Assembly: GCF_002115785.1 (NCBI RefSeq)
Contig: NZ_JFJY01000008.1
Span: forward strand, 124,001-188,000
Length of the DNA: 64,000 nucleotides
Direction: 5' to 3'
From: Thalassospira sp. MCCC 1A03138
GTDB taxonomy: Bacteria > Pseudomonadota > Alphaproteobacteria > Rhodospirillales > Thalassospiraceae
Shown: piece by piece, positions 1-64,000 of the stretch
Layout: every line of letters begins with the position of its first letter
Position numbering within the stretch: position 1 is the first letter of the stretch
Made by a program: the position numbers and the translations under genes
Notes under the pieces: model-generated
The model's input: only the letters and a program-made list of their open reading frames with translations
What the model was told of the DNA's origin: nothing
Databases searched by the model: none

Positions 1-775
1 GATATTCACTGTAAAGCGACAGGGCATTTTGCGCGCGCAGCTGATCGGCGAAGCTTGCCAATACTACATAGTCCCCCGGAAGCGGCACTGCAACAAGCTT
101 GTCCTGCGCCGCGTTTTCCTGCGCGATCACGCTGACCTCGTCGGTCATGATGCCGGTATCGGTCAGGGCGGCGGTTTGGGTTTTTGCAACCGGGGCGACC
201 GATTTTGGCGGAGCGACATACCCGGCGACCGCGGCATCGGCCTCGCCCTGCGGATCAAGGGGGCCCTCGTTGCGAAGCGGGGTACGGTCATAGTCGGGGG
301 TGAATTGATCCTGTGCGCTGGCGATTTCGACGGGGGCTGATGCAGGAACAGCAGCCACTTCGTCATGCGACACTTCGTCATGTATCACCGGGCGCGGCGG
401 CAGATCGGTTTTGACAATCACGGCCGATGTGCGGGCACCGGCTTTGGGATTTGACCAGTCTTCGCCAGGTGCGTTAACGGCATATATTGCGGGTTCGGCA
501 TCGCGGATTTTCTGTTTGACCGATGGTGCGCCCGGCTCGGCCAGGGCAACGGCATCATCAAGGACCACATTATCGTGGCAGACGTCTTCTTCAAATAACG
601 GGCGATGCAGGGCGCAATCACGTTCGGCAACGGCCGAGACCGCATGATCCGTGGTGCTTTTGCCCGTGGTCACATAGCTGATCAGATCGCCGGCCAGCTT
701 GGCAACGGTCAGTTCGACCGGCCCACCGCACGCCGCCAAAGCCAACGGTGCCACCACCGCAAGTATCTTTTTCAA
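1..775 (-). CDS. Putative lipoprotein with possible C-terminal SPOR domain (3' part outside window)
   Basis: An open frame runs from a TTG start at 775 off the left edge with no stop, 258 codons visible. The TTG is preceded by a strong GGGGGA ribosome site about 7 nt away, and no better in-frame start is seen. The protein opens with a lipoprotein signal (MKKILAVVAPLALAAC, lipobox LAAC, lipidated Cys16). A Cys pair (DCALH, EEDVCHD) follows, then a long Pro/Ala/Val/Asp-rich, probably disordered region. At the visible end YVVLASFADQLRAQNA resembles the start of a SPOR peptidoglycan-binding repeat. The SPOR call is an inference because the domain is cut. Expected location is the outer membrane, periplasmic face. 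Confidence 0.6.
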   Translation of the reverse strand, partial: MKKILAVVAPLALAACGGPVELTVAKLAGDLISYVTTGKSTTDHAVSAVAERDCALHRPLFEEDVCHDNVVLDDAVALAEPGAPSVKQKIRDAEPAIYAVNAPGEDWSNPKAGARTSAVIVKTDLPPRPVIHDEVSHDEVAAVPASAPVEIASAQDQFTPDYDRTPLRNEGPLDPQGEADAAVAGYVAPPKSVAPVAKTQTAALTDTGIMTDEVSVIAQENAAQDKLVAVPLPGDYVVLASFADQLRAQNALSLYSEY

Positions 776-1016
776 ACCGTAATCCCCCGCAGGATATAAA
801 TTGTTCCACGGTGAATGTGGATTACGGCGGGTTAAGATTACGTAAGCATAGGCCATAAAATAACGCGCTCCTGCCCCATCCCTTTGATGATTCCCGGCTT
901 AGAATCCTGAACTCGCCCCAACCACTCTTAAGGGTAACTTTACACGGGAACCACTCGCGCAAAGATTGATGGTGTCGCCTTCACATTGCCATTCACCATT
1001 AACCCGAGGCTTCCCA

Positions 1017-2093
1017 ATGTGCACAGACTTTCAAATCTGCGTTGATCAGCAAGGTTACGTTTCCGGTCGCTCCATGGAGTTTGCCCTGAACCTGAATTCC
1101 AAATTCTTCTTCCGCCGCGTCGGACACAAATATACTCAAGACCTTTGGGGCAAGAATTTCGGTTATAGCTGGACCGGAAAATACGGCTTCGTTGCCATGA
1201 ACTGCTTTGATCAGCAGATCGTCACGGATGGCATGAACACCGCAGGGCTTTCAACAGGCAACCTCTGGCTGCCCGGTAGCAAGTACCAAACGATCACCGA
1301 TCCGCAAAGAGGCCTTTGCATTGATAATTTCGCAGCCTGGATACTGAGTTCATTTGCAACCTGCGATGAAGTGAAGCAGGCATTAAAGGACGAAACGGTT
1401 CAGGTTGGTGCATCGACACTTGTAACGGGATTACTGCCCCTGCATTTCCCCATCCATGACGGTGACGGAAACTGTATTGTTATTGAATTCACCGACGGCA
1501 AAGCGATTGTTTACGACAATCCGGTCGGTGTGCTGACCAATCAGCCCGAATTTCCCTGGCATCTCGATAACCTGCGCAACTACACATCGCTCTCGCCCTA
1601 TGACGCCGACGAAGCAACCTTCAACGGACATACCTTTACGCAAACGGGGCATGGCTCCGGCCTTTCGGACCTTCCGGGCGACCCGACCCCGCCAAGCAGG
1701 TTTGTTAGGGCGACGGTTATGACAAGTTTCGCCGCACCGGTCACATCACTCGACGCGGGCACCAATCTTGCCTTTCATATTCTGAACACTGTCGATATTC
1801 CCAAAGGTCTCGTGGCCGGTAAGAAAGACAACAAATCCATCCTGCCTGACATGGATTATACCCAGTGGGTTGTTGTGCGAGACGCAGCGCGCAAAATATA
1901 CTCAGTACGTTTTTACGGATCCCAGCAGGTCCGTTCGATCAATCTGACCGAACTGGAACAATCCGGCCAGCTTGATGAACTTGATGGCCTGCTTGTGCCC
2001 TTCACATCAAACGGGTTTGGCAATATGACCCGCGAAGAACTTGGCGCAACCGAACCCCCGAAAAGCGTCGCTGACTTGCCTCGGAACAACTGA
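1017..2093 (+). CDS. Choloylglycine hydrolase / penicillin V acylase family protein (Ntn hydrolase)
   Basis: This 358-residue protein belongs to the linear amide C-N hydrolase family (peptidase C59), which includes bile salt hydrolases, penicillin V acylases and acyl-homoserine-lactone acylases. ATG 1017 is chosen because it places the nucleophile Cys at position 2 (MCTDF), exposed once Met is removed; an upstream TTG at 966 would bury it. Arg18 lies in GRSMEF, the usual oxyanion Asn region is GVLTNQPEF, and the conserved Arg block is PSRFVRA. Asp21 of Gram-positive bile salt hydrolases is Glu here. No signal peptide is visible, so the enzyme may be cytoplasmic. Substrate cannot be told from sequence. 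A strong terminator follows. Confidence 0.85.
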   Translation: MCTDFQICVDQQGYVSGRSMEFALNLNSKFFFRRVGHKYTQDLWGKNFGYSWTGKYGFVAMNCFDQQIVTDGMNTAGLSTGNLWLPGSKYQTITDPQRGLCIDNFAAWILSSFATCDEVKQALKDETVQVGASTLVTGLLPLHFPIHDGDGNCIVIEFTDGKAIVYDNPVGVLTNQPEFPWHLDNLRNYTSLSPYDADEATFNGHTFTQTGHGSGLSDLPGDPTPPSRFVRATVMTSFAAPVTSLDAGTNLAFHILNTVDIPKGLVAGKKDNKSILPDMDYTQWVVVRDAARKIYSVRFYGSQQVRSINLTELEQSGQLDELDGLLVPFTSNGFGNMTREELGATEPPKSVADLPRNN

Positions 2094-2111
2094 TCAATCC
2101 GACGAAAATAG

Positions 2112-2143
2112 AAAAAACGGCCCGGAACAATCCGGGCCGTTTT
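2112..2143. terminator. Bidirectional intrinsic terminator
   Basis: A perfect 10-bp stem (2117-2126 with 2131-2140, loop ACAA) has an A-run on the left and a T-run on the right. It lies between the convergent acylase gene and aspS and can serve both. Confidence 0.85.
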
Positions 2144-2164
2144 GCTGTCTGCGAAAGGCAGAAA

Positions 2165-3952
2165 TCAGTCTTTTTTGATTTTCGGCGGAAGCTGCACACG
2201 CAGGTGCAGTTCCTTGAGCTGGCGGTCATCGACCTCGGCCGGGGCATTCATCATCAGATCCTGTGCCTGCTGGTTCAGCGGGAAGGCAATGACTTCGCGA
2301 ATGTTCGGCTCGTCAGCCAGAAGCATGACGATACGGTCAACACCCGGGGCAGAACCACCGTGCGGCGGAGCGCCGAATTTGAACGCGTTGATCATGCCAC
2401 CAAAGCGGTCATCAACGACGTCCTTGCCGTAACCGGCAATCTCGAACGCCTTATACATGATGTCCGGGCGGTGGTTACGAATGGCACCCGACGACAGTTC
2501 GATACCGTTACAGACGATGTCATACTGCCACGCCTTGATATCAAGCGGGTTCATGCTTTCAAGGGCTTCAAGACCGCCTTGCGGCATCGAGAACGGGTTG
2601 TGGCTGAATTCGATCTTGCCGTCGTCGTCTTCCTCGTACATCGGGAAATCAACGATCCAGCAGAATTTGAACATGCCGTCTTCGCGAAGACCCAGTTCAT
2701 CGCAAACCTTGTCGCGCGACTTGCCGGCAAATTTGGCTGCTGCCAGTTCCTTGTCACAGGCAAAGAAGACCGCATCGCCATTGGCAACGCCGGTGACTTC
2801 CTTGATTTTCGCGATACGTTCGGCATCAAGGTTCTTGGCAATCGGGCCTTTGGCTTCGCCGTTTTCATCATAAACGATGTAACCAAGACCAGCCGCACCT
2901 TCTTCGCGTGCCCAGGCGTTCAGCTTGTCAAAGAAGCTGCGCGGGCGGCCTGCGGCCCCCGGTGCCGGAATGGCGCGAACCACCGAACCCTTTTCGATGT
3001 TCGAGGCAAAGATGCCGAAATTCGAACCACGGAAGGCTTCGGTCACGTCAGACAGAATGATCGGGTTGCGAAGGTCGGGCTTGTCCGAGCCGTATTTCGC
3101 CATCGATTCATCAAACGGAATGCGCGGGAACGGAAGCGGTGTTACGTCACGACCACCGCCGAACTCGACGAAGATGTCATGGAGAACCGGCTCGATCGCG
3201 TCAAACACGTCGTCCTGGGTGGCAAAGGCCATCTCGAAGTCGAGCTGATAAAACTCGCCCGGCGAACGGTCGGCACGGGCGTCTTCATCGCGGAAGCACG
3301 GTGCGATCTGGAAATAACGGTCAAAGCCCGAAACCATCAGAAGCTGTTTGAACTGCTGGGGTGCCTGCGGCAGGGCATAAAACTTGCCCGGATGCATGCG
3401 CGACGGTACGAGGAAGTCACGCGCACCTTCGGGCGAGCTTGCCGTCAGGATCGGGGTCTGGATTTCCAAAAATCCCTGTGCCGTCATTTTCTGACGCATT
3501 GCCGAAATCACGCGCGAGCGCAGAACGATGTTCGAATGAACACTTTCGCGGCGCAGGTCAAGGTAACGGTGACGCAGGCGGATTTCCTCGCCATATTCGG
3601 CATCGCCAAATACCGGCATCGGCAGAACGTCGGCCGACGACTGGACTTCGATATTTGATGCATAAACCTCGATCTCGCCGGTCGGCAGGTTCGGGTTGAC
3701 GGTTTCGGCGGTCCGTTTGACGACCTTGCCATCCACCGTGATCACACTTTCGGCGCGCGACTTTTCAAGAACCGCGAAAAGCGGGCTTGAAATGTCGATC
3801 ACGATCTGGGTGATGCCGTAATGGTCGCGCAAATCGACAAACAGAAGGTTGCCGTGGTCGCGCTTGCGGTGGATCCAGCCGGACAGGCGCACTTCCGCAT
3901 CGGCGTCAGAGGCGCGCAACGCATTACAATTGTGTGAACGATAAGGATGCAT
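2165..3952 (-). CDS. aspS: Aspartyl-tRNA synthetase
   Basis: This 595-residue class II synthetase charges tRNA-Asp with aspartate. It has the bacterial layout: an N-terminal OB-fold anticodon domain (about 1-110), catalytic motif 1 region (about 150-180), motif 2 with [15 protein letters not shown] (220-233), a GAD insertion around 290-420, and motif 3 [12 protein letters not shown] (537-548). Start ATG 3952 follows a GGAAAG ribosome site and begins MHPYRSHNC, typical of the family; an in-frame start at 4015 is possible but unlikely. Alphaproteobacterial enzymes of this type are sometimes non-discriminating and also load tRNA-Asn. Whether this one is depends on whether the genome has asnS or gatCAB, which cannot be seen here. 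Confidence 0.97.
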
Positions 3953-4198
3953 GGTCTTTCCAGGTTGCTTTGTATGCTTGGTATTTCGGGCCGCAAATTT
4001 GGCGCAAAGGTGCATGGCTGCACCGCGCTGTCAAACAAAAAAGCACCGCAAACCAACCGCCACCGGCAAATCGGGGCGGTCAAATCGGATGATCTGTCTG
4101 TCTGCGCGACGCGGCGCTTGAAATTCTGCGGTATAAAACGCTGCCAAAGCCCCGCCGTCAAGTGCCCGTCGCAATGGTCTGCATTGCGGGCCGGAATT

Positions 4199-4735
4199 TC
4201 AGGTCGGTGGCGCACCGATCCCCTGCAAATCCTTGACCTTTACAAAACGGATCAGTCGCCCGGCTTCTGGTTGGACATCCGCCCAGTGATCAACATCGAA
4301 TTCATACTGGCAAAGACCGCAGGTCGGATATTTGCGGTTCATTTCCAGCAATGCCTCGCCATCGCCCTCGCCAAACAGCCGGGCGGCGAAATCGGCAATT
4401 CCCGGATTATGGCCGATCATCATCACACAGCGGGCCTCGTCATGGGTGTGCCCGAGGCTTTCAAGCAGTACGGCCTCGGTCGCCATATAAAGGTCTTCGT
4501 TGTAGATCACGTCGGATGCACTGGCAAAATCCCGGCCCAGCAGCGTGAGTGTCTGGACCGTGCGTTCGGCGGTTGAACACCAGATCAGATCGGGTACCAG
4601 CCCCTGGTCATGCAGGTAACGTCCCATCACCGGGGCCGCCTTTTCACCGCGCCGGTTCAGTTCCCGATCGTGGTCGGATCGGGATGGATCGGTCCAGCTT
4701 GATTTTGCATGCCTGAGCAGAAGCAATGTCTTCAT
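4199..4735 (-). CDS. sixA: SixA-type histidine phosphatase
   Basis: A 178-residue histidine phosphatase (phosphoglycerate-mutase-like superfamily, SixA branch). The catalytic RHG-type motif is at the N-terminus (LLLLRHAKSSW, His9), followed by RELNRRGEKAAP, and a second catalytic His lies in MMIGHNPGI. E. coli SixA removes phosphate from phosphohistidine domains, but many alphaproteobacterial relatives are uncharacterised, so the substrate is inferred. It is divergent from ppk and shares a 195-bp intergenic region with it. Confidence 0.85.
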   Translation of the reverse strand: MKTLLLLRHAKSSWTDPSRSDHDRELNRRGEKAAPVMGRYLHDQGLVPDLIWCSTAERTVQTLTLLGRDFASASDVIYNEDLYMATEAVLLESLGHTHDEARCVMMIGHNPGIADFAARLFGEGDGEALLEMNRKYPTCGLCQYEFDVDHWADVQPEAGRLIRFVKVKDLQGIGAPPT

Positions 4736-4816
4736 AAAATCGGGTATCCGGTGATCTTAAGGAAAGCAGACTTTTGCATGCCACATCGGGCGCTGTGAAG
4801 CCACCAAGAAAACTGA

Positions 4817-4864
4817 CTTAAAAATTTAAGAAAATTGCACCCCGACAAGCAGTTATCCTATACT
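4817..4864 (+). promoter_or_regulatory. Promoter of the ppk-ppx operon with an AT-rich palindrome
   Basis: TTGCAC (4835-4840), an 18-bp spacer and TATACT (4859-4864) form a good sigma-70-type promoter, with a start expected near 4871. Directly upstream, 4817-4830 is a palindrome (CTTAAA-AA-TTTAAG) that could be an UP element or operator. No convincing Pho box was seen. Confidence 0.55.
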
Positions 4865-4930
4865 CCAATCGCAACCGGGGCCTGTCGCTTTATTTCAAGG
4901 ACACAAACCCACTTTCGCAGGAGGCACAGC

Positions 4931-7078
4931 GTGACCCACGCCGCCGTTATTCAATCAAGCGCCATCACACTTGATTCGGACAAGCGCTTTATAAACCGCG
5001 AACTTTCGTGGCTGGCCTTTAACGGTCGCGTCCTTGAAGAGGCACAAAACAAACGTCATCCGTTATTGGAACGGGTGCGTTTCCTGTCGATTTCCGCCAG
5101 CAACCTTGACGAATTTTATATGGTTCGCGTTGCAGGCCTGGTCGGGCAGCTGCGTGCGGGAATGACCAAAGTCAGCCAGGATGGCATGAGCCCATCCGAG
5201 CAGCTTCGCGCCATTACATACGACGCCAACCAGTTGATGCAGGATCAGCAGCGCATCTGGCAGCAGCTTAGCACGGAAATGGAAACGCACGGGATTTCGG
5301 TGATCGGACCGGAAGACCTGACCCAGACGGATCGCAAATGGCTTGATGGCTATTTCATGCGCGAAATCTTTCCGACGCTGACACCACTTGCCATCGATCC
5401 GTCGCATCCCTTCCCGTTCATTCCGAACCTTGGTTTCGCGATTGTCATGCAGCTGTTTGACCCGGCGGATGGTCACAACATGCGCGGGCTGATCCCGGTG
5501 CCGCCGAAGATCGGCCGCTTCCTGCGCCTGCCGGGCCGCACCGAACGGTATCTGCCACTCGAACAGGCGATTGTCCTTTACCTCGATAAGCTGTTCCCCG
5601 GTTTCGACATGATCGAGCATGGCCTGTTCCGTGTCATCCGTGACTCGGACGTCGAGATTGAAGAAGAAGCCGAAGATCTGGTGCGCGTTTTCAAAACCGC
5701 GCTGAAGCGCCGTCGTCGCGGTAGCATCATCCGGCTTAAAGTCAACGCCAAGATGCCCGAAGACCTTCTGGATTTCGTGGTCGATGAACTTTCTGTCGCC
5801 CCCGAAGAAGTCGTCAAGGTCGACGGGCTTGTCGGGCTTGTCGATGTCAAGCAGCTGATCGATTCCGATCTGCATCATGATCTTCTGTTCCCGCCCTATG
5901 GCGCGCGTTATCCGGAACGGGTGCGCGACTTTGGCGGTGACTGTTTTGCCGCGATCAGTAAAAAGGATCTGGTGGTTCATCACCCGTTCGAGGATTTTGA
6001 CGTCGTCGTGCAGTTCCTGTTGCAGGCTGCGCGTGACCCCGAAGTCGTCACCATCAAACAGACGCTTTATCGCACATCGGAAAACAGCCCGATCGTCAAG
6101 GCGCTGATTGCGGCGGCCGAAGCCGGTAAATCGGTTACCGCCATGGTCGAGCTTAAGGCACGCTTTGACGAGGAAGCCAACCTGCGCTGGGCCGCTGATC
6201 TTGAACGTGCCGGTTGTCAGGTGGTCTATGGCTTCCTTGACTGGAAAACGCATGCCAAGGTGTCGCTGGTGGTTCGGCGCGAAAGCCACGGGCTTCGGAC
6301 CTATGTCCATTTCGGGACCGGCAACTATCACCCGATCACCGCGAAATTCTATACCGATATTTCGTTCTTCTCGTGCGATCCGGCATTGGGGCGTGACGCG
6401 GCCAGTATCTTTAATTTCATGACTGGCTATGCCACCCCGCGCTCGCTTGAAAAAATTGCCATCGCACCGCATACGCTTCGCCCGACCCTGCTTGCCCATA
6501 TCGATCAGGAGATCGAAAATTGTCAGGCGGGCAAACCGGCTGGCATCTGGGCCAAGATGAACAGCCTTGTTGATCCGGTGGTGATTGATGCGCTTTATCG
6601 TGCCAGCCAGGCCGGGGTGCATATCGAACTGGTGGTGCGCGGCATATGCTGTTTGCGGCCGGGTGTGCCGGGCTTGTCAGAAAATATTCGCGTCAAATCG
6701 ATCGTCGGTCGGTTCCTTGAACATTCGCGCATTGTCGTCTTTGCAAACGGCGCAAAACTGCCATCGCGCAAGGCCAAGGCGTTCATTTCATCCGCCGACT
6801 GGATGCCGCGCAACCTTAACCGTCGTGTCGAAACGCTGGTCCCGGTGGAAAACCCCACTTGCCAACGCCAGATTGTCGAACAGATCATGATTGCAAATCT
6901 GAAAGATACGGCGCAGGCTTGGTACCTGCAGCCCGACGGGTCATATGAGCGGTGCGAAGCAGACGAAAATTCATTCTCCTCTCACCAGTATTTCATGACC
7001 AACCCGTCACTTTCGGGCCGTGGCAGCGCGCTTAGCGAGGAAGATCCAAATGTTCCCGTGCTGCAGCTTGATGACTAA
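4931..7078 (+). CDS. ppk: Polyphosphate kinase 1
   Basis: PPK1 makes polyphosphate reversibly from ATP. GTG 4931 is chosen because AGGAGG sits 6 nt upstream, giving 715 residues, the usual length; an in-frame TTG at 4835 has no such site. The N domain holds [12 protein letters not shown] and [13 protein letters not shown]. The autophosphorylated His is His441 in KTHAKVSLV (E. coli His435). The second phospholipase-D-like half contains [17 protein letters not shown] and later [14 protein letters not shown]. Ppx follows after 26 nt, so synthesis and breakdown are co-transcribed. Confidence 0.97.
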
Positions 7079-7104
7079 GAAAACAGGCAGGTTCAACCAA
7101 CCGC

Positions 7105-8601
7105 ATGCTGACTGACCAAAGGGTTTCCAACCGTATCGCCATCATCGATGTTGGCTCGAACTCGGTGCGTCTTGTTGTGTTTGATGGCATGACACGCGCA
7201 CCGGCCCCGATTTTCAACGAAAAGGTGATGTGCGGCCTTGGCCGTGATCCGGAAAATACCGGACGGCTGAACCCCGAAGGCGTTGAAATGGCAACCGCTG
7301 CCCTGCGGCGGTTCGCCCGGCTGTTGCGTGCGATGAAGGTCACACGTGTCGATATCCTTGCCACCGCGGCCGTGCGTGCGGCCAGCGACGGACAGGCGTT
7401 TTGCGATCGGGTCCTTGCCGAGACCGGCCTAACGGTCAAGGTCATTGACGGCCTTGAAGAAGCCCGCCTTTCCGCCCTTGGCGTGATTTCCGGCGACCGC
7501 CGTGCGACCGGTATCGTCGGAGATATCGGTGGCGGGTCGCTTGAACTGGTCCTGTTGGAAGAAGGCGAGATCAAAAAACGCGTGAGCGTGCCCTTGGGTG
7601 CGATGCGCCTGCATGCGGTATTTGGTTCGGACCGTGCCCGTCTGGAAGCCGAAGTCAAAACCCACCTTGAAAGTATCGACTGGCTGCATGAAGGGGCGGG
7701 CAAGCCATTGATTGCGGTTGGCGGTTCGTGGCGTTCGATTGCCAAGCTTTATATCGCCCAGGAAAACTATCCGATTTCGGTGGTCCATAACCTGACGATG
7801 CCGCGATCAGAAATTGGCGAACTGACGCATATCATATCCCAGCAAAGCCGCGTGTCGCTTGACAAGGTTGGCGGTGTTTCCAAACGCCGCATTGATAGCC
7901 TGCCGCATGCGGGCCTTGTCATGAACATGCTGCTTGAACGCATGCAGGCCAAGGAAGTTGTCTTTTCCAGCCATGGCCTACGCGAAGGCTGGATGTATGA
8001 AGCCCTGCCCGATGAATTGCGCGAACGCGACCCGTTGCTTGATGCCTGTCTCAGCTTTGCCGAAGACGGCGAACGTTTCCATCAGCATGGCGAGGAACTT
8101 TATCGCTGGTCGGCACCGATTTTCCGCGAACAGCCGGGGAATCTGGGCCGTTTGCGCCTTGCTGCCTGCATCATCGGCGATGTCGGCTGGAACGAACATC
8201 CCGATTACCGGGCGATCCAGAGCTATAACCGCATCCTGCATCACCCCTATCTTGATCTGAACCATCATGACCGGGTGTTCCTCGCTTATACCATCGGGTC
8301 ACGCTATACCGGCAATTTCAAGGGTGACGAGTCAAGCGACCGTCTGCTTGACGACGATACACGCGCGATTGGCCGCCTTTACGGTCATGCCATCCGCCTT
8401 GGCCATACGCTTTCGGGGGGGGTTGAAGGCATCCTTCCCGGTACGGCGCTTGTTCATGAAGATAAGACGCTTACACTTCAGATGCACAGGGACTTCGCGG
8501 CACTCAACGGTGAAGTCGTTGAACAACGTTTATCGAAGCTTGCCAAACTGATGGATTGCGACAGCAGGGTCGTGATTGTCGATCAGCTTCCCCAGCCCTG
8601 A
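7105..8601 (+). CDS. ppx: Exopolyphosphatase (Ppx/GppA family)
   Basis: A 498-residue sugar-kinase/actin-fold phosphatase that releases phosphate from polyphosphate chain ends, or from pppGpp in GppA relatives. The phosphate-binding loops are IAIIDVGSNSVRLVV near residue 11 and IVGDIGGGSLELVL near residue 137. The C-terminal half (about 310-498) has an HD-like helical domain (NEHPDYRAIQSY, LNHHDRVFLA) as in long alphaproteobacterial Ppx. It is the second gene of the ppk operon. Sequence alone does not separate Ppx from GppA activity; the pairing with ppk favours Ppx. Confidence 0.92.
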   Translation: MLTDQRVSNRIAIIDVGSNSVRLVVFDGMTRAPAPIFNEKVMCGLGRDPENTGRLNPEGVEMATAALRRFARLLRAMKVTRVDILATAAVRAASDGQAFCDRVLAETGLTVKVIDGLEEARLSALGVISGDRRATGIVGDIGGGSLELVLLEEGEIKKRVSVPLGAMRLHAVFGSDRARLEAEVKTHLESIDWLHEGAGKPLIAVGGSWRSIAKLYIAQENYPISVVHNLTMPRSEIGELTHIISQQSRVSLDKVGGVSKRRIDSLPHAGLVMNMLLERMQAKEVVFSSHGLREGWMYEALPDELRERDPLLDACLSFAEDGERFHQHGEELYRWSAPIFREQPGNLGRLRLAACIIGDVGWNEHPDYRAIQSYNRILHHPYLDLNHHDRVFLAYTIGSRYTGNFKGDESSDRLLDDDTRAIGRLYGHAIRLGHTLSGGVEGILPGTALVHEDKTLTLQMHRDFAALNGEVVEQRLSKLAKLMDCDSRVVIVDQLPQP

Positions 8602-8624
8602 TACCGTTTCCTTCTGTTTATTCA

Positions 8625-8661
8625 GGGCTTTCCGGTTCATTTATTTTGAACCGGAAAGCCC
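8625..8661 (+). terminator. Long hairpin after ppx
   Basis: A perfect 15-bp stem (8625-8639 with 8647-8661) with a 7-nt T-rich loop lies 24 nt after the ppx stop. No T-run follows, so it may be a factor-dependent terminator or an mRNA 3' end stabiliser. Confidence 0.5.
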
Positions 8662-8794
8662 GCAATGCTATGGTGCCCTTGCTTCCCAAAGCACCCCGTC
8701 CGCGGAAAGGGCTGCGCCCGGTCTTAAATGACATATGAACCACACGGTTTCCTTGCCTGTCTGGCGGACACAGGCTTAAGCACGGGGGAATCGT

Positions 8795-10039
8795 ATGTCT
8801 GCTTCACGCACATCGAAATCCAGAATATTTGACGGCCGTCTGAACCTTGAACAGCAGCGCAAGCGCGCCAAGGAACTGCTGAAACCTGCCCGCAATCAGC
8901 AGGCAGATGCCCAAACCCGGATTGCGGCCCACCTGCCTGGTAAAAGCATTGATGACCTGCAACTGGCCGATAGCCAGCTTGTCATCGCACGCGAAAACGG
9001 CTTTGCCAGTTGGCCGAAATTGAAATCCCATATCGACCGCATTACCGAACACCAGCGCCAGATTGCATCGGGGCAGTTGCCAACGCTCGACACCCCGGCA
9101 ACCCTGCATCTGCGCTGCGGCTCGGACATTGCACACGGTTTGAAACTGGCCGGATTTGTCGGTACTTTCATGGAATTTTCCGATCCGTTCTGTCAGGGAC
9201 CGGTGCCCGATGTGCCCCTGCCCGACTTTATCGAAACGCGCGCGCGTTTTATCGCATCGTCCTATCGGATTGATTTTCCCGATGCGCTTTCCCGCCTGCA
9301 ACGCGAATATGCCGGGCTGGCGACATTGGGCGATTATGATCATGTCGTGCTGTGGTTTGAACATGACAGCTACGATCAGCTCATACTGGCCTTCCTGCTT
9401 GATTTCATCGCGACACTTCGCCCGCAAACCAGGCTTGATCTGATTTGCGTTGATCGGGTGCCGGGGGTTGAGCGTTTCATCGGCCTTGGTCAGCTTTCGC
9501 CCGAACTGCTGATCTGGTGCTGGGAAAATGCCCGCGCACCAGTTTCAGGTGCCATGCTGGAATTCGGCCAAACGGTCTGGCCCGCGATCCGTGCCTCAAG
9601 CCCCGATGCATTGCTTACCATCATCGATAACGGTCAATCGCCAATCCCCTGCATGATCGCAGCCCTTGATCGACATCTGCGTGAATTGCCCGATCCCGAA
9701 AACGGTCTTGGCCTGACGCAGAAACTGACGCTGCAAATCCTTGCCGATTTCGGTCCGCTTCCGGCCGGCAAGGTTTTTGGTCACCTGATGCGAACCTATG
9801 ACCCGCTGCCGTTTCTGGGCGATTTGATGTTCTGGGAAGTTCTTGTTGATATGGGCCGGGCGAAAATGCCGCTTTTCACCTATCCCGAAAACCCGAGCCA
9901 GACGCCCTGGCCGGACCGGACCCTGTCGCTTTCTGAGACCGGCAGCGAAGTCCTTTCCGGCAAGCGAAATTTCATGGAGTTTTACGCCGGTGAACGATGG
10001 GTTGGCGGCATCCGGATTAGCGGTGCAACAGGACCTTAA
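8795..10039 (+). CDS. DUF1835 domain-containing protein
   Basis: A 414-residue protein of unknown function. Residues about 15-85 resemble the small helical module often found with ankyrin-like proteins (QQRKRAKELLK ... ARENGFASWPKLKSH). Residues about 105-230 match the DUF1835 pattern (LHLRCGSDIAHGLK, DPFCQGPVP, VVLWFEHDSYDQLIL), and a C-terminal helical part follows. The ribosome site is GGGGGA. The stop overlaps the convergent LysR gene by four bases. No function can be assigned; neighbours give no clear clue. Confidence 0.75.
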   Translation: MSASRTSKSRIFDGRLNLEQQRKRAKELLKPARNQQADAQTRIAAHLPGKSIDDLQLADSQLVIARENGFASWPKLKSHIDRITEHQRQIASGQLPTLDTPATLHLRCGSDIAHGLKLAGFVGTFMEFSDPFCQGPVPDVPLPDFIETRARFIASSYRIDFPDALSRLQREYAGLATLGDYDHVVLWFEHDSYDQLILAFLLDFIATLRPQTRLDLICVDRVPGVERFIGLGQLSPELLIWCWENARAPVSGAMLEFGQTVWPAIRASSPDALLTIIDNGQSPIPCMIAALDRHLRELPDPENGLGLTQKLTLQILADFGPLPAGKVFGHLMRTYDPLPFLGDLMFWEVLVDMGRAKMPLFTYPENPSQTPWPDRTLSLSETGSEVLSGKRNFMEFYAGERWVGGIRISGATGP

Positions 10040-10950
10040 ACCAGCTTTCGCGTGACCCTGAAAATCTCGCCCCGCAGCCATTTATGCGGGGCGCTGGCGG
10101 CGTTGCGGACGTGCCAGGACTGGGCGAAGCTGTATTCAGGGAAATCAAGCGGGAAGGTGCATTTGGCAAAGCCGGTCATGACATCGCGTTCAAGCCGCGA
10201 TGGCAGAGATGCGATCACATCCGTCCCGCGGATCAGGCTGGCGATGCTGGCAAAGGTGGATGCCTGCAAAACCGTGCGGCGTTTGCGTCCGATGGCATCG
10301 AGCATCTCGTCCACCGCCGAATGATCATTATTGCCGATAATCACGCGCGCATGGGGCACGGCGCAATATTGATCCAGCGTATCGGGTGGCACATCATGGC
10401 AATCCGCATCGTAAAAGCACGCCATATGTTCGCGAAACAGAGTCTGTTGCGCGATATCGCCGACATTTTCAGTCATATGCAGACCAATCGCCAGATCAAG
10501 CTGGCCGCTGCGCAGCCGGTCGATCACGTTGGTATCGCCATGGATCGGCAGAATCCGAAGCCGGATATCGGCGGCATAGCCGCGGATGATGCGAAACAGT
10601 TCGGGCATGATCACCGCCACCTCGTAATCGTTGGTACCGATCACAAAGCGGGCTGATTGGTTCGGATCATTCGGATCGAAGGCATCAACGCGGGCAAGGT
10701 TGCGCAAATCCTGCAACAGGATACGCACCCGCCCGGCCATTTCATCGGCATGGGCGGTCGGCGTAATCCCCCGCCCCGACCGGACAAAAAGCGGATCACC
10801 GACAATCTGGCGCAACCGGTCAAGCCCGTGGCTGACCGTCGGTTGACCGACGCCAAGGCGATTGGCCGCGGCGGTTACCGATCCCTCGTCATAGATGGTC
10901 AGGAAAAGCCGTAGCAGACGATAATCAAGATCCAATTCATCGATGTTCAT
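10036..10950 (-). CDS. LysR-family transcriptional regulator
   Basis: A 304-residue LysR regulator. The N-terminal winged helix (about 8-66) shows LRLFLTIYDEGSVTAAANRLG and QPTVSHGLDRLR; the rest is a periplasmic-binding-like effector domain (about 95-300). It is divergent from the NmrA-like reductase at 11057, the usual arrangement for a LysR protein controlling its neighbour. The intergenic segment has a TTGATC direct repeat around 10970-10985. The effector is unknown. Confidence 0.9.
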   Translation of the reverse strand: MNIDELDLDYRLLRLFLTIYDEGSVTAAANRLGVGQPTVSHGLDRLRQIVGDPLFVRSGRGITPTAHADEMAGRVRILLQDLRNLARVDAFDPNDPNQSARFVIGTNDYEVAVIMPELFRIIRGYAADIRLRILPIHGDTNVIDRLRSGQLDLAIGLHMTENVGDIAQQTLFREHMACFYDADCHDVPPDTLDQYCAVPHARVIIGNNDHSAVDEMLDAIGRKRRTVLQASTFASIASLIRGTDVIASLPSRLERDVMTGFAKCTFPLDFPEYSFAQSWHVRNAASAPHKWLRGEIFRVTRKLV

Positions 10951-11056
10951 GCATGAATACTATCACCTTGATCGAATTGATCATATGGGAAATCAGGTGC
11001 AGTTTCATTTCATTGACGGGCCAATGCCCACCCCCGATTACCGGAGAAATGAAACC

Positions 11057-11917
11057 ATGAAAATCCTCGTTACCGGCGCCACCGGCCAGCTCGGAAGCCT
11101 TGTTGTCAAACATCTGCTCGACCGCGTCCCGGCCAGCCAGATCGCGGCCAGCGTGCGCAATATTGCCAAGGCACAGGAAATGGCCGCCGAAGGCATTGAT
11201 ATCCGCCATGGCGATTTTGATGATCTTGCCCTGATGACCAACGCGTTCAAGAACGTTGATATCGTGCTGATAATTTCGGGCGAAACCGATGTTGAAACCC
11301 GCATCAAACAGCACCGTACCGCCGTTGATGCCGCCAAGGCAGCCGGTGTCAGCCATCTTGTCTATACCAGCTTCATCGATGCGCGCCCTGAAAGCCCGTT
11401 CACCTATGCCGCGATCCATGCCGACACGGAAAGCTATATCAAGGCAAGCGGCCTGTCCTTTACGCTGCTGCGCAACAGCTTCTATACCGACCTTCTGATG
11501 GCAGGCGTTCCGCATGCGCTTGAAACCGGCGATTTTGGTGCCCCTGCCGGGAATGGCAAGGTCAGCTACATTCCGCGCAACGACCTAGCCGAAGCTGCCG
11601 CCACCGTGCTTGCCAATCCGGCCGATCATGTCAATCAGACCTATGACCTTTCGGGCACGCCCATCGGCTTTGCCGATATTGCGGCCATCATTGCTGACGC
11701 AACCGGCAAGGATATCCGTTATGTCGATCTGCTGCCCGAAGTCCATACCGGCATTCTGGCAAGCTTTGGCCTGCCCGACCATCTGATCGAGGCGCTAAGC
11801 GGCATGTATGTCGGCACGCGTAATGGCGATTATGAACAAACCAGCGATGATTTTGCCAAGGTTGTCGGCCGCGCACCGCAAAGTACGGCGGACTTCCTTA
11901 AAGCGGCGCTGAAATAA
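11057..11917 (+). CDS. NmrA-like / QorB-type NAD(P)-dependent oxidoreductase
   Basis: A 286-residue atypical short-chain dehydrogenase of the NmrA/QorB group. The Rossmann dinucleotide loop is at the N-terminus (ILVTGATGQLGSLVVKHL, GxxGxxG), and the canonical Tyr-Lys pair of classical SDRs is absent, as in this group. ATG 11057 is preceded by GGAG; the in-frame start at 10943 would add a non-homologous tail and run into the LysR start. QorB relatives reduce quinones, others act as redox sensors. Probably regulated by the divergent LysR protein. Confidence 0.85.
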   Translation: MKILVTGATGQLGSLVVKHLLDRVPASQIAASVRNIAKAQEMAAEGIDIRHGDFDDLALMTNAFKNVDIVLIISGETDVETRIKQHRTAVDAAKAAGVSHLVYTSFIDARPESPFTYAAIHADTESYIKASGLSFTLLRNSFYTDLLMAGVPHALETGDFGAPAGNGKVSYIPRNDLAEAAATVLANPADHVNQTYDLSGTPIGFADIAAIIADATGKDIRYVDLLPEVHTGILASFGLPDHLIEALSGMYVGTRNGDYEQTSDDFAKVVGRAPQSTADFLKAALK

Positions 11918-11930
11918 TCTGCCACATCTA

Positions 11931-11966
11931 AAAACGAAAAACGGGCCAAATCTGGCCCGTTTTTTC
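11931..11966. terminator. Bidirectional intrinsic terminator
   Basis: A perfect 8-bp GC stem (11941-11948 with 11953-11960, loop AATC) has A-runs on the left and six T on the right. It lies between the convergent reductase gene and rnd. Confidence 0.85.
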
Positions 11967-11990
11967 ATGTCTTCGATTGGGTCGCGGGAT

Positions 11991-13160
11991 TTAGTCCCGA
12001 GCTTCAAGCTCTACAAATACCACTTCGCCGTTCTTGAGCTTGAGCCCGATCTGTCCGTGCTTGAGTTGCAGGGCATATTGGCCGAACAGCTCGCGCCGCC
12101 AGCCATGCATCGCCGGGACGTCGGCATTGTCATCAGCCGCGATATTCTGCAAATCGTCGCTGGATGCCACAAGACGCTGGGCAACGCCCTTTTCCTCGGA
12201 ACAGAGTTTCAGCAGCACCTTAAGCAGTTCCACCGTCGGGCCGATCCCGGCAGGAAGGTCCGGGCGGAATTTTGGCTGCGGCCAGTCTTCCTGCGGGCTA
12301 TCAAGGGCGGCCTGGATGGCTTCGATGATCGCCTGACCGGGTTTGCTGCTGCCGAAATTGCGGCCAACACCGCGGGTCTTGTCGAGATCCTTGTCGGTCA
12401 ATGGCTGCCGGGCGGCGATATCAAGCAGCGTATCATCGCGCAGAACGCGGTTTCGCGGTAAGTTCTTGCGCTGTGCCTCGGTCTCGCGCCATTCGCCAAG
12501 CGCACGCGCCACCGCCAGGAATTTCGGGCTGTTGGAGCGGGTTTTAAGCCGAAGCCATGCTTCTTTCGGATCAATCGAATAGATCGACGGATCGGTCAGG
12601 CGTTCCATTTCCTCGGCCAGCCAATAGGCCCGACCATTGGCTTCGAGCCGTTCGTGGAAGGCTTCGTAAATCACGCGAAGATGCGTCACATCCGACAGCG
12701 CATAGCTGAGCTGTTTGGTCGAAAGCGGACGATGCGACCAGTCGGTAAAGCGCATTGATTTATCGATGTTCTTGCGCACCACCTTGTTGACCAGCGTCTC
12801 GTAACCGACCTGATCGCCATAGCCCAGCACCATCGCCGCCACCTGGGTATCAAAGACCGGGTGCGGGACCTTGCCGCTGAGATGGACGAAAATCTCGATA
12901 TCCTGACGGGCGGCGTGAAACACCTTGACCACGCTTTCGTCCTGCATCAGGTCGAACAGCGGGGCAAGGTCAATGCCCTCGGCCAGCGGATCAACCGCCG
13001 CGCCATTATCCGATGTTTCGGGGCTTGCCAACTGCACGAGGCAAAGCTGCGGCCAATAGGTCGAATCGCGCATGAACTCGGTATCGACCGTGACGTATTC
13101 GAACTGCCGGAGCTTTTCGCACAACGCGCGCAGTTCTTCTGTATTTGTAATTGGTTCCAT
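11991..13160 (-). CDS. rnd: Ribonuclease D
   Basis: A 389-residue 3'-5' exoribonuclease used in tRNA 3' maturation. The DEDD exonuclease domain occupies about 1-200, with Exo I VTVDTEFMRDSTYW, Exo II around KVFHAARQDIEIF, and Exo III with Tyr in YALSDVTHL. A helicase-and-RNase-D C-terminal (HRDC) domain follows at about 210-290. Length fits bacterial RNase D. It is transcribed towards the terminator at 11941-11960. Confidence 0.95.
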   Translation of the reverse strand: MEPITNTEELRALCEKLRQFEYVTVDTEFMRDSTYWPQLCLVQLASPETSDNGAAVDPLAEGIDLAPLFDLMQDESVVKVFHAARQDIEIFVHLSGKVPHPVFDTQVAAMVLGYGDQVGYETLVNKVVRKNIDKSMRFTDWSHRPLSTKQLSYALSDVTHLRVIYEAFHERLEANGRAYWLAEEMERLTDPSIYSIDPKEAWLRLKTRSNSPKFLAVARALGEWRETEAQRKNLPRNRVLRDDTLLDIAARQPLTDKDLDKTRGVGRNFGSSKPGQAIIEAIQAALDSPQEDWPQPKFRPDLPAGIGPTVELLKVLLKLCSEEKGVAQRLVASSDDLQNIAADDNADVPAMHGWRRELFGQYALQLKHGQIGLKLKNGEVVFVELEARD

Positions 13161-13249
13161 AAACCTTGCTATAACATTGCCGGGCGCGATCCGCCAGTAG
13201 CTTCGATATGACAGCTATCATGCGTAAAAATCACGGAAAACCCGCCGCC

Positions 13250-14338
13250 TTAGATGATTTCATCCTCGTCAAGCAGCGGATCGGATTGCAGATGGGTTTC
13301 GATGGCGTCCATGCGTTCCTGCAATTCCGATGACCGTTTGATGGCCGCCACATGGAAAAGCGCATCGCCCTGATTGACAATCGGCAGATTGGTCCGCCCG
13401 ATGATCAATCCGGCATGTTTCGCCACGACCTCTGCATCGCGAAGGCCAAACGGATCGGAAACTGCGGCCACCACATCGCCTTCGTTGACGAACTCGCCCG
13501 CGATCTTGAAGGTCCGTAAAATCCCGCCGACCGGCGCACGCAGCCAATAACTGCTGGATGATTTGAAAGGGGGGACTTTCGGATCACGGATCGAGCGGCC
13601 CGACGTCATGCCAAGCTTGCGCATCACGCGCAAGACACCCGACACACCAGCCCGGATCGACATTTCATCAAAGCGGAGCCCCTCGCCCGCTTCATAGAGC
13701 AGGATCGGGACTTCGGCCTCTTTGCCGGCCTGGCGCAGCGACCCTTCACGCAGCGGGCTGGTCAGGATGATTGGAGCACCAAAAGCCTCGGCATATTCCA
13801 TGATGTCATGATCATCGTCATTGACCCTGATCTGGGGCAGGTTGACGCGGTTCACGGCTGCCGAATGAAGATCGATGCCGAAATCGGATTTCTCGACAAT
13901 CTCGGTCAGGAAAAGATGGGCAAGCTGTGCGGCAAGCGACCCCGCCGAATGACCGGGGAAACACCGGTTAAGATCGCGGCGGTCAGGCAGATAGCGCGTA
14001 TGGTTCAGAAAACCGAACGCATTGACCACCGGAACCGCCAGCAATGTGCCATGCATCCCGCGAAGGGCGGGCGATTTCAGAACCCGGCGGATGACCTCCA
14101 CCCCGACGATTTCATCGCCATGCACGGCCCCACTGACAAACAGGACCGGACCGGGCCGTTTGCCATGCACCACATTGACCGTCAGATTGACCGGCGTGTG
14201 ATTGGATAAAAGCGAGATCGGAATATCAACGATCTGGCGCGTCCCGGCGGGGACTTTTTTGCCGCCAATCTCGAAGTCCGGGGTCCTGGCTACCTTTGCC
14301 GATTTGGCTTTGGATACTTTCTTCCCGATCTCGTTCAC
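13250..14338 (-). CDS. Succinylglutamate desuccinylase/aspartoacylase-like M14 deacylase
   Basis: A 362-residue protein of the AstE/AspA branch of M14 zinc carboxypeptidases. Zinc ligands are in SGAVHGDEIVGVEV (His, Glu), with a further His in GIDLHSAAV; DLNRCFPG and the catalytic Glu in LLYEAGEG follow. A C-terminal beta-rich domain (about 270-340) is usual for the group. It starts 3 nt after the rimK stop, so it is translated together with rimK. The context suggests removal or remodelling of glutamate tags rather than arginine catabolism; this is inference. Confidence 0.85.
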   Translation of the reverse strand: MNEIGKKVSKAKSAKVARTPDFEIGGKKVPAGTRQIVDIPISLLSNHTPVNLTVNVVHGKRPGPVLFVSGAVHGDEIVGVEVIRRVLKSPALRGMHGTLLAVPVVNAFGFLNHTRYLPDRRDLNRCFPGHSAGSLAAQLAHLFLTEIVEKSDFGIDLHSAAVNRVNLPQIRVNDDDHDIMEYAEAFGAPIILTSPLREGSLRQAGKEAEVPILLYEAGEGLRFDEMSIRAGVSGVLRVMRKLGMTSGRSIRDPKVPPFKSSSSYWLRAPVGGILRTFKIAGEFVNEGDVVAAVSDPFGLRDAEVVAKHAGLIIGRTNLPIVNQGDALFHVAAIKRSSELQERMDAIETHLQSDPLLDEDEII

Positions 14339-14341
14339 AGC

Positions 14342-15247
14342 TTATCCCTTGCCTTTGGTCCGCACCTTGCCTGGGCGGTGATCCTTTTCCATGAATTCGA
14401 TAATCATCCCGGCAATATCCTTGCCGGTTGCCCCTTCGATGCCTTCCAGACCGGGTGATGAATTGACTTCCATCACCACCGGACCGTGGTTGGAGCGAAG
14501 AATATCGACACCACAGACATTTAGCCCCATCGCCTTGGCGGCTTCAACTGCTGTTGCGCGTTCCTGCGGAGTAATACGCACGGACCGCGCCGAACCGCCG
14601 CGATGAATATTGGATCGGAAGTCGCCCTCTGCCCCCTTGCGTTCCATGCTGGCGACGACCTTGCCACCAATCACAAAGCAGCGAATATCGGTATTGCCCG
14701 CTTCCTTGATGAATTCCTGTACCATGATATCGACATTGGCACCGCGGAAGGCCTCGATCACGGACTTGGCGGATTTTTCGGTTTCGCCAAGAACCACGCC
14801 AATGCCCTGGGTGCCTTCAAGAAGCTTGATCACCACCGGGGCACCGCCAACGATGGAAAGGACTTCGTCGGTTTTTTTCGGATCATGGGCAAAGGCCGTT
14901 ACCGGCAGGCCAACACCACGCCGCGACAGAATCTGCAGGGAGCGCAGCTTGTCGCGCGAGCGGCCAATCGCCACGGATTCGTTTAACGGATAAACGCCCA
15001 TCATTTCAAACTGGCGCAACACCGCCAGTCCGAAAAACGTGACCGAAACACCGATACGCGGAATGACCGCGTCATAGCCGCTAAGCTTCTGGCCGCCGTA
15101 ATAGACTTCGGGTTTAAGGGAGGTGATGTTCATCGTGACGCGCAGCGTATTGATGACATCAATTTCGTGCCCGCGACTTTCGGCCGCCTCGACCAGCCGT
15201 TTGTGGGAGTACAGATTAGGATTGCGCGCAAGCATTGCGATTTTCAT
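14342..15247 (-). CDS. rimK: RimK family ATP-grasp alpha-L-glutamate ligase
   Basis: A 301-residue ATP-grasp ligase. E. coli RimK adds glutamates to the C-terminus of ribosomal protein S6 and can make poly-alpha-glutamate. The N-terminal domain is [21 protein letters not shown]-grasp elements are visible: [15 protein letters not shown] (phosphate loop), [20 protein letters not shown], and the Mg-binding [15 protein letters not shown]. It is the middle gene of a zinc-protease/rimK/M14 operon, the same theme as RimK with accessory proteins in pseudomonads. Confidence 0.93.
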
Positions 15248-15308
15248 GCAATGGACTCCCGTGGTCGAGCGTTACAGAATGTGTCGAAGGTTCAACGACA
15301 GCGTCGGA

Positions 15309-15851
15309 TCATTGTTCCGAAACGGTGCCGGATTGCAGCGCCGTATAAACCTGTTCCGGTTTCCCCGCCAGATAAGATTTTGACGGTTGGACCAAAAATC
15401 TTCCTGCCTTCATTGCCGTGCGCCCCAACAGCATGGGAAAGCCCATCAATGAACGGTTTGCCAATGAAATCTCGACCCGGATTTTATGATGCCCGACGGC
15501 GATATGGGTCGAAATCACATAACGTTCCTCGGCCTCGCCGTTGGAGCTGCGAATCTCGCGGGTTTCCACAAGCGGTGCCGTGCATTCGATACGACCATGC
15601 CCGTCACCGCGGTAATGCGGCAAGATGAATTTTACGAACTTTTGGTTATCGCGTTCAATCAGCCGTGGATTAAGCGCATGCAGCGACGATGTCCGCGCCC
15701 CGGTATCGACCTTGGCCTTCATCAACGGCACGTCAAAATCCGGTAGTCCGATCCATTCGCGCCAGCCCAGAACATGTCCGGACTGGACCAGTGCATCGGT
15801 CTTGGATTTCAGGGACGGTTTAACCTTGGTCTTGCGCGCGGTCACATGCAC
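15309..15851 (-). CDS. ATP-dependent zinc protease family protein (RimK-associated, RimB-like)
   Basis: A 180-residue protein of the family called putative ATP-dependent zinc protease, with a retropepsin-like fold. The key motif is KAKVDTGARTSSLHA (DTGA, the aspartic-protease-like loop), preceded by GWREWIGLPD. The start is GTG 15851 with no strong ribosome site, so it could lie slightly downstream. It is the first gene of the operon with rimK and the M14 deacylase. Relatives encoded with RimK have been reported to modulate RimK; the same is inferred here. Confidence 0.85.
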   Translation of the reverse strand: MHVTARKTKVKPSLKSKTDALVQSGHVLGWREWIGLPDFDVPLMKAKVDTGARTSSLHALNPRLIERDNQKFVKFILPHYRGDGHGRIECTAPLVETREIRSSNGEAEERYVISTHIAVGHHKIRVEISLANRSLMGFPMLLGRTAMKAGRFLVQPSKSYLAGKPEQVYTALQSGTVSEQ

Positions 15852-15929
15852 TATCCGGTAATTTGCAATCGGGCGAATATAACGCGTAACATCTTGCCTC
15901 GCCTATCGAAAATGCGTCGGACTGCTGCG

Positions 15930-16682
15930 TCAATCCTGTTGACCATCCATCACGGCCCGCACCAGCGGCAATGTCACCGCGCGTTTTTGCGCCAATGCCT
16001 GCCGGTCAATCGCGGCCACCAGTTCGGTAAGCGCGACAAAGCTGCGTTCGATGCGTGGCAGGATATAGGCAATGATCTGCGGGCCTGGTGCCATCTGCCG
16101 GTCGGCGAACAGCTTGATCAGAAGTCCGACCATCAGGTCGTCATCGGGCGGGGAGATTTCGCAGACCAGTGCTGCCCCCAGACGTGATTTCAAATCCGGC
16201 AGATCGACTTTCCAGCGCGATGGGGGCTGCTGTGCGGTCATCAGCAAATGCCCGCCGCGTTCTTTCAGCATATTATAAAGATGGAAACACGCCGTCTCGT
16301 CGAGGCCAAGATCGGCATCCTCGATGACAAGCCCGGTGGCATCGCCCAGAAGCACGTCCGGATTCGCCCCGACAAGGTCACGCCCCGAAACGCTTAGCGC
16401 GGCCGACCGTGCCCGCCATACTTCCGCAAGGTGGCTTTTGCCCGATCCGCGCGGCCCATAAAGACAAAGGGCAGGAACCGGCCATTCCGGCCAGTGATCA
16501 ATCCATGAAACGGCTTCGCGATTACAATCGGCGACCATGAAATCGGCCCGCCCCAATGCCGGGCGCAGTTCCAGTTCCAGCGGCAACTGTTGCGGCGATA
16601 ATTCCGGCATATGGCCGTCGCCACCCTTTTCGGGTGCAGCGGGCGTTTCGTCCGGGGCCGTCTTTTGGGGTGCGCGGGTCAC
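15930..16682 (-). CDS. hdaA: DnaA regulatory inactivator HdaA (AAA+)
   Basis: A 250-residue DnaA-like AAA+ protein that, bound to the sliding clamp, stimulates ATP hydrolysis by DnaA and limits re-initiation. A clamp-binding motif QLPLEL is near residue 30. Walker A is GPRGSGKSHLA, Walker B LVIEDADLG, and the sensor region LLMTAQQPP; there is no DNA-binding domain IV. The start is taken as GTG 16682, 7 nt after the perM stop; ATG 16610 (MPELSPQQL) would also keep the clamp motif. The order perM-hdaA is conserved in alphaproteobacteria. Confidence 0.9.
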   Translation of the reverse strand: MTRAPQKTAPDETPAAPEKGGDGHMPELSPQQLPLELELRPALGRADFMVADCNREAVSWIDHWPEWPVPALCLYGPRGSGKSHLAEVWRARSAALSVSGRDLVGANPDVLLGDATGLVIEDADLGLDETACFHLYNMLKERGGHLLMTAQQPPSRWKVDLPDLKSRLGAALVCEISPPDDDLMVGLLIKLFADRQMAPGPQIIAYILPRIERSFVALTELVAAIDRQALAQKRAVTLPLVRAVMDGQQD

Positions 16683-16689
16683 TGTGTTC

Positions 16690-17787
16690 TCAATTCTCGG
16701 CGTCTTTTAACGGATCATAGGCCGGATTGTCAGGGCCGTGATCATATAACCGGCTATCCAGATACTGCCTTAAGCCATATCGCACAAGCACACCGATCAC
16801 CGCAGCCACCGGTACGGCCAGCATCACACCCAGCAATCCGAAAACAGCACCCCCGGCCAGCAGGGCAAACATCACCCAGACCGCATGCAGACCGACCTTG
16901 TCGCCGACCAGTTTGGGGGTCAGGAAGTTGCCTTCCATCACCTGCCCGGCCCCGAAAACAAGGGCGACCAGCGCCAGATCGACACTGACGCCAAACTGCG
17001 CCAATGCCACGCCCATGCCAACGGCAAACCCGGCAAACATGCCGAAATAGGGTACAAAGGACACGAGCCCGGTCATCAGGCCAATGACAAAGCCGAATTC
17101 AAGCCCAACCGCCGTCAAGCCCAGCGCGTAGAACAGGCCGAGCAAAATGCAAACCGTAGCCTGCCCGCGCACGAAGCCAGCCAGGGTTTCATCAATTTCG
17201 CGCGCGCATTGGCGGATATCCCCGGCCGAACGGCGCGGCAGATATCCATCGATCTTGGCAACGATCTTGTCCCAGTCACGCAGCAGGTAAAAAGCCACAA
17301 CCGGGGTAATGAACACAAGGCTGAGGAAGTTCAGCAACGCCAGCCCCCCCGAAAGCACATTGGTCAGAAGGTTGCCGACCCATTTGATCGCGTTCGCGGT
17401 CTGGCCTTTGACCGAATCCGATATGCCTTCAAGCGTTTCGGGCGCGATGCGGTCGATGATGTGCTGCACATACGGTGCTACGGTCGTCCGCAATGTGTCG
17501 ATATAACCGGGCAGTCTTTCAAGGAAGCCTGCAAGCTGGCTGCCGATCATCGGCACGATCAGCAACAACACGAAAATGAAAATCAGGAAAAACAGAGCCG
17601 TGATGATCGTCGTGGCAATCGTCCGGTTGATCCCGCGTGCTTCCAGCCGATCGGCCAACGGATCAAGGAAATAGGCAATCGCCATCCCGGCCACAAACGG
17701 CAGCAGAATACTGGAAAAAAGCCAGATCAGAACGAAAAAGGCGACAACGAAAATCAGCCAGAAACGGGCCTGCTGCCGAAATGTCAT
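16690..17787 (-). CDS. perM: AI-2E family transporter (PerM/YdiK type)
   Basis: A 365-residue inner-membrane protein with about eight hydrophobic segments: an N-terminal pair (WLIFVVAFFVLIWLF), a mid-molecule soluble loop with ERLPGYIDTLRTTVAPY, and a C-terminal cluster with the conserved YFGMFAGFAVGMGVAL. ATG 17787 follows AAGGGGA; an in-frame start at 17847 is rejected. Family members export autoinducer-2-like molecules or act as antiporters; the actual substrate is unknown. It is co-transcribed with hdaA downstream. Confidence 0.85.
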   Translation of the reverse strand: MTFRQQARFWLIFVVAFFVLIWLFSSILLPFVAGMAIAYFLDPLADRLEARGINRTIATTIITALFFLIFIFVLLLIVPMIGSQLAGFLERLPGYIDTLRTTVAPYVQHIIDRIAPETLEGISDSVKGQTANAIKWVGNLLTNVLSGGLALLNFLSLVFITPVVAFYLLRDWDKIVAKIDGYLPRRSAGDIRQCAREIDETLAGFVRGQATVCILLGLFYALGLTAVGLEFGFVIGLMTGLVSFVPYFGMFAGFAVGMGVALAQFGVSVDLALVALVFGAGQVMEGNFLTPKLVGDKVGLHAVWVMFALLAGGAVFGLLGVMLAVPVAAVIGVLVRYGLRQYLDSRLYDHGPDNPAYDPLKDAEN

Positions 17788-17883
17788 ATCCGTTTTTCCC
17801 CTTGTTTCGCTGTCATGTCGCCGTGATGACGCCCGCCCCCAAAACATTTGCGAACATCCTGGACGGTAAAGCCTCAGGCGGCA

Positions 17884-19008
17884 TTAACCGCCGATCGACA
17901 GGTCCTGTAAACGTTCCGAACCGACAGGCTGGATAAACCAGAGATCGCCGGACTGGCTCAAGCTTAAATTCTGCTGTGCCAGGGCGGTGCGCAGCTGATC
18001 GGTTGAACCGACATAATCAACTGCAATCTGCACTTCGCGGCGCGACATCGCGACAACCCGGCTGGCGCGGACCACCGGGGACCCGACAATGCGGTCCTCG
18101 ATCCTGGCCCAGTCATCAAGACCGGTGATCGGGATGAACACCATCAACTGCCCGCCGGTTCCGTAATTGATCAGGTTGGCACGTTTCCATCCTGCCGAAA
18201 GCTGGTCCTGCACGCCCTTGGCCGCATGCACCAGCGTTTCGTTCAGGCTTTCGCCCGACTGGGTCGTTTCGGTCACACCAAAGACCTGTGGTGCGCCGCT
18301 GGCATCATAACGGGTCACGGTTACATCAACCCTTTCTGCACCGGTTTCGCCACTGACCGTGGCGCTGGCGACAACGGCGACATTCGCACCATAGCGGCGG
18401 GCAAGCTCGTTCAAACGTTCGATCGCGCCATTTTCCGCCTGTTCGGCCGAAACGGTGCCGATATCCTGCAAATCGCCAATCGGTGCCTTGACCGGGACCA
18501 GACCGCCCGATGCGAAATTGCGGCTCCAGATATCGCGCCACGGATTGGGGTCATCCCACAGGCTGGTGTAACCGCCCGAATGATAGACCGGCACAATGAT
18601 CACCGGCTTGGATTGCAGTTCGGCAAACGGGATATCGCGGAAACGCAAATAGTTGCGAAGTTCGTTTTCCTTGAACCGCACCGTCATGTCCGCGATATAG
18701 CGCACCGAGGATGTTTTTTCGTTCGAGACACCGAAATCGCGCACCATATTATTGATGTCGTTCTGGTTTGGCGTGCCAAGACTTCTGCGGTCTTCGGGCA
18801 ATGTCAGGCGTGCCACAACCTCATCGAAGGCCTTGCGCTGACCGATGGCAAGGGCCTGATCACGTGCGGCGGCGGCGGTTTCCGCACTTTCGTCAACATG
18901 CACCCCCGATACCGAGAAGATGTCCTGTGCAAATACCGGAAAGGATAAGGACGCCGAAAGTCCGACGACACCTGCCAACAGCCTGAAACTTTTGAGTCTT
19001 GTAAGCAC
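17884..19008 (-). CDS. DUF2066 domain-containing exported protein
   Basis: A 374-residue protein of unknown function. GTG 19008 is chosen because AGAGG lies 6 nt upstream and the product then begins with a signal peptide (LKSFRLLAGVVGLSASLSF, cleavage likely after VFAQ). The mature part matches the DUF2066 family conserved beside purM/perM in many Proteobacteria (IGQRKAFDEVVARLT). An ATG at 19026 lacks a ribosome site. It is probably periplasmic, and its neighbours do not reveal its job. Confidence 0.8.
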   Translation of the reverse strand: MLTRLKSFRLLAGVVGLSASLSFPVFAQDIFSVSGVHVDESAETAAAARDQALAIGQRKAFDEVVARLTLPEDRRSLGTPNQNDINNMVRDFGVSNEKTSSVRYIADMTVRFKENELRNYLRFRDIPFAELQSKPVIIVPVYHSGGYTSLWDDPNPWRDIWSRNFASGGLVPVKAPIGDLQDIGTVSAEQAENGAIERLNELARRYGANVAVVASATVSGETGAERVDVTVTRYDASGAPQVFGVTETTQSGESLNETLVHAAKGVQDQLSAGWKRANLINYGTGGQLMVFIPITGLDDWARIEDRIVGSPVVRASRVVAMSRREVQIAVDYVGSTDQLRTALAQQNLSLSQSGDLWFIQPVGSERLQDLSIGG

Positions 19009-19327
19009 GTTTGCCTCTTTGCCCATTTTTCGATGGTTTGATGCTTCTTGTGGCACGAGTGAAGCATTCTGGAAAGAAAACTCTCCCATGCGCACCTGAG
19101 CATTGCATATTGCCCACGTTTGAGTATTTTCGGCCCAGCGGAAATTATCAAGCCCGCGTTTTTTATCAGTATGATGACTTTTGGCTTCTTATTGCCCTGA
19201 TTAAAGGCGTAACCAAGGCGAAAGTTCCGGTCCCGGTTGCCAAAACCCGGCCTGATCGCCCGTACTGATGAAAAACGCGGGTTGCCCGCTTTTGTTTTAT
19301 CCATGCGCTTAAGCCGAGGATCACCCA

Positions 19328-20401
19328 ATGACCGCCTCCAACGGCCTTACCTATAAGGACTCCGGTGTCGATATCGATGCTGGCAATGCCCTTGTCGATG
19401 CAATCAAACCGCTGGCCAAAGCAACCAGCAGAACCGGCGTTACCGGTGGTTTGGGGGGATTCGGCGCTTTGTTCGACCTGAAAGCTGCCGGTTATAACGA
19501 CCCGGTTCTAGTTTCGTGCACCGATGGTGTCGGTACCAAGCTTAAAGTCGCCTTTCTGGCCGACAAACACGATACCGTCGGCATCGACCTTGTCGCCATG
19601 AGCGTCAATGACCTTGTGGTCCAGGGCGCAGAACCGCTTCTGTTCCTTGATTATTTTGCCACCGGCAAACTTGCCGTCGACAAGGCAACCGACGTTGTTG
19701 CCGGTATTGCCGAGGGTTGCAAACAGGCGGGCTGCGCGTTGATCGGCGGTGAAACCGCCGAAATGCCGGGGATGTATTCGGATGGCGAATATGATCTGGC
19801 CGGTTTTGCGGTTGGGGCGGCGGAACGCGGCGAACTGCTTGACGGTTCGAACGTTGCCGAGGGAGATGTGATCCTTGGCCTGGCGTCAAGCGGTGTTCAT
19901 TCCAACGGTTATTCGCTGGTGCGCAAGGTTGTTGAACGTGCCGGTCTTGGTTATGCCGACGATGCCCCGTTTGCACCGGGCAAAAATGTTGGCGAGGCCC
20001 TGCTTGAACCGACCAAAATCTATGTCAAAAGCTGCCTTGCGGCGCATAAGGCCGGTCTGGTCAAGGCGCTGGCGCATATTACCGGTGGTGGTCTGACCGA
20101 AAACGTCCCGCGCGTTCTGCCGGAAAACCTGACGGCGGTGTTTGACGCCAGCACGTGGGAATTCCTTCCGATTTTCAAATGGCTGTCCAAACAGGGCGGC
20201 ATTCCGCCGGTTGAAATGGCGCGTACCTTTAACTGCGGCATTGGCATGTGCGTTGTGGTTCCGGCGGATAAGGCCAATGAGGCCGAAGCATTGCTGCGTG
20301 AAAACGGCGAAACCGTCAGCCAGATCGGTGTGATCGGCCCGCGTGCCGGTGATGGCCCGCAGGTCATCATCAAAAACATGGCTGCTGCATGGGAAAAGTA
20401 A
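19328..20401 (+). CDS. purM: Phosphoribosylformylglycinamidine cyclo-ligase (AIR synthetase)
   Basis: A 357-residue enzyme for step 5 of purine synthesis, closing the imidazole ring with ATP. It begins [17 protein letters not shown], typical of PurM, with [11 protein letters not shown] and [11 protein letters not shown] (ATP and metal loops) and the C-terminal half [13 protein letters not shown]. The ribosome site is GAGGA. It overlaps purN by 13 nt, so the two are translationally coupled. The 319 bp upstream, shared with the divergent DUF2066 gene, hold no promoter I can assign with confidence. Confidence 0.97.
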
Positions 20402-21063
20402 CGCCGCTGAAGCTTGCCGTTCTGGTTTCGGGCGGCGGGTCGAACCTTCAGGCGATTATCGATGCCTGCAAGTCTTCTGACTATCCGGCGGAAATCGTTC
20501 TGGTGTTTTCCAACCAGCTTGACGCAGGCGGGCTTGAACGTGCGCGCCGTGCCGGTATCCGGGCAGAAGCCATTTCGCACAAGGGCTTCGAAGGGGGGCG
20601 TGAGGCCTATGACAGCACGGTCAGCAACCTGATTGAAGCGTCCGGTGCCGATCTTGTGGTTCTGGCAGGTTACCTGCGCCTGGTCAGTGAAAGCTTCGTG
20701 ACGCGCTGGGAAGGCCGGCTGATCAATATCCACCCGTCGCTTCTGCCAAGCTTCAAGGGCCTGCATGTTCATCAGGCTGCGCTTGATGCCGGGGTCAAAT
20801 ATTCCGGCTGCACGGTGCATTACGTCGTGCCAGAAGTCGATTCCGGCCCGATCATTGCGCAGGCCGTCGTGCCGGTCCTGCCCGGTGATGATGCCAGTGC
20901 GCTGGCGCAGCGTATCCTGAAACAGGAACATCGCATCTATCCGCAGGTGATCCGCTGGATCGCCGAAGGCCGGGTTTCGGTCGATGAAGCCGGGATCGTA
21001 ACGGTCGCCGATGCGAATGCCCCCGATTTCGCGCGAATCAATCCGGTGCTTGAACCGAACTGA
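20389..21063 (+). CDS. purN: Phosphoribosylglycinamide formyltransferase
   Basis: A 224-residue enzyme that transfers a formyl group from 10-formyl-THF to GAR in purine synthesis. It shows the N-terminal [18 protein letters not shown], the catalytic Asn-His-Asp set in [15 protein letters not shown] and [12 protein letters not shown], and [12 protein letters not shown]. The start lies inside the purM end, giving tight coupling. A strong terminator follows. Confidence 0.97.
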
Positions 21064-21097
21064 CTGCGCCCGTGGCGGGCGATCCGCAAATGGTTTT

Positions 21098-21127
21098 AAG
21101 GGGTGAACGAAAGTTCACCCCTTTTTT
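21098..21127 (+). terminator. Intrinsic terminator after purN
   Basis: A perfect 11-bp stem (21098-21108 with 21113-21123, loop GAAA) followed by T residues ends the purMN operon. Confidence 0.9.
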
Positions 21128-21220
21128 CTGAAAACTGCCGTTCTCGCCATATTGCCTCCGCAATCTGTCGGCCAAATGCGTGACCGAAATGACATCCCCC
21201 TTCGCCAAGACGGATTTGAT

Positions 21221-21592
21221 ATGCGGATTGCCAGCCTTACCTCTTCGATTGCCGTTGTCCTGGCATTGCTTCCAAGTCCTGTTCCTGTGCTTGCGAACGA
21301 GGCCCCGCCCGCACCGAGAAACTGGCGCGAAACCAAATGCGCGATGTATCACGATATCCGCGCCGAAGTTCTGAAATCAATCCCGCGCGAAGCAATCGGC
21401 GATGCATTTGCCAAAGCCGAAGAAGACTATATCGCCGGGGGATGTCGCGGGCGTGCCTATGCCTGCCCGCGAACCGACACGCAGCTGGAATATGCCAACA
21501 CCGTTTCACTGCGCATGATGAGCGGCGGTCTTTCGGGCACGTTCCTGCCCTATGGCTGCGAGGGCGGGACGGAAACAGCCCCCGAACAATAA
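21221..21592 (+). CDS. Small exported protein of unknown function
   Basis: A 123-residue product with a clear Sec signal (MRIASLTSSIAVVLALLPS, cleavage likely after VLA). The mature part has several Cys residues (TKCAMYHD, GGCRGRAYACP, PYGCEGG) suggesting periplasmic disulfides. Start ATG 21221 is chosen because it begins the signal peptide; the upstream ribosome site is poor. No family recognised. Composition and codon use look native. Confidence 0.6.
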   Translation: MRIASLTSSIAVVLALLPSPVPVLANEAPPAPRNWRETKCAMYHDIRAEVLKSIPREAIGDAFAKAEEDYIAGGCRGRAYACPRTDTQLEYANTVSLRMMSGGLSGTFLPYGCEGGTETAPEQ

Positions 21593-21696
21593 GCCGATCA
21601 TTCGCCAAATGAATGATATCGCCAGTTAATCTGCGTCTTGCGTCGCAACAACTTCACGTCTATACACTGGAGAAATTCTAAACGCAGGAGGCTAAT

Positions 21697-21825
21697 TTGC
21701 AGGGTAAAGACTACGAACTGACCAAGACCCACGTCGACATCTATAACGGCTATACCGTTTTTATGAAGTGGGTCACTCTTTCTGTTGTCGCCATTTTGAT
21801 CCTGATGGCCATCTTCCTGCTGTGA
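21697..21825 (+). CDS. Tiny aa3-type cytochrome c oxidase subunit IV-like protein, copy 1
   Basis: A 42-residue single-span membrane protein. The TTG start at 21697 is set by AGGAGG at 21686-21691, 5 nt upstream. The product begins MQGKDYELTKTHVDIYNGY and ends in one hydrophobic helix (VVAILILMAIFLL) reaching the C-terminus. This matches the pattern of alphaproteobacterial aa3 oxidase subunit IV (short polar N-terminus, aromatic/Phe-Met turn, one helix). It has its own terminator at 21852-21878. No oxidase genes are in the window, so the role is by resemblance only. Confidence 0.7.
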   Translation: MQGKDYELTKTHVDIYNGYTVFMKWVTLSVVAILILMAIFLL

Positions 21826-21851
21826 TCGCCTGATCGCGGGATAAAAAATGC

Positions 21852-21878
21852 AAAGCTGCCGAAACCGGCAGCTTTTTT
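21852..21878 (+). terminator. Intrinsic terminator between the two subunit IV-like genes
   Basis: A perfect 10-bp stem (21852-21861 with 21866-21875, loop AAAC) ending in a T-run. It means the two tiny genes are mostly transcribed separately. Confidence 0.88.
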
Positions 21879-22003
21879 CTTGGCCAAAAACAAACGCATG
21901 GCGTTATTTTGGAAATATTTATTCATCCCTGAAATGTGTTACGATAATTGCGGCATCCCCGCTGCAAGGGGGCGCATACCTGTAACATGTCAGGGAGGAA
22001 ACA

Positions 22004-22138
22004 ATGCAAGGAAGCGACTACGACACCAATCTGGTTGAAGTCCACCAGCATGGCTGGGAAAACTGGACCAAATTCATGCTCTGGAGCGTCATTTCAATTG
22101 CCGTCCTGCTGTTATTGATGGCGGCATTCCTGCTTTGA
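22004..22138 (+). CDS. Tiny aa3-type cytochrome c oxidase subunit IV-like protein, copy 2
   Basis: A 44-residue paralogue of the gene at 21697. The start ATG 22004 follows GGGAGGAAACA. It shares the N-terminal MQG-DY pattern, a polar segment (VEVHQHGWENWTKFM) and a single C-terminal helix ending LLLLMAAFLL. The divergent middle suggests an old duplication. It is predicted to sit in the inner membrane with the N-terminus in the cytoplasm, as for oxidase subunit IV. Inference from pattern; short length limits confidence. Confidence 0.7.
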   Translation: MQGSDYDTNLVEVHQHGWENWTKFMLWSVISIAVLLLLMAAFLL

Positions 22139-22160
22139 TCGGCTGTATATTTCGCGCATA

Positions 22161-22190
22161 AAAAAAACGCCCCGCACATGATGCGGGGCG
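22161..22190 (-). terminator. Intrinsic terminator for ndk
   Basis: A perfect 9-bp GC stem (22168-22176 with 22182-22190, 5-nt loop). On the minus strand it is followed by seven T, so it ends the ndk transcript; it may also stop readthrough from the tiny gene at 22004. Confidence 0.8.
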
Positions 22191-22257
22191 CTTCTTATCC
22201 GGCGAACCGGAAACCGTATTTCGTATCGCTTAACCGACGATGTCGGAGCCTTAAGGC

Positions 22258-22680
22258 TTAGCCGACGATGTCGGTCTGGGCGAAGAAATAGGAAATTTCG
22301 ATTGCAGCATTTTCAAGCGAGTCCGAACCGTGGACCGAGTTCGCTTCGATGGATTCTGCAAACTGTTTGCGAATGGTGCCTTCCTCGGCATTGGCCGGGT
22401 TGGTAGCGCCCATTACTTCGCGGTATTTGGCAACAGCGTTTTCGCCTTCCAGAGCCTGGACGACGACCGGGCCGGAAACCATGAAGTCCACGAGTTCACC
22501 AAAGAACGAACGTTCTTTGTGAACAGCGTAGAAGCCTTCAGCCTGTGCACGGGTCAGAGCGACACGCTTCTGCGCGACGATGCGAAGGCCTGCGTCTTCG
22601 ATGACGGCATTGATTTTGCCAGTCAGGTTGCGGCGCGTTGCGTCCGGCTTGATGATCGAAAGAGTGCGTTCGATAGCCAT
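22258..22680 (-). CDS. ndk: Nucleoside diphosphate kinase
   Basis: A 140-residue enzyme that balances NTP pools via a phospho-His. It begins [18 protein letters not shown], has the [19 protein letters not shown] block, and the active His in [14 protein letters not shown]. Start ATG 22680 follows AGGTGA at 6 nt. The 5' leader is about 105 nt and contains a strong hairpin (22728-22775) behind a recognisable promoter. Confidence 0.97.
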
Positions 22681-22727
22681 TGGTTTCACCTAGCTACTTG
22701 TAAAAATTCGTTACCCCCAAGAAGGGA

Positions 22728-22775
22728 CTGCGGAAGATAAAAAAGCCGACGACAAGGCTTCCTTATCATCCGCAG
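22728..22775 (-). other. Hairpin in the ndk leader
   Basis: The outer stem 22728-22740 with 22763-22775 has 12 of 13 pairs; an inner stem 22743-22747 with 22756-22760 adds five. It lies between the proposed promoter and the ndk ribosome site. Role unknown; mRNA stability or attenuation are options. Confidence 0.5.
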
Positions 22776-22791
22776 ACCCTAAGGTTGGCGC

Positions 22792-22820
22792 TATATAAAC
22801 GCCCTTGGATCGCAACGCAA
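22792..22820 (-). promoter_or_regulatory. Probable ndk promoter
   Basis: On the minus strand TTGCGT (22815-22820), a 17-bp spacer and TATATA (22792-22797) match a sigma-70-type promoter with a start near 22785, giving a leader of about 105 nt. Confidence 0.5.
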
Positions 22821-23044
22821 CACATAGTTCTGCCCGCGCAATTCAGACCTGCGCGCCTTGCATCGGCGGTTGAAAGCCTCAAAACCCGCCGGTTTCCCTT
22901 CAAAACTGCGATTTACTGGCATTTGCATATGCTGTCTTGGGGTTCTTTGCGTCCAGATGACAGTTTCAAGAATCCTTGCGTCGCAGCCCTCCCTGCCCTA
23001 TTGAAAGCACAGATTTTCAAACGATTCCCGGATGCGGACCCGAA

Positions 23045-24955
23045 ATGCTGCAAATTACCGATCTGACCTACCGCATTGGCGGCCGCATGATCCTTGATCA
23101 TGTCACACTGACCGTCCCCGATGGCTATAAGCTGGGCCTGATCGGACGCAACGGGGCTGGCAAATCCACGCTGCTGAAACTGATTTCCGGCGAAATCGCA
23201 TCGGATGGCGGCGATGTATCGCTGTCAAACCGCACCCGCATGGGTGTGGTATCGCAGGAAGCCCCGGCAGGGTCGCGATCCCTGCTTGATACGGTTCTGG
23301 ATGCCGATACCGAACGTGCGGCCCTTCTGCATGAAGCCGAAAACGTCACCGATCCGAACCGGATCGCTGATATCTATACACGGCTTGCCGATATCGATGC
23401 CCACACCGCCGAGGCACGCGCGGCATCAATCCTTTCGGGGCTTGGCTTTGATGCCGAAGCCCAGCAACGCCCGTGCGATGATTTTTCCGGCGGCTGGCGC
23501 ATGCGTGTGGCACTTGCGGCAACCCTGTTCCTGCAACCCGACCTGCTGCTGCTTGACGAACCGACCAACCACCTTGATCTTGAAGCCACCATCTGGCTTG
23601 AAAACTATCTGATCAACTATCCCGGCACGATCATCCTGATCAGTCACGACCGCGATCTTCTGAACAAGGCGGTCAAACATATTGCCCATCTGACCGATGG
23701 CAAGGTGACGATGTATGGCGGCAATTACGACAAATTTGCCAAGACCCGCCGCGAGCAGATGGAACTGGCGTCCAAGCATTACGAAAAACAGGTCGCCCAG
23801 CAAAAACACATCCAGTCCTTCATCGACCGCTTCCGCGCCAAGGCCAGCAAGGCCAAACAGGCGCAAAGCCGTATCAAGATGCTGGAAAAAATGGGTCCGG
23901 CGATTGCCGTTGTAGAAGACCGCAGCATTTCGTTCGACTTCCCAAGCCCCAAGGAATTGCCACCGCCTCTGATCAATATCCATAACGGAGATGTCGGCTA
24001 TGAACCCGGCAAACCGGTCTTGCGCAATATCAGCCTGCGCATTGATATGGATGACCGCATCGCGCTTCTGGGCGCCAACGGTAACGGTAAATCGACACTG
24101 GCCAAGCTTCTGGCCAACCGGCTTGAACTGATGGCCGGGGAAAAGGTTGCGTCAGGCAAATTGCGCATCGGTTATTTTGCACAGCATCAGACCGACGAGC
24201 TTCGCGGTGATGAAACCCCGTATCAGCATATGGCTGCCCTGATGCCTGATGTGATCGAACACAAGGTCCGGGCCCAGCTTGGCCGCTTTGCGTTTGAAGG
24301 CCAGAAAGGCGACACCAAGGTCAAGGACCTTTCGGGTGGGGAAAAGGCGCGTCTGCTGTTTGCGCTCATGACGCTTGATGCCCCGCATATGCTGATCCTT
24401 GACGAACCGACCAACCATCTTGATATCGACAGCCGCGATGCGCTTAATCATGCGCTTAATGCCTATGAAGGTGCGGTAATCATCATCAGCCACGATCCCT
24501 ATCTGATCGAAGCCTGTGCCGATCGCCTGATCCTGGTTGCCGATGGTGCGGTCACCGCCTTTGACGGCGACGTTGCCGAATATCGCCAGTATCTGCTGAA
24601 CCGTGCGCGTGATGAACGCCGCGCGGACAAGGCAGAAGCCAACGAGAATGGCGAACCGGCACGACCAGAGGACAAAGGCAACCGAAAGGCGCTCCGCCAG
24701 CAGGCTGCCGAAAAGCGCAAGGCCGCCGCCCCCATCAAGCGCGAGATCGAAAATCTTGAAAAGCAGATGGAAAAGCTGACCGCACGCCGTGACAAAATCA
24801 AAGAAGAAATGGCAGATCCGGCGCTTTACGAGCCCGATAACGCGACCAAACTGACCACCTTGCAAAAAGACCTTGGCAAGATCGAAAACGAACTGGCCGA
24901 GATCGAAACCCGCTGGATGGAAAAGCAGGAAGAATACGAACAGAAGGTGGCGTAA
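23045..24955 (+). CDS. ABC-F family ATPase (YheS/Uup-like)
   Basis: A 636-residue soluble protein with two ABC ATPase domains and no membrane segment. The first domain has Walker A GRNGAGKSTLL and signature FSGGWRMRVALA; the second has GANGNGKSTLA and LSGGEKARLLFA; both end in LDEPTNHLD. The interdomain linker (KTRREQMELASKHYEKQ) is the ABC-F hallmark. The C-terminus (about 540-636) is a charged coiled coil. Length and order best fit the YheS type. ABC-F proteins act on stalled ribosomes at the E site. ATG 23045 is preferred to an upstream start at 22976. Confidence 0.92.
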   Translation: MLQITDLTYRIGGRMILDHVTLTVPDGYKLGLIGRNGAGKSTLLKLISGEIASDGGDVSLSNRTRMGVVSQEAPAGSRSLLDTVLDADTERAALLHEAENVTDPNRIADIYTRLADIDAHTAEARAASILSGLGFDAEAQQRPCDDFSGGWRMRVALAATLFLQPDLLLLDEPTNHLDLEATIWLENYLINYPGTIILISHDRDLLNKAVKHIAHLTDGKVTMYGGNYDKFAKTRREQMELASKHYEKQVAQQKHIQSFIDRFRAKASKAKQAQSRIKMLEKMGPAIAVVEDRSISFDFPSPKELPPPLINIHNGDVGYEPGKPVLRNISLRIDMDDRIALLGANGNGKSTLAKLLANRLELMAGEKVASGKLRIGYFAQHQTDELRGDETPYQHMAALMPDVIEHKVRAQLGRFAFEGQKGDTKVKDLSGGEKARLLFALMTLDAPHMLILDEPTNHLDIDSRDALNHALNAYEGAVIIISHDPYLIEACADRLILVADGAVTAFDGDVAEYRQYLLNRARDERRADKAEANENGEPARPEDKGNRKALRQQAAEKRKAAAPIKREIENLEKQMEKLTARRDKIKEEMADPALYEPDNATKLTTLQKDLGKIENELAEIETRWMEKQEEYEQKVA

Positions 24956-25074
24956 TCCGCCGCCTTCTGGCGTCTCCCCTGTTTTGACGTCAATCCCGCC
25001 CCGCTGCCATCAAGTCGCCGAATTCTCCCCGCAGCTTTTCCCAAGGGCAAAGCAAACAATGCGGGAGACGGACC

Positions 25075-26355
25075 ATGGTTGAAATCATCTATGGGACCGA
25101 CGGCGCAGATGTGCTTGTCGGAACGGAACAGGACGATCATATTTTTGGGCGCGCGGGCAGTGATTATATCCGCGGGCTTGGCGGCAATGACCGCTTCTAT
25201 GAGATCGGACTGGGGAACGATACACTTGATGGCGGTGCCGATCATGATCATTTCCACGCAGGTATCGGTGACGACACGCTGCTTGGCGGTGCCGGCAATG
25301 ACAAACTTGATGGCGGCCCGGGAGCCGATATCATCGATGGTGGTCCCGGCCGCGATGAAATTCAATTTTCCTATTCAAATGACTCGGCCAGGGAAGGTGT
25401 CATCGTCAATCTTGTCACCGGCATCGGTGTGGGCGGCGATGCGGATGGCGACCGCTATAGCAATATCGAGGACATCCGAAGCACCAGATATGACGACGTC
25501 CTAATCGGCAATGAAAAGGACAACACCTTTTTTCAGACCTACAACCGATATGGCGATGGCGATATCATGCGCGGAGGTGATGGCGATGATAAATTCCATG
25601 CTGCCGCCGACTCTTCTTTTTCCGATGATCAGAACAACTATTTCATCGGTGGCGAAGGCAGCGACACCATCAGCTATATTGCCGGTTGGGGCAATGATGC
25701 GCCTTATGGGGAATATGGCCCGCAGCCGGTGATCAACCTGGAAACCGGTTCAGGGCGCACCGGCGACCATTTCGTCAGTATCGAAAATGTAGATGGCAGC
25801 AATCAGGGCGATCTGATCATCGGTGACGACAATGATAACCGTCTGATCGGCAACAAGGGAACTGACACCATCTATGGCGGCGATGGTGACGATATTCTGG
25901 AAGGTGAAGAACTATACGGCGAAGCAGGGAACGACACACTTACCGGCGATGGATATAACGTCTCGCTCTATGGGGGTGATGGCCATGACACGCTTGATGC
26001 CGGCCCCAAAGCCCTTGAAGCCTTTTCCGACAACATCCTTTCGGGCGGCGGCGGTAATGACTGGCTTCAGGGAAATATCGGCGATGATACCTTTATCTTT
26101 GACGCCGAGGCCTCCAGCCGTGATCGTGTGGTTGATTTCGAAACCGGTGACGGTGGCGATACCCTGCTCCTCACCGCTGATCTTCAGGCCAGATCGGGCA
26201 TTACCGATTTTGACAGCCTGCTGGATCACACCACCGAAACCGATGGTGGTGATCTTTACATCGATTTCAGCAACGGCGATCCATGGACCTTTGGCGTGAT
26301 CGTCGAAGACATCACCGAGGATGACCTGACACCTGATAATGTCGAGTTTGGCTAA
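25075..26355 (+). CDS. RTX (haemolysin-type calcium-binding repeat) protein
   Basis: A 426-residue acidic protein made almost wholly of glycine/aspartate nonapeptide repeats (GGXGNDXLX type): DGADVLVGTEQDD near the start, GGAGNDKLDGGPGADIIDGG, DNRLIGNKGTDTIYGGDGDD, and SGGGGNDWLQGNIGDDTF near 325. These form calcium-binding beta rolls. There is no N-terminal signal, and the C-terminal segment (DRVVDFETGDGGDTLLL) fits type I secretion. No separate enzymatic domain and no T1SS genes are nearby, so it may be a structural or adhesive exoprotein exported by a system elsewhere. Confidence 0.88.
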   Translation: MVEIIYGTDGADVLVGTEQDDHIFGRAGSDYIRGLGGNDRFYEIGLGNDTLDGGADHDHFHAGIGDDTLLGGAGNDKLDGGPGADIIDGGPGRDEIQFSYSNDSAREGVIVNLVTGIGVGGDADGDRYSNIEDIRSTRYDDVLIGNEKDNTFFQTYNRYGDGDIMRGGDGDDKFHAAADSSFSDDQNNYFIGGEGSDTISYIAGWGNDAPYGEYGPQPVINLETGSGRTGDHFVSIENVDGSNQGDLIIGDDNDNRLIGNKGTDTIYGGDGDDILEGEELYGEAGNDTLTGDGYNVSLYGGDGHDTLDAGPKALEAFSDNILSGGGGNDWLQGNIGDDTFIFDAEASSRDRVVDFETGDGGDTLLLTADLQARSGITDFDSLLDHTTETDGGDLYIDFSNGDPWTFGVIVEDITEDDLTPDNVEFG

Positions 26356-26379
26356 GCTGGCCCCATATGCCGATATGCC

Positions 26380-26411
26380 AAGGCCGCCCGATTATGACAG
26401 GGCGGCCTTTG
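26380..26411 (+). terminator. Terminator between RTX gene and arsH
   Basis: A perfect 10-bp stem (26380-26389 with 26400-26409, 10-nt loop) followed by a short T-run lies between convergent genes. Confidence 0.7.
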
Positions 26412-26417
26412 TTCTGT

Positions 26418-27149
26418 TCAGGTTGCGGTGGGCTGATTGACCCTGGCCGAAAGGGCCGCGTGGCTTTCCACCCGTTCGGAATACCGATCAACAAGGTGAT
26501 CGCGAATGTCGCGGGTTAACAGCGTGAACTTCACCAGTTCTTCCATCACATCGACAATCCGGTCGTAATAGGGAGACGGCTTCATGCGCCCCGCCTCATC
26601 AAACTCGTTCCATGCCTTGGCGACCGATGACTGATTGGGGATGGTCAATAACCGCATCCAGCGCCCCAGAATGCGCAACTGATTGACGGTGTTAAAGCTT
26701 TGGCTGCCGCCGCACACCTGCATCACCGCCAGTGTCTTGCCCTGTGTCGGGCGCACCGCACCAAGCGACAGCGGTATCCAGTCGATCTGGCTTTTCATAA
26801 GGCCAGTCATGGCCCCGTGCCGTTCGGGCGATGACCAGACCATCCCCTCGCACCAGCTGACCAAATCGCGAAGCTCTGTCACTTTCGGGTGATCGGTCCC
26901 GGCTTCGTCAACCAAGGGCAGGCCTGCGGGGTTGAATATCCGGACCTCTGCGCCAAACCGAGTCAAGATACGTGCGGCTTCCTCGGCGGCGAAACGCGAA
27001 AAGCTGCGTTCACGAAGCGAGCCATAAAGCACCAATATACGCGGTGCATGGGTGCTGTGTGCCGTGGGAAACAATGCCCCAGCCGTGATCGGTGCGAACT
27101 GCTCATCCTTGATATTGGGGGTATCAGCCAACGCGTTCCCCTTTCGCAT
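26418..27149 (-). CDS. arsH: ArsH, NADPH-dependent FMN reductase
   Basis: A 243-residue flavoprotein of the ArsH family, which oxidises trivalent organoarsenicals or reduces quinones and metals with NADPH. The FMN loop is [14 protein letters not shown] and the second motif is [39 protein letters not shown] is family-typical. ATG 27149 overlaps the end of arsC by 26 nt; a TTG at 27131 with AGGGGAA upstream is an equally good start. Last gene of the ars operon. Confidence 0.93.
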
Positions 27150-27543
27150 TCAGGATCATCTCGCCATCTTCCTTGTAAAGCGGCCCGACCGGCAAGTGAT
27201 CAAGCAGATCAAGTACCGTTTCGGACGGACGGCACAACCGAACCCCTTTTGGCGATGCAACAATCGGGCGGTTGACCAGAACCGGATGGGACAGCATCGC
27301 GTCGATCAGGGCATCGTCCGATACCGCATCATCAAGCAATCCCAATTCTGCCGCCGGTGATTTGCTGGTACGCAGTGCCGTGCGCGGTGTCAGGTCGGCG
27401 GCGGCAAAAAGTGCCAGAAGCTGTGGCCTGGTCCAGCCTTCCTTCAGATATTCGATCACCTGATAGGGATCGCCGGATTTCTCAATAACCTCCAGGACAT
27501 TGCGCGATGTCCCGCAATCAGGATTGTGGTGGATAACGATCAT
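27124..27543 (-). CDS. arsC: Arsenate reductase (glutaredoxin type)
   Basis: A 139-residue ArsC that reduces arsenate to arsenite with glutathione and glutaredoxin. The nucleophile is Cys10 in [10 protein letters not shown], and the Arg set includes RTALRTSKS and VLVNRPIV. Length is normal for the E. coli plasmid type. It lies 21 nt after the ACR3 gene and overlaps arsH. Confidence 0.95.
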
Positions 27544-27564
27544 GGCAAACCTCGTGAAAGCTTA

Positions 27565-28635
27565 TTATGCGTCGGGGAAACGGGCACGTGTCCGGTTGGC
27601 AAAGGCCACCAGCGACAGCATCACCGGTACTTCGACCAGAACACCGACCACGGTTGCCAGTGCCGCCCCGGAATTCAGGCCAAACAGACTGATCGCCACC
27701 GCGACGGCCAGTTCAAAGAAGTTCGATGTCCCGATCATCGCGCAGGGTGCCGCCATCCGGTGCGGAATGCGCAGCAGGAAGGCCGCCCCATAAGCCAGCA
27801 CGAAAATCCCGTAGCTTTGAATCAGGATCGGAACCGCAATCAGGACAATCACCAGCGGCTGTCGCAGGATCACATCGCCCTGAAGCCCGAACAGAATGGC
27901 GACCGTCGCAATCAGGCCAAGGATCGACCATGGTTTGACCCGGGCGGAAAATCTTTCGATCGCATCCTTTGATCCCAGAACCCGACGCGTCACCAACCCG
28001 GCCAGAAGAGGTAAAACCACATAAAGCACGGTTGCCAGAACCAGCGTTTCCCACGGTACGGCAATATCGGTCACGCCGAGCAACAATGCGACAATCGGCG
28101 CGAATGCCACGACCATGATCAGATCATTGACCGACACCTGTACCAGCGTGTAGGTCGCATCCCCCCGCGTCAGTTGCGACCAGACAAACACCATGGCTGT
28201 GCACGGTGCCGCCCCCAGAAGGATCAGACCGGCGATATATTGCGCGGCGTCAACTGGTGCGATCCAGGGGGCAAAAACATGTTCGAAAAACATCACCGCC
28301 AGAAACGCCATGGTGAACGGCTTGATCAGCCAGTTGACCACCAGCGTCACCAGAAGCCCCTTGGGCTGGCGGGCCACCCCGGCCACGGCGGCGAAATCAA
28401 CCCCGACCATCATCGGATAGACCATCGCCCAGATCAGGACGGCGACCACCAGATTGATCGACGCCACCTCGCTTGCGGCAATCGCATCGACAAGCCCGGG
28501 CGCCACCACGCCGATCACAACCCCGCCAATCATGGCAAGCCCGACCCAAACGGTCAGAAACCGTTCAAACACACCAAGTTTTCCACTGTCGGCACCGCAA
28601 TCGGCACCATTGTTTGCGTGATTATTCTCTGTCAT
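27565..28635 (-). CDS. acr3: ACR3-family arsenite efflux permease
   Basis: A 356-residue inner-membrane carrier with about ten hydrophobic segments. The conserved membrane Cys is in [15 protein letters not shown], and other signatures are [12 protein letters not shown] and [17 protein letters not shown] segments. ACR3 exports arsenite using the proton gradient. Its position between arsR and arsC makes the function firm. It is often named arsB in annotations, though unrelated to E. coli ArsB. Confidence 0.94.
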
Positions 28636-28668
28636 CGGAATTCCCTGTGATCGTAGTGATCAGGCCGC

Positions 28669-28995
28669 TCATCGGCAGGTTTTGTTCAACATCGGCAGAC
28701 AGATATCCTCCCGCCCGCCACAACAGTCTTCCATCAGGAACACCAGAAGATCACGCATCGTGCCGATCTCGGCAAAATAACGGATCGCACGCCCCTCGCG
28801 CACCGACCGGACCAATCCAGCGGACGACAGGATGTTCAGATTGTTCGAAAGCGTGTTGGCGCGAATATCAAGTGCCGCCGCAATATCCCCGGCAATCATG
28901 CCTTCCGGTTCCGCCTTGATCAGCAGCCGGAAAATATCAAGCCGGACATCATGCGCCAGCGCCGATAATGCATTTAAGGTATCTATCTTTTCCAT
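28669..28995 (-). CDS. arsR: ArsR-family arsenic-responsive repressor
   Basis: A 108-residue winged-helix repressor heading the ars operon. The HTH is around 35-60 (MIAGDIAAALDIRANTLSNN). Metalloid ligands are probably the C-terminal Cys pair and third Cys (C91, C92, C99 in EDCCGGREDIC), like Acidithiobacillus-type ArsR rather than the E. coli Cys32-Val-Cys34 site. No Shine-Dalgarno is seen before ATG 28995. An inverted repeat overlaps the start codon (separate entry), implying autoregulation. Confidence 0.93.
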   Translation of the reverse strand: MEKIDTLNALSALAHDVRLDIFRLLIKAEPEGMIAGDIAAALDIRANTLSNNLNILSSAGLVRSVREGRAIRYFAEIGTMRDLLVFLMEDCCGGREDICLPMLNKTCR

Positions 28996-29018
28996 AATTC
29001 ATGAAATATCGAATTATA
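28994..29018 (-). promoter_or_regulatory. Putative ArsR operator and -10 box of the ars operon
   Basis: Perfect 7-bp inverted arms (28994-29000 ATAATTC, 29011-29017 GAATTAT) flank a 10-nt spacer. The minus strand carries TATAAT at 29013-29018, placing transcription start near 29006, only about ten nt before arsR. The left arm overlaps the arsR ATG. No good -35 box was found. Confidence 0.55.
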
Positions 29019-29143
29019 AAGACAGGTGCAATCAAAAATGCACCACTACCGATCTTATATCGCAACAAAAAGACCGCCCCGGTTGTCCACGACGGCCTTT
29101 TCTTCATATCCGTCCCAGACAGATCCGGCGGATCGGACGGTAT

Positions 29144-31105
29144 TCATGCTTCTGCTTTCTGGCCCCGCTTACCCATCGATTTGCGCGTTCGTTTCTGCTG
29201 ATACATGCTGTCATCAGCAAGCCCAAGCAGCGCCATAACCTCGGTCGTGTCGCCGGGGAAGACGGCAAAACCGATACTGGCCCTGACGCTGACGGTCACC
29301 GTATCGATATCCATATTGCGTTGAAGGGCGGCGGAGATTTTCTGGCTGATCCAGTCGACCTCATCCCTGCTTTTAAGGGCGTCGACAATCACGGCAAACT
29401 CGTCCCCGCCAAGTCTTGCGACCGTGTCGCCCTGACGGACCGTATTTTTGATCCGCTGCCCGACCTTGGTCAGGACCACATCGCCAACCTCGTGTCCATA
29501 GCGGTCATTGATCGGCTTGAACCCGTCAAGATCGATATAGAGCACGGCAATCATGTGGCCTTCGCTTTCGGCATGCCTGCAGGCAACATCAAGCCGATCT
29601 TCAAACAGCAACCGGTTGGGAAGCCCGGTCAGGGCATCGTGATTGGCCTGCCGCCAAAGTTCCTGCGCATTTTCCATATGGCGCGAAATATCAAACCCCG
29701 TCTCGACAAAGCTGACCGCCCCGCCATCGGCATGACCAATCGCACTGATGACCACATTGACATAAAAGAAATTGCCATCCTTGCGCCGGTTACGAACCTC
29801 CCCCTCCCAGGTGCCATTCGCACGTGCCGCCATCAGTATTTCGTCAAGCTCGGCAGCATTTTCACGTTCGGCGCGCAAGAAAGACAGGGACCGGCCGATG
29901 GCCTCGTTGGGCAGATAGCCGGTCATGGCGGTAAAGCCCGGATTGACCTTGGTGATCAAGCCTGTCTCGTCCGTGACGACAACGCTGTTCTTCGATGTTT
30001 TCAGAACCTCGGACGATAGGCGCGCATCAAAGCTGTCTGCCAGTTGCCGTTGGCGCGTCCATGCATAGGCCGCACTTCCAACCGCAATCAAAATCAGGAA
30101 TGCTGCGGACACCGTGATCAACATCGAACGTTGCGGCCACAAAAGATCATCCAGCACGTTTGAAGAAATCCATGCCCCGACAAACAGATCAAGCCGACCT
30201 TCGCTGCTTTCACCATTGCCGAAAATCACCGAAAGCGACCGGCTGCTGTCGCGCATCAGAAACATGTCCGATACGCCAAGCTGACGCAGGGTGAAAAGCC
30301 CCCTGTCCGTCGAAAAACTTTCCAGTCCCAGCCGGATATTCTCCCACGCATCGCCAAACCGGTCGGCAAATGTCACGGGTTTTTCCGAAAGCAGCATCGA
30401 CCAGTTTTCATCCTCGCGCCCGCCGCGGATCCAGTTGCCCGCCTGATCAAGCACAAACGCGTGTGATCCCGCAACCGCAAGCGGGGCCAGAACATCATCA
30501 AGCAAGGGGGCGGCACGCAGGTTCAGAACCACAACACCCTGCCGCTCCCCAAACCGGTCAAATACCGGTGCCGAAAGCCGGATTACCGGTTTGATCGGCT
30601 GTTCGATTTCGCCGTATTCCCGATTAAGATCGATGCCAGAGATATAAACCGTGCCGCGCGGCGCACGCGCAGCCTGCGCAAAATAAGGACGCTTCGCCTT
30701 GTTCTGGAGATCACGGCCCGGCACCTGATAAGGCACTCCACCACCGTAATTCACCCGAACGACCTCGTCGCCCGCCATATCCAGAAACCGGATCTGATCG
30801 TAAACAATCCGGCGTTGCGCAAACAGGACATATTCCTCGGCCAGCCGATCGGTTGACGATATCCCGGCAAACACCGCATCAAGGCTGGGGCTTTCCGACA
30901 GGATCAGAAGGTCAGAAACCACATTGCCGATCTTTTCCTGCAAAACCGATATCGACTTGTCGAGATTGTATTCCTGCTGCCCTGATATGACCTTAAGCCG
31001 CGTTGCGCTGCCATCCCATGCGACAAACGACACCAGCAGCACAAAAACCGCGCAAAGCGGTATGAAACAAACCAGAAACGATTTGATATGCCCCGATCGG
31101 ATCAT
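29144..31105 (-). CDS. Membrane diguanylate cyclase with periplasmic sensor, PAS and GGDEF domains
   Basis: A 653-residue c-di-GMP synthase. TM1 is about 6-30 (SFLVCFIPLCAVFVLLV), followed by a large periplasmic Cache-like sensor (about 31-320), TM2 about 325-350 (SMLITVSAAFLILIAVG), a PAS domain (about 365-480, FFYVNVVISAIG), and GGDEF (about 485-640). The active site is intact (RLGGDEFAV, 566-570) and the inhibitory I-site RQGD lies five residues before it. No EAL domain. ATG 31105 is chosen because it starts the first helix; the ribosome site spacing is short. Confidence 0.9.
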   Translation of the reverse strand: MIRSGHIKSFLVCFIPLCAVFVLLVSFVAWDGSATRLKVISGQQEYNLDKSISVLQEKIGNVVSDLLILSESPSLDAVFAGISSTDRLAEEYVLFAQRRIVYDQIRFLDMAGDEVVRVNYGGGVPYQVPGRDLQNKAKRPYFAQAARAPRGTVYISGIDLNREYGEIEQPIKPVIRLSAPVFDRFGERQGVVVLNLRAAPLLDDVLAPLAVAGSHAFVLDQAGNWIRGGREDENWSMLLSEKPVTFADRFGDAWENIRLGLESFSTDRGLFTLRQLGVSDMFLMRDSSRSLSVIFGNGESSEGRLDLFVGAWISSNVLDDLLWPQRSMLITVSAAFLILIAVGSAAYAWTRQRQLADSFDARLSSEVLKTSKNSVVVTDETGLITKVNPGFTAMTGYLPNEAIGRSLSFLRAERENAAELDEILMAARANGTWEGEVRNRRKDGNFFYVNVVISAIGHADGGAVSFVETGFDISRHMENAQELWRQANHDALTGLPNRLLFEDRLDVACRHAESEGHMIAVLYIDLDGFKPINDRYGHEVGDVVLTKVGQRIKNTVRQGDTVARLGGDEFAVIVDALKSRDEVDWISQKISAALQRNMDIDTVTVSVRASIGFAVFPGDTTEVMALLGLADDSMYQQKRTRKSMGKRGQKAEA

Positions 31106-31263
31106 GCCTCTGAACTTCTCAACCTGTTTGTTCGTTTTATCTAAATGGGAACGGTCGCAAAAATTACACCGCCTACCCGTAAAAGTTCCACCCCCGATCC
31201 CTGAGGACAATACCCCGCCCCACCTGACAGACAAGTCGCAAACAGCCATATCGATTCTTCACC

Positions 31264-31287
31264 TTCCTGACATGAGCCTGTCAGGAA
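31264..31287. promoter_or_regulatory. Perfect inverted repeat upstream of lysE
   Basis: Nine-bp arms (31264-31272 TTCCTGACA, 31279-31287) flank a 6-nt spacer, between the divergent cyclase and LysE genes. There is no T-run, so an operator is more likely than a terminator. The cognate regulator is unknown. Confidence 0.4.
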
Positions 31288-31346
31288 CGCCCTGCTAGTT
31301 TAGCCCTGCCGATCAAATGGTTCGGCGGATAAATTACGAGCGCCCC

Positions 31347-31994
31347 ATGACATATGCTGAAAATCTCTGGCTGTTCTTTGTTCTGCTGTCGGGCATCATC
31401 ATTGTGCCCGGCATGGATATGTTTTTCGTTATTGCCAATTCCCTGACCGGCGGCAAACGTGCCGGGTTGTCGGCCACCGCCGGGATCATGCTGGGCGGGG
31501 TGTATCACACGCTGCTGGGTGCCATCGGCATCAGCGCGCTTCTCGCCATCGCGCCATGGCTTTTGAATGCCATGCTGTTTGCCGGGGCGGCCTATATGGT
31601 CTGGATCGGCATCACGCTGTTGCGCAGTGCCATCACGGTGGAACGCATCCGGGCGGCCAGAACCGCATCGCTTTGGGTCGCATTTCGCCAGGGCATGATC
31701 ACCTGCATGCTCAATCCCAAGGCCTATCTGTTCATTTTCGCGGTCTATCCGCAATTCATCCGCCCGCATTACGGGCCACTATGGTCACAGGCGCTGGTCA
31801 TGGGGATCATGACGGCCGCCGTACAGCTTGCGGTTTATGGCGCGCTGGCCCTTGCGGCCGGGACCAGCCGTAACCTGATTACCGGCAATCCGGTGGCAAC
31901 GATTTTCATCGGGCGGACGGCTGGTTTGGTGCTTATCGGTGTTGCCCTTCTGACCGCGTGGCGGGGCATGGCGACAACCGGGATCAACTTTTGA
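31347..31994 (+). CDS. LysE/RhtB family exporter
   Basis: A 215-residue inner-membrane exporter with about six helices. The family signature near the start is GIIIVPGMDMFFVIANSLTGG, followed by KRAGLSATAGIMLGG; the middle has FRQGMITCMLNPKAYLF. Members export amino acids or related small molecules; substrate cannot be predicted. ATG 31347 starts where the family normally starts, though ATG 31317 is also open. The -35 box of the next gene follows directly after its stop. Confidence 0.87.
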   Translation: MTYAENLWLFFVLLSGIIIVPGMDMFFVIANSLTGGKRAGLSATAGIMLGGVYHTLLGAIGISALLAIAPWLLNAMLFAGAAYMVWIGITLLRSAITVERIRAARTASLWVAFRQGMITCMLNPKAYLFIFAVYPQFIRPHYGPLWSQALVMGIMTAAVQLAVYGALALAAGTSRNLITGNPVATIFIGRTAGLVLIGVALLTAWRGMATTGINF

Positions 31995-32043
31995 TTGACA
32001 GGGCGGTGTGGCCTGATCAATACTTAACCTCATGGTTAAGTAT
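31995..32043 (+). promoter_or_regulatory. Promoter and operator overlapping the arsR-like start codon
   Basis: A consensus -35 TTGACA is at 31995-32000. A perfect 10-bp inverted repeat (32020-32029 with 32034-32043, spacer TCAT) covers the -10 region and the ATG at 32032. A start 18-bp spacer plus -10 later falls at about the A of ATG, so the mRNA may be leaderless. No Shine-Dalgarno is present. Confidence 0.6.
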
Positions 32044-32403
32044 CAAGAAGCCGAACTGAACGACATTTTTGCCGCCCTTGCCGATCCAACCCGCCGTGCG
32101 CTTCTGGCGCGGCTGGAGACGGAAGAAAACCTGTCGGTCAGTGAACTGGCGCGACCGTTTCACGTTTCGCTGCCTGCGGTGATGAAACATCTGGATGTTC
32201 TGTCCGATGCCGGGCTGATTGCGCGGCAAAAGACCGGACGGACGGTCAATGTGCGCCTGAATGCCGAACCGATGGAGCACGCCATGGAATGGCTGGCCCG
32301 CTATCAGCGCTTCTGGTCGCACAAACTCGATCAGCTTGCCGCGTTCCTTGAACAAGAAGATGACGACGCCATCAAAACCGAAAAGAAGCAGGATAGGGAA
32401 TGA
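32032..32403 (+). CDS. ArsR-family regulator paired with an AHSA1-type protein
   Basis: A 123-residue winged-helix regulator (IFAALADPTRRALLARL, LSVSELARPFHVSLPAVMKHLDVL). It has no Cys metal site, so it belongs to the non-metal ArsR group common next to START/AHSA1 proteins. Its stop overlaps the next start (ATGA). A palindrome spanning its own start codon indicates autorepression. Ligand unknown. Confidence 0.9.
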   Translation: MVKYQEAELNDIFAALADPTRRALLARLETEENLSVSELARPFHVSLPAVMKHLDVLSDAGLIARQKTGRTVNVRLNAEPMEHAMEWLARYQRFWSHKLDQLAAFLEQEDDDAIKTEKKQDRE

Positions 32404-32861
32404 TGCCCGATACAACATCAGACAAGCCGAGCCTGATGATCCGGCGCCGGATTGCGGCCCCACCGTCAAAGGTTTACGCCGCATGGACCCAGCCCGAAAA
32501 ACTCGCCAGATGGTGGGGACCGGAGGGTTGCGAGATGATTGATGCCAGCATCGACGTCCGGACCGGCGGCACCTTCCGCATCCGTTTCAAGGAACCGGGG
32601 CCCGATGGTGAAATCCACGATGTCAGCGGCACCTATGATGCAGTTGAAGCCGATGCAAAGCTGTCCTTTTCCTGGCAATGGATCACCATGCCCGAACGCA
32701 AATCGCATGTGACCCTGACCTTTATGGCCGAGGATCACGGGGCGGCGACCATATTAACCCTCCATCACACGCAGTTCTTTGACGAGGCTGCGCGTGATGG
32801 GCATCAGAAAGGCTGGAGCAGTACGCTTGACAAGCTTGAAGCCTATTGCACCTCGGCATGA
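32400..32861 (+). CDS. SRPBCC (AHSA1-like) domain protein
   Basis: A 153-residue helix-grip protein of the activator-of-Hsp90-like branch. It shows the usual start LMIRRRIAAPPSKVYAAWTQPEKLARWWGP and the closing HxGxxxxLDKLEAY-type helix (DGHQKGWSSTLDKLEAY). Such proteins bind small hydrophobic ligands. ATGA overlap with the ArsR gene means coupled translation; in this gene pair the SRPBCC protein is thought to be the regulated partner. ATG 32403 is an alternative start. Confidence 0.88.
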   Translation: MMPDTTSDKPSLMIRRRIAAPPSKVYAAWTQPEKLARWWGPEGCEMIDASIDVRTGGTFRIRFKEPGPDGEIHDVSGTYDAVEADAKLSFSWQWITMPERKSHVTLTFMAEDHGAATILTLHHTQFFDEAARDGHQKGWSSTLDKLEAYCTSA

Positions 32862-32878
32862 GGTTGCCCCGATTTCAG

Positions 32879-32902
32879 TCTTGACCTCAACCATGGTCAA
32901 GA
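32879..32902 (+). promoter_or_regulatory. Inverted repeat with -35-like box before the DHA2 exporter
   Basis: Perfect 8-bp arms (32879-32886 TCTTGACC, 32895-32902 GGTCAAGA) with an 8-nt spacer. TTGACC inside the left arm could be a -35 box. The arrangement is like MerR- or TetR-type operators before drug exporters; the regulator is not adjacent. Confidence 0.45.
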
Positions 32903-33000
32903 TCCCAACATCACGCCGAAGAACAACCGCATAATAAATTCCGCGATGCCCCAATCCATTGCGGCCTGCGCCACCATAAGAAATACTGGAAACACAAGAC

Positions 33001-34650
33001 ATGAGCGCCCCGAATAGCCCCGTCGCGTCACCAACCGACGATACCGCCCAGACCGACAACAAGGCCACCCGCCGCGAATGGATCGGCCTTCTGGTGCTGA
33101 CCCTGCCGTGCCTTCTGATCGCGATGGATATGACGGTTCTGCATCTTGCCGTACCGGCCCTGACCGCAAGCCTGAACCCGACAAGTGACCAGTTGCTTTG
33201 GATTGTCGATATCTATGGCTTCTTCATTGCCGGGTCGCTGATCACCATGGGCACCCTGGGTGACCGGATCGGTCGGCGTAAATTGCTGATGATCGGCGGT
33301 GGCTGCTTTGGTGCGGCCTCCGTACTTGCCGCCTTTTCCGATACGCCGGAAATGCTGATTTTCGCCCGGGGTGTGCTGGGCATTGCCGGGGCGACGCTGA
33401 TGCCTTCGACCCTGTCGCTGATCCGGTCCATGTTCCACAATGACAAGGAACGGTCCTTTGCGATTGCCGCATGGATGACGACCTTCATGGTCGGCACCGC
33501 TGCCGGGCCGCTTCTGGGCGGACTTGTTCTCAGCTATTTCTGGTGGGGCGCTGTTTTCCTGCTCAATGTGCCGGTGATGGGGCTTTTGCTGATTGTCGCC
33601 CCGATCCTTCTGCCCGAACACAAGGCAGAAAGCTTTGGCCGGCTTGACCTGTTCAGTGCTGCCCTGTCGCTTGGCTCGGTTCTGGCGATCATTTACGGGG
33701 TCAAGGTCATTGCCGCCTATGGCTTTGGCAGTGATGCGCTTGCCGCCCTTGTCTTTGGCCTGCTTGGCGCATGGGTTTTCATCCGCCGTCAGCGCAAGCT
33801 TGCCGATCCATTGCTGGATCTTGATCTGCTCAAACAGAAAACCATCGCACTTCCCATCGTCATTCAGACCGCGGTGATCTTTGCCGGTATGGCTTATTTC
33901 CTGTTCCTGTCCCAGGCCCTGCAACTGGTCATCGGCCTTACGCCGATCCAAGCCGGGCTTTCGATGTTGCCCGCAACTGTCGCCGGTATTGTCGGCTCGA
34001 TGGGGGCGCCGGTCCTTATGGGCCGGTTCAAACCGGGACAGGTGATGACCGGTGCCCTGATCCTGACCGCGGCTGGCTTTGGCATGCTGTCATGGCCGGG
34101 CAGCGTCGTCAGCCTTTATGTCCTTGTGGCTGGTGCGACGATCTTCTCGCTTGGCATTACGCCGGTTGCGATGATCTGTACGGATATGGTGGTGGCATCG
34201 GCCCCGTCTGATCGGGCCGGATCGGCAGCGGCGATGTCGGAAACAAGTGCGGAGCTTGGCGGTGCGCTTGGCATCGCCATTCTGGGCAGTGTCGGTACCG
34301 CGATCTATCGCGATGTCATGATCGAAGCCGTACCGACCTGGATCGGGAACGAGGCCGCAGACGCCATCCGCAGCACATTGGGCGGGGCGGTCAATGCATT
34401 GCACGATCTTCCTGCGACAATATCATCGGACATTTTGCCACTGGCGCGCGCGGCCTTTACGGACGGTTTGCAGGTTATTTCGATTATCTGCACAATTTTG
34501 ATGGTTTTATCGGCGATTGGCACCCTGTTCGCGTTGCGCGATGCGCGTTGTGACACAAATAACGATGATGGGACCGATGGGGTAAATGGCGATACCCCTT
34601 ACGACCCGGCCATCAAACAGGCAGCCTGCGCCACCGGAAATGTGGAGTAA
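33001..34650 (+). CDS. MFS drug exporter, DHA2 family (SmvA/QacA-like, 14 TM)
   Basis: A 549-residue major facilitator with about 14 hydrophobic segments. The DHA2 motif near TM1 is IAMDMTVLHLAVPAL, motif A is GTLGDRIGRRKLL, and motif C-like GTAAGPLLGGLVL follows in TM5. The late pattern DRAGSAAAMSETSAELGGALGIAI is typical of SmvA/QacA exporters of cationic biocides. A GNAT gene follows after 5 nt. Confidence 0.9.
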   Translation: MSAPNSPVASPTDDTAQTDNKATRREWIGLLVLTLPCLLIAMDMTVLHLAVPALTASLNPTSDQLLWIVDIYGFFIAGSLITMGTLGDRIGRRKLLMIGGGCFGAASVLAAFSDTPEMLIFARGVLGIAGATLMPSTLSLIRSMFHNDKERSFAIAAWMTTFMVGTAAGPLLGGLVLSYFWWGAVFLLNVPVMGLLLIVAPILLPEHKAESFGRLDLFSAALSLGSVLAIIYGVKVIAAYGFGSDALAALVFGLLGAWVFIRRQRKLADPLLDLDLLKQKTIALPIVIQTAVIFAGMAYFLFLSQALQLVIGLTPIQAGLSMLPATVAGIVGSMGAPVLMGRFKPGQVMTGALILTAAGFGMLSWPGSVVSLYVLVAGATIFSLGITPVAMICTDMVVASAPSDRAGSAAAMSETSAELGGALGIAILGSVGTAIYRDVMIEAVPTWIGNEAADAIRSTLGGAVNALHDLPATISSDILPLARAAFTDGLQVISIICTILMVLSAIGTLFALRDARCDTNNDDGTDGVNGDTPYDPAIKQAACATGNVE

Positions 34651-34655
34651 TCACA

Positions 34656-35345
34656 ATGCGAAGTCCGGAACTCCCCCCAAGACTTGAAAGCAAGCGTTTC
34701 ATCCTGCGCGATTTCACGCCCTCGGATCGGGCGGCGTTTGTCGCCTATCAGATGGATGAACGGTATCGCGCCCTTTACGGTACTGCTGATAACGACGGCA
34801 CGCGCGCCAGCAGCAATGCGCTGTTTGACCGGTTCCTTGCATGGCAGGAAGAACAGCCGCGGCGCAATTTTCAGGTCGGGATTTTTGATAAATCGTCGGG
34901 CGATCTGCTTGGCTGTGTCGGCCTGCGTGGCAAGGACCTGCCGGTGGATAGCGCGATTTTCGGGATCGAGCTGTCGCCGAGCCATTGGGGGCGTTACCGC
35001 GCAGCCATCGAGGCCAGCACGATGATGATCGCCTTTGGTTTCCGCGAGCTTGATCTTGCGTCGATCATGGGCGTTACGGCCAGCGACAATAAACGCATTG
35101 CCCGTCTGGCTGACTGGTTCGGGGCCGAAGTCGTGGCAGAACGCCATGGGTCGGAAAATTCCCCCGAATGGACCACCGAATGCGGGACCGCAAAGGTCGA
35201 CTGGTCCCTGAAACGTACGATTTGGGACCATGGCAGACCCGATGCATATCCCCGCACCGGTCATGACAGCTTTATCTATGCCAACTGCAATCACAAAACC
35301 GGTACTAACGCTGAGATGCAAAAACAGGCCTGCGAGGGAATGTAA
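34656..35345 (+). CDS. GNAT acetyltransferase (RimJ/RimL-like)
   Basis: A 229-residue N-acetyltransferase of the Acetyltransf_3 type. It begins with ESKRFILRDFTPSDRAAFVAY; the acetyl-CoA region is ELSPSHWGRYRAAIEASTMM, with Arg/Tyr replacing the usual Gly-rich loop in part, and VTASDNKRIARLADWFG closes the fold. It is downstream of and probably co-transcribed with the DHA2 exporter (GGAG ribosome site). Substrate unknown; the C-terminal tail of about 45 residues is not typical. Confidence 0.85.
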   Translation: MRSPELPPRLESKRFILRDFTPSDRAAFVAYQMDERYRALYGTADNDGTRASSNALFDRFLAWQEEQPRRNFQVGIFDKSSGDLLGCVGLRGKDLPVDSAIFGIELSPSHWGRYRAAIEASTMMIAFGFRELDLASIMGVTASDNKRIARLADWFGAEVVAERHGSENSPEWTTECGTAKVDWSLKRTIWDHGRPDAYPRTGHDSFIYANCNHKTGTNAEMQKQACEGM

Positions 35346-35500
35346 GTCAGATCCGATCGGATGGACATATGGCCGGTAAAATGGCCTGCCCCAACTGATC
35401 GGTGCCTGATGCCTGCTTGAATTGCCCACCCATTTCCCGGACGACACGTATTTGCATTGCCTTTTGATCAGCGCGCCAACCGATCAACAAGGAGAATATG

Positions 35501-36229
35501 ATGAAACGCCCCGAAATCGTCTCTCGCGCGGAATGGCTTGATGCCCGCAAGGCGCATCTTGCAAGGGAAAAGGAACATATGCGCGCCTATGACCGCCTGT
35601 GCGAGGAACGCCGTGCCCTGCCATGGGTGCGGGTGGACAAGGATTATGTCTTTGACACGCCGGACGGTGAAAAATCGCTGGCCGATCTGTTTGATGGCCG
35701 CAACCAGCTTATTGTCTATCACTTCATGTTTGGCCCCGGCTGGAAAGAGGGCTGTGTCGGTTGTTCATTCCTTGCCGATCACTTTGACGGTGCCAACCTC
35801 CATCTCAAACATCATGACGTGACACTCGCGGTCGTTTCGCGGGCCCCGCTTGCGGAATTTAAGGATTTCAAGAAACGGATGGGCTGGAACTTCTCCTGGT
35901 TTTCTTCGGCGGGATCGGATTTCAATTACGATTTCGATGCGTCGTTTCGCCCTGATGACGTCAAATCCGGCACCGCGACCTATAACTACGCGCCCTATAC
36001 CGGCAATATGGAAGACCTTCACGGCGAAAGCGTCTTTGTCCGTGATCCCGACAGCGGCGAGATTTTCCACACCTATTCCAGTTACGCCCGCGCCGGTGAT
36101 GCCCTGATCGGGGCGCACGCCTTCCTTGACATGACACCCTTTGGCCGTAACGAGGACGGAGTGATGGACTGGGTCAAGCTGCATGATCAGTACGAGGAAT
36201 ACCAACCCGTGCATTCCTGCTGTCACTGA
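35501..36229 (+). CDS. DUF899 family thioredoxin-like protein
   Basis: A 242-residue thioredoxin-fold protein of the DUF899 family. Landmarks are SRAEWLDARKAHLAREKE, FMFGPGWKEGCVGCSFLAD (Cys-Val-Gly-Cys, a possible redox pair), and FSSAGSDFNYDF; it ends in a Cys-Cys (HSCCH). ATG 35501 has GGAG at 6 nt; the ATG at 35498 is closer than ideal. Function unknown, thought to be redox related. Confidence 0.88.
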   Translation: MKRPEIVSRAEWLDARKAHLAREKEHMRAYDRLCEERRALPWVRVDKDYVFDTPDGEKSLADLFDGRNQLIVYHFMFGPGWKEGCVGCSFLADHFDGANLHLKHHDVTLAVVSRAPLAEFKDFKKRMGWNFSWFSSAGSDFNYDFDASFRPDDVKSGTATYNYAPYTGNMEDLHGESVFVRDPDSGEIFHTYSSYARAGDALIGAHAFLDMTPFGRNEDGVMDWVKLHDQYEEYQPVHSCCH

Positions 36230-36439
36230 TCAGGCTGCTCTGACATTTGCCTTACGGGTATTGCCTCCCCCTTATCGGTGCTGGGGCAATACCCATTAAT
36301 ATCCCCCGCCCCCATCAAACGGGCGCAATCCCATACACTCCTGTAAAGACAAGACAATTCTCTTTTTCGCGCTATGATGGCGGAAATAATCGCGGATAAA
36401 AATCCGCCCCCGCACGAGCAATGCGAAAAAGAGGATTAC

Positions 36440-39214
36440 ATGGAGCTGTTTTTCACAGGTGTCTTCAGCCTGACCATATTGGTCGGCGCGATCATGGGCA
36501 TCATCGCTTTTTTCCGGATACGCGGTTTCAAACAGAAACTGCAAATGCTGGAACAACAGATCGGGCTTTTGAAAGCCGGTCTGTCGGTGCCTCCGGCTCC
36601 TTCGGTCACACCTGCTGCGGCCCCACCGGATAAAACAGCAAAAGCCGACGCGGCTGATCCTGCTGATCAGGCAAAACCGGCCAAGACCGACACCTCCGCC
36701 CGCCCAGCAAAACCAGCAGCGGCCGCGCCAAGACCACAACGCACCGTGCCGCAAGCAGCCCCCAAACGCGCCATCGGCTTTGAAGAAAAGATCGGCACGC
36801 GCTGGGCGGTGTGGATCGGCGGCATCGCGCTGGTGTTTGGTGGCATTTTCCTTGTGCATTATTCCATCGAGGCCGGTTTGCTTAGCCCGTTGGTACGCAT
36901 TCTGCTTGCGGCCCTGTTTGCCGCGGCCCTGTTTGGCACTGGCGAATATCTTCGCCGTCAGCCCGCCCTGCTTGCGGCCAAGACCGGCAACAATGCCGGT
37001 TATATTCCGGGCATTCTGACCCTTGCCGGGACGACCACCGCCTTTGCCACGGTTTTTTCCGCCCATATGCTTTATGGCATGGTCGGCCCGGCGATGGCCT
37101 TTGTCCTGATGGCGCTTGTGGCGCTGGGCACGCTGGCACTTTCGCTTTTGCAGGGGCCATTGGTGGCATCGACCGGGCTTCTGGCCAGTTACATCGTGCC
37201 GTTTATGGTGCAGTCGGGTGAACCCGCCCCCTGGGTTCTGGCCTTTTACGGTTTGATCATCACGGCAGGCAGCTATGGCATTGCGCGATTGCGTGGCTGG
37301 CACTGGTTTGCCATGACAACCGCGATTGCGGGTTTTGTCTGGGGCCATCTTCTAGCCTTTGCCGCCCCGGCCGATATGGGGGCGTCGCTTGCGGTTTATG
37401 ATATTGCCATTCTGCTGGCCGCGATTGCGACCTATGCCATTGGCATTTACCCCCGCGATCCCGCCCGGATTCCCGAACACATCGACTGGAAATCGTCGCT
37501 TATGGTCGCCGGGAATGGCTGGCTTGTGATTTATCTGCTTCATCACAGCGGGTTTGATGCGACCGGCACCGCGACCCTGATGATCATGCTGGCCCTGCTG
37601 CTGGCGACGGCGGCCCTGTTCCCGGTTCTGGGGCCGGTTGCACTTGGTGCGCCAGTATTGGCACTGATTGGCTATCTGGGTTGGGATATCCGTCTTTCCA
37701 TCGATCCGCTGCTGTATGATCAGCCAATCATCACCGATGCGATTGATAAATTTTCCGTCCTGCCCGATACGCAATCCTTCCTTCTGACCGGGCTTGGGCT
37801 TGGCCTGATTCTTGGTCTTGGTGGCTCTGCCGGGGCGGTATTTTCCACCGCCCGCCTGTTTATGGCGGTTGCCGGGGTGTCGGGCCCGATCGGGCTGTTC
37901 CTGATTGCGCTCTGGCGTAGTGATATTCTTGATGTCGATTTGTTCTTTGGCGGTTTTGCACTTGCGCTGGCGGCCGGGTTCCTTGGTGCCTTAAGCATCA
38001 TCGACCGCAGAATGCCCGCCACCGCACATGGCCGGGACGGGGCGCTTGCCGCCTATACGGTGGGCACCATCGGCATGATTGCCACCGCGATGTTCATCCT
38101 GCTGGGGGATGGCTGGCTGCCGCTGGGGCTTGCCGCCCTTGCGGTTGCGACCGTTTGGGTTGGCGGGCGCTGGCCCCTGCCGGGGCTTGCCAAAACCGCG
38201 ATTGGCATTGCCGGTCTGGTTCTTGTGACAATCTTCTGGCAGCCGACCATTGTTCCCGCTGATCAGCTTGGCACCACACCGGTTTTCAATGCATTGCTTT
38301 GGGGCTATGGCGGTCCGGCGCTGGCATTCTGGGCCTGTGTCTGGATGCTTCGCCAGTCCGGCGATGTGCGCCACCGTCTTGTTTTCGAAGGACTTGCAAT
38401 TTTCACAAGCCTTGCGACCGGTGCGGTGATCCTGCATCACGCCACCAATCATGGCGTTTTCCATGCCATGCCCGATACCCTGATGGAATGGAGCCTTCAG
38501 TCCCTTCTGGCGCTTTCGGCGGCAATCGGTTTGCAGCGGCTTGACCGGTCGCTGGCAAGCCCGGTGATGTCCCGGTGCATTCTGGGGCTTGGTTTTGCCG
38601 GGTTCTTCATGCTCGGCATGCTGAACCTGCTGTTGCTCAACCCGTTGATGAGTGGCGAGTTTGTCGGCAATGGCCTGTTCTTTAACCTGCTGCTTTCGGC
38701 CTATCTGCTGCCCGCGATCCTGACCGGCCTTCTCGCGACCCGGCTTTCGGGGGGCAAACCGGAAAGCTATCGCCGGACGGCAGGGGTTCTATCGATCCTG
38801 CTGGCCTTTTGCTGGATCACCTTTGAAATCCGCCATTTCTTCCACGGCGGTTATATCGGCATGTATCAGCCGTGGACATCGCCGGAACTTTACAGCTATT
38901 CCGCGGCGTGGCTGGGCTTTGGGATTGCGCTTTTGGCCTATGGGTTGTGGCGTGGATCGCTGCATGTCCGCATGGCATCGGCGGCCTTTGTCTTTATGGC
39001 AGTTGCCAAGGCGTTCCTGTTTGATATGTCGGGCCTTGAAGGCATCTGGCGGGCGCTGTCCTTCATCGGGCTTGGCGTCGTTCTGATCTGTGTCGGGCTG
39101 TTCTATCAGCGCCTTTTGGCACGCCAAAACGGCCCCAGCCCCGAAAACGACCATGAGAACGGGGAAATCGCCGAAAATGCGCCGCCAGAACCACCAAAAG
39201 GAGATCAGGACTAA
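36440..39214 (+). CDS. DUF2339 very hydrophobic membrane protein
   Basis: A 924-residue polytopic protein. TM1 lies at about 4-26, followed by a coiled segment (FKQKLQMLEQQIGLLKAG), a Pro/Ala-rich linker, the family motif IGTRWAVWIGGIALVFGG around residue 125, and then more than 20 predicted helices to the end. ATG 36440 follows AGAGGA. The family is widespread in Proteobacteria without known function. A terminator follows. Confidence 0.87.
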   Translation: MELFFTGVFSLTILVGAIMGIIAFFRIRGFKQKLQMLEQQIGLLKAGLSVPPAPSVTPAAAPPDKTAKADAADPADQAKPAKTDTSARPAKPAAAAPRPQRTVPQAAPKRAIGFEEKIGTRWAVWIGGIALVFGGIFLVHYSIEAGLLSPLVRILLAALFAAALFGTGEYLRRQPALLAAKTGNNAGYIPGILTLAGTTTAFATVFSAHMLYGMVGPAMAFVLMALVALGTLALSLLQGPLVASTGLLASYIVPFMVQSGEPAPWVLAFYGLIITAGSYGIARLRGWHWFAMTTAIAGFVWGHLLAFAAPADMGASLAVYDIAILLAAIATYAIGIYPRDPARIPEHIDWKSSLMVAGNGWLVIYLLHHSGFDATGTATLMIMLALLLATAALFPVLGPVALGAPVLALIGYLGWDIRLSIDPLLYDQPIITDAIDKFSVLPDTQSFLLTGLGLGLILGLGGSAGAVFSTARLFMAVAGVSGPIGLFLIALWRSDILDVDLFFGGFALALAAGFLGALSIIDRRMPATAHGRDGALAAYTVGTIGMIATAMFILLGDGWLPLGLAALAVATVWVGGRWPLPGLAKTAIGIAGLVLVTIFWQPTIVPADQLGTTPVFNALLWGYGGPALAFWACVWMLRQSGDVRHRLVFEGLAIFTSLATGAVILHHATNHGVFHAMPDTLMEWSLQSLLALSAAIGLQRLDRSLASPVMSRCILGLGFAGFFMLGMLNLLLLNPLMSGEFVGNGLFFNLLLSAYLLPAILTGLLATRLSGGKPESYRRTAGVLSILLAFCWITFEIRHFFHGGYIGMYQPWTSPELYSYSAAWLGFGIALLAYGLWRGSLHVRMASAAFVFMAVAKAFLFDMSGLEGIWRALSFIGLGVVLICVGLFYQRLLARQNGPSPENDHENGEIAENAPPEPPKGDQD

Positions 39215-39298
39215 ACCGGTTTTTATCAGAAACCGGGTGTCGTACACGATCAGCGATATGGTTAAACCGCGTTAAATCGTGCACATGCCTGCATATAA

Positions 39299-39340
39299 CA
39301 AAAACGCCCGCGCTCTGATTCGAGCGCGGGCGCAATTTTT
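39299..39340. terminator. Bidirectional intrinsic terminator
   Basis: A perfect 11-bp stem (39305-39315 with 39322-39332, 6-nt loop) with A-rich left and T-rich right flanks lies between the convergent DUF2339 and metQ genes. Confidence 0.88.
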
Positions 39341-39358
39341 TCTGAATAATCGCAGGGA

Positions 39359-40159
39359 TTATTCAGAAATTTTGAAAACCGGCAGGACCGAGCCTTCATA
39401 TTTGGTTTCGATGAATTCGCGGATCGCATCATCGTGATAGGATTCAACCAGCGTTTTGACCCACGGCGCGTCTTTGTCCTGGGTGCGGGTGACGATCACG
39501 TTGGCATACGGGCTGTCATTGCCTTCAATCGCGATTGAATCCTTGATCGGGTTCAGACCGGCTTCGAGTGCGTAGTTGGTGTTGATCGCCGACGCATCCA
39601 GATCGGCAAGCGAACGCGGCAGCTGGGCCGCATCAAGTTCGACGAACTTGATGTTTTTCGGGTTTTCAATCACGTCAAGCGGGCTGACCGAAAGGCCGGC
39701 TGCCGGATCGACCTTGATCAGGCCTTCGGACTGCAGCACCAGAAGCGCACGACCGCCATTGGTCGGGTCGTTCGGAATGCCGACTTCGGCACCGTCTTTA
39801 AGCTCGCTCAGATCCTTGATCTTGTCGGAATAGATGCCCATCGGGGTCAGGATGTTATAGCCGACCACCGAAAGGTCATAACCGCGATCCTTGATCTGGT
39901 TATCAAGGTAAGGCTTGTGCTGGAAGCTGTTGGCCTGCAGGTCGCCATCATCAAGCGCCTGGTTCGGAATGACATAATCCGAGAAGCTGATGATTTCGAT
40001 GTCAAGGCCCTTTTCGGCCGCGACCTTGACGACCTGTTCCATGACTTCTTCGTGCGCACCGGGGGTGACGCCGATCTTGATTTTCTCGTTCGCCAGCGCC
40101 TGACCGGTCAGGGCGGCGGCCAGAACGGCAGCAGCCGTCAGTTTAAGCAGAAACCGCAT
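39359..40159 (-). CDS. metQ: Methionine-binding protein MetQ/NlpA family
   Basis: A 266-residue substrate-binding protein of the methionine ABC importer. The signal peptide is cut probably after ALANE-region Ala (AAALTGQALANEKIKIG); there is no lipobox Cys, so it should be free in the periplasm rather than lipidated. Family landmarks: ITVTPGAHEE-like start (KIGVTPGAHEEVM), LQANSFQHKPYL, GIPNDPTNGGRAL. Third gene of metNIQ. Confidence 0.95.
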   Translation of the reverse strand: MRFLLKLTAAAVLAAALTGQALANEKIKIGVTPGAHEEVMEQVVKVAAEKGLDIEIISFSDYVIPNQALDDGDLQANSFQHKPYLDNQIKDRGYDLSVVGYNILTPMGIYSDKIKDLSELKDGAEVGIPNDPTNGGRALLVLQSEGLIKVDPAAGLSVSPLDVIENPKNIKFVELDAAQLPRSLADLDASAINTNYALEAGLNPIKDSIAIEGNDSPYANVIVTRTQDKDAPWVKTLVESYHDDAIREFIETKYEGSVLPVFKISE

Positions 40160-40227
40160 GGTAAAACTCCTTGTTTACTGTGGTGTTTTGCGGGAATTCA
40201 AAGAAGATGAAGAAACGAAAACAGTGA

Positions 40228-40887
40228 TCAGATATTGCGTTTATCAGCCTTGCGCGCCAGCCAGTCGCCCAAGCTTTGCACCATCTGCACCACCACAATC
40301 AGGGTGATGACAACTGCCGCCATAACATCGGGGCGGAAACGCTGATAACCGTAACGAATGCCAAGATCGCCAAGCCCGCCAGCACCGACCGCGCCAACCA
40401 TCGCCGAATACCCGATCAGGGTGACCGCAGTTAAGGTCAGGCCGTGAATGATGCCCGGCAATGCTTCGGGCAGCAGCACCTTGGTCACCACCTGAAACGG
40501 GCGTGCACCCATGGCCTGGGCCGCTTCGACAAGGCCGCCATCAACTTCGCGGATCGCGCCTTCGATGATGCGTGCGATGAACGGAATGGCCGCCACCGTG
40601 AGGGGCACAATCGCCGCTGCCGTACCGATGGAGGTTCCCGCCACCAGACGGGTGAACGGAATGATCGCCACGGCCAGAATGATGAAGGGCACGGACCGGG
40701 TCGCATTGACGATCGGACCGATGATTTTCTGGAACAGCGGGGCTTCGAACAGTTCGCCGCGCCCGGATGTCGCCAGGACCACCCCAATCGGCAAGCCGAA
40801 TGTCGTGCCAAGCACAAGGGCAGAAATCACCATCGAAAAGGTTTCAAGCGTTGCCTGAAGCAGGATCGGTGCAAGTGTTGCAAACAT
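40228..40887 (-). CDS. metI: Methionine ABC transporter permease
   Basis: A 219-residue inner-membrane permease with about five helices. It carries the permease loop for MetN contact (EAAQAMGARPFQVVTKVLLPEALPG). Two nt separate it from metN. Length is normal for MetI. Confidence 0.95.
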   Translation of the reverse strand: MFATLAPILLQATLETFSMVISALVLGTTFGLPIGVVLATSGRGELFEAPLFQKIIGPIVNATRSVPFIILAVAIIPFTRLVAGTSIGTAAAIVPLTVAAIPFIARIIEGAIREVDGGLVEAAQAMGARPFQVVTKVLLPEALPGIIHGLTLTAVTLIGYSAMVGAVGAGGLGDLGIRYGYQRFRPDVMAAVVITLIVVVQMVQSLGDWLARKADKRNI

Positions 40888-40889
40888 GA

Positions 40890-41690
40890 TTAAGCCTCCT
40901 GCCCGGTATTCGCGTTCGCAGCCGCATTCGGCCGCGCCGGGTAATCAAGGAATTCATCGGCCAGAAGCGATTGCGTCGTGGCGTGGGTCGGATTGGCGAA
41001 AATCGCGTCAACCTTGCCTTCCTCGACAATCACGCCGCCATCCATGACCGCCACCCGGTCACAAAGCTGTTTGACCACGGCCATTTCATGGGTGATCACC
41101 ACCATGGTCAGGCCAAGGCGTTTGTTGATGTCACGCAGCAGGCTGAGAATCTGGCGGGTGGTTTCCGGATCAAGGGCGGATGTGACCTCGTCACACAGGA
41201 CGACCTTGGGATTGCTTGAAAGCGCACGCGCAATGCCAACGCGCTGTTTCTGACCACCGGAAAGTTCGGCGGGATAACGGTCGCGCTTGTCTTCAAGACC
41301 GACCAGCGGCAGCAACGGATCAACCGCCGCGGCAATTTCCGCCTTGCTGGCGCCGGCAAGCTCAAGCGGCAGGGCGATATTGTCGTAAACCGTGCGCGAT
41401 GACAGCAGATTGAAATGCTGGAACACCATGCCAAGCTGACGGCGAAACAGCGGCAGATCGCGTTTTACCAGTTGCGTGACATCGGTGCCATCAACGATGA
41501 CACTGCCCGCTGTCGGGACTTCAAGCAGATTGATGCAGCGAATAAGCGTGGATTTCCCCGCACCGGACCGACCGATCACCCCCACGATTTCACCGGCCGC
41601 GATGTCAAGATCGATGCCGTGAAGCGCTTTATGCGCCGGGCTTCCGCGCCGTGCGGGGTAGGTCTTCTGGACGTTCGAGAGCCTGATCAT
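40890..41690 (-). CDS. metN: Methionine ABC transporter ATPase lacking the NIL domain
   Basis: A 266-residue ATPase. Walker [13 protein letters not shown]-loop FQHFNLLS, signature [12 protein letters not shown] and Walker [15 protein letters not shown] are intact. Usual MetN is about 340 residues with a C-terminal ACT-like NIL domain that binds methionine and inhibits transport; here the protein stops soon after the ATPase fold ([11 protein letters not shown]). Control may rest on the riboswitch instead. ATG 41690 is preferred to TTG 41699. Its start overlaps the stop of a 21-codon upstream ORF. Confidence 0.93.
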
Positions 41691-41752
41691 GGATCCCAAC
41701 CTTTTCCGAACATAAAAAAACCGCCGCGGCTATTCCCGAGGCGGTCGTACAT
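41687..41752 (-). CDS. Possible 21-codon upstream ORF overlapping metN start
   Basis: ATG 41752 opens a 21-codon frame ([20 protein letters not shown], then Pro) whose TGA shares bases with the metN ATG (ATGA). It spans the leader terminator, including Phe-Phe codons in the T-run. The nearest Shine-Dalgarno-like GAGAGGG is 15 nt upstream, which is too far unless folding shortens it. It could be chance. Confidence 0.25.
41714..41745 (-). terminator. Intrinsic terminator in the metNIQ leader
   Basis: A stem of 9 of 10 pairs (41745-41736 with 41729-41720, loop GAATAG) followed by seven T lies between the SAM-II aptamer and metN. It suggests premature termination control. Confidence 0.75.
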
Positions 41753-41767
41753 GTCGGAGCGTGCACG

Positions 41768-41826
41768 CCCTCTCGCTTTAGCCGCATTTTTATCGCGCCC
41801 GCAAGCTGAGGAGCAAATCGGCGCGT
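41768..41826 (-). promoter_or_regulatory. SAM-II riboswitch aptamer
   Basis: The minus strand matches the SAM-II consensus: P1 CGCGCC with GGCGCG (41825-41820 with 41799-41794), the GATTTG loop, GCTTGC, the A-rich GATAAAAATG stretch and the GGCTAAAGC pseudoknot strand, ending GAGAGGG. Order and spacing agree with the metX SAM-II aptamer of known structure. It senses S-adenosylmethionine and should switch off the methionine importer when SAM is plentiful. Confidence 0.85.
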
Positions 41827-41837
41827 TCGATAGAGAC

Positions 41838-41866
41838 TGTATACCCAACCCTGCGCCATTCATCAA
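41838..41866 (-). promoter_or_regulatory. Promoter of metNIQ
   Basis: On the minus strand TTGATG (41866-41861), a 17-bp spacer and TATACA (41843-41838) predict a transcript starting a few nt before the SAM-II aptamer. Confidence 0.65.
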
Positions 41867-42001
41867 TCCCCATCAACATGCAATTTACGCATGGCTTGCA
41901 TGAGACGGGCATGATCAACACGAAATATTTGTATTAACACCCCATCACAAACCCCGCCTGTCGGCGTCATAGGACGTCTTCACCAAAGCGGGACCGGACA
42001 A

Positions 42002-42847
42002 ATGGCCTATGCCGACAGGATCAGCGACCTTGCCCGAACACTGGCGCAATACCCGACCAGTGTGACCATCACCGGCAGCAAGATCGACATTCGCACCGCC
42101 AAGCAGCTTGAAAGCCTGAATGCGCAGATCAGCAACGATCAGAACCTTGCGCGTGATGGCGATGCCCTGATCGCAGCGGCCAGCGGCAAGGATGCCAAGG
42201 CATTGTCGCAACGCATTGCCGACGCCGCCCCGCAGGTCGGCAATCTTCTCGCGGCATTTGGCGCGCAGGATACCGAGCGGCTCAAGACGCTGAGCATCAT
42301 GAGCAAACAGAAATTCGATGCGAGTGCCGCCAGCCGCCTTCAGGCCGAGAAACGCTTTGCCGATGAGGTTGCGAAACTGATGGCACAGGAAGCACAGGCG
42401 GTTGCGGCCCTGCCGACATCGCCCTGTGGCCCGAAACCGCAACCCACACCAACGCCGACACCATCGCCCGGCCCCAGCACCAGCCCATCACCGGTGCCGT
42501 CGCTTGATGATGTGATCGCGTCGCTGCCCGGTTATCTGCAGATCACCATCCCCGATGCGGTTAGCGGATATGACGCCGACAGCCTGGCGGTCGCGAGCAA
42601 GGCCGCAGGAGATGCCGCGATCAGGCTTGGCGTCAAAACGCCGGACGGGATTACCGATTACGCCACCGTGCAATTCACGGGAGGCCCGGATGTCACCAGT
42701 CAACCGTGGGCAAGTGCGATCCTGAAGGATACCGGACTTGGCACCATTGATGACCGGATTGCCATTCTGAACAACGCGCTTCAGGCGCGGCTTCTGATTG
42801 CCGATGCGATGAATGACAGCCCATCACCCGCCCCTACCAGCCGCTGA
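42002..42847 (+). CDS. Unknown protein, first gene of the PAD operon
   Basis: A 281-residue protein without recognised family, signal peptide or membrane segment. Residues 1-138 are mostly helical and Ala/Lys/Asp-rich (AKQLESLNAQISNDQNLARD). A Pro/Thr/Ser linker spans about 140-166 (PTPTPTPSPGPSTSPSP) after a single Cys. Residues about 167-280 form a second domain (LDDVIASLPGYLQITIPD, VQFTGGPDVTSQPWASAI). The PAD gene starts 7 nt after its stop, so the two are co-transcribed. Two-domain architecture suggests an adaptor or substrate, but this is speculation. Confidence 0.6.
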   Translation: MAYADRISDLARTLAQYPTSVTITGSKIDIRTAKQLESLNAQISNDQNLARDGDALIAAASGKDAKALSQRIADAAPQVGNLLAAFGAQDTERLKTLSIMSKQKFDASAASRLQAEKRFADEVAKLMAQEAQAVAALPTSPCGPKPQPTPTPTPSPGPSTSPSPVPSLDDVIASLPGYLQITIPDAVSGYDADSLAVASKAAGDAAIRLGVKTPDGITDYATVQFTGGPDVTSQPWASAILKDTGLGTIDDRIAILNNALQARLLIADAMNDSPSPAPTSR

Positions 42848-42854
42848 GGACGTC

Positions 42855-45158
42855 ATGGCAAATTATACCGTCCAGTTCACCGCCCCTGCCGGAGTTTACC
42901 CGTTCAATACAGTGCACGTTTCGCTGACCTGCGATGCCCATCCGCAGCAGACACAGGATTTGGTTCTGATACCCAATGTCGCGGTTTCCCATGTCTTTGA
43001 TATTGCGAGTGGCACTTGGCGGCTAAAGATCAGCGGAGCCGGGTTCGTCCCAGTGGATCAACAGAACATTGTTGTGAATGGCGATGCCACCAATGCCAAG
43101 AATCTCGATGTTATCTGGTATACGCTTCACACCGACCGCAATCGCGACGGCAATCTGGATGATGCCGGTCTTCTTAATCAGGTCACCCCACCTGCCATCA
43201 CATATGGCGTGGCAGGCGTCGGCGCAATCATTCCGGTCAACTGTAATCGTGACGGTAACAATACCGCAGTCGGCTATGCCGATAATCAGGACCAGCGGGT
43301 AAACGGGAACAACGATCTTCTCACCGGTACCTCCCGTCTTGAAATCAGGCGAAATGCACTTGGCCCGAATGTCGGAGCACCGGCCGTTCCGGGCAGTTGG
43401 AACTTGCAGCTAAGCGTTATCGGAACCCTTGGCGAAAACCCGGCCCGGCAACATTTGCGGATATTCGACGGTATTCTGAATAACAGCACCGAAATCATCG
43501 GCCCTGAAACGACCGACATTACACCGATCACGACTGTCACTGTCGGTGCGACCAAACTCTTTGCACTTGAAGCTGTCCGGTTTGCAGGCAACGGATTTAC
43601 TTCTGGTCAGATTCGCATTGCCATGCATGTGATCCAGGAAGAAGTCACGGGTGTTGGCAATCCGACCTATCTGTATGCTGACCGGGTTGTCGTCGCACGC
43701 TGGCTCGGCAATCACCATTTGCAAACAGTTGCCTGCATGTATGTCGCCAACGCAAACAATGCACAGTTTCGCATTGAACTTGGCGCTGAAGCCGGTGCAG
43801 ACAATCCGGTTATCCCGGTTACGGTTGGGGCTCCCACCGCAGCAACCCGAACAGGTGTTCCCTATCTGAACGGCAATGTATGGGCAAACTATCTCGGGGT
43901 CACCGTTGCCGCCGGGGATGACCGCTGGATGCGCGATACTATTGTATCGGGTAACTGTTCATGGCCCGGCAACGGCACAGGTGTTGAAAACAAGGATGTT
44001 TTCATGAAGGCACACCGCTGGCGGCCCCTGCAAAACTGGGTTTATGAGACATTGCTAAGCGCAAATGTTGGCATTTCATATCCGGCCGCAGGAAGCGCAG
44101 ATGCTATCACTTCGGCTAATTCCGGGGGAAATATTGCCGTGACCCCACCCGTTCAGAAAACGGCGAATGGCATAGTCACATCGTATCGATACGGTCGGAT
44201 TTATTATGGCCATAACCGGTATCACAGGGTCGATGCCAGTAGCCGCGACTTTATGGCCGCCCAGAACATGCAAACACCGATCATTCTTGACACGGATTGG
44301 CTGCTGGTTGGTCATGTCGATGAAATGATGACCTTTGTGCCGGATAATAATCCGGCCAATGCCTTCAAAAAGTGGAAGCTTCTGGTGGCGAGCCCGGCGG
44401 AGGCATATCGCCTTATGACAGCCGCCCAGGCTGCACATGGCGCAGCAAATGTGCTCAATCGTGCGGCGTGGGACCCTGTCAACAATCGCTTTAATTATGC
44501 AAGCCAGCAAATCAACGGGACCAATGTTGGCGCAACCATCAACGCCTTTCTTGGCAACGGCCAGGCCCCCTTAACCAATCCGCGAGATCACAGCAATTAC
44601 ACATACAGGCAACTACGCAACTGGAATATCGGTGGCGTTGAAACAATCATCACCAGGAATGTTGCCGTCCTGAAAAATGCATTTGATCTGGCTGATACCG
44701 ATATCATCAAGGTTCCGGTCATCTTCTTCCCGGAAGGCTTTAACCCCGGTAACTTCACCTTTGCAGACAAGGTTTCTGGTTGGACAATCGGGCGTGACAA
44801 CGGCTTTAACGTCTATCCGGGCAAACAGGGCGGTTTTCAGTGCGGTGCCTTGACCGGTGACATGCCCAATATGTTTGTTGGTAATCACCGCCTGATGATC
44901 CCCAAGCCTTTCGGCCCGTGGATCGAGGACAATACAAACCCCCATCACGGATATGATCTTTTTGAACGTGATTTGACCCAGAAAATCGCTGCCATCGTCA
45001 ATGGTCCCACCTGCCAATTCATTGATGACTGGAATGACTATCACGTTGAACTTGGTGAAATTCACTGCGGCACGAACGAATTGCGCACGCCTTATAACGG
45101 TCAGGCGGCGTTTGGCAATGCGCGCTATGCCAACTGGTGGACAGCGGTTGATGCGTGA
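42855..45158 (+). CDS. Protein-arginine deiminase (vertebrate-type PAD family)
   Basis: A 767-residue relative of eukaryotic PADs, which convert protein arginine to citrulline in a calcium-dependent reaction. Matching blocks in PAD order: DDRWMRD (355-361; Asp361 = PAD4 Asp350), NIAVTPPV, DTDWLLVGHVDEMMTFVP (His487, Asp489 = His471, Asp473), WKLLVASPAEAYRL, DTDIIKVPVIF, MPNMFVGNHRLMIPKPFGP, and YHVELGEIHCGTNELRTP (Cys738 = Cys645). Residues 1-340 are beta-rich, with a calcium-loop-like DRNRDGNLDD near 95. The PAD4 GPDFGYVTR segment is missing. ATG 42855 follows TGAGGA. No signal peptide. Not the Porphyromonas-type enzyme. Confidence 0.88.
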   Translation: MANYTVQFTAPAGVYPFNTVHVSLTCDAHPQQTQDLVLIPNVAVSHVFDIASGTWRLKISGAGFVPVDQQNIVVNGDATNAKNLDVIWYTLHTDRNRDGNLDDAGLLNQVTPPAITYGVAGVGAIIPVNCNRDGNNTAVGYADNQDQRVNGNNDLLTGTSRLEIRRNALGPNVGAPAVPGSWNLQLSVIGTLGENPARQHLRIFDGILNNSTEIIGPETTDITPITTVTVGATKLFALEAVRFAGNGFTSGQIRIAMHVIQEEVTGVGNPTYLYADRVVVARWLGNHHLQTVACMYVANANNAQFRIELGAEAGADNPVIPVTVGAPTAATRTGVPYLNGNVWANYLGVTVAAGDDRWMRDTIVSGNCSWPGNGTGVENKDVFMKAHRWRPLQNWVYETLLSANVGISYPAAGSADAITSANSGGNIAVTPPVQKTANGIVTSYRYGRIYYGHNRYHRVDASSRDFMAAQNMQTPIILDTDWLLVGHVDEMMTFVPDNNPANAFKKWKLLVASPAEAYRLMTAAQAAHGAANVLNRAAWDPVNNRFNYASQQINGTNVGATINAFLGNGQAPLTNPRDHSNYTYRQLRNWNIGGVETIITRNVAVLKNAFDLADTDIIKVPVIFFPEGFNPGNFTFADKVSGWTIGRDNGFNVYPGKQGGFQCGALTGDMPNMFVGNHRLMIPKPFGPWIEDNTNPHHGYDLFERDLTQKIAAIVNGPTCQFIDDWNDYHVELGEIHCGTNELRTPYNGQAAFGNARYANWWTAVDA

Positions 45159-45188
45159 TATCGTGACATATGAAACGGGAGCTTTCCG

Positions 45189-45806
45189 ATGACTGCACAA
45201 AGCGACTATCAACAGGCCCTGAAAGATATCGCGAACCTTGCAACACAGGAAGCAAAGCGCGTGACCGGCCGCCCGGCCCCACAGGCGATTGACCAGATTT
45301 TCCGGCAATATGGCGGCACCATCGCCGCCCCGATGATCGATGATCTTAAAGCAAGTTCGTGGAAAAAGTGGGAAAGCTGGCAGTTGGGCGGGGCGATTGC
45401 CTATCTGTCGAGTTACGGCACATCGGCCGCGGTTACGCCATTGCGCGATATCGAGCAGAACTATCCGGTGACCGATATTCAGATTCAGGCAAAGGCACTG
45501 GCCGACCTTTTGGCAACACTTGACGTTGCCGCGTCCGAGGCCAAGCAAATCCCGCAGGTGCAGGACGCAATCAAAAGCGGTGATGCCGATCAGATGGCGC
45601 GTGCAATGTTGTTGGGGCTGGCGCAAATCGATCCGGACTGGCCGGTGCGGGCATCTGAAATCCAGACAAAGCTGTTTGCCCTGTCGGCGGACAGTTTCCC
45701 GGCAATCAATGAAATGGCGGACGGTAGACTAAGCCAGAATGACGTCACCAAGGCGCTGGTGGAAATCCTGTTTGAGAATGTGACATCGGGGACGGGCACG
45801 CCGTAA
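45189..45806 (+). CDS. Unknown helical protein, third gene of the PAD operon
   Basis: A 205-residue, largely helical and soluble protein with no recognised family. It has repeated Ala/Asp/Gln-rich helices (SDYQQALKDIANLATQEAK, IQAKALADLLATLDVAASEA, DAIKSGDADQMARAMLLGLA) and no Cys. It starts 30 nt after the PAD stop with a GGGAG ribosome site. Regular helical pairs might indicate an alpha-solenoid or immunity-type fold; this is only a guess. Confidence 0.6.
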   Translation: MTAQSDYQQALKDIANLATQEAKRVTGRPAPQAIDQIFRQYGGTIAAPMIDDLKASSWKKWESWQLGGAIAYLSSYGTSAAVTPLRDIEQNYPVTDIQIQAKALADLLATLDVAASEAKQIPQVQDAIKSGDADQMARAMLLGLAQIDPDWPVRASEIQTKLFALSADSFPAINEMADGRLSQNDVTKALVEILFENVTSGTGTP

Positions 45807-45815
45807 GCATAGTAA

Positions 45816-45842
45816 AAGCCGATCAGCTTTCGGCCTTTTTTT
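45816..45842 (+). terminator. Probable terminator of the PAD operon
   Basis: An imperfect stem (about 8 pairs, one mismatch, 45816-45823 with 45830-45838) followed by a T-run lies after the third gene, overlapping the end of the convergent holC. Confidence 0.55.
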
Positions 45843-46278
45843 CCCATGCCCCTTGGGGGGTCTGCTGCCAGTAAGACAGCTTGTGCCCGGCGTCTTTCCA
45901 GTCTTTCCAACGCGTGCGCGCCTCGGCCACCGCATCATGATCGCGGTCATCAAACAGCATGATGACGCGTTCATAATCTGCGATCTTTTCGCTAATCGCG
46001 CGGTCGGTCAGAAACAGAAACTGCGCCCCGTTGGGATTTTCATCATCGGATGTCAGCCATACCGGCTGCATTTCCGGATCACCATCGGATTTCGATCCAT
46101 GGGGCATCCAGCTTGCGGCGTCATAGGTCCAAAGCAGGGTGTTGAGCGCCTCGATCCTTTCCTCGGTTCCGGTCATGACGACAGCACGTTTTTCCCGCTC
46201 CAATGTCTTGGACAGCAGGGTCGGCAATGCACGTTCCAGCGGGGACGCGGTCAGATGATAGAACCAGATGTCAGCCAT
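45823..46278 (-). CDS. holC: DNA polymerase III chi subunit
   Basis: A 151-residue clamp-loader accessory protein linking polymerase III to SSB. It begins MADIWFYHLTASPLERALP and shows LLWTYDAASWMPHG and the Asp-rich IMLFDDRDHDAVAEARTRWK, all typical of HolC. It lies downstream of pepA, a common pairing in Proteobacteria, although a terminator separates them here. No strong ribosome site. Confidence 0.92.
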   Translation of the reverse strand: MADIWFYHLTASPLERALPTLLSKTLEREKRAVVMTGTEERIEALNTLLWTYDAASWMPHGSKSDGDPEMQPVWLTSDDENPNGAQFLFLTDRAISEKIADYERVIMLFDDRDHDAVAEARTRWKDWKDAGHKLSYWQQTPQGAWEKKAES

Positions 46279-46301
46279 GGTCGATTTCTATCGCGAACAT
46301 G

Positions 46302-46334
46302 AAAACGGGGCAAGGTGATCGTCACCCTGCCCCG
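46302..46334 (-). terminator. Terminator after pepA
   Basis: A stem of 12 of 13 pairs (46306-46318 with 46322-46334) with TTTT following on the minus strand lies between pepA and holC. Confidence 0.75.
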
Positions 46335-46361
46335 CAAGTTTGTGGTCAAACCGCCGTGAAA

Positions 46362-47831
46362 TCAGGCTTCGTGATTGTCCGCAACAAAGCGATCAAGCAG
46401 ACGTACACCATAGCCCGTGCCACCCTTTGGCGTGACTTCGCTATCCTTCGTCGCCCAGGCCATGGCGGCGATATCAAGATGCGCCCATGGGCGATCCTTG
46501 GTGATGAAGCGTTGCAGGAACTGGGCAGCCGTGATGGAACCGGCCGGACGACCGCCGACGTTTTTCATATCGGCAATGTCGGATTTAAGCTGGCTGTCAT
46601 AGGCCTTCGACAGCGGCAGGCGCCAGACGGTTTCATTGACCGCAAGACCGGCATTGGTGATCTGGGCGGACAATTCATCATTGTTGGAAAACAGCCCGGC
46701 ATTTTCATGGCCCAGCGCAATGATGATCGCGCCGGTAAGCGTCGCCAGATCGACGATCAGTTTCGGATCGTATTTTTCCTGCACATAGGTCAGGGCATCA
46801 CACAGAACAAGGCGGCCTTCGGCGTCGGTATTGATGACTTCGATGGTCTGGCCCGACATGGAGGTCACAACATCGCCCGGACGCTGTGCGGTGCTTGACG
46901 GCATATTTTCAACAAGGCCGATGACGCCAATCACGTTGGCCTTGGCCTTGCGCCCGGCCAGGGCCTTCATCAGGCCGGAAACCACACCGGCCCCGCCCAT
47001 ATCGAATTTCATGTCTTCCATGCCAGCAGCCGGTTTGATCGAAATACCGCCGGTATCAAAGGTCACACCCTTGCCAACAAACGCGACCGGTGCGTCTTTT
47101 TTCTTGCCTCCGTTCCAGCGCATGACAACCATATAGGGCTTGTGCGCCGAACCTTGCGAGACGCCCAGAAGTGCGCCCATGCCAAGTTTTTTCATTTCCT
47201 TTTCGTCAAGCACGTCAATCTCGATACCGAGCTTTTCAAGCGCGCTGACTTCTTTCATGAAGCTTTCGGGATACAGCACATTGGCCGGTTCAGACACCAG
47301 ATCGCGGGTGAAGAACACGCCTTCGACGACCTTTTTGGCACTGTCGAACTGTTTTTTGGCGTCCTTGTGATCGCGTGCGGCAATCGCGATGGATTTCAGG
47401 ACCGGTTTATCTTCCTTGGTTTCGGTGGTGCGGTATTTATCGAAACGATAATCGCGCAGCATCGCACCGGTGGCGAAATCACAGGCCATGCCTTCCATGT
47501 CAAACAGGACGGTCACGTCCTTCTCGCCGGTCGAAAGGGCGCGCACGGTGACATTGCCGCCAAGTTTCTGGGCGGCGATCACGTCAAATTCGGCTTCCTT
47601 GCCAATCCCGAACACGATGATGCGCGAAAGATCGGTATTGGCCGGTGCCAGAAGCTGCAGGCTTTGCCCTGCTTTCCCCTTGAAGGTCGATCCCTTGATC
47701 GCCTTGGCAAGTGCGCCGCCGGTTGCTTCGTCCAGCGCCACGGCACTTGGCATCAGATCGCCGCCATCGGTGGCAAAGGCGATCACAGCGCCCGAGGTCG
47801 GGATGGCGAGATCGGAGAACGTGATCTTCAT
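46362..47831 (-). CDS. pepA: Leucyl aminopeptidase
   Basis: A 489-residue M17 two-metal aminopeptidase that removes N-terminal residues from peptides; E. coli PepA also binds DNA. The signature NTDAEGRLVLCDAL is intact, with the metal ligands in GKGVTFDTGGISIKPA and MKFDMGGAGVV. The N-terminal regulatory domain covers about 1-160. Length is normal. Confidence 0.96.
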   Translation of the reverse strand: MKITFSDLAIPTSGAVIAFATDGGDLMPSAVALDEATGGALAKAIKGSTFKGKAGQSLQLLAPANTDLSRIIVFGIGKEAEFDVIAAQKLGGNVTVRALSTGEKDVTVLFDMEGMACDFATGAMLRDYRFDKYRTTETKEDKPVLKSIAIAARDHKDAKKQFDSAKKVVEGVFFTRDLVSEPANVLYPESFMKEVSALEKLGIEIDVLDEKEMKKLGMGALLGVSQGSAHKPYMVVMRWNGGKKKDAPVAFVGKGVTFDTGGISIKPAAGMEDMKFDMGGAGVVSGLMKALAGRKAKANVIGVIGLVENMPSSTAQRPGDVVTSMSGQTIEVINTDAEGRLVLCDALTYVQEKYDPKLIVDLATLTGAIIIALGHENAGLFSNNDELSAQITNAGLAVNETVWRLPLSKAYDSQLKSDIADMKNVGGRPAGSITAAQFLQRFITKDRPWAHLDIAAMAWATKDSEVTPKGGTGYGVRLLDRFVADNHEA

Positions 47832-48028
47832 GAGAAAAAGGCTCCTGTCATGTTTCGGGCATATGTGGTGTCTGCACCGGCAATCCCGCCGATGATGCTT
47901 GAATGCTTTCCCTAATCTAGCGCGTTAAATGGCGAAGAAAAGGCTTATTGCTCAAAAACCTGCGGGATTTTACCGATGTGACAGGCCCATGACGACCACC
48001 CACGTGTTTCCACGGTGATTTTGGCCGA

Positions 48029-48042
48029 TTGCTCAATGTCAA
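48029..48042 (+). promoter_or_regulatory. FNR/NnrR-type box upstream of nnrS
   Basis: TTGCTCAATGTCAA fits the TTG-N8-CAA pattern bound by FNR/DNR/NnrR regulators and lies about 70 nt before the nnrS start, a suitable activator distance. Prediction only. Confidence 0.4.
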
Positions 48043-48110
48043 GGCAGGCGCACAATCGCGGCCTATGATGGAACTGTTCCAACTTAGTCCCCTGCTTGTT
48101 TGACGGTGCC

Positions 48111-49346
48111 ATGATGAATGCGAAAACCACGCCGATCTCGATATCCGAACCCGCCCCCGCACCGCACCCATTCTGGAGTGGCGCGTTTCGTCCGATGTTT
48201 CTGTTTGCCGGGCTTATTGCGGTGGTGGCCGTGGTCTGGTGGGTGGCGGGGATGGCGCATGGCGTGCCGACGCCGTCGCTTGGCACACCGTCGCTTTGGC
48301 ACGGGCATGAAATGATTTTCGGCTTTGGCGGGGCGGCGATTGGCGGGTTCCTGCTAACCGCGATTGCCAACTGGACGGGGCGGCCCGGCGTTGCGGGCGG
48401 ATTGCTGATGGGGCTTGCCGCGTGCTGGCTCATCGCGCGGCTGACGGTTGGCTTTGGCGAGACATTGCCGCCCGCCTTGACCATTATCGGCGGGCTTGGT
48501 TATTTCATCGCCCTTATCGTGATTGCCGGGCGGGAGCTTGTGCTGGGGCGGAATTATCGCAACCTTAAAATCCTTGGCATTCTGGGGCTGATTACCGCCC
48601 TTGACGGGATGTTTATCGCAAGTGCGCTTGGCCTGATCGCGCTTGAGCCAATGGTGATCTACCAAAGTGCGATTTTGCTGATCGTGCTTCTGATTGCGCT
48701 GATTGGCGGGCGGATCATCCCGGCCTTTACACGCAACTGGCTGCAACGCGAACGCCCGGATGCCTCGATGCCGGTGATGTTTACGTGGTTTGATGGCGTA
48801 TGTCTGGCGACCCTTGCCATCACCATCGTAATCGGAATGGTGGATACGGATGGCACCATCTTTGGCACGGCATTGCTGATCACGGCCGGGTTGCACGGGT
48901 TTCGCATGGCGCGCTGGCGCGGGCATCTGACGCTACGTGATCCGTTGGTCGCGATGTTGCATTTCGCCTATTTCTGGGTGCCTGCCGGATTGGCGGCGTT
49001 TGGCATCGCCCATATCTGGCCGGACGTGATTGCGGCGCGTGATGCCCTGCACGGGCTTACCGGCGGGGCGATGGCCTGCATGATCATCGCGATTGGCGGT
49101 CGGGCAGCCCTTGGCCATACCGGGCGGGAATTGCGCGCAAGCCCTGCCCTTAACGCCGCGTTCGGGCTTGTGTGGATTTCAACCGTGCTGCGGCTTTCGG
49201 TCGGGCAGTTCCCGGATGCTTACATCCCGGTTCTGGCGGCGGCGACTTTATGCTGGCTGGGCGGGTGGCTGGCATTTCTGATCGGTTATGCGCCGATATT
49301 GCTGGGACCAAGCCAGAAAAAGACACGCGGCATTCCGGTGAAGTGA
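48111..49346 (+). CDS. nnrS: NnrS family haem-copper membrane protein
   Basis: A 411-residue membrane protein with about 12 helices that protects denitrifiers or hosts from nitric oxide stress. Family landmarks: HPFWSGAFRPMFLFAGL near the start, SLWHGHEMIFGFGGAAIGGFLLTA (His ligands), NWTGRPG, GGRIIPAFTRNWL, and a His in MLHFAYFWVP. ATG 48111 or 48114 is the likely start; the upstream TTG has no support. An FNR-type box precedes it. No nitrite or NO reductase genes are in the window. Confidence 0.92.
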   Translation: MMNAKTTPISISEPAPAPHPFWSGAFRPMFLFAGLIAVVAVVWWVAGMAHGVPTPSLGTPSLWHGHEMIFGFGGAAIGGFLLTAIANWTGRPGVAGGLLMGLAACWLIARLTVGFGETLPPALTIIGGLGYFIALIVIAGRELVLGRNYRNLKILGILGLITALDGMFIASALGLIALEPMVIYQSAILLIVLLIALIGGRIIPAFTRNWLQRERPDASMPVMFTWFDGVCLATLAITIVIGMVDTDGTIFGTALLITAGLHGFRMARWRGHLTLRDPLVAMLHFAYFWVPAGLAAFGIAHIWPDVIAARDALHGLTGGAMACMIIAIGGRAALGHTGRELRASPALNAAFGLVWISTVLRLSVGQFPDAYIPVLAAATLCWLGGWLAFLIGYAPILLGPSQKKTRGIPVK

Positions 49347-49352
49347 ACGGCG

Positions 49353-49817
49353 TCAACCAAAATCAAACAGCGACAGGGTCGGGTTGGATTTGATGTATTC
49401 GACCTGCCCCTTGTCCGCATCGCCGGTGCAGTGCCAGCCGTGGCTTTCGTAAAAGCCATGCGCGCGGATTTTGGGATCGGCATCGGTGGTCAGCGATATA
49501 TCGTTGCAGCCTTGGGCAAACAGCCATTCCTCGGCCACACGCAAAAGGGCCCGGCCCACCCCGCGACCTTCGAAATCGGGATCAACGAACAGCGCCCATA
49601 ATGTCGCCTCGCGCGGGATGGCGATGGCAAAGCCCGCCGCCGCGCCATCCAGATCGGCCACCCACATGCCATAGCCATCAGCTATCCATTTGCCAAAGGC
49701 GGCCCTGGTGATGCCGCGTTCGGCCAGTTGATCGACTGACAGGTGGTTTTCACGCACCCGGCTTCGGATGGAGAAAATGGCACTGACGTCAGAGGTGCTG
49801 GCTTTGCGGATTTTCAT
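49353..49817 (-). CDS. GNAT family N-acetyltransferase
   Basis: A 154-residue acetyltransferase. The acetyl-CoA motif is VDPDFEGRGVGRALLRVAEEW (Gln/Arg-x-x-Gly-x-Gly/Ala), with SLTTDADPKIRAHGFYESHGW closing the fold. Convergent with nnrS, six nt apart. Substrate unknown. Confidence 0.88.
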   Translation of the reverse strand: MKIRKASTSDVSAIFSIRSRVRENHLSVDQLAERGITRAAFGKWIADGYGMWVADLDGAAAGFAIAIPREATLWALFVDPDFEGRGVGRALLRVAEEWLFAQGCNDISLTTDADPKIRAHGFYESHGWHCTGDADKGQVEYIKSNPTLSLFDFG

Positions 49818-49890
49818 GGGGTGATTTTGGGTCCAAACGAAACTGGCGGCAATTTAGCCTGCTTTGCCCGAAATGGAAGCAAAAACGCCA

Positions 49891-51009
49891 TCAGGATGGT
49901 GGTGCCGAACCCGCAGTTGGCGCGGCCAGACGCACCGGCTGGCGCTTTGGCCCCCAAGTGCCGGGGCATGGTTGGAACACACCTGCGCAATGGGTGCCGC
50001 AATGAGTGCAGGCCCCATGCGCATCAAGGTTCCAGTCCGATAACTGATACCAGTCACGCCCGATCAGGATGTGACCGCAGTTATGACAAAAGGTGCTTGA
50101 TCCGGCCTTGTCATGGACATTGCCGACATAAGCATACCGAATGCCGTTTTTCATCGCGATCTCGCGCGCCCGGATCAGGGTCGCGGGCGGGGTGCGCGGA
50201 TGATCCATCATTTTCCAGTCGGGATGAAAGGCGGTGAAATGCATCGGCACATCGGGGCCAAGATCACCCGCCACCCATGACGTCATTTCATCGAATTCCG
50301 CGTCGCTGTCATTCTCGCCCGGAATCACCAGACTGGTCAGCTCGAACCACACCCCGGTTTCATGTTTAAGGTATTTCAGGGTTTCCAGAACATCGGCCAG
50401 ATGGGCGGAGCAAAGCTTGTGATAGAAATCCTCGGTAAAGCCCTTGAGGTCGACATTGGCCGCATCCATGTGGCGGAAAAATTCCTCGCGGGCTTTATCG
50501 CCAATATAACCCGCCGTGACGGCAACGGTGCGAATGCCCGCCTCCCGGCAGGCCTGCGCCACATCCACCGCATATTCCAGAAAAATCACCGGATCGTTAT
50601 ATGTAAAGGCGACTGCCGAACAGCCATATTCCTTGGCGGTTCTGGCGATCATTTCAGGCGTCGCAAGCGATCCCAGCCTGTCCATTTCACGCGCCTTGGA
50701 AATCTCGTAATTCTGACAGAACTTGCAGGTCAGATTGCAGCCCGCCGTACCAAAGGACAGGATCGGGGTGCCGGGCAGGAAATGGTTAAGCGGCTTTTTT
50801 TCGATCGGATCGATGCAAAAGCCCGATGACCGCCCCCATGTGGTCAAAACCACCTGATCGCCCTCGCGCGCCCGGACAAAGCACAGGCCCCGCTGCCCGT
50901 CCTTCAGCTTGCAAAAGCGCGGGCAGACATCACACTGGATACGACCATCCTCAAGATGATGCCAGTATCGGCCGAGAACACTATCGATTTGCGGGGTCGT
51001 GACATTCAT
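49891..51009 (-). CDS. amrS: AmmeMemoRadiSam system radical SAM enzyme
   Basis: A 372-residue radical SAM protein related to pyruvate-formate-lyase activases. The cluster motif CNLTCKFCQNYE is at about 95, preceded by DVCPRFCKLKDGQRGLCFVR (extra Cys). The C-terminus has another Cys set (HNCGHILIGR, HGACTHCGTHCAGVF) likely binding zinc or a second cluster. It is divergent from the fused amrB-amrA gene, the three making the AmmeMemoRadiSam set, whose reaction is not known. Confidence 0.93.
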   Translation of the reverse strand: MNVTTPQIDSVLGRYWHHLEDGRIQCDVCPRFCKLKDGQRGLCFVRAREGDQVVLTTWGRSSGFCIDPIEKKPLNHFLPGTPILSFGTAGCNLTCKFCQNYEISKAREMDRLGSLATPEMIARTAKEYGCSAVAFTYNDPVIFLEYAVDVAQACREAGIRTVAVTAGYIGDKAREEFFRHMDAANVDLKGFTEDFYHKLCSAHLADVLETLKYLKHETGVWFELTSLVIPGENDSDAEFDEMTSWVAGDLGPDVPMHFTAFHPDWKMMDHPRTPPATLIRAREIAMKNGIRYAYVGNVHDKAGSSTFCHNCGHILIGRDWYQLSDWNLDAHGACTHCGTHCAGVFQPCPGTWGPKRQPVRLAAPTAGSAPPS

Positions 51010-51112
51010 GGCGTTTTGGACCCTGACGGGACTTCACGATTGTTAGCTTGTCCTTTTAATATGTAGTCCTGATCGCTATCTTTTTCAAAGGAAGCCCATC
51101 ATTGGAAGCGTC

Positions 51113-52591
51113 ATGACGATTATCCGTCCTCCTGCCATTGCCGGAACGTTTTATCCCGCCGCACCCGATATGTTGCGCAGCGAGATTGACGGGTTGATCC
51201 ATGCGGCGGTCGAGAGCCAGACGGAGAATGATACGCCAATCCCCAAGGCGATTATTGTGCCCCATGCCGGGCTGATGTTTTCGGGCGCGATTGCCGGTTT
51301 GGGTTTTGCCACGATTCGGGCGTTAAAGGGCACGGTCAAACGGATCGTGATCATTGGTCCGGCGCATCGCATGGCATTTCAGGGGATTGCGATTGCCAAG
51401 GCGGACGGGTTTGCGACACCGCTTGGCGATGTGAGGTGCGATCTGGCCGGGTTGCAGGCCGCCCTTGCATGGCCGCAGGTACAGGTTCTGGACGAGGCGC
51501 ACCGGCTGGAACACGGGCTTGAGATCGAATTGCCGTTTATCCAGCGATTGTTTGGAGAAGATGCCGATATCGGGATTGTGCCCCTGCTGGTCAGCCGGTG
51601 TGCTGCACGGCAGGTGCATGAGGTGATCGAGGCCCTGTGGGGCGGGCCGGAAACCCTGATCGTGATTTCATCGGACCTATCGCATTTTCATGATTACGAT
51701 ACCGCCAAACGCATCGACGACAATACGCGCGCAATGATCGAACGGTTTGACGCCGAAAGCATCACAAGCGGCGATGCGTGCGGCGCGTTGCCAGTTGCGG
51801 GCATGTTGATGTCGGCCCGCAAGCGCAGCATGCGGATCAGGACACTTGGCATGTGTAATTCCGGCGATATCACGGGTGATAAATCGCGCGTGGTCGGCTA
51901 TGGCGCGTGGGCGGTTTATGCGGGAACGGAAAAGATGCGCAGTTCTGACAATGAGAACGGGTCTTTCGTCGGCGCGACCGATAGGCTTCTGGCCGATCAT
52001 GGGGCGACGATGATCGACCTTGCACGGCAATCGATCTGGCACGGGATCACGCATGGCGGGCCGCTTCGCATTGATCCGGCATCGATTTCGCCCGAACTTC
52101 TGCAACCGGGTGCGTGCTTTGTGACATTAAAGAAATCCGGCCAGCTTCGCGGCTGTATCGGATCGGTGATGGCGCATCGCGATCTTGCGACGGATCTGTG
52201 CGAAAATGCCTTCAAGGCCGGGTTTGGCGACCCGCGTTTTCCGGCCCTTCGCCAAGATGAATTGAATGACGATCTGGAATTATCGATTTCGGTCCTCTCC
52301 CCGCCGCGTGATTTTCCATTTGAAAACGAGGCCGATCTGATCGCCAAACTGACACCCCATGAGGATGGCATCATCCTGTCGGATGGCAATCATCGTGGCT
52401 TGTTCCTGCCACAGGTCTGGGAACAGTTGCCCGATCCGGCGGATTTCGTGGCGCAGTTGAAACGCAAGGCCGGGCTTTCGACGGATCACTGGTCGGATCG
52501 CATGCGCGCCCAACGGTTTGTCACGCGCGGCATATCGGGCAAGGACATCGCGCCCAGGGATTTCTGGCAGCAATCGCCCCCGATGCCATGA
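51113..52591 (+). CDS. Fused AmmeMemoRadiSam proteins B (Memo) and A (AMMECR1)
   Basis: A 492-residue fusion. Residues 1-265 match the Memo family, related to extradiol dioxygenases (PPAIAGTFYPA, IIVPHAGLMFSG, ELPFIQRLF, VISSDLSHFHDYD). Residues about 285-490 match AMMECR1 (GACFVTLKKSGQLRGCIGS, FGDPRFPALRQDEL, GIILSDGNHRGLFLPQVWEQ). The two are usually separate genes, though fusions occur. It overlaps the next gene by ATGA. AmrS is divergent. Confidence 0.93.
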   Translation: MTIIRPPAIAGTFYPAAPDMLRSEIDGLIHAAVESQTENDTPIPKAIIVPHAGLMFSGAIAGLGFATIRALKGTVKRIVIIGPAHRMAFQGIAIAKADGFATPLGDVRCDLAGLQAALAWPQVQVLDEAHRLEHGLEIELPFIQRLFGEDADIGIVPLLVSRCAARQVHEVIEALWGGPETLIVISSDLSHFHDYDTAKRIDDNTRAMIERFDAESITSGDACGALPVAGMLMSARKRSMRIRTLGMCNSGDITGDKSRVVGYGAWAVYAGTEKMRSSDNENGSFVGATDRLLADHGATMIDLARQSIWHGITHGGPLRIDPASISPELLQPGACFVTLKKSGQLRGCIGSVMAHRDLATDLCENAFKAGFGDPRFPALRQDELNDDLELSISVLSPPRDFPFENEADLIAKLTPHEDGIILSDGNHRGLFLPQVWEQLPDPADFVAQLKRKAGLSTDHWSDRMRAQRFVTRGISGKDIAPRDFWQQSPPMP

Positions 52592-52971
52592 GCATTGCCG
52601 GACCAGACAACATCAATGCCCGTGACGCCCGTTATCGTTATTTCATTGAAAGCGTGATCGCGTGGGAAGGGGTTTGGGGGTTTTATGATAAAGGCTGGCT
52701 GTTGTGCCCCGGCAATGATGGCACCCGATATTGCCCGTTTTTCGCAAGCCATGACCATGCGGATGCGTGGAACGAGATAGCGCAAACCGGCTATGTCCCG
52801 ACCGCGATCACCCTAGTTGAACTGACCGAAAATCTGTTGCCCGATCTTGCCCGAAACAGGATCGAGCCCGGTATTTCACCGACAGGCGATGATGGCCCGA
52901 TCCTGCCGGGACATTTGGCATTGCATGATGATTTGATGGCCACATTGAAACGCCATATTCAGGGCACATGA
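52588..52971 (+). CDS. DUF2750 domain-containing protein
   Basis: A 127-residue protein of the DUF2750 family (RYRYFIESVIAWEGVWGFYDKGW, PFFASHDHADAWNE). The ATG overlaps the amrBA stop, so it is translationally coupled to it, which may link it to the AmmeMemoRadiSam set. Function unknown. Confidence 0.8.
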   Translation: MSIAGPDNINARDARYRYFIESVIAWEGVWGFYDKGWLLCPGNDGTRYCPFFASHDHADAWNEIAQTGYVPTAITLVELTENLLPDLARNRIEPGISPTGDDGPILPGHLALHDDLMATLKRHIQGT

Positions 52972-53041
52972 ACAGACTGGACGTGATGGGCAAAATTCCC
53001 TATGCCCTTTGCACGCAAAAGATTAACCAGACGAGATTGCC

Positions 53042-53863
53042 ATGACGATTGCCCTTCCGGCCGATGCCAGCGCCCTTGAAAACGGGTTGATTGAAATTGC
53101 GCGCCGCGCCGGTGCCGCCATGATGAAAATCTATGACACCGATTTCGAAGTCCGGTCCAAGGATGACGCATCCCCGGTGACCGAGGCCGACGACGCCGCC
53201 GAGGCCGTGATCCTGCCTGGTCTTCGCGCCCTGACCCCCGATGTCAAAATCGTGTCCGAGGAAAGTGCGGCCGCAGGTGACATTCCCGATGTCAACGGGG
53301 ATACCGATTTCTTCTGGCTGGTGGATCCGCTGGACGGGACCAAGGAATTCATCAAACGCAACGGCGAGTTTACCGTCAATATCGCCCTGATTGCCAAGGG
53401 CACGCCGGTTCTGGGCGTGGTTTATGCCCCGGCAATTGAAAAGCTTTATTACGGCGGGCCGGATGGTGCCAAGCTGATTGAAGGCAATGGCGATGTTGAT
53501 GACACAACCCGTGCCATCACCGTGCGCGACATGCCCGAAGACGGCGTTGTGGTTGTCGGGTCACGTTCGCATGGCGATCCCGACGCAATGAAGGCGTTTC
53601 TGGGTGATCTTGCGGTCAAGGAACTGCGCCCGGCGGGGAGCTCGCTTAAGCTCTGCCTTCTGGCCGAAGGGGTGGCCGACCTTTATCCGCGGCTTGGTCC
53701 GACCATGGAATGGGATATCGGGGCAGGTCATGCGGTTCTGGCGGCGGCGGGTGGCGTGGTCGAGAATATGGATGGCACCCGGTTTGCCTATGGCAAGGCC
53801 GATTTCCGTAATCCGTTCTTCATCGCACGCAGCCCAAGCGTACCGGTTCAGCACCAAGGTTAA
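53042..53863 (+). CDS. cysQ: 3'(2'),5'-bisphosphate nucleotidase CysQ
   Basis: A 273-residue inositol-monophosphatase-fold enzyme that removes phosphate from PAP in sulfate assimilation. Metal motif WLVDPLDGTKEFIKRNGEF is intact, with SEESAAAGD (Glu ligand) and the C-terminal WDIGAGHAVLAAAGG. Start ATG 53042. A structured inverted repeat follows. Confidence 0.94.
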   Translation: MTIALPADASALENGLIEIARRAGAAMMKIYDTDFEVRSKDDASPVTEADDAAEAVILPGLRALTPDVKIVSEESAAAGDIPDVNGDTDFFWLVDPLDGTKEFIKRNGEFTVNIALIAKGTPVLGVVYAPAIEKLYYGGPDGAKLIEGNGDVDDTTRAITVRDMPEDGVVVVGSRSHGDPDAMKAFLGDLAVKELRPAGSSLKLCLLAEGVADLYPRLGPTMEWDIGAGHAVLAAAGGVVENMDGTRFAYGKADFRNPFFIARSPSVPVQHQG

Positions 53864-53898
53864 GCTTCGTTACTTTCCGCATTGCAGGATCAAGGGAC

Positions 53899-53961
53899 GA
53901 TTTACGCATTCTGCAAGGCGTGATCGCATGATTGATCACGTCTGCTGATCACGCGTAAATC
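53899..53961. repeat. Nested inverted repeats after cysQ
   Basis: The outer 9-bp arms (53899-53907, 53953-53961) enclose a 7-bp inner stem (53919-53925 with 53934-53940). A second TGATCACG copy at 53946-53953 competes for the inner left arm. There is no T-run. It may be a terminator, a mobile-repeat remnant or a switchable leader of the chemoreceptor gene. Confidence 0.4.
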
Positions 53962-54091
53962 TTCGCAAAAGGAAAAAAGCACGCTATCTCAGTTCACTGG
54001 TTGAAATTCGATTCCGCGGCACAAACTGTATAACACCGAAAAATCGCTATACGTTTGAGTTGAGATATTCCCCCTTTGGGAGAGAACTTTG

Positions 54092-56167
54092 ATGTTCCGG
54101 AATTCAATTTCGCGCCTGATCATTTCCTTGCAGAGCCTTTTGCTGATTGGCTTTGTCAGTGTTACCGGCGTTCTGGCATTTGTCAGCTGGCGTGCATCGG
54201 ACAATGCATCGGAAATTCTAAATGCAACCCGCGCAGATCAGCTGCTGTTTTCCGCTGTCCTTGGCGTCAGGCAGCAGATTTCCAGCACCCAGACCGCGTT
54301 AGTGTCGCAAGACGACCCAACCGCGGCCTTTGCCGAGACACGCGCGATTGCCGACCAGAGTTTTGACACCGCCATGACGGCTCTTGAAGATGTCGAGGTC
54401 GACGGGGTTGATAAATATATTTCCGACCTTCAATCCGCGTGGGCAGAACAGAACCGCCTTGAAGAAAATATTGATGCACTGGCAAAGCGGCCCAAAGACC
54501 AGCGCAGCGTCCCCGAAGTCAAGGAATGGTCAGATTCAGTCCGCAACGTCGTTGACACCATTCTGGGTGTATCGCTTGCGGTTGGAAATGATGTTCGGCT
54601 GCTTGATCCGTTTGTCGGCGAAATGATCCAGGTTCGCCGGGCGGCATGGATGGTACGCGACAAGTTTGGCAGCCAATGTTCGCTTTTGCGTCCGAATGTC
54701 TCGAAAAACGAGCCGTTAAGCCCCGAATCCTTCGCACGTTGGAACCAGCTTAAGGGCGGTTATCAGCTTATGTGGGACGAGATTGATTCCGTCATGGCCC
54801 GCCCGGGCATTCCACAGCGTCTTTTAAATGAAGTAAAAGCAGCTGAAAGCGCGACGGCTTCAGCACAGACGCAGCTCGATGCCCTTTATACCGGTTTGAA
54901 TGGTGGCACGGCACCAGCCATGCCGCCGACCGAATATACAGCCCTTTGCAATGGGCCGTTTGACCAGATTGTTGAAATCGGTCACACCGCCATGAAAGAG
55001 GCCGTGTTAAGTGCGGAAAGCAAAAAAGCATCGGCAAATATCGGGCTTGTGACCGTCAGCATCGGGCTTGTCATCGCCCTTGGGCTTTCGGCGATTGCGA
55101 TTGCATCCGTGCTACGGCGTTTTTCAACCCCGATTGGCCATCTTATGGTCGATGTCGAACGCCTGTCACAGGCTGATTATAAAACCAAGGTCACGGAAAC
55201 CGGCACCCCTGACGAGCTGGGTCGTCTGGCGGAGGCCCTTGAAGAGTTGCGCAAAAATGCGTTGCAGACCGAAGAACTGAGACAGGCACAGCAAAGAGCC
55301 CAGCAGGAGCAAATCGAGAAAGGCAAGAAACTGGCCGAGGCGGTCAGTGCATTCGAACAAGGATCAGCAAGGATCGTGCAGGCCGTTCGCCATGCATCGG
55401 GGGATATGCAGGGCAATGCTGAACAATTGTCCACCATTGCCGAAAACACCGATCAGCGCACACAGGTTGTTGCCAAGGCATCGGGCGAGGCATCGGGCAA
55501 TGTGCAGACCGTTGCCGCCGCGTCCGAAGAACTGAGCGCCTCAATCATCGAAGTCAATCAGCAGATCAATGGATCATCACGCATGGCCAATGATGCAGTT
55601 GACGAAGTTGAACAAACCAATCAATCGTTCTCGGACCTTAAGGAAGCGGCCGAAAAGATTGGCGAGGTTGTCGAGCTTATTCAGAATATCGCATCGCAGA
55701 CCAACCTTCTGGCGTTGAATGCGACGATTGAGGCGGCAAGAGCCGGCGACGCGGGCAAGGGTTTTGCCGTGGTCGCCAACGAGGTCAAAACCCTTGCCAC
55801 CCAGACGCACAAGGCAACCGAGGAAATTTCGGGCCAGATTGGCGGCATGCAAACCGCCGTTGGGCTTTGCATTGAAGCGATTACCGGGATCGGCACCAAA
55901 ATCCACACCATCAACGAGGCGATTTCGGCGATTGCCGCAGCCACCGAAGAACAATCTTCGGCAACGCAGGAAATTGCCCGAAATGTCCAGCATGCCGCGA
56001 CCGGCACATCAGAGGTTTCAGATAACATTGCGTCTGTGACCGAGATGGCCCGCGATACACGGCAAATGTCCGCCGAAGTCCTGAAAGCATCGTCAGAGCT
56101 TTCAAGTCAGGCGGATGCCCTTGGACGGGAGGTTGAAGAATTCCTGTCCCGGGTCAGAGGCATCTAA
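54092..56167 (+). CDS. Methyl-accepting chemotaxis protein
   Basis: A 691-residue chemoreceptor. TM1 is about 8-30 ([19 protein letters not shown]), a periplasmic helical sensor spans about 31-310, TM2 about 312-335, HAMP about 335-390 ([13 protein letters not shown]), and the signalling hairpin about 440-690 with the conserved tip [18 protein letters not shown]. There is no C-terminal CheR-binding pentapeptide. ATG 54092 follows GGGAGAG. Ligand unknown. No che genes in the window. Confidence 0.93.
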
Positions 56168-56204
56168 TTGATCCGATGCCTCCAAGCAACGTCAGATAGA
56201 AAAA

Positions 56205-56239
56205 CCGGGCAGCGGCCTTATGCACGCTGCCCGATTTTT
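56205..56239 (+). terminator. Intrinsic terminator after the chemoreceptor
   Basis: A perfect 9-bp stem (56206-56214 with 56225-56233, 10-nt loop) followed by a T-run. Confidence 0.85.
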
Positions 56240-56530
56240 TGGTGACGAAAGCAGCTATGCTCCCTCGAAAATCATTTCGCGAACGCGGCATCAAAACGAA
56301 TAGCAAAGCCCGATCAGTAGTTTGCCATTGATGCGCTGCAACGGGCATCAGCCGCTATTTCATAGCCTATATCAAAAGAGCTAAACACCGCAGTTTTATT
56401 GACTTTGAGCGTATTTTTTGCTATACAATCTTTATCGCCACACAACGTGTAGGTGACGTAAATAGCCGCCGGAATCACGGCGACGCGGTCCGGGTCACTG
56501 CTGCAGGGCGACCACCGGGCTAGAGCGTAA
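56240..56530. other. AT-richer segment without a convincing gene
   Basis: This 290-bp stretch looks less GC-rich than its surroundings. The minus strand has a frame with spaced Cys (YTLCGDKDCIAKNTLKVN, ADARCSASM) but its start would lie inside the MFS terminator and it has no ribosome site. It may be a remnant of a small exported protein. Confidence 0.35.
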
Positions 56531-56558
56531 AATGGAGCCGCCATCAAGATGGCGGCTC
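56531..56558 (-). terminator. Terminator of the MFS gene
   Basis: A perfect 10-bp stem (56535-56544 with 56549-56558, loop CAAG) followed by TTTT on the minus strand. Confidence 0.8.
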
Positions 56559-56572
56559 TGCGCTGTTTGGGG

Positions 56573-57742
56573 TTAGGTTCCCGGTGCCGGTGTGGCCCGG
56601 CGCATCATCAAAAGCAGTACCGAAATCCCCGCCGAAAGCAAAACCAGAACCGGCAGGGCCCAGTTCCCGATCATCACCAGAAGCGACGTCCCCGCCGACG
56701 GGCCAACAATGGCCCCCAGCGTATAGCTTTGCGAGACGATCACCAGAACGCCGATCTGATATCCCTGCCCCCGGCCACTGGCCGCGATCAGGACGGCAGC
56801 GGTATAAAGCCCCGCCACCGCAATCCCCAATGCGAACTGAATGACAGCGGCAAAGATGCCATATCCGGCAAGCGCCATCGGCACCGCCCCCGCCAGAAGC
56901 AACCCGAAGCACAGCCATGCCAGTTTGATCGGGCCGCTTTTATCGGAAACATAGCCGACAAGCGGCTGGCAGATCGTACAGCCAAACACAAATATTGCCG
57001 CCATCCAGAGGCCGGCATCGGCAAGCCCGGTGTCGCGTTGCGATTGCAACGGCAGGACCGACAAAAAGCAGATTTCGACAAACCCTGCGACAAAGGCAAT
57101 CAGCACCAGATCCCAATGATCGATCCAGCGCCGGAAAGCTGCCCCGGCCCCCTTTTGGGTCGATGCCATTTCAATGCGCGGCATGGCAAAGGCACAGAAA
57201 AGCGGAATGATGGCCGCCGCAAGGGCGATGCCCGACATGACGAATGCGTCATCCCCAAACCAGCCAATCAGGATCGGCCCCAGAACTATGCCAAGCCCCA
57301 TCAGGGTTTCATGAAAACCAACCACCCGGCCAACTTTATGGCGCGGAGCCAGTTGCACGATCAAGCCGTCACACACCACCCACCGCAGGATCAGCCCCAC
57401 CCCGGCAAACAGGGTTGCCGGCAGGACAAGGGCCGATTGCGGCGCAAACATCACCACGACAATCAGTATGAAGAATGACAGGCCGCTGATCAGAAGCGGG
57501 ATGAAAGGATGGGTTTTGCGCAAAACCGCCGCCACAAAGAACCCGCCGATCAGATCGGCAATCCAGTAAAGCGACAGCATCATGCCGCCATGCCGTTCCC
57601 CCAGCCCGGCATTGGTCAGTGCCAGGGGTAAAAGCGTATCGATCACGCCGATCTGGATGATCTGCGAAACAAAGGACGCCAGATTAATCAGCGCCAGCGG
57701 TATGGCAATTTTCGGCGGAATGGATGGCATGTGCAAAGGCAT
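56573..57742 (-). CDS. MFS transporter
   Basis: A 389-residue, 12-helix major facilitator similar in layout to the YcaD-type group (LPLALTNAGLGERHGGMM, RWVVCDGLIVQLAPRHKVGRV, FHETLMGLGIVLGP). Substrate unknown. No neighbouring regulator. Confidence 0.85.
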   Translation of the reverse strand: MPLHMPSIPPKIAIPLALINLASFVSQIIQIGVIDTLLPLALTNAGLGERHGGMMLSLYWIADLIGGFFVAAVLRKTHPFIPLLISGLSFFILIVVVMFAPQSALVLPATLFAGVGLILRWVVCDGLIVQLAPRHKVGRVVGFHETLMGLGIVLGPILIGWFGDDAFVMSGIALAAAIIPLFCAFAMPRIEMASTQKGAGAAFRRWIDHWDLVLIAFVAGFVEICFLSVLPLQSQRDTGLADAGLWMAAIFVFGCTICQPLVGYVSDKSGPIKLAWLCFGLLLAGAVPMALAGYGIFAAVIQFALGIAVAGLYTAAVLIAASGRGQGYQIGVLVIVSQSYTLGAIVGPSAGTSLLVMIGNWALPVLVLLSAGISVLLLMMRRATPAPGT

Positions 57743-58001
57743 AAAAGGCCCTCCTTGCGATGGATTACACCGTTTCGAGGACCTGTGCGGGTGTTTGCAG
57801 CAGGCCGGATATCAGGGATGCAGGCTTTGACACGCACCACGTGCGAACCCGGATCAATCATCGGGTTCTTCCTGCGACCGACACCCTAAACCGGGACGAT
57901 CATTCGATCAATCCAAACAGCGATAAAGTCGGTTCCAGCTTGTCATTAAGCCCTATCGTCGCTAGGTATTTCACAAGGCTATATTTTTTATGGAATGCTT
58001 G

Positions 58002-58997
58002 ATGTCCCCGGCTTTGACGATCCGCCCCTATTCCGAAGGTGCCCTGACACAGGCCGCGGCCAAGTTGCGCGCGGGCGAGCTTGTCGCGTTTCCGACCGAA
58101 ACGGTTTACGGGCTGGGTGCGGATGCCACCAATGACGATGCGGTTGCGGGCATTTTTGCCGCCAAGCAACGGCCAAGCTTCAACCCGCTGATCAGCCATT
58201 TCCCTGATCGCGATGCCGCCGCCAGACATGCGATTTTTGATGCGCGTGCCGATAAACTTGCAGCGGCATTCTGGCCCGGTGCGCTGACGCTTGTTTTGCC
58301 CAAACGTGATGACAGCACGGTTTCGCACCTGACCACCGCCGGACTGCCAAGCATCGCGGTGCGTGTCCCCGCACATGACATGGCACGCGCATTATTACGT
58401 GCGGTCGGTCGACCGATTGCAGCACCTTCGGCCAACCGATCCGGGCGGATCAGCCCGACGACGGCGGCCCATGTGGCAGCATCCCTTGGCAATGCGATTG
58501 GCATGATCTTGGATGGCGGGCCGTGCGGGGTTGGCCTTGAAAGCACGGTGATTGATCTTACCACCGATCAGGTGGTGATGCTGCGCCCCGGCGGGATTAC
58601 GCGTGATCAGGTGGCGCAAGTTCTGGGATGCGACGTCGTGATGGCCGAAACGGACGACAATGCGCCTAAAAGCCCCGGCATGCTGACCAGCCATTATGCA
58701 CCCGGCCTTCCGGTGCGGCTGAATGCCGATGCGCCGGATCAGAAGAAATACGGCCATGAAATATTGCTGGCCTTTGGCGATTGCGTGACCAAGGGGTTTG
58801 ACAAGGTCCTGTGGCTTTCGAAAACCGGTGATGACCGCGAAGCCGCCGCCAACCTGTTTGCCAAACTGCACGAAGCCGATCAGCCGCGCTTTGACGGGAT
58901 CGCGATTGCGCCGATCCCCGATACCGGTCTTGGGCTTGCGATCAATGACCGGATGAAACGCGCCAGCGCGCCCCGCGCCCTTCATCCGACCCCGTAA
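58002..58997 (+). CDS. L-threonylcarbamoyladenylate synthase (Sua5/TsaC type)
   Basis: A 331-residue Sua5-type enzyme that makes threonylcarbamoyl-AMP for the t6A modification of tRNA. YrdC-like domain about 5-205 with LVAFPTETVYGLGADA, KQRPSFNPLI, RVPAHD, PIAAPSANRSGRISP; a linker SPGMLTSHYAPG and a C-terminal Sua5 domain follow. ATG 58002 has GGA at 7 nt; ATG 57990 is also open. Confidence 0.93.
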   Translation: MSPALTIRPYSEGALTQAAAKLRAGELVAFPTETVYGLGADATNDDAVAGIFAAKQRPSFNPLISHFPDRDAAARHAIFDARADKLAAAFWPGALTLVLPKRDDSTVSHLTTAGLPSIAVRVPAHDMARALLRAVGRPIAAPSANRSGRISPTTAAHVAASLGNAIGMILDGGPCGVGLESTVIDLTTDQVVMLRPGGITRDQVAQVLGCDVVMAETDDNAPKSPGMLTSHYAPGLPVRLNADAPDQKKYGHEILLAFGDCVTKGFDKVLWLSKTGDDREAAANLFAKLHEADQPRFDGIAIAPIPDTGLGLAINDRMKRASAPRALHPTP

Positions 58998-59031
58998 TTC
59001 TTCCAACGTCATCCGAGCGGAAAACAGCCCC

Positions 59032-60447
59032 ATGCACATCCTGCCCGCCAGCGCGATCAAGGAACTTCAGGATGCCCTTGGCCCGAAAGGCTGGAGCATG
59101 GAGTCCGATATTCTGGCCACGCACAATGCCGAGGCCCGCGGCAAGTTTGCCGGTGATGCGGGCATGGTACTTTATCCGGCCAATACCGACGAAGTCGCCA
59201 AATGTGTCGCGATCTGTGCAACGCATGGCATTGCGATTGTGCCCCAGGGCGGCAATACCGGGCGATGCGGCGGCGCGGTTGCCAATGCGGCCGAGGTGAT
59301 CCTGAACCTGAAGCGGATGAACCGGATCATCGAAATCGATGCCCGCGATTTCACTGCAACGGTCGAGGCCGGTGCGATCCTGCAAACCTTGCAGGATGCG
59401 GCAGGCGACCGTGACCTTCTTTTCCCCCTAAGCCTTGGGTCGGAGGGTTCCTGCCAGATTGGCGGCAATCTTGCGACCAATGCGGGCGGGCTGAACGTCA
59501 TTCGTTATGGCAATGCGCGCGATCTGGTTCTGGGGCTTGAAGTCGTTCTGCCCGATGGCAGCGTGTGGAACGGCCTGTCGTCCCTGCGCAAGGACAATAC
59601 CGGTTATGATCTGCGCGATCTGTTTGTCGGGTCCGAAGGCACCCTTGGCATTATCACCAAGGCAACGCTGAAACTGTTTCCCAAGCCGCGCCATGTCGCG
59701 ACCGCGTGGGTGGCTGTCCCCAGCCCCGATGCCGCCCTTGATCTTCTGGCGCTTGCACGGCGTGAAAGCGGTGATGCGATTGCCGCGTTCGAGCTGTTGT
59801 GCGGCTTTGCCCATGATATGGCAGTCGCCCATTTGCCGGGGCTATCCGCCCCGCTTGCCGCCCCCTCGGACTGGTATGTGATGATCGAACTGACCTCGTC
59901 GCGGCCCAAGGATGACCTGAACGAGGTTCTAAGCGACCTTCTCGAAAGCGCCCTTGAGGCAGGCCTTGCCAGCGATGCGACATTGGCACAGTCCGAGGCC
60001 CAGCGCGCCAATCTTTGGGCGATCCGCGAAGGCATCCCCGAGGCACAGGGGTTTGAAGGCGGCAGCATCAAGCATGATGTTTCGGTTCCGGTTTCCAGGG
60101 TGCCGGAATTGCTGACACGCGGCATGGCCGCAGCCGGTGATTTCATTCCGGGCATTCGCCCCTGCCCGTTTGGCCATGTCGGCGATGGCAATATCCATTT
60201 CAACTTCACCCAGCCGGTCGAGATGGAAAAACAGGCGTTTCTCGATTGCTGGGAAACGTTAAACCGCCTGATCCATGACATTGTTGCCGATCTTGGCGGA
60301 TCGATCAGTGCCGAACATGGCATTGGCAAGCTGAAGCTTGATGAACTGGCCCGCTATGCCAGCCCGGAAAAGATGAAATTATTGCGCGTGGTCAAGGATG
60401 CGATTGATCCAGATGGTATGCTCAACCCCGGCAAGATCGTGAAATAG
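59032..60447 (+). CDS. FAD-binding D-2-hydroxyacid dehydrogenase (D2HGDH/GlcD-like)
   Basis: A 471-residue flavoenzyme of the VAO family. FAD domain: IVPQGGNTGRCGGAV, LGSEGSCQIGGNLATNAGG, GSEGTLGIITKATLKL. C-terminal metal motif PFGHVGDGNIHFNF and ISAEHGIGKLKLDEL are those of D-2-hydroxyglutarate and D-lactate dehydrogenases. It oxidises a D-2-hydroxyacid; D-2-hydroxyglutarate is the best guess. Followed after 38 nt by the DUF4336 gene. Confidence 0.9.
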   Translation: MHILPASAIKELQDALGPKGWSMESDILATHNAEARGKFAGDAGMVLYPANTDEVAKCVAICATHGIAIVPQGGNTGRCGGAVANAAEVILNLKRMNRIIEIDARDFTATVEAGAILQTLQDAAGDRDLLFPLSLGSEGSCQIGGNLATNAGGLNVIRYGNARDLVLGLEVVLPDGSVWNGLSSLRKDNTGYDLRDLFVGSEGTLGIITKATLKLFPKPRHVATAWVAVPSPDAALDLLALARRESGDAIAAFELLCGFAHDMAVAHLPGLSAPLAAPSDWYVMIELTSSRPKDDLNEVLSDLLESALEAGLASDATLAQSEAQRANLWAIREGIPEAQGFEGGSIKHDVSVPVSRVPELLTRGMAAAGDFIPGIRPCPFGHVGDGNIHFNFTQPVEMEKQAFLDCWETLNRLIHDIVADLGGSISAEHGIGKLKLDELARYASPEKMKLLRVVKDAIDPDGMLNPGKIVK

Positions 60448-60485
60448 CCCCAAAAGCCAGCGACCCCATCCCAAAAAGGTCCGCG

Positions 60486-61235
60486 ATGTTTTCGATTGAT
60501 ACCTATGATCCGCTAAACGTTCCCAAGGCCGTCGGGGACGATATCTGGATCGTGGATGGCCCGGTGATCGGGTTTCAGTATCTCGGCATGAAACTGCCGT
60601 TTCCGACCCGGATGACGATCATCCGGCTGGCGTCAGGCAAGCTGTTTATCCATTCACCGATCCGTTTGACGGCGAGGCTCAAGGCCCGTGTTGATGCACT
60701 GGGCGAAGTTGCCTGCCTGATTGCACCCAACACCATTCATTATGCCGGAGTGCCGGAATGGCAGGCGGCCTATCCGGCAGCGCAAAGTTTCTGTGCGCCC
60801 GGTGTGATCAAACGCGCGAAATCGGTCGGCATGACGGTATCGTTTGATGCCGAACTTGCCGATACTGCCGAACCGGAATGGGCGGATGAAATCAAACAGG
60901 TGATGGTGCGCGGCGGTTATTTGTCCGAGGCGGTATTTTACCACCCGAAATCAAACACCCTGATCCTGACCGACCTGATCGAGAATTTCGAATCCCACAA
61001 GATCAAAAGCCCGATCTGGCGGTGGCTGGTCCGGATATTTGGCTCGATGGATCCGGATGGCTGCGCGCCGCGCGATATGCGCATGACCTTTGCCGGACAC
61101 AGGGAAAGTCTTCGCAAGGCGGTAAATCAGATGATCGACTGGGCACCGGAACGGGTGATTATCGCGCATGGCCGCTGGTACGATCACAACGGCACCGCCG
61201 AGCTTAAACGCGCATTCCGCTGGGTCATGAAATAA
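60486..61235 (+). CDS. DUF4336 domain-containing protein
   Basis: A 249-residue protein of the DUF4336 family, which resembles metallo-beta-lactamases. Patterns are DDIWIVDGPVIGFQYLGMK, LIAPNTIHYAGVPEWQAAYP, DLIENFESHK and VIIAHGRWYDHNG; several metal-binding His of true lactamases are missing. Probably co-transcribed with the dehydrogenase. Function unknown. Confidence 0.85.
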   Translation: MFSIDTYDPLNVPKAVGDDIWIVDGPVIGFQYLGMKLPFPTRMTIIRLASGKLFIHSPIRLTARLKARVDALGEVACLIAPNTIHYAGVPEWQAAYPAAQSFCAPGVIKRAKSVGMTVSFDAELADTAEPEWADEIKQVMVRGGYLSEAVFYHPKSNTLILTDLIENFESHKIKSPIWRWLVRIFGSMDPDGCAPRDMRMTFAGHRESLRKAVNQMIDWAPERVIIAHGRWYDHNGTAELKRAFRWVMK

Positions 61236-61266
61236 GGGGCGCGCCGATCATGGCACGCCCCCTTTC
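61236..61266 (+). terminator. Terminator after DUF4336
   Basis: A stem of 9 of 10 pairs (61236-61245 with 61252-61261) followed by a short T-run, between convergent genes. Confidence 0.7.
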
Positions 61267-61287
61267 TATCGTCAGATACGAAAGAAA

Positions 61288-62142
61288 TTATTCTTTCGGG
61301 CCGGACCAGCTATTGAGCGCGTCAAGCTTGTCCTGACGGCGGGCTTCGGGGGATTTTTTCCAGTCATTGCCGAATGCCGCGGATTCCCATGACCCATAGG
61401 TCGGGTTCGGCAGCATGAACCAGCGTTCACCCCAATAGGTCGCGTATTTGTCCATGACTTCAAGGCGTTCGTCGATGGAGCCGTCAATATCGTCGGTGAA
61501 ATCGCCGAAGTTATCGCCAAACATCATGATGACACGGAAATCAGCCGCAACGGCCGCACGGCGGGTGGCCTTGGCGGAACCCCATTCTTCCTTTTCACCG
61601 CGCACCATCACATGGTCCGCATCGGCGTAAGGGAAACCGTATTCCTGGAGGTTTTTGATGGTCGCGGCTTCTTCGGCAGCCTTGCGGTTGGTGACATAGA
61701 AGACTTCAACGCCCTTGTCAGCCGCGGCCTTGGTCAGTTCCAGCGCGCCCGGCGTCGGGGTTGAAATCGCATCTTCGACAAATGCCGCCCAGGTTTTGGA
61801 GCTGTAAGACGTATTGGCCGTCACAACCCATGACTGATAGGCCGAGTTATCGAGCACGGTTTCATCAACATCAAGGATGATCGCCGGCGGCTTGGCGGAA
61901 TAATTGCCATCCTGTTCAAGGGCCGCGGTCCAGCCATGATCCCCAATCGCGGCATCGAGAAGACGCTGCGCACCGGCATAAACCGAAAGGGCGGTGGTTT
62001 TGTATTCGACCGAGGTCTGATACCAAAGCGACGCGTTCAGACCGTCATTCTGTGCCGGTTCCTGTGCCTGTGCGCCAAACGCGCCAAAGGCCGAACCCGC
62101 CAGAAGAACGGCAACGCCAAATGATTTCGTCGTCAATTTCAT
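61288..62142 (-). CDS. Exported class C-like acid phosphatase (e(P4) 5'-nucleotidase family)
   Basis: A 284-residue HAD-fold phosphatase. Signal peptide MKLTTKSFGVAVLLAGSAFG, cleavage probably after AQA; no lipobox Cys, unlike Haemophilus e(P4). The class C motif ILDVDETVLDNSAY and the second Asp set in MMFGDNFGDF are intact, with VTNRKA (motif II). It should act on phosphomonoesters or nucleotides in the periplasm. ATG 62142 follows GGGAGA. Confidence 0.9.
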   Translation of the reverse strand: MKLTTKSFGVAVLLAGSAFGAFGAQAQEPAQNDGLNASLWYQTSVEYKTTALSVYAGAQRLLDAAIGDHGWTAALEQDGNYSAKPPAIILDVDETVLDNSAYQSWVVTANTSYSSKTWAAFVEDAISTPTPGALELTKAAADKGVEVFYVTNRKAAEEAATIKNLQEYGFPYADADHVMVRGEKEEWGSAKATRRAAVAADFRVIMMFGDNFGDFTDDIDGSIDERLEVMDKYATYWGERWFMLPNPTYGSWESAAFGNDWKKSPEARRQDKLDALNSWSGPKE

Positions 62143-62255
62143 CTTTGTATTCTCCCTGTTTGGTTCCCGATCCGGCCTGCACACACCCGATACGCAAAAT
62201 AGCGGGCTGACCAGCCGGACAGGATTGCAAGAGCATGCCACCGCACCGCACCAAA

Positions 62256-62294
62256 GAAAAAGCCTTTTTCTGCATCGGGGCGGAAAAAGGCTTT
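62256..62294 (-). terminator. Terminator after acylphosphatase
   Basis: A perfect 12-bp stem (62259-62270 with 62283-62294, 12-nt loop) with T residues on the minus strand separates acyP from the acid phosphatase gene. Confidence 0.75.
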
Positions 62295-62334
62295 GAACGC
62301 GATTGGATAAAGGCGCCAATCCGGCGGCCCGCAG

Positions 62335-62649
62335 TCAGACAGTCGGGCGTTTTTCAAAAGTGGTGAACCCGTCTTCAAGCCCGGGTTCCTCATGCACGCG
62401 GGTGACATTGGCATGCGTCGGGCCGTCATGACAGGCGGCAATCATGGATTGCACCCCGGCCACCGGGCCACAAAACAGAGCTTCGACCGTGCCATCCACA
62501 CGGTTGCGCACCCAGCCGGTCAGATCACGCTTGCGCGCTTCCTCGACCGTCCAGGCGCGATACCACACGCCCTGCACCCGGCCTTCAATCCGGGCATGAA
62601 CGGAAATGTTTCCGGTGCCGGTTTGCGGGTCGGGTTCGGTGGTGGTCAT
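62335..62649 (-). CDS. acyP: Acylphosphatase
   Basis: A 104-residue acylphosphatase that hydrolyses carboxyl-phosphate bonds. Catalytic Arg in ARIEGRVQGVWYRAW and Asn in LTGWVRNRVDGTVEAL are intact. ATG 62649 follows AAAGGA; the longer in-frame start at 62790 is rejected. The N-terminus is about 12 residues longer than usual. Confidence 0.94.
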   Translation of the reverse strand: MTTTEPDPQTGTGNISVHARIEGRVQGVWYRAWTVEEARKRDLTGWVRNRVDGTVEALFCGPVAGVQSMIAACHDGPTHANVTRVHEEPGLEDGFTTFEKRPTV

Positions 62650-62686
62650 GACAACATCCTTTGATGTGATGTTTACTTCGCGACTT

Positions 62687-63070
62687 TTATTTCGCGCCGG
62701 GGATATTGGCGTGCAGATGGGCGGTGTCCTGAAACTTCTGTTTCTGTTCGGCGCTTGCCGGAGCCTGATGATTGTCTTTCCATTCATCATAGGTCATGCC
62801 GTAAACGACTTCTCGCGCACCATCATAATCCATCGGAACGCTGCGTTCACGTGCCGCTGCCAGATACCATTTGGCAAGGCAGTTTCGGCAGAAACCCGCA
62901 AGGTTCATCAGATCGATATTCTGCACATCCTTGCGGTCCTGAAGATGCTGCACAAGCCCGCGAAAGGCTGCGGCTTCAAGTTCCAGCTTGGTCTGCGGAT
63001 CAAGATTTGCCGCAGGGCCATTGGCAAGGGATGCTTCGGTCGACATTTCCGAACCGGCGCAATCAGACAT
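62687..63070 (-). CDS. DUF1244 domain-containing protein
   Basis: A 127-residue protein of the DUF1244 family (FRGLVQHLQDRKDVQNIDLM, LAGFCRNCLAKWYLAAA, GMTYDEWKDNHQ), common in alphaproteobacteria. The Cys-Arg-Asn-Cys pair is conserved in the family. It overlaps the HAD gene by 8 nt. Start ATG 63070; ATG 63049 also possible. Function unknown. Confidence 0.88.
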   Translation of the reverse strand: MSDCAGSEMSTEASLANGPAANLDPQTKLELEAAAFRGLVQHLQDRKDVQNIDLMNLAGFCRNCLAKWYLAAARERSVPMDYDGAREVVYGMTYDEWKDNHQAPASAEQKQKFQDTAHLHANIPGAK

Positions 63071-63812
63071 TTTCCATACTCCCGACCGTGCCATAGGCAG
63101 GCAGGTCCTCTTCAAGTTTCTCGATGCTTTCGGGCACCTCGGCGATGCTTTCGACCGTGACGAAATGATCATTATCGATTTCCGTCTGATCGACCATTTC
63201 GTGGACCCATGTGATTTCATAGGGAATGTGGATCGCAGACCCGCCGCACGCAAGGACGGGCAGGATGTCGGACTTTAACGAGTTGCCGATCATCACCGCC
63301 TCGGATGGCTCCACACCATAGCGGCCAAAGATATTGCGATAGGTCAGCGGGTCCTTTTCCGACACGATCTCGACCCCGGCAAACAGGCTTTCGAGGCCGG
63401 AACGCTCGATTTTAAGCTGCTGGGCGATCAAATCGCCCTTGGTGATCAGGACAACCTTGCGATCCGGATGGGCGGCATAATGGCGCAAAACATCCTCGGC
63501 CCCTTCAATAAGGCGGGTCGGCGCGCGCAGCATCGATTTGCCGATTTCGGCCAGTTCATGAATTTCGGCCGCACTTATTTTCTTGTCGGAAAGTTCGATC
63601 GCGGTTTCGATCATCGACAGGGTAAAGCCCGTGATGCCGTATCCATAGATCGAAAGATTGGCCAGTTCCGCCTGATAGAGCCGATCATTCACCGTATCGG
63701 CATCGCCATAATGCGAAAGCATTTCGCGCAGGCGGATATGGGCGTCACGAAACAGCGGTTCGTTGTGCCACAGCGTATCGTCGCCATCAAAGGCAATCAG
63801 TTTATAGGTCAT
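63063..63812 (-). CDS. HAD family hydrolase
   Basis: A 249-residue HAD phosphatase. Motif I LIAFDGDDTLWHNE (Asp nucleophile and acid), motif II VVLITKGDL, Lys in FAGVEIVSEKDPLTY, and motif IV MIGNSLKSDILPVL with Asp. A helical cap lies between. ATG 63812 follows GAGGG; an upstream start at 63866 is rejected. First gene of a HAD-DUF1244-acyP operon. Confidence 0.92.
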   Translation of the reverse strand: MTYKLIAFDGDDTLWHNEPLFRDAHIRLREMLSHYGDADTVNDRLYQAELANLSIYGYGITGFTLSMIETAIELSDKKISAAEIHELAEIGKSMLRAPTRLIEGAEDVLRHYAAHPDRKVVLITKGDLIAQQLKIERSGLESLFAGVEIVSEKDPLTYRNIFGRYGVEPSEAVMIGNSLKSDILPVLACGGSAIHIPYEITWVHEMVDQTEIDNDHFVTVESIAEVPESIEKLEEDLPAYGTVGSMENV

Positions 63813-64000
63813 TCCAAGCCCTCGTTTCTTGTTATTGGATGGCCATGTCAAAGAATTGGGCCTCAATCCGCGACCATAGGTTAGCCGGAAATCGCCGTAA
63901 AGCCCCGTTTTCTGTATTTAATATGCGTTGCAACTGTTCGAAAGGGGTTGCAAACCCGTCCGATCGAACAGGTATGAAACAAAAAGCGCCGGGGGAATGT

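Follow-up and report, generated by a model that had tools for sequence, protein, structure and literature searches.

At positions 42855-45158 (+) of the window, by which we mean the whole 64,000-nt stretch of Thalassospira DNA that was analysed, lies an open reading frame for a protein-arginine deiminase (PAD) of 767 aa. This length is counted from the start chosen in the initial annotation, which is preceded by a GAGGA-like ribosome site recognized by eye; the mechanically called frame is 42 nt longer at its 5' end and starts within gene A before it. Pfam detected the catalytic PAD domain (PF03068, about 43692-45098, +) with an E-value of 3.4e-63 and 214 bits against a cut-off of 25, and the PAD_M part (PF08527, about 43122-43622, +) with 28.1 bits against a cut-off of 24.8. 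Both domains exceed their cut-offs, so the profile check proposed in the initial annotation places the protein inside the PAD family. A phmmer search of PDB sequences returned 27 distinct entries at E ≤ 0.01, all of them PADI1, 2, 3, 4 or 6, with PADI2 as best match (2.1e-30), and the closest named proteins are from Thalassospira, several already titled "protein-arginine deiminase family protein"; NCBIfam, PADLOC and PHROGs gave no match. The five PAD4-like blocks recognized earlier (DWLLVGHVDE, WKLLVASP, DIIKVP, LMIPKPFGP and GEIHCGTN) were all recovered in the translation. In the alignment to PADI sequences, Asp361 (in residues 360-364, R-D-T-I-V, 43932-43946, +), His487 and Asp489 (H-V-D, 44313-44321, +) and Cys738 (within GEIHCGTN, 45066-45068, +) correspond to Asp350, His471, Asp473 and Cys645 of PADI4, in agreement with the predicted register of the four catalytic residues. 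All four were kept in 14/14 rows of the Thalassospira group in an 89-row alignment, and among the other 75 rows Asp, His and Asp were kept in every one and Cys in 74, with one row gapped. Judged by these matches, the frame is a genuine member of the PAD family and in itself a gene of a known kind: bacterial PADs, including proteobacterial ones, have been published before, and Table 1 of Cummings et al. (PMC8826395) counts 69 proteobacterial species.

The PAD gene is the middle one of three on the same strand, separated by 7 nt from the end of gene A (42002-42847, +; 281 aa) and by 30 nt from gene C (45189-45806, +; 205 aa). Gene A found no family in Pfam, PADLOC or PHROG and gave matches far below the cut-off in NCBIfam, the best of them on its Pro-rich stretch. 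Its AlphaFold2 model consists of two ordered domains joined by a Pro-rich linker, residues 142-164 having a pLDDT below 50. We refer to residues 1-135 (42002-42406, +) as A_N, a putative base domain, and to about residues 167-281 (42500-42844, +) as A_C, which resembles an effector-binding adaptor domain; a structural match of A_C to Tap3 (Foldseek E-value 3) is of a strength that helical models can also reach by chance. The profile of the C family matched designed and natural alphaRep/HEAT repeat proteins in the PDB (best 2.7e-15; natural HEAT protein 7.6e-6), and C appears immunity-like from this fold, from its position beside PAD and from an hhalign comparison described below. By eye, none of the three proteins carries a signal sequence, as had been noted for PAD. 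Searches with the A protein found 50 relatives among the 8000 best candidates and those with C found 28, and all that carried an organism label came from Thalassospira, Thalassospiraceae or unplaced Rhodospirillales or Pseudomonadota MAGs.

The operon occupies a variable chromosomal slot between a metN-like ABC ATPase gene (40890-41699, -; Pfam ABC_tran 1.2e-35) and holC, encoding the chi subunit of DNA polymerase III (45823-46278, -; Pfam 4.3e-36), which is present in 29/29 Thalassospira genomes. The order metQIN-slot-holC-pepA was kept in all 28 relatives fetched. A, PAD and C co-occur in 17 of 29 genomes, each in one place (some matches in two pieces), and all three are absent from the other 12; the order A-PAD-C was found in 16/16 carrier relatives fetched, and in these as well as in the window A and PAD each have an open frame of their own. 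In genomes without PAD, the slot measures about 300 bp (4/12) or holds other genes (8/12) that by eye are TetR-like, methyltransferase-like and GNAT-like, or else chemotaxis-like. Another cargo, about 2.6-2.8 kb long and by eye TetR-like, homocysteine methyltransferase-like and GNAT-like, was observed in the metN-holC slot of L030, L031, L033, L036, L038 and of L013, L015, L017, L018, L020, L022 and L026, either alone or adjoining the PAD operon. Partial 3' copies of holC lie beside the slot at L014:4689-4820 and L033:11202-11441 (genomes G006 and G008), as if inserts had come in with a piece of holC. Elsewhere in the window, a radical SAM gene adjoins a fused Memo-AMMECR1 gene (49891-52591), and an RTX calcium-binding repeat protein (25075-26355, +; PF00353 6.6e-39) is likely secreted.

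For the phylogenetic analysis, PAD loci were collected by a scan of genome contigs, and the best 79 loci (80 places) of at least 532 confirmed relatives were combined with the window protein, two PADI4 sequences, from hippopotamus and pygmy sperm whale, and seven further proteins into 89 rows. The tree was calculated from 377 columns with IQ-TREE (LG+F+R5, 1000 ultrafast bootstraps) and displayed midpoint-rooted. The window protein and L042-L054, among which L050 is titled as a Rhodospirillales MAG, form a single branch, the Thalassospira group (UFBoot 100). It is adjoined by two other Rhodospirillales-type MAGs (L055 and L056; UFBoot 100) and, farther out, by P0024, L087, L095, L074 and L058 (UFBoot 100). 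A second branch (UFBoot 100) comprises L057, L073, L076, L082-L085, L088 and L094 from Acidobacteriota, Myxococcota, Fibrobacterota, Planctomycetota and Gammaproteobacteria, and several of these loci are linked to T6SS genes (see below). L061, L092 and P0025 join these two branches at a poorly supported node (UFBoot 37), and the 17 loci beneath it that lie outside the Thalassospira group are in the following called related loci. Vertebrate PADI4, together with P0026 and P0040, joins the cyanobacterial PADs (UFBoot 95), apart from the Thalassospira PAD. This agrees with the tree of Cummings et al. (PMC8826395), who traced animal citrullination to bacteria and placed proteobacterial PADs outside the animal-cyanobacterial clade. 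Pfam detected PAD_M and PAD and no PAD_N domain in the protein, although degenerate forms could escape Pfam, and an NHHLQ motif between PAD_M and PAD_C recalls the triple-His motif described for the fungal/actinobacterial PAD type (PMC8826395). With these three features, the designation "vertebrate-type" in the initial annotation had to be abandoned: by alignment and tree, the protein is not vertebrate-type and groups with other bacterial PADs. Two PADs in the collection, L117 and L120, come from Methanophagales archaeon records and may also be contaminants; an archaeal PAD match was judged a misattribution in PMC8826395.

In PADI4, the ligands of calcium 1 are Q349, E353 and E411 and those of calcium 2 are E351, D369 and N373; the two ions together order the active site (PMC11402830). 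Cummings et al. (PMC8826395) compared metazoan, cyanobacterial, actinobacterial and fungal PADs and found calcium site 1 conserved in them. The window PAD has R, V and A at the calcium-1 positions and T, K and W at the calcium-2 positions; three of these changes (Q349R, E351T and E353V in PADI4 numbering) fall within residues 360-364, next to the catalytic Asp361. Both acidic calcium-1 ligands were lost in 10/14 rows of the Thalassospira group versus 0/75 other rows: E353 is replaced by V, I or F in 14/14 (others: E 67, Q 5, D 1, T 1, K 1) and E411 by A, S or G in 10/14 (others: E 69, D 6), while Q349 is R in 14/14 and in 9/75 others, all of them cyanobacteria. All three calcium-2 positions were altered in 14/14 rows, with K at D369 in each, and changes at this site are common elsewhere too, D369 being kept in 38/75 other rows. 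The motifs of calcium sites 3-6 in the PAD_M part look largely kept by eye. Calcium dependence of the Thalassospira PAD may accordingly differ as far as ligand positions can tell, and the calcium-dependent citrulline assay suggested in the initial annotation may mislead because the ligands of both sites are altered. Either calcium 1 has been replaced, for example by Arg360, or activity has been lost; since the catalytic residues are kept, we would favour replacement.

A gene resembling C follows PAD in the Thalassospira group and its relatives far more regularly than elsewhere. Counting matches with E < 1e-3 that start between 150 nt before and 400 nt after the end of PAD in all 79 loci, C-like genes were found in 13/13 loci of the Thalassospira group, 16/17 related loci and 1/49 other loci among the best 79. 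Of the related loci, L092 is the one without C, and L061 matches weakly (iE 1.6e-5); the sole match among the 49 others is L097 (2.4e-4 over 46 residues), and one of these 49, L077, has less than 300 nt after PAD. The profiles were built from the members themselves, by phmmer with the single proteins of L055, L056 and L073 and subsequent iteration, which makes the E-values favourable. As a single sequence, C of L055 reached the Thalassospira C in 4/13 loci (7e-7 to 3e-5) and also matched L056, L058, L074, L087 and L095, and hhalign of gene C against the protein downstream of PAD in L055/L056 yielded a probability of 93% (E 4e-7) versus 0.2% for a mismatched control. By eye, the N-terminus of the C-like protein is signal-peptide or lipoprotein-like in L061, L073, L076, L083 and L088, in contrast to Thalassospira, L055, L056, L058, L074, L087 and L095, and the site of action may differ among PADs. 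PAD domains also occur in larger proteins: in Actinoplanes aureus (L058:1462-7665), a frame of 2067 aa, whose start is possibly over-extended, contains subtilase, peptidoglycan-binding, amine oxidase, PAD_M and PAD domains and is followed by the C-like gene in a genome without VipB, and P0025 is a protein of 1261 aa with OmpA, peptidoglycan-binding, PAD_M and PAD domains.

Adaptor or spike genes of the type VI secretion system (T6SS) were found near PAD in 7/17 related loci. In a deltaproteobacterial MAG (L073), VgrG, DUF4123 and a DUF4280 PAAR-like protein are encoded beside PAD, in Lysobacter sp. Root690 (L088) VgrG is encoded directly upstream of it, and in Nannocystis (L084, L085 and L094) PADs lie beside T6SS genes. 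Among the carriers of the Thalassospira operon, including the window genome (G000), the T6SS sheath protein VipB was detected in 0/17 and DUF4123 in 0/17, versus 4/12 non-carriers for each, with a positive E. coli control for VipB. Pfam recognized no T6SS parts among the scanned neighbours of the operon in the window, where A_C is the sole adaptor-like domain. VipB was also absent from the genomes of the nearest outside loci, L055 and L056, which are MAGs and may be incomplete. A contractile phage-type sheath was present in 1/17 carriers; the eCIS tube profile PF06841 matched 0/29 genomes, but it matched no control either and so says little. Since no T6SS sheath gene was detected in the carriers, the Thalassospira PAD does not qualify as a T6SS effector of its own host. 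The module nevertheless has the parts and the evolution of a T6SS effector, with the lineage-specific A_N standing where relatives have a DUF4123 adaptor, and its ancestor was probably a T6SS cargo effector.

The evolutionary behaviour of the operon was analysed in the 136 pairs of the 17 carrier genomes, using the mean identity of five flanking proteins as core and Mantel tests with 4999 permutations. Identity of A_N closely followed the core (r 0.94, 136 pairs), whereas A_C, PAD and C followed it weakly (r 0.33-0.35, Mantel p 0.0002-0.005) and were instead correlated with each other (PAD-C 0.92, C-A_C 0.87, PAD-A_C 0.78; each p 0.0002). Given the core, the partial correlations were 0.91 for PAD-C, 0.85 for C-A_C and 0.75 for PAD-A_C, versus 0.01 for PAD-A_N and -0.07 for C-A_N. 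PAD identity was below 65% in 13 of the 23 pairs with a core identity of at least 95%; in the pair L013/L018, the core is 99% identical, A_N 88%, A_C 35%, PAD 48% and C 51%. Of three stretches compared in PAD, the first 85 residues show the lowest identity (mean 49%); in C, identity is lower in the N-terminal half (64%) than in the C-terminal half (73%). Synonymous divergence between the window and L022 amounts to 0.15 in metN and 2.6 in PAD, and this raised divergence indicates that whole alleles arrived by recombination. The dN/dS of PAD was 0.08-0.19 in 8/9 hand-chosen pairs, the ninth being saturated. A_C, PAD and C are thus swapped between Thalassospira strains as one block while A_N follows the genome, and such exchange would not be expected of a housekeeping enzyme.

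We consider it probable that PAD is the effector of an adaptor-effector-immunity module that serves antagonism between bacteria. PAD would be a deiminase that turns protein arginine side chains to citrulline in another cell, C a HEAT-like cognate immunity protein that binds and silences PAD, and A an adaptor whose helical A_C may hold its own PAD allele and whose A_N might dock on a partner inherited with the genome. Deiminase activity, toxicity, neutralization by C and the adaptor function of A are presumed here from several lines of evidence: the PAD family with its catalytic register, the strict linkage of A, PAD and C, the block exchange of A_C-PAD-C, the C-like partners beside related PADs and the T6SS genes beside some of them, where proteins related to A_C and C are also encoded. 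Against this reading speak the lack of VipB and DUF4123 in the carriers, the lack of VipB in the MAGs of L055 and L056, the contractile phage-type sheath in no more than 1/17 carriers, the absence of a PADLOC match, the missing C in L092 and the weak match in L061, the chance-level Tap3 match, the weak node (UFBoot 37) and a residual weak correlation of A_C, PAD and C with the core. A wider version of it is tentative and, taken as a whole, rather doubtful: the PAD branch might consist of interbacterial citrullination weapons with HEAT-like immunity, of which the Thalassospira version left the T6SS. Its A_N would then dock on a delivery machine not yet described, and its deiminase would require no active-site calcium, on which active human PADIs depend, the arginine beside the catalytic Asp taking the place of calcium 1.

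Alternatively, the operon could be a domesticated intracellular toxin-antitoxin or phage-defence system that descended from a T6SS effector set and exports nothing, with PAD hitting the cell's own or phage proteins upon loss of C or upon sensing of a phage, perhaps via A_N. The carriers without T6SS sheath or DUF4123, the lack of recognizable signal sequences in A, PAD and C, the single fixed chromosomal slot in the carriers fetched and an allele exchange as in defence loci would all agree with such a role. However, neither PADLOC nor PHROG gave a match, relatives adjoin VgrG, DUF4123 and a PAAR-like protein, and the signal-peptide or lipoprotein-like C of five related loci fits immunity against an incoming effector, so that domestication seems unlikely to us. 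Still more improbable is a plain intracellular citrullinating enzyme, as the initial annotation saw it, or a released one, with a regulatory or metabolic job and with A as regulator and C as chaperone. Such an enzyme would also have the family's catalytic residues, no secretion signal visible by eye and a PAD gene under purifying selection, but the patchy presence (17/29 genomes), the allele replacement between genomes with 95-99% identical flanks and the coupling of PAD exchange to A_C and C, not to A_N, speak against it; operon structure, immunity-like partner, allele exchange and T6SS-linked relatives fit an effector-immunity module better than intracellular citrullination as the default. 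A pseudoenzyme or structural protein that lost its calcium sites and activity, like human PADI6, which binds no calcium and shows no activity in vitro (PMC11402830), is very unlikely, because even though the calcium-1 and calcium-2 ligands are altered, in part as in hPADI6, and N373A abolishes hPADI4 activity (PMC11402830), all four catalytic residues are kept in the 14 rows of the Thalassospira group while the catalytic Cys position is not conserved in hPADI6, and PAD has a dN/dS of 0.08-0.19.

New in the present analysis is the genomic setting of PAD in an A-PAD-C operon. A term search of the text of PMC8826395 found neither "operon" nor "neighbour", and our literature search, which included one review searched by term, found no published description of PADs as effectors. 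If one branch of PADs indeed consists of effectors with their immunity proteins, citrullination would join the toxin chemistries, and each immunity protein would offer a natural binder of PAD, which could be useful in practice since PADs are drug targets. The part of calcium in shaping the active site could furthermore be tested directly with PADs that lack the calcium-1 ligands. A question raised by the module is how a T6SS-type cargo set is kept and exchanged in genomes without a T6SS sheath gene.

With the vertebrate and cyanobacterial PADIs (PADI1-4, "clade Ai" in PMC8826395), the Thalassospira PAD shares PAD_M and PAD_C, the catalytic Asp, His, Asp and Cys and the positions of the substrate-binding Arg372 and Arg374, but it differs from them by the lack of a detected PAD_N, the altered calcium-1 and calcium-2 ligands, its place in the tree and its operon with adaptor-like and immunity-like genes. 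With L073, L088 and the Nannocystis loci it has in common the related PAD and the C-like gene immediately after it, and L073, L084, L085 and L094 additionally encode an A-like protein. These T6SS-linked PADs keep the acidic calcium-1 ligands, unlike those of Thalassospira, and have DUF4123 or VgrG, whereas the Thalassospira module has neither nearby and A_N instead. The exchange of A_C-PAD-C as a block, with A_N staying with the genome, has the pattern expected of a polymorphic toxin system if A_N were a trafficking part and PAD a toxin; A and PAD are separate proteins here, whereas polymorphic toxins combine trafficking and toxin domains in one polypeptide. Similar behaviour is known from the T6SS auxiliary clusters of Vibrio cholerae, for which a chimeric Tap-1 adaptor is cited in PMC5361080 and PMC10433429. 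Compared with the modules described there, the Thalassospira effector would be a deiminase, has no VgrG or DUF4123 beside it and resides in carriers without a T6SS sheath, and orphan immunity copies were not found in Thalassospira. In both, the 3' part of the adaptor gene is tied to the cargo and travels together with the effector and immunity genes through homologous recombination (PMC5361080).
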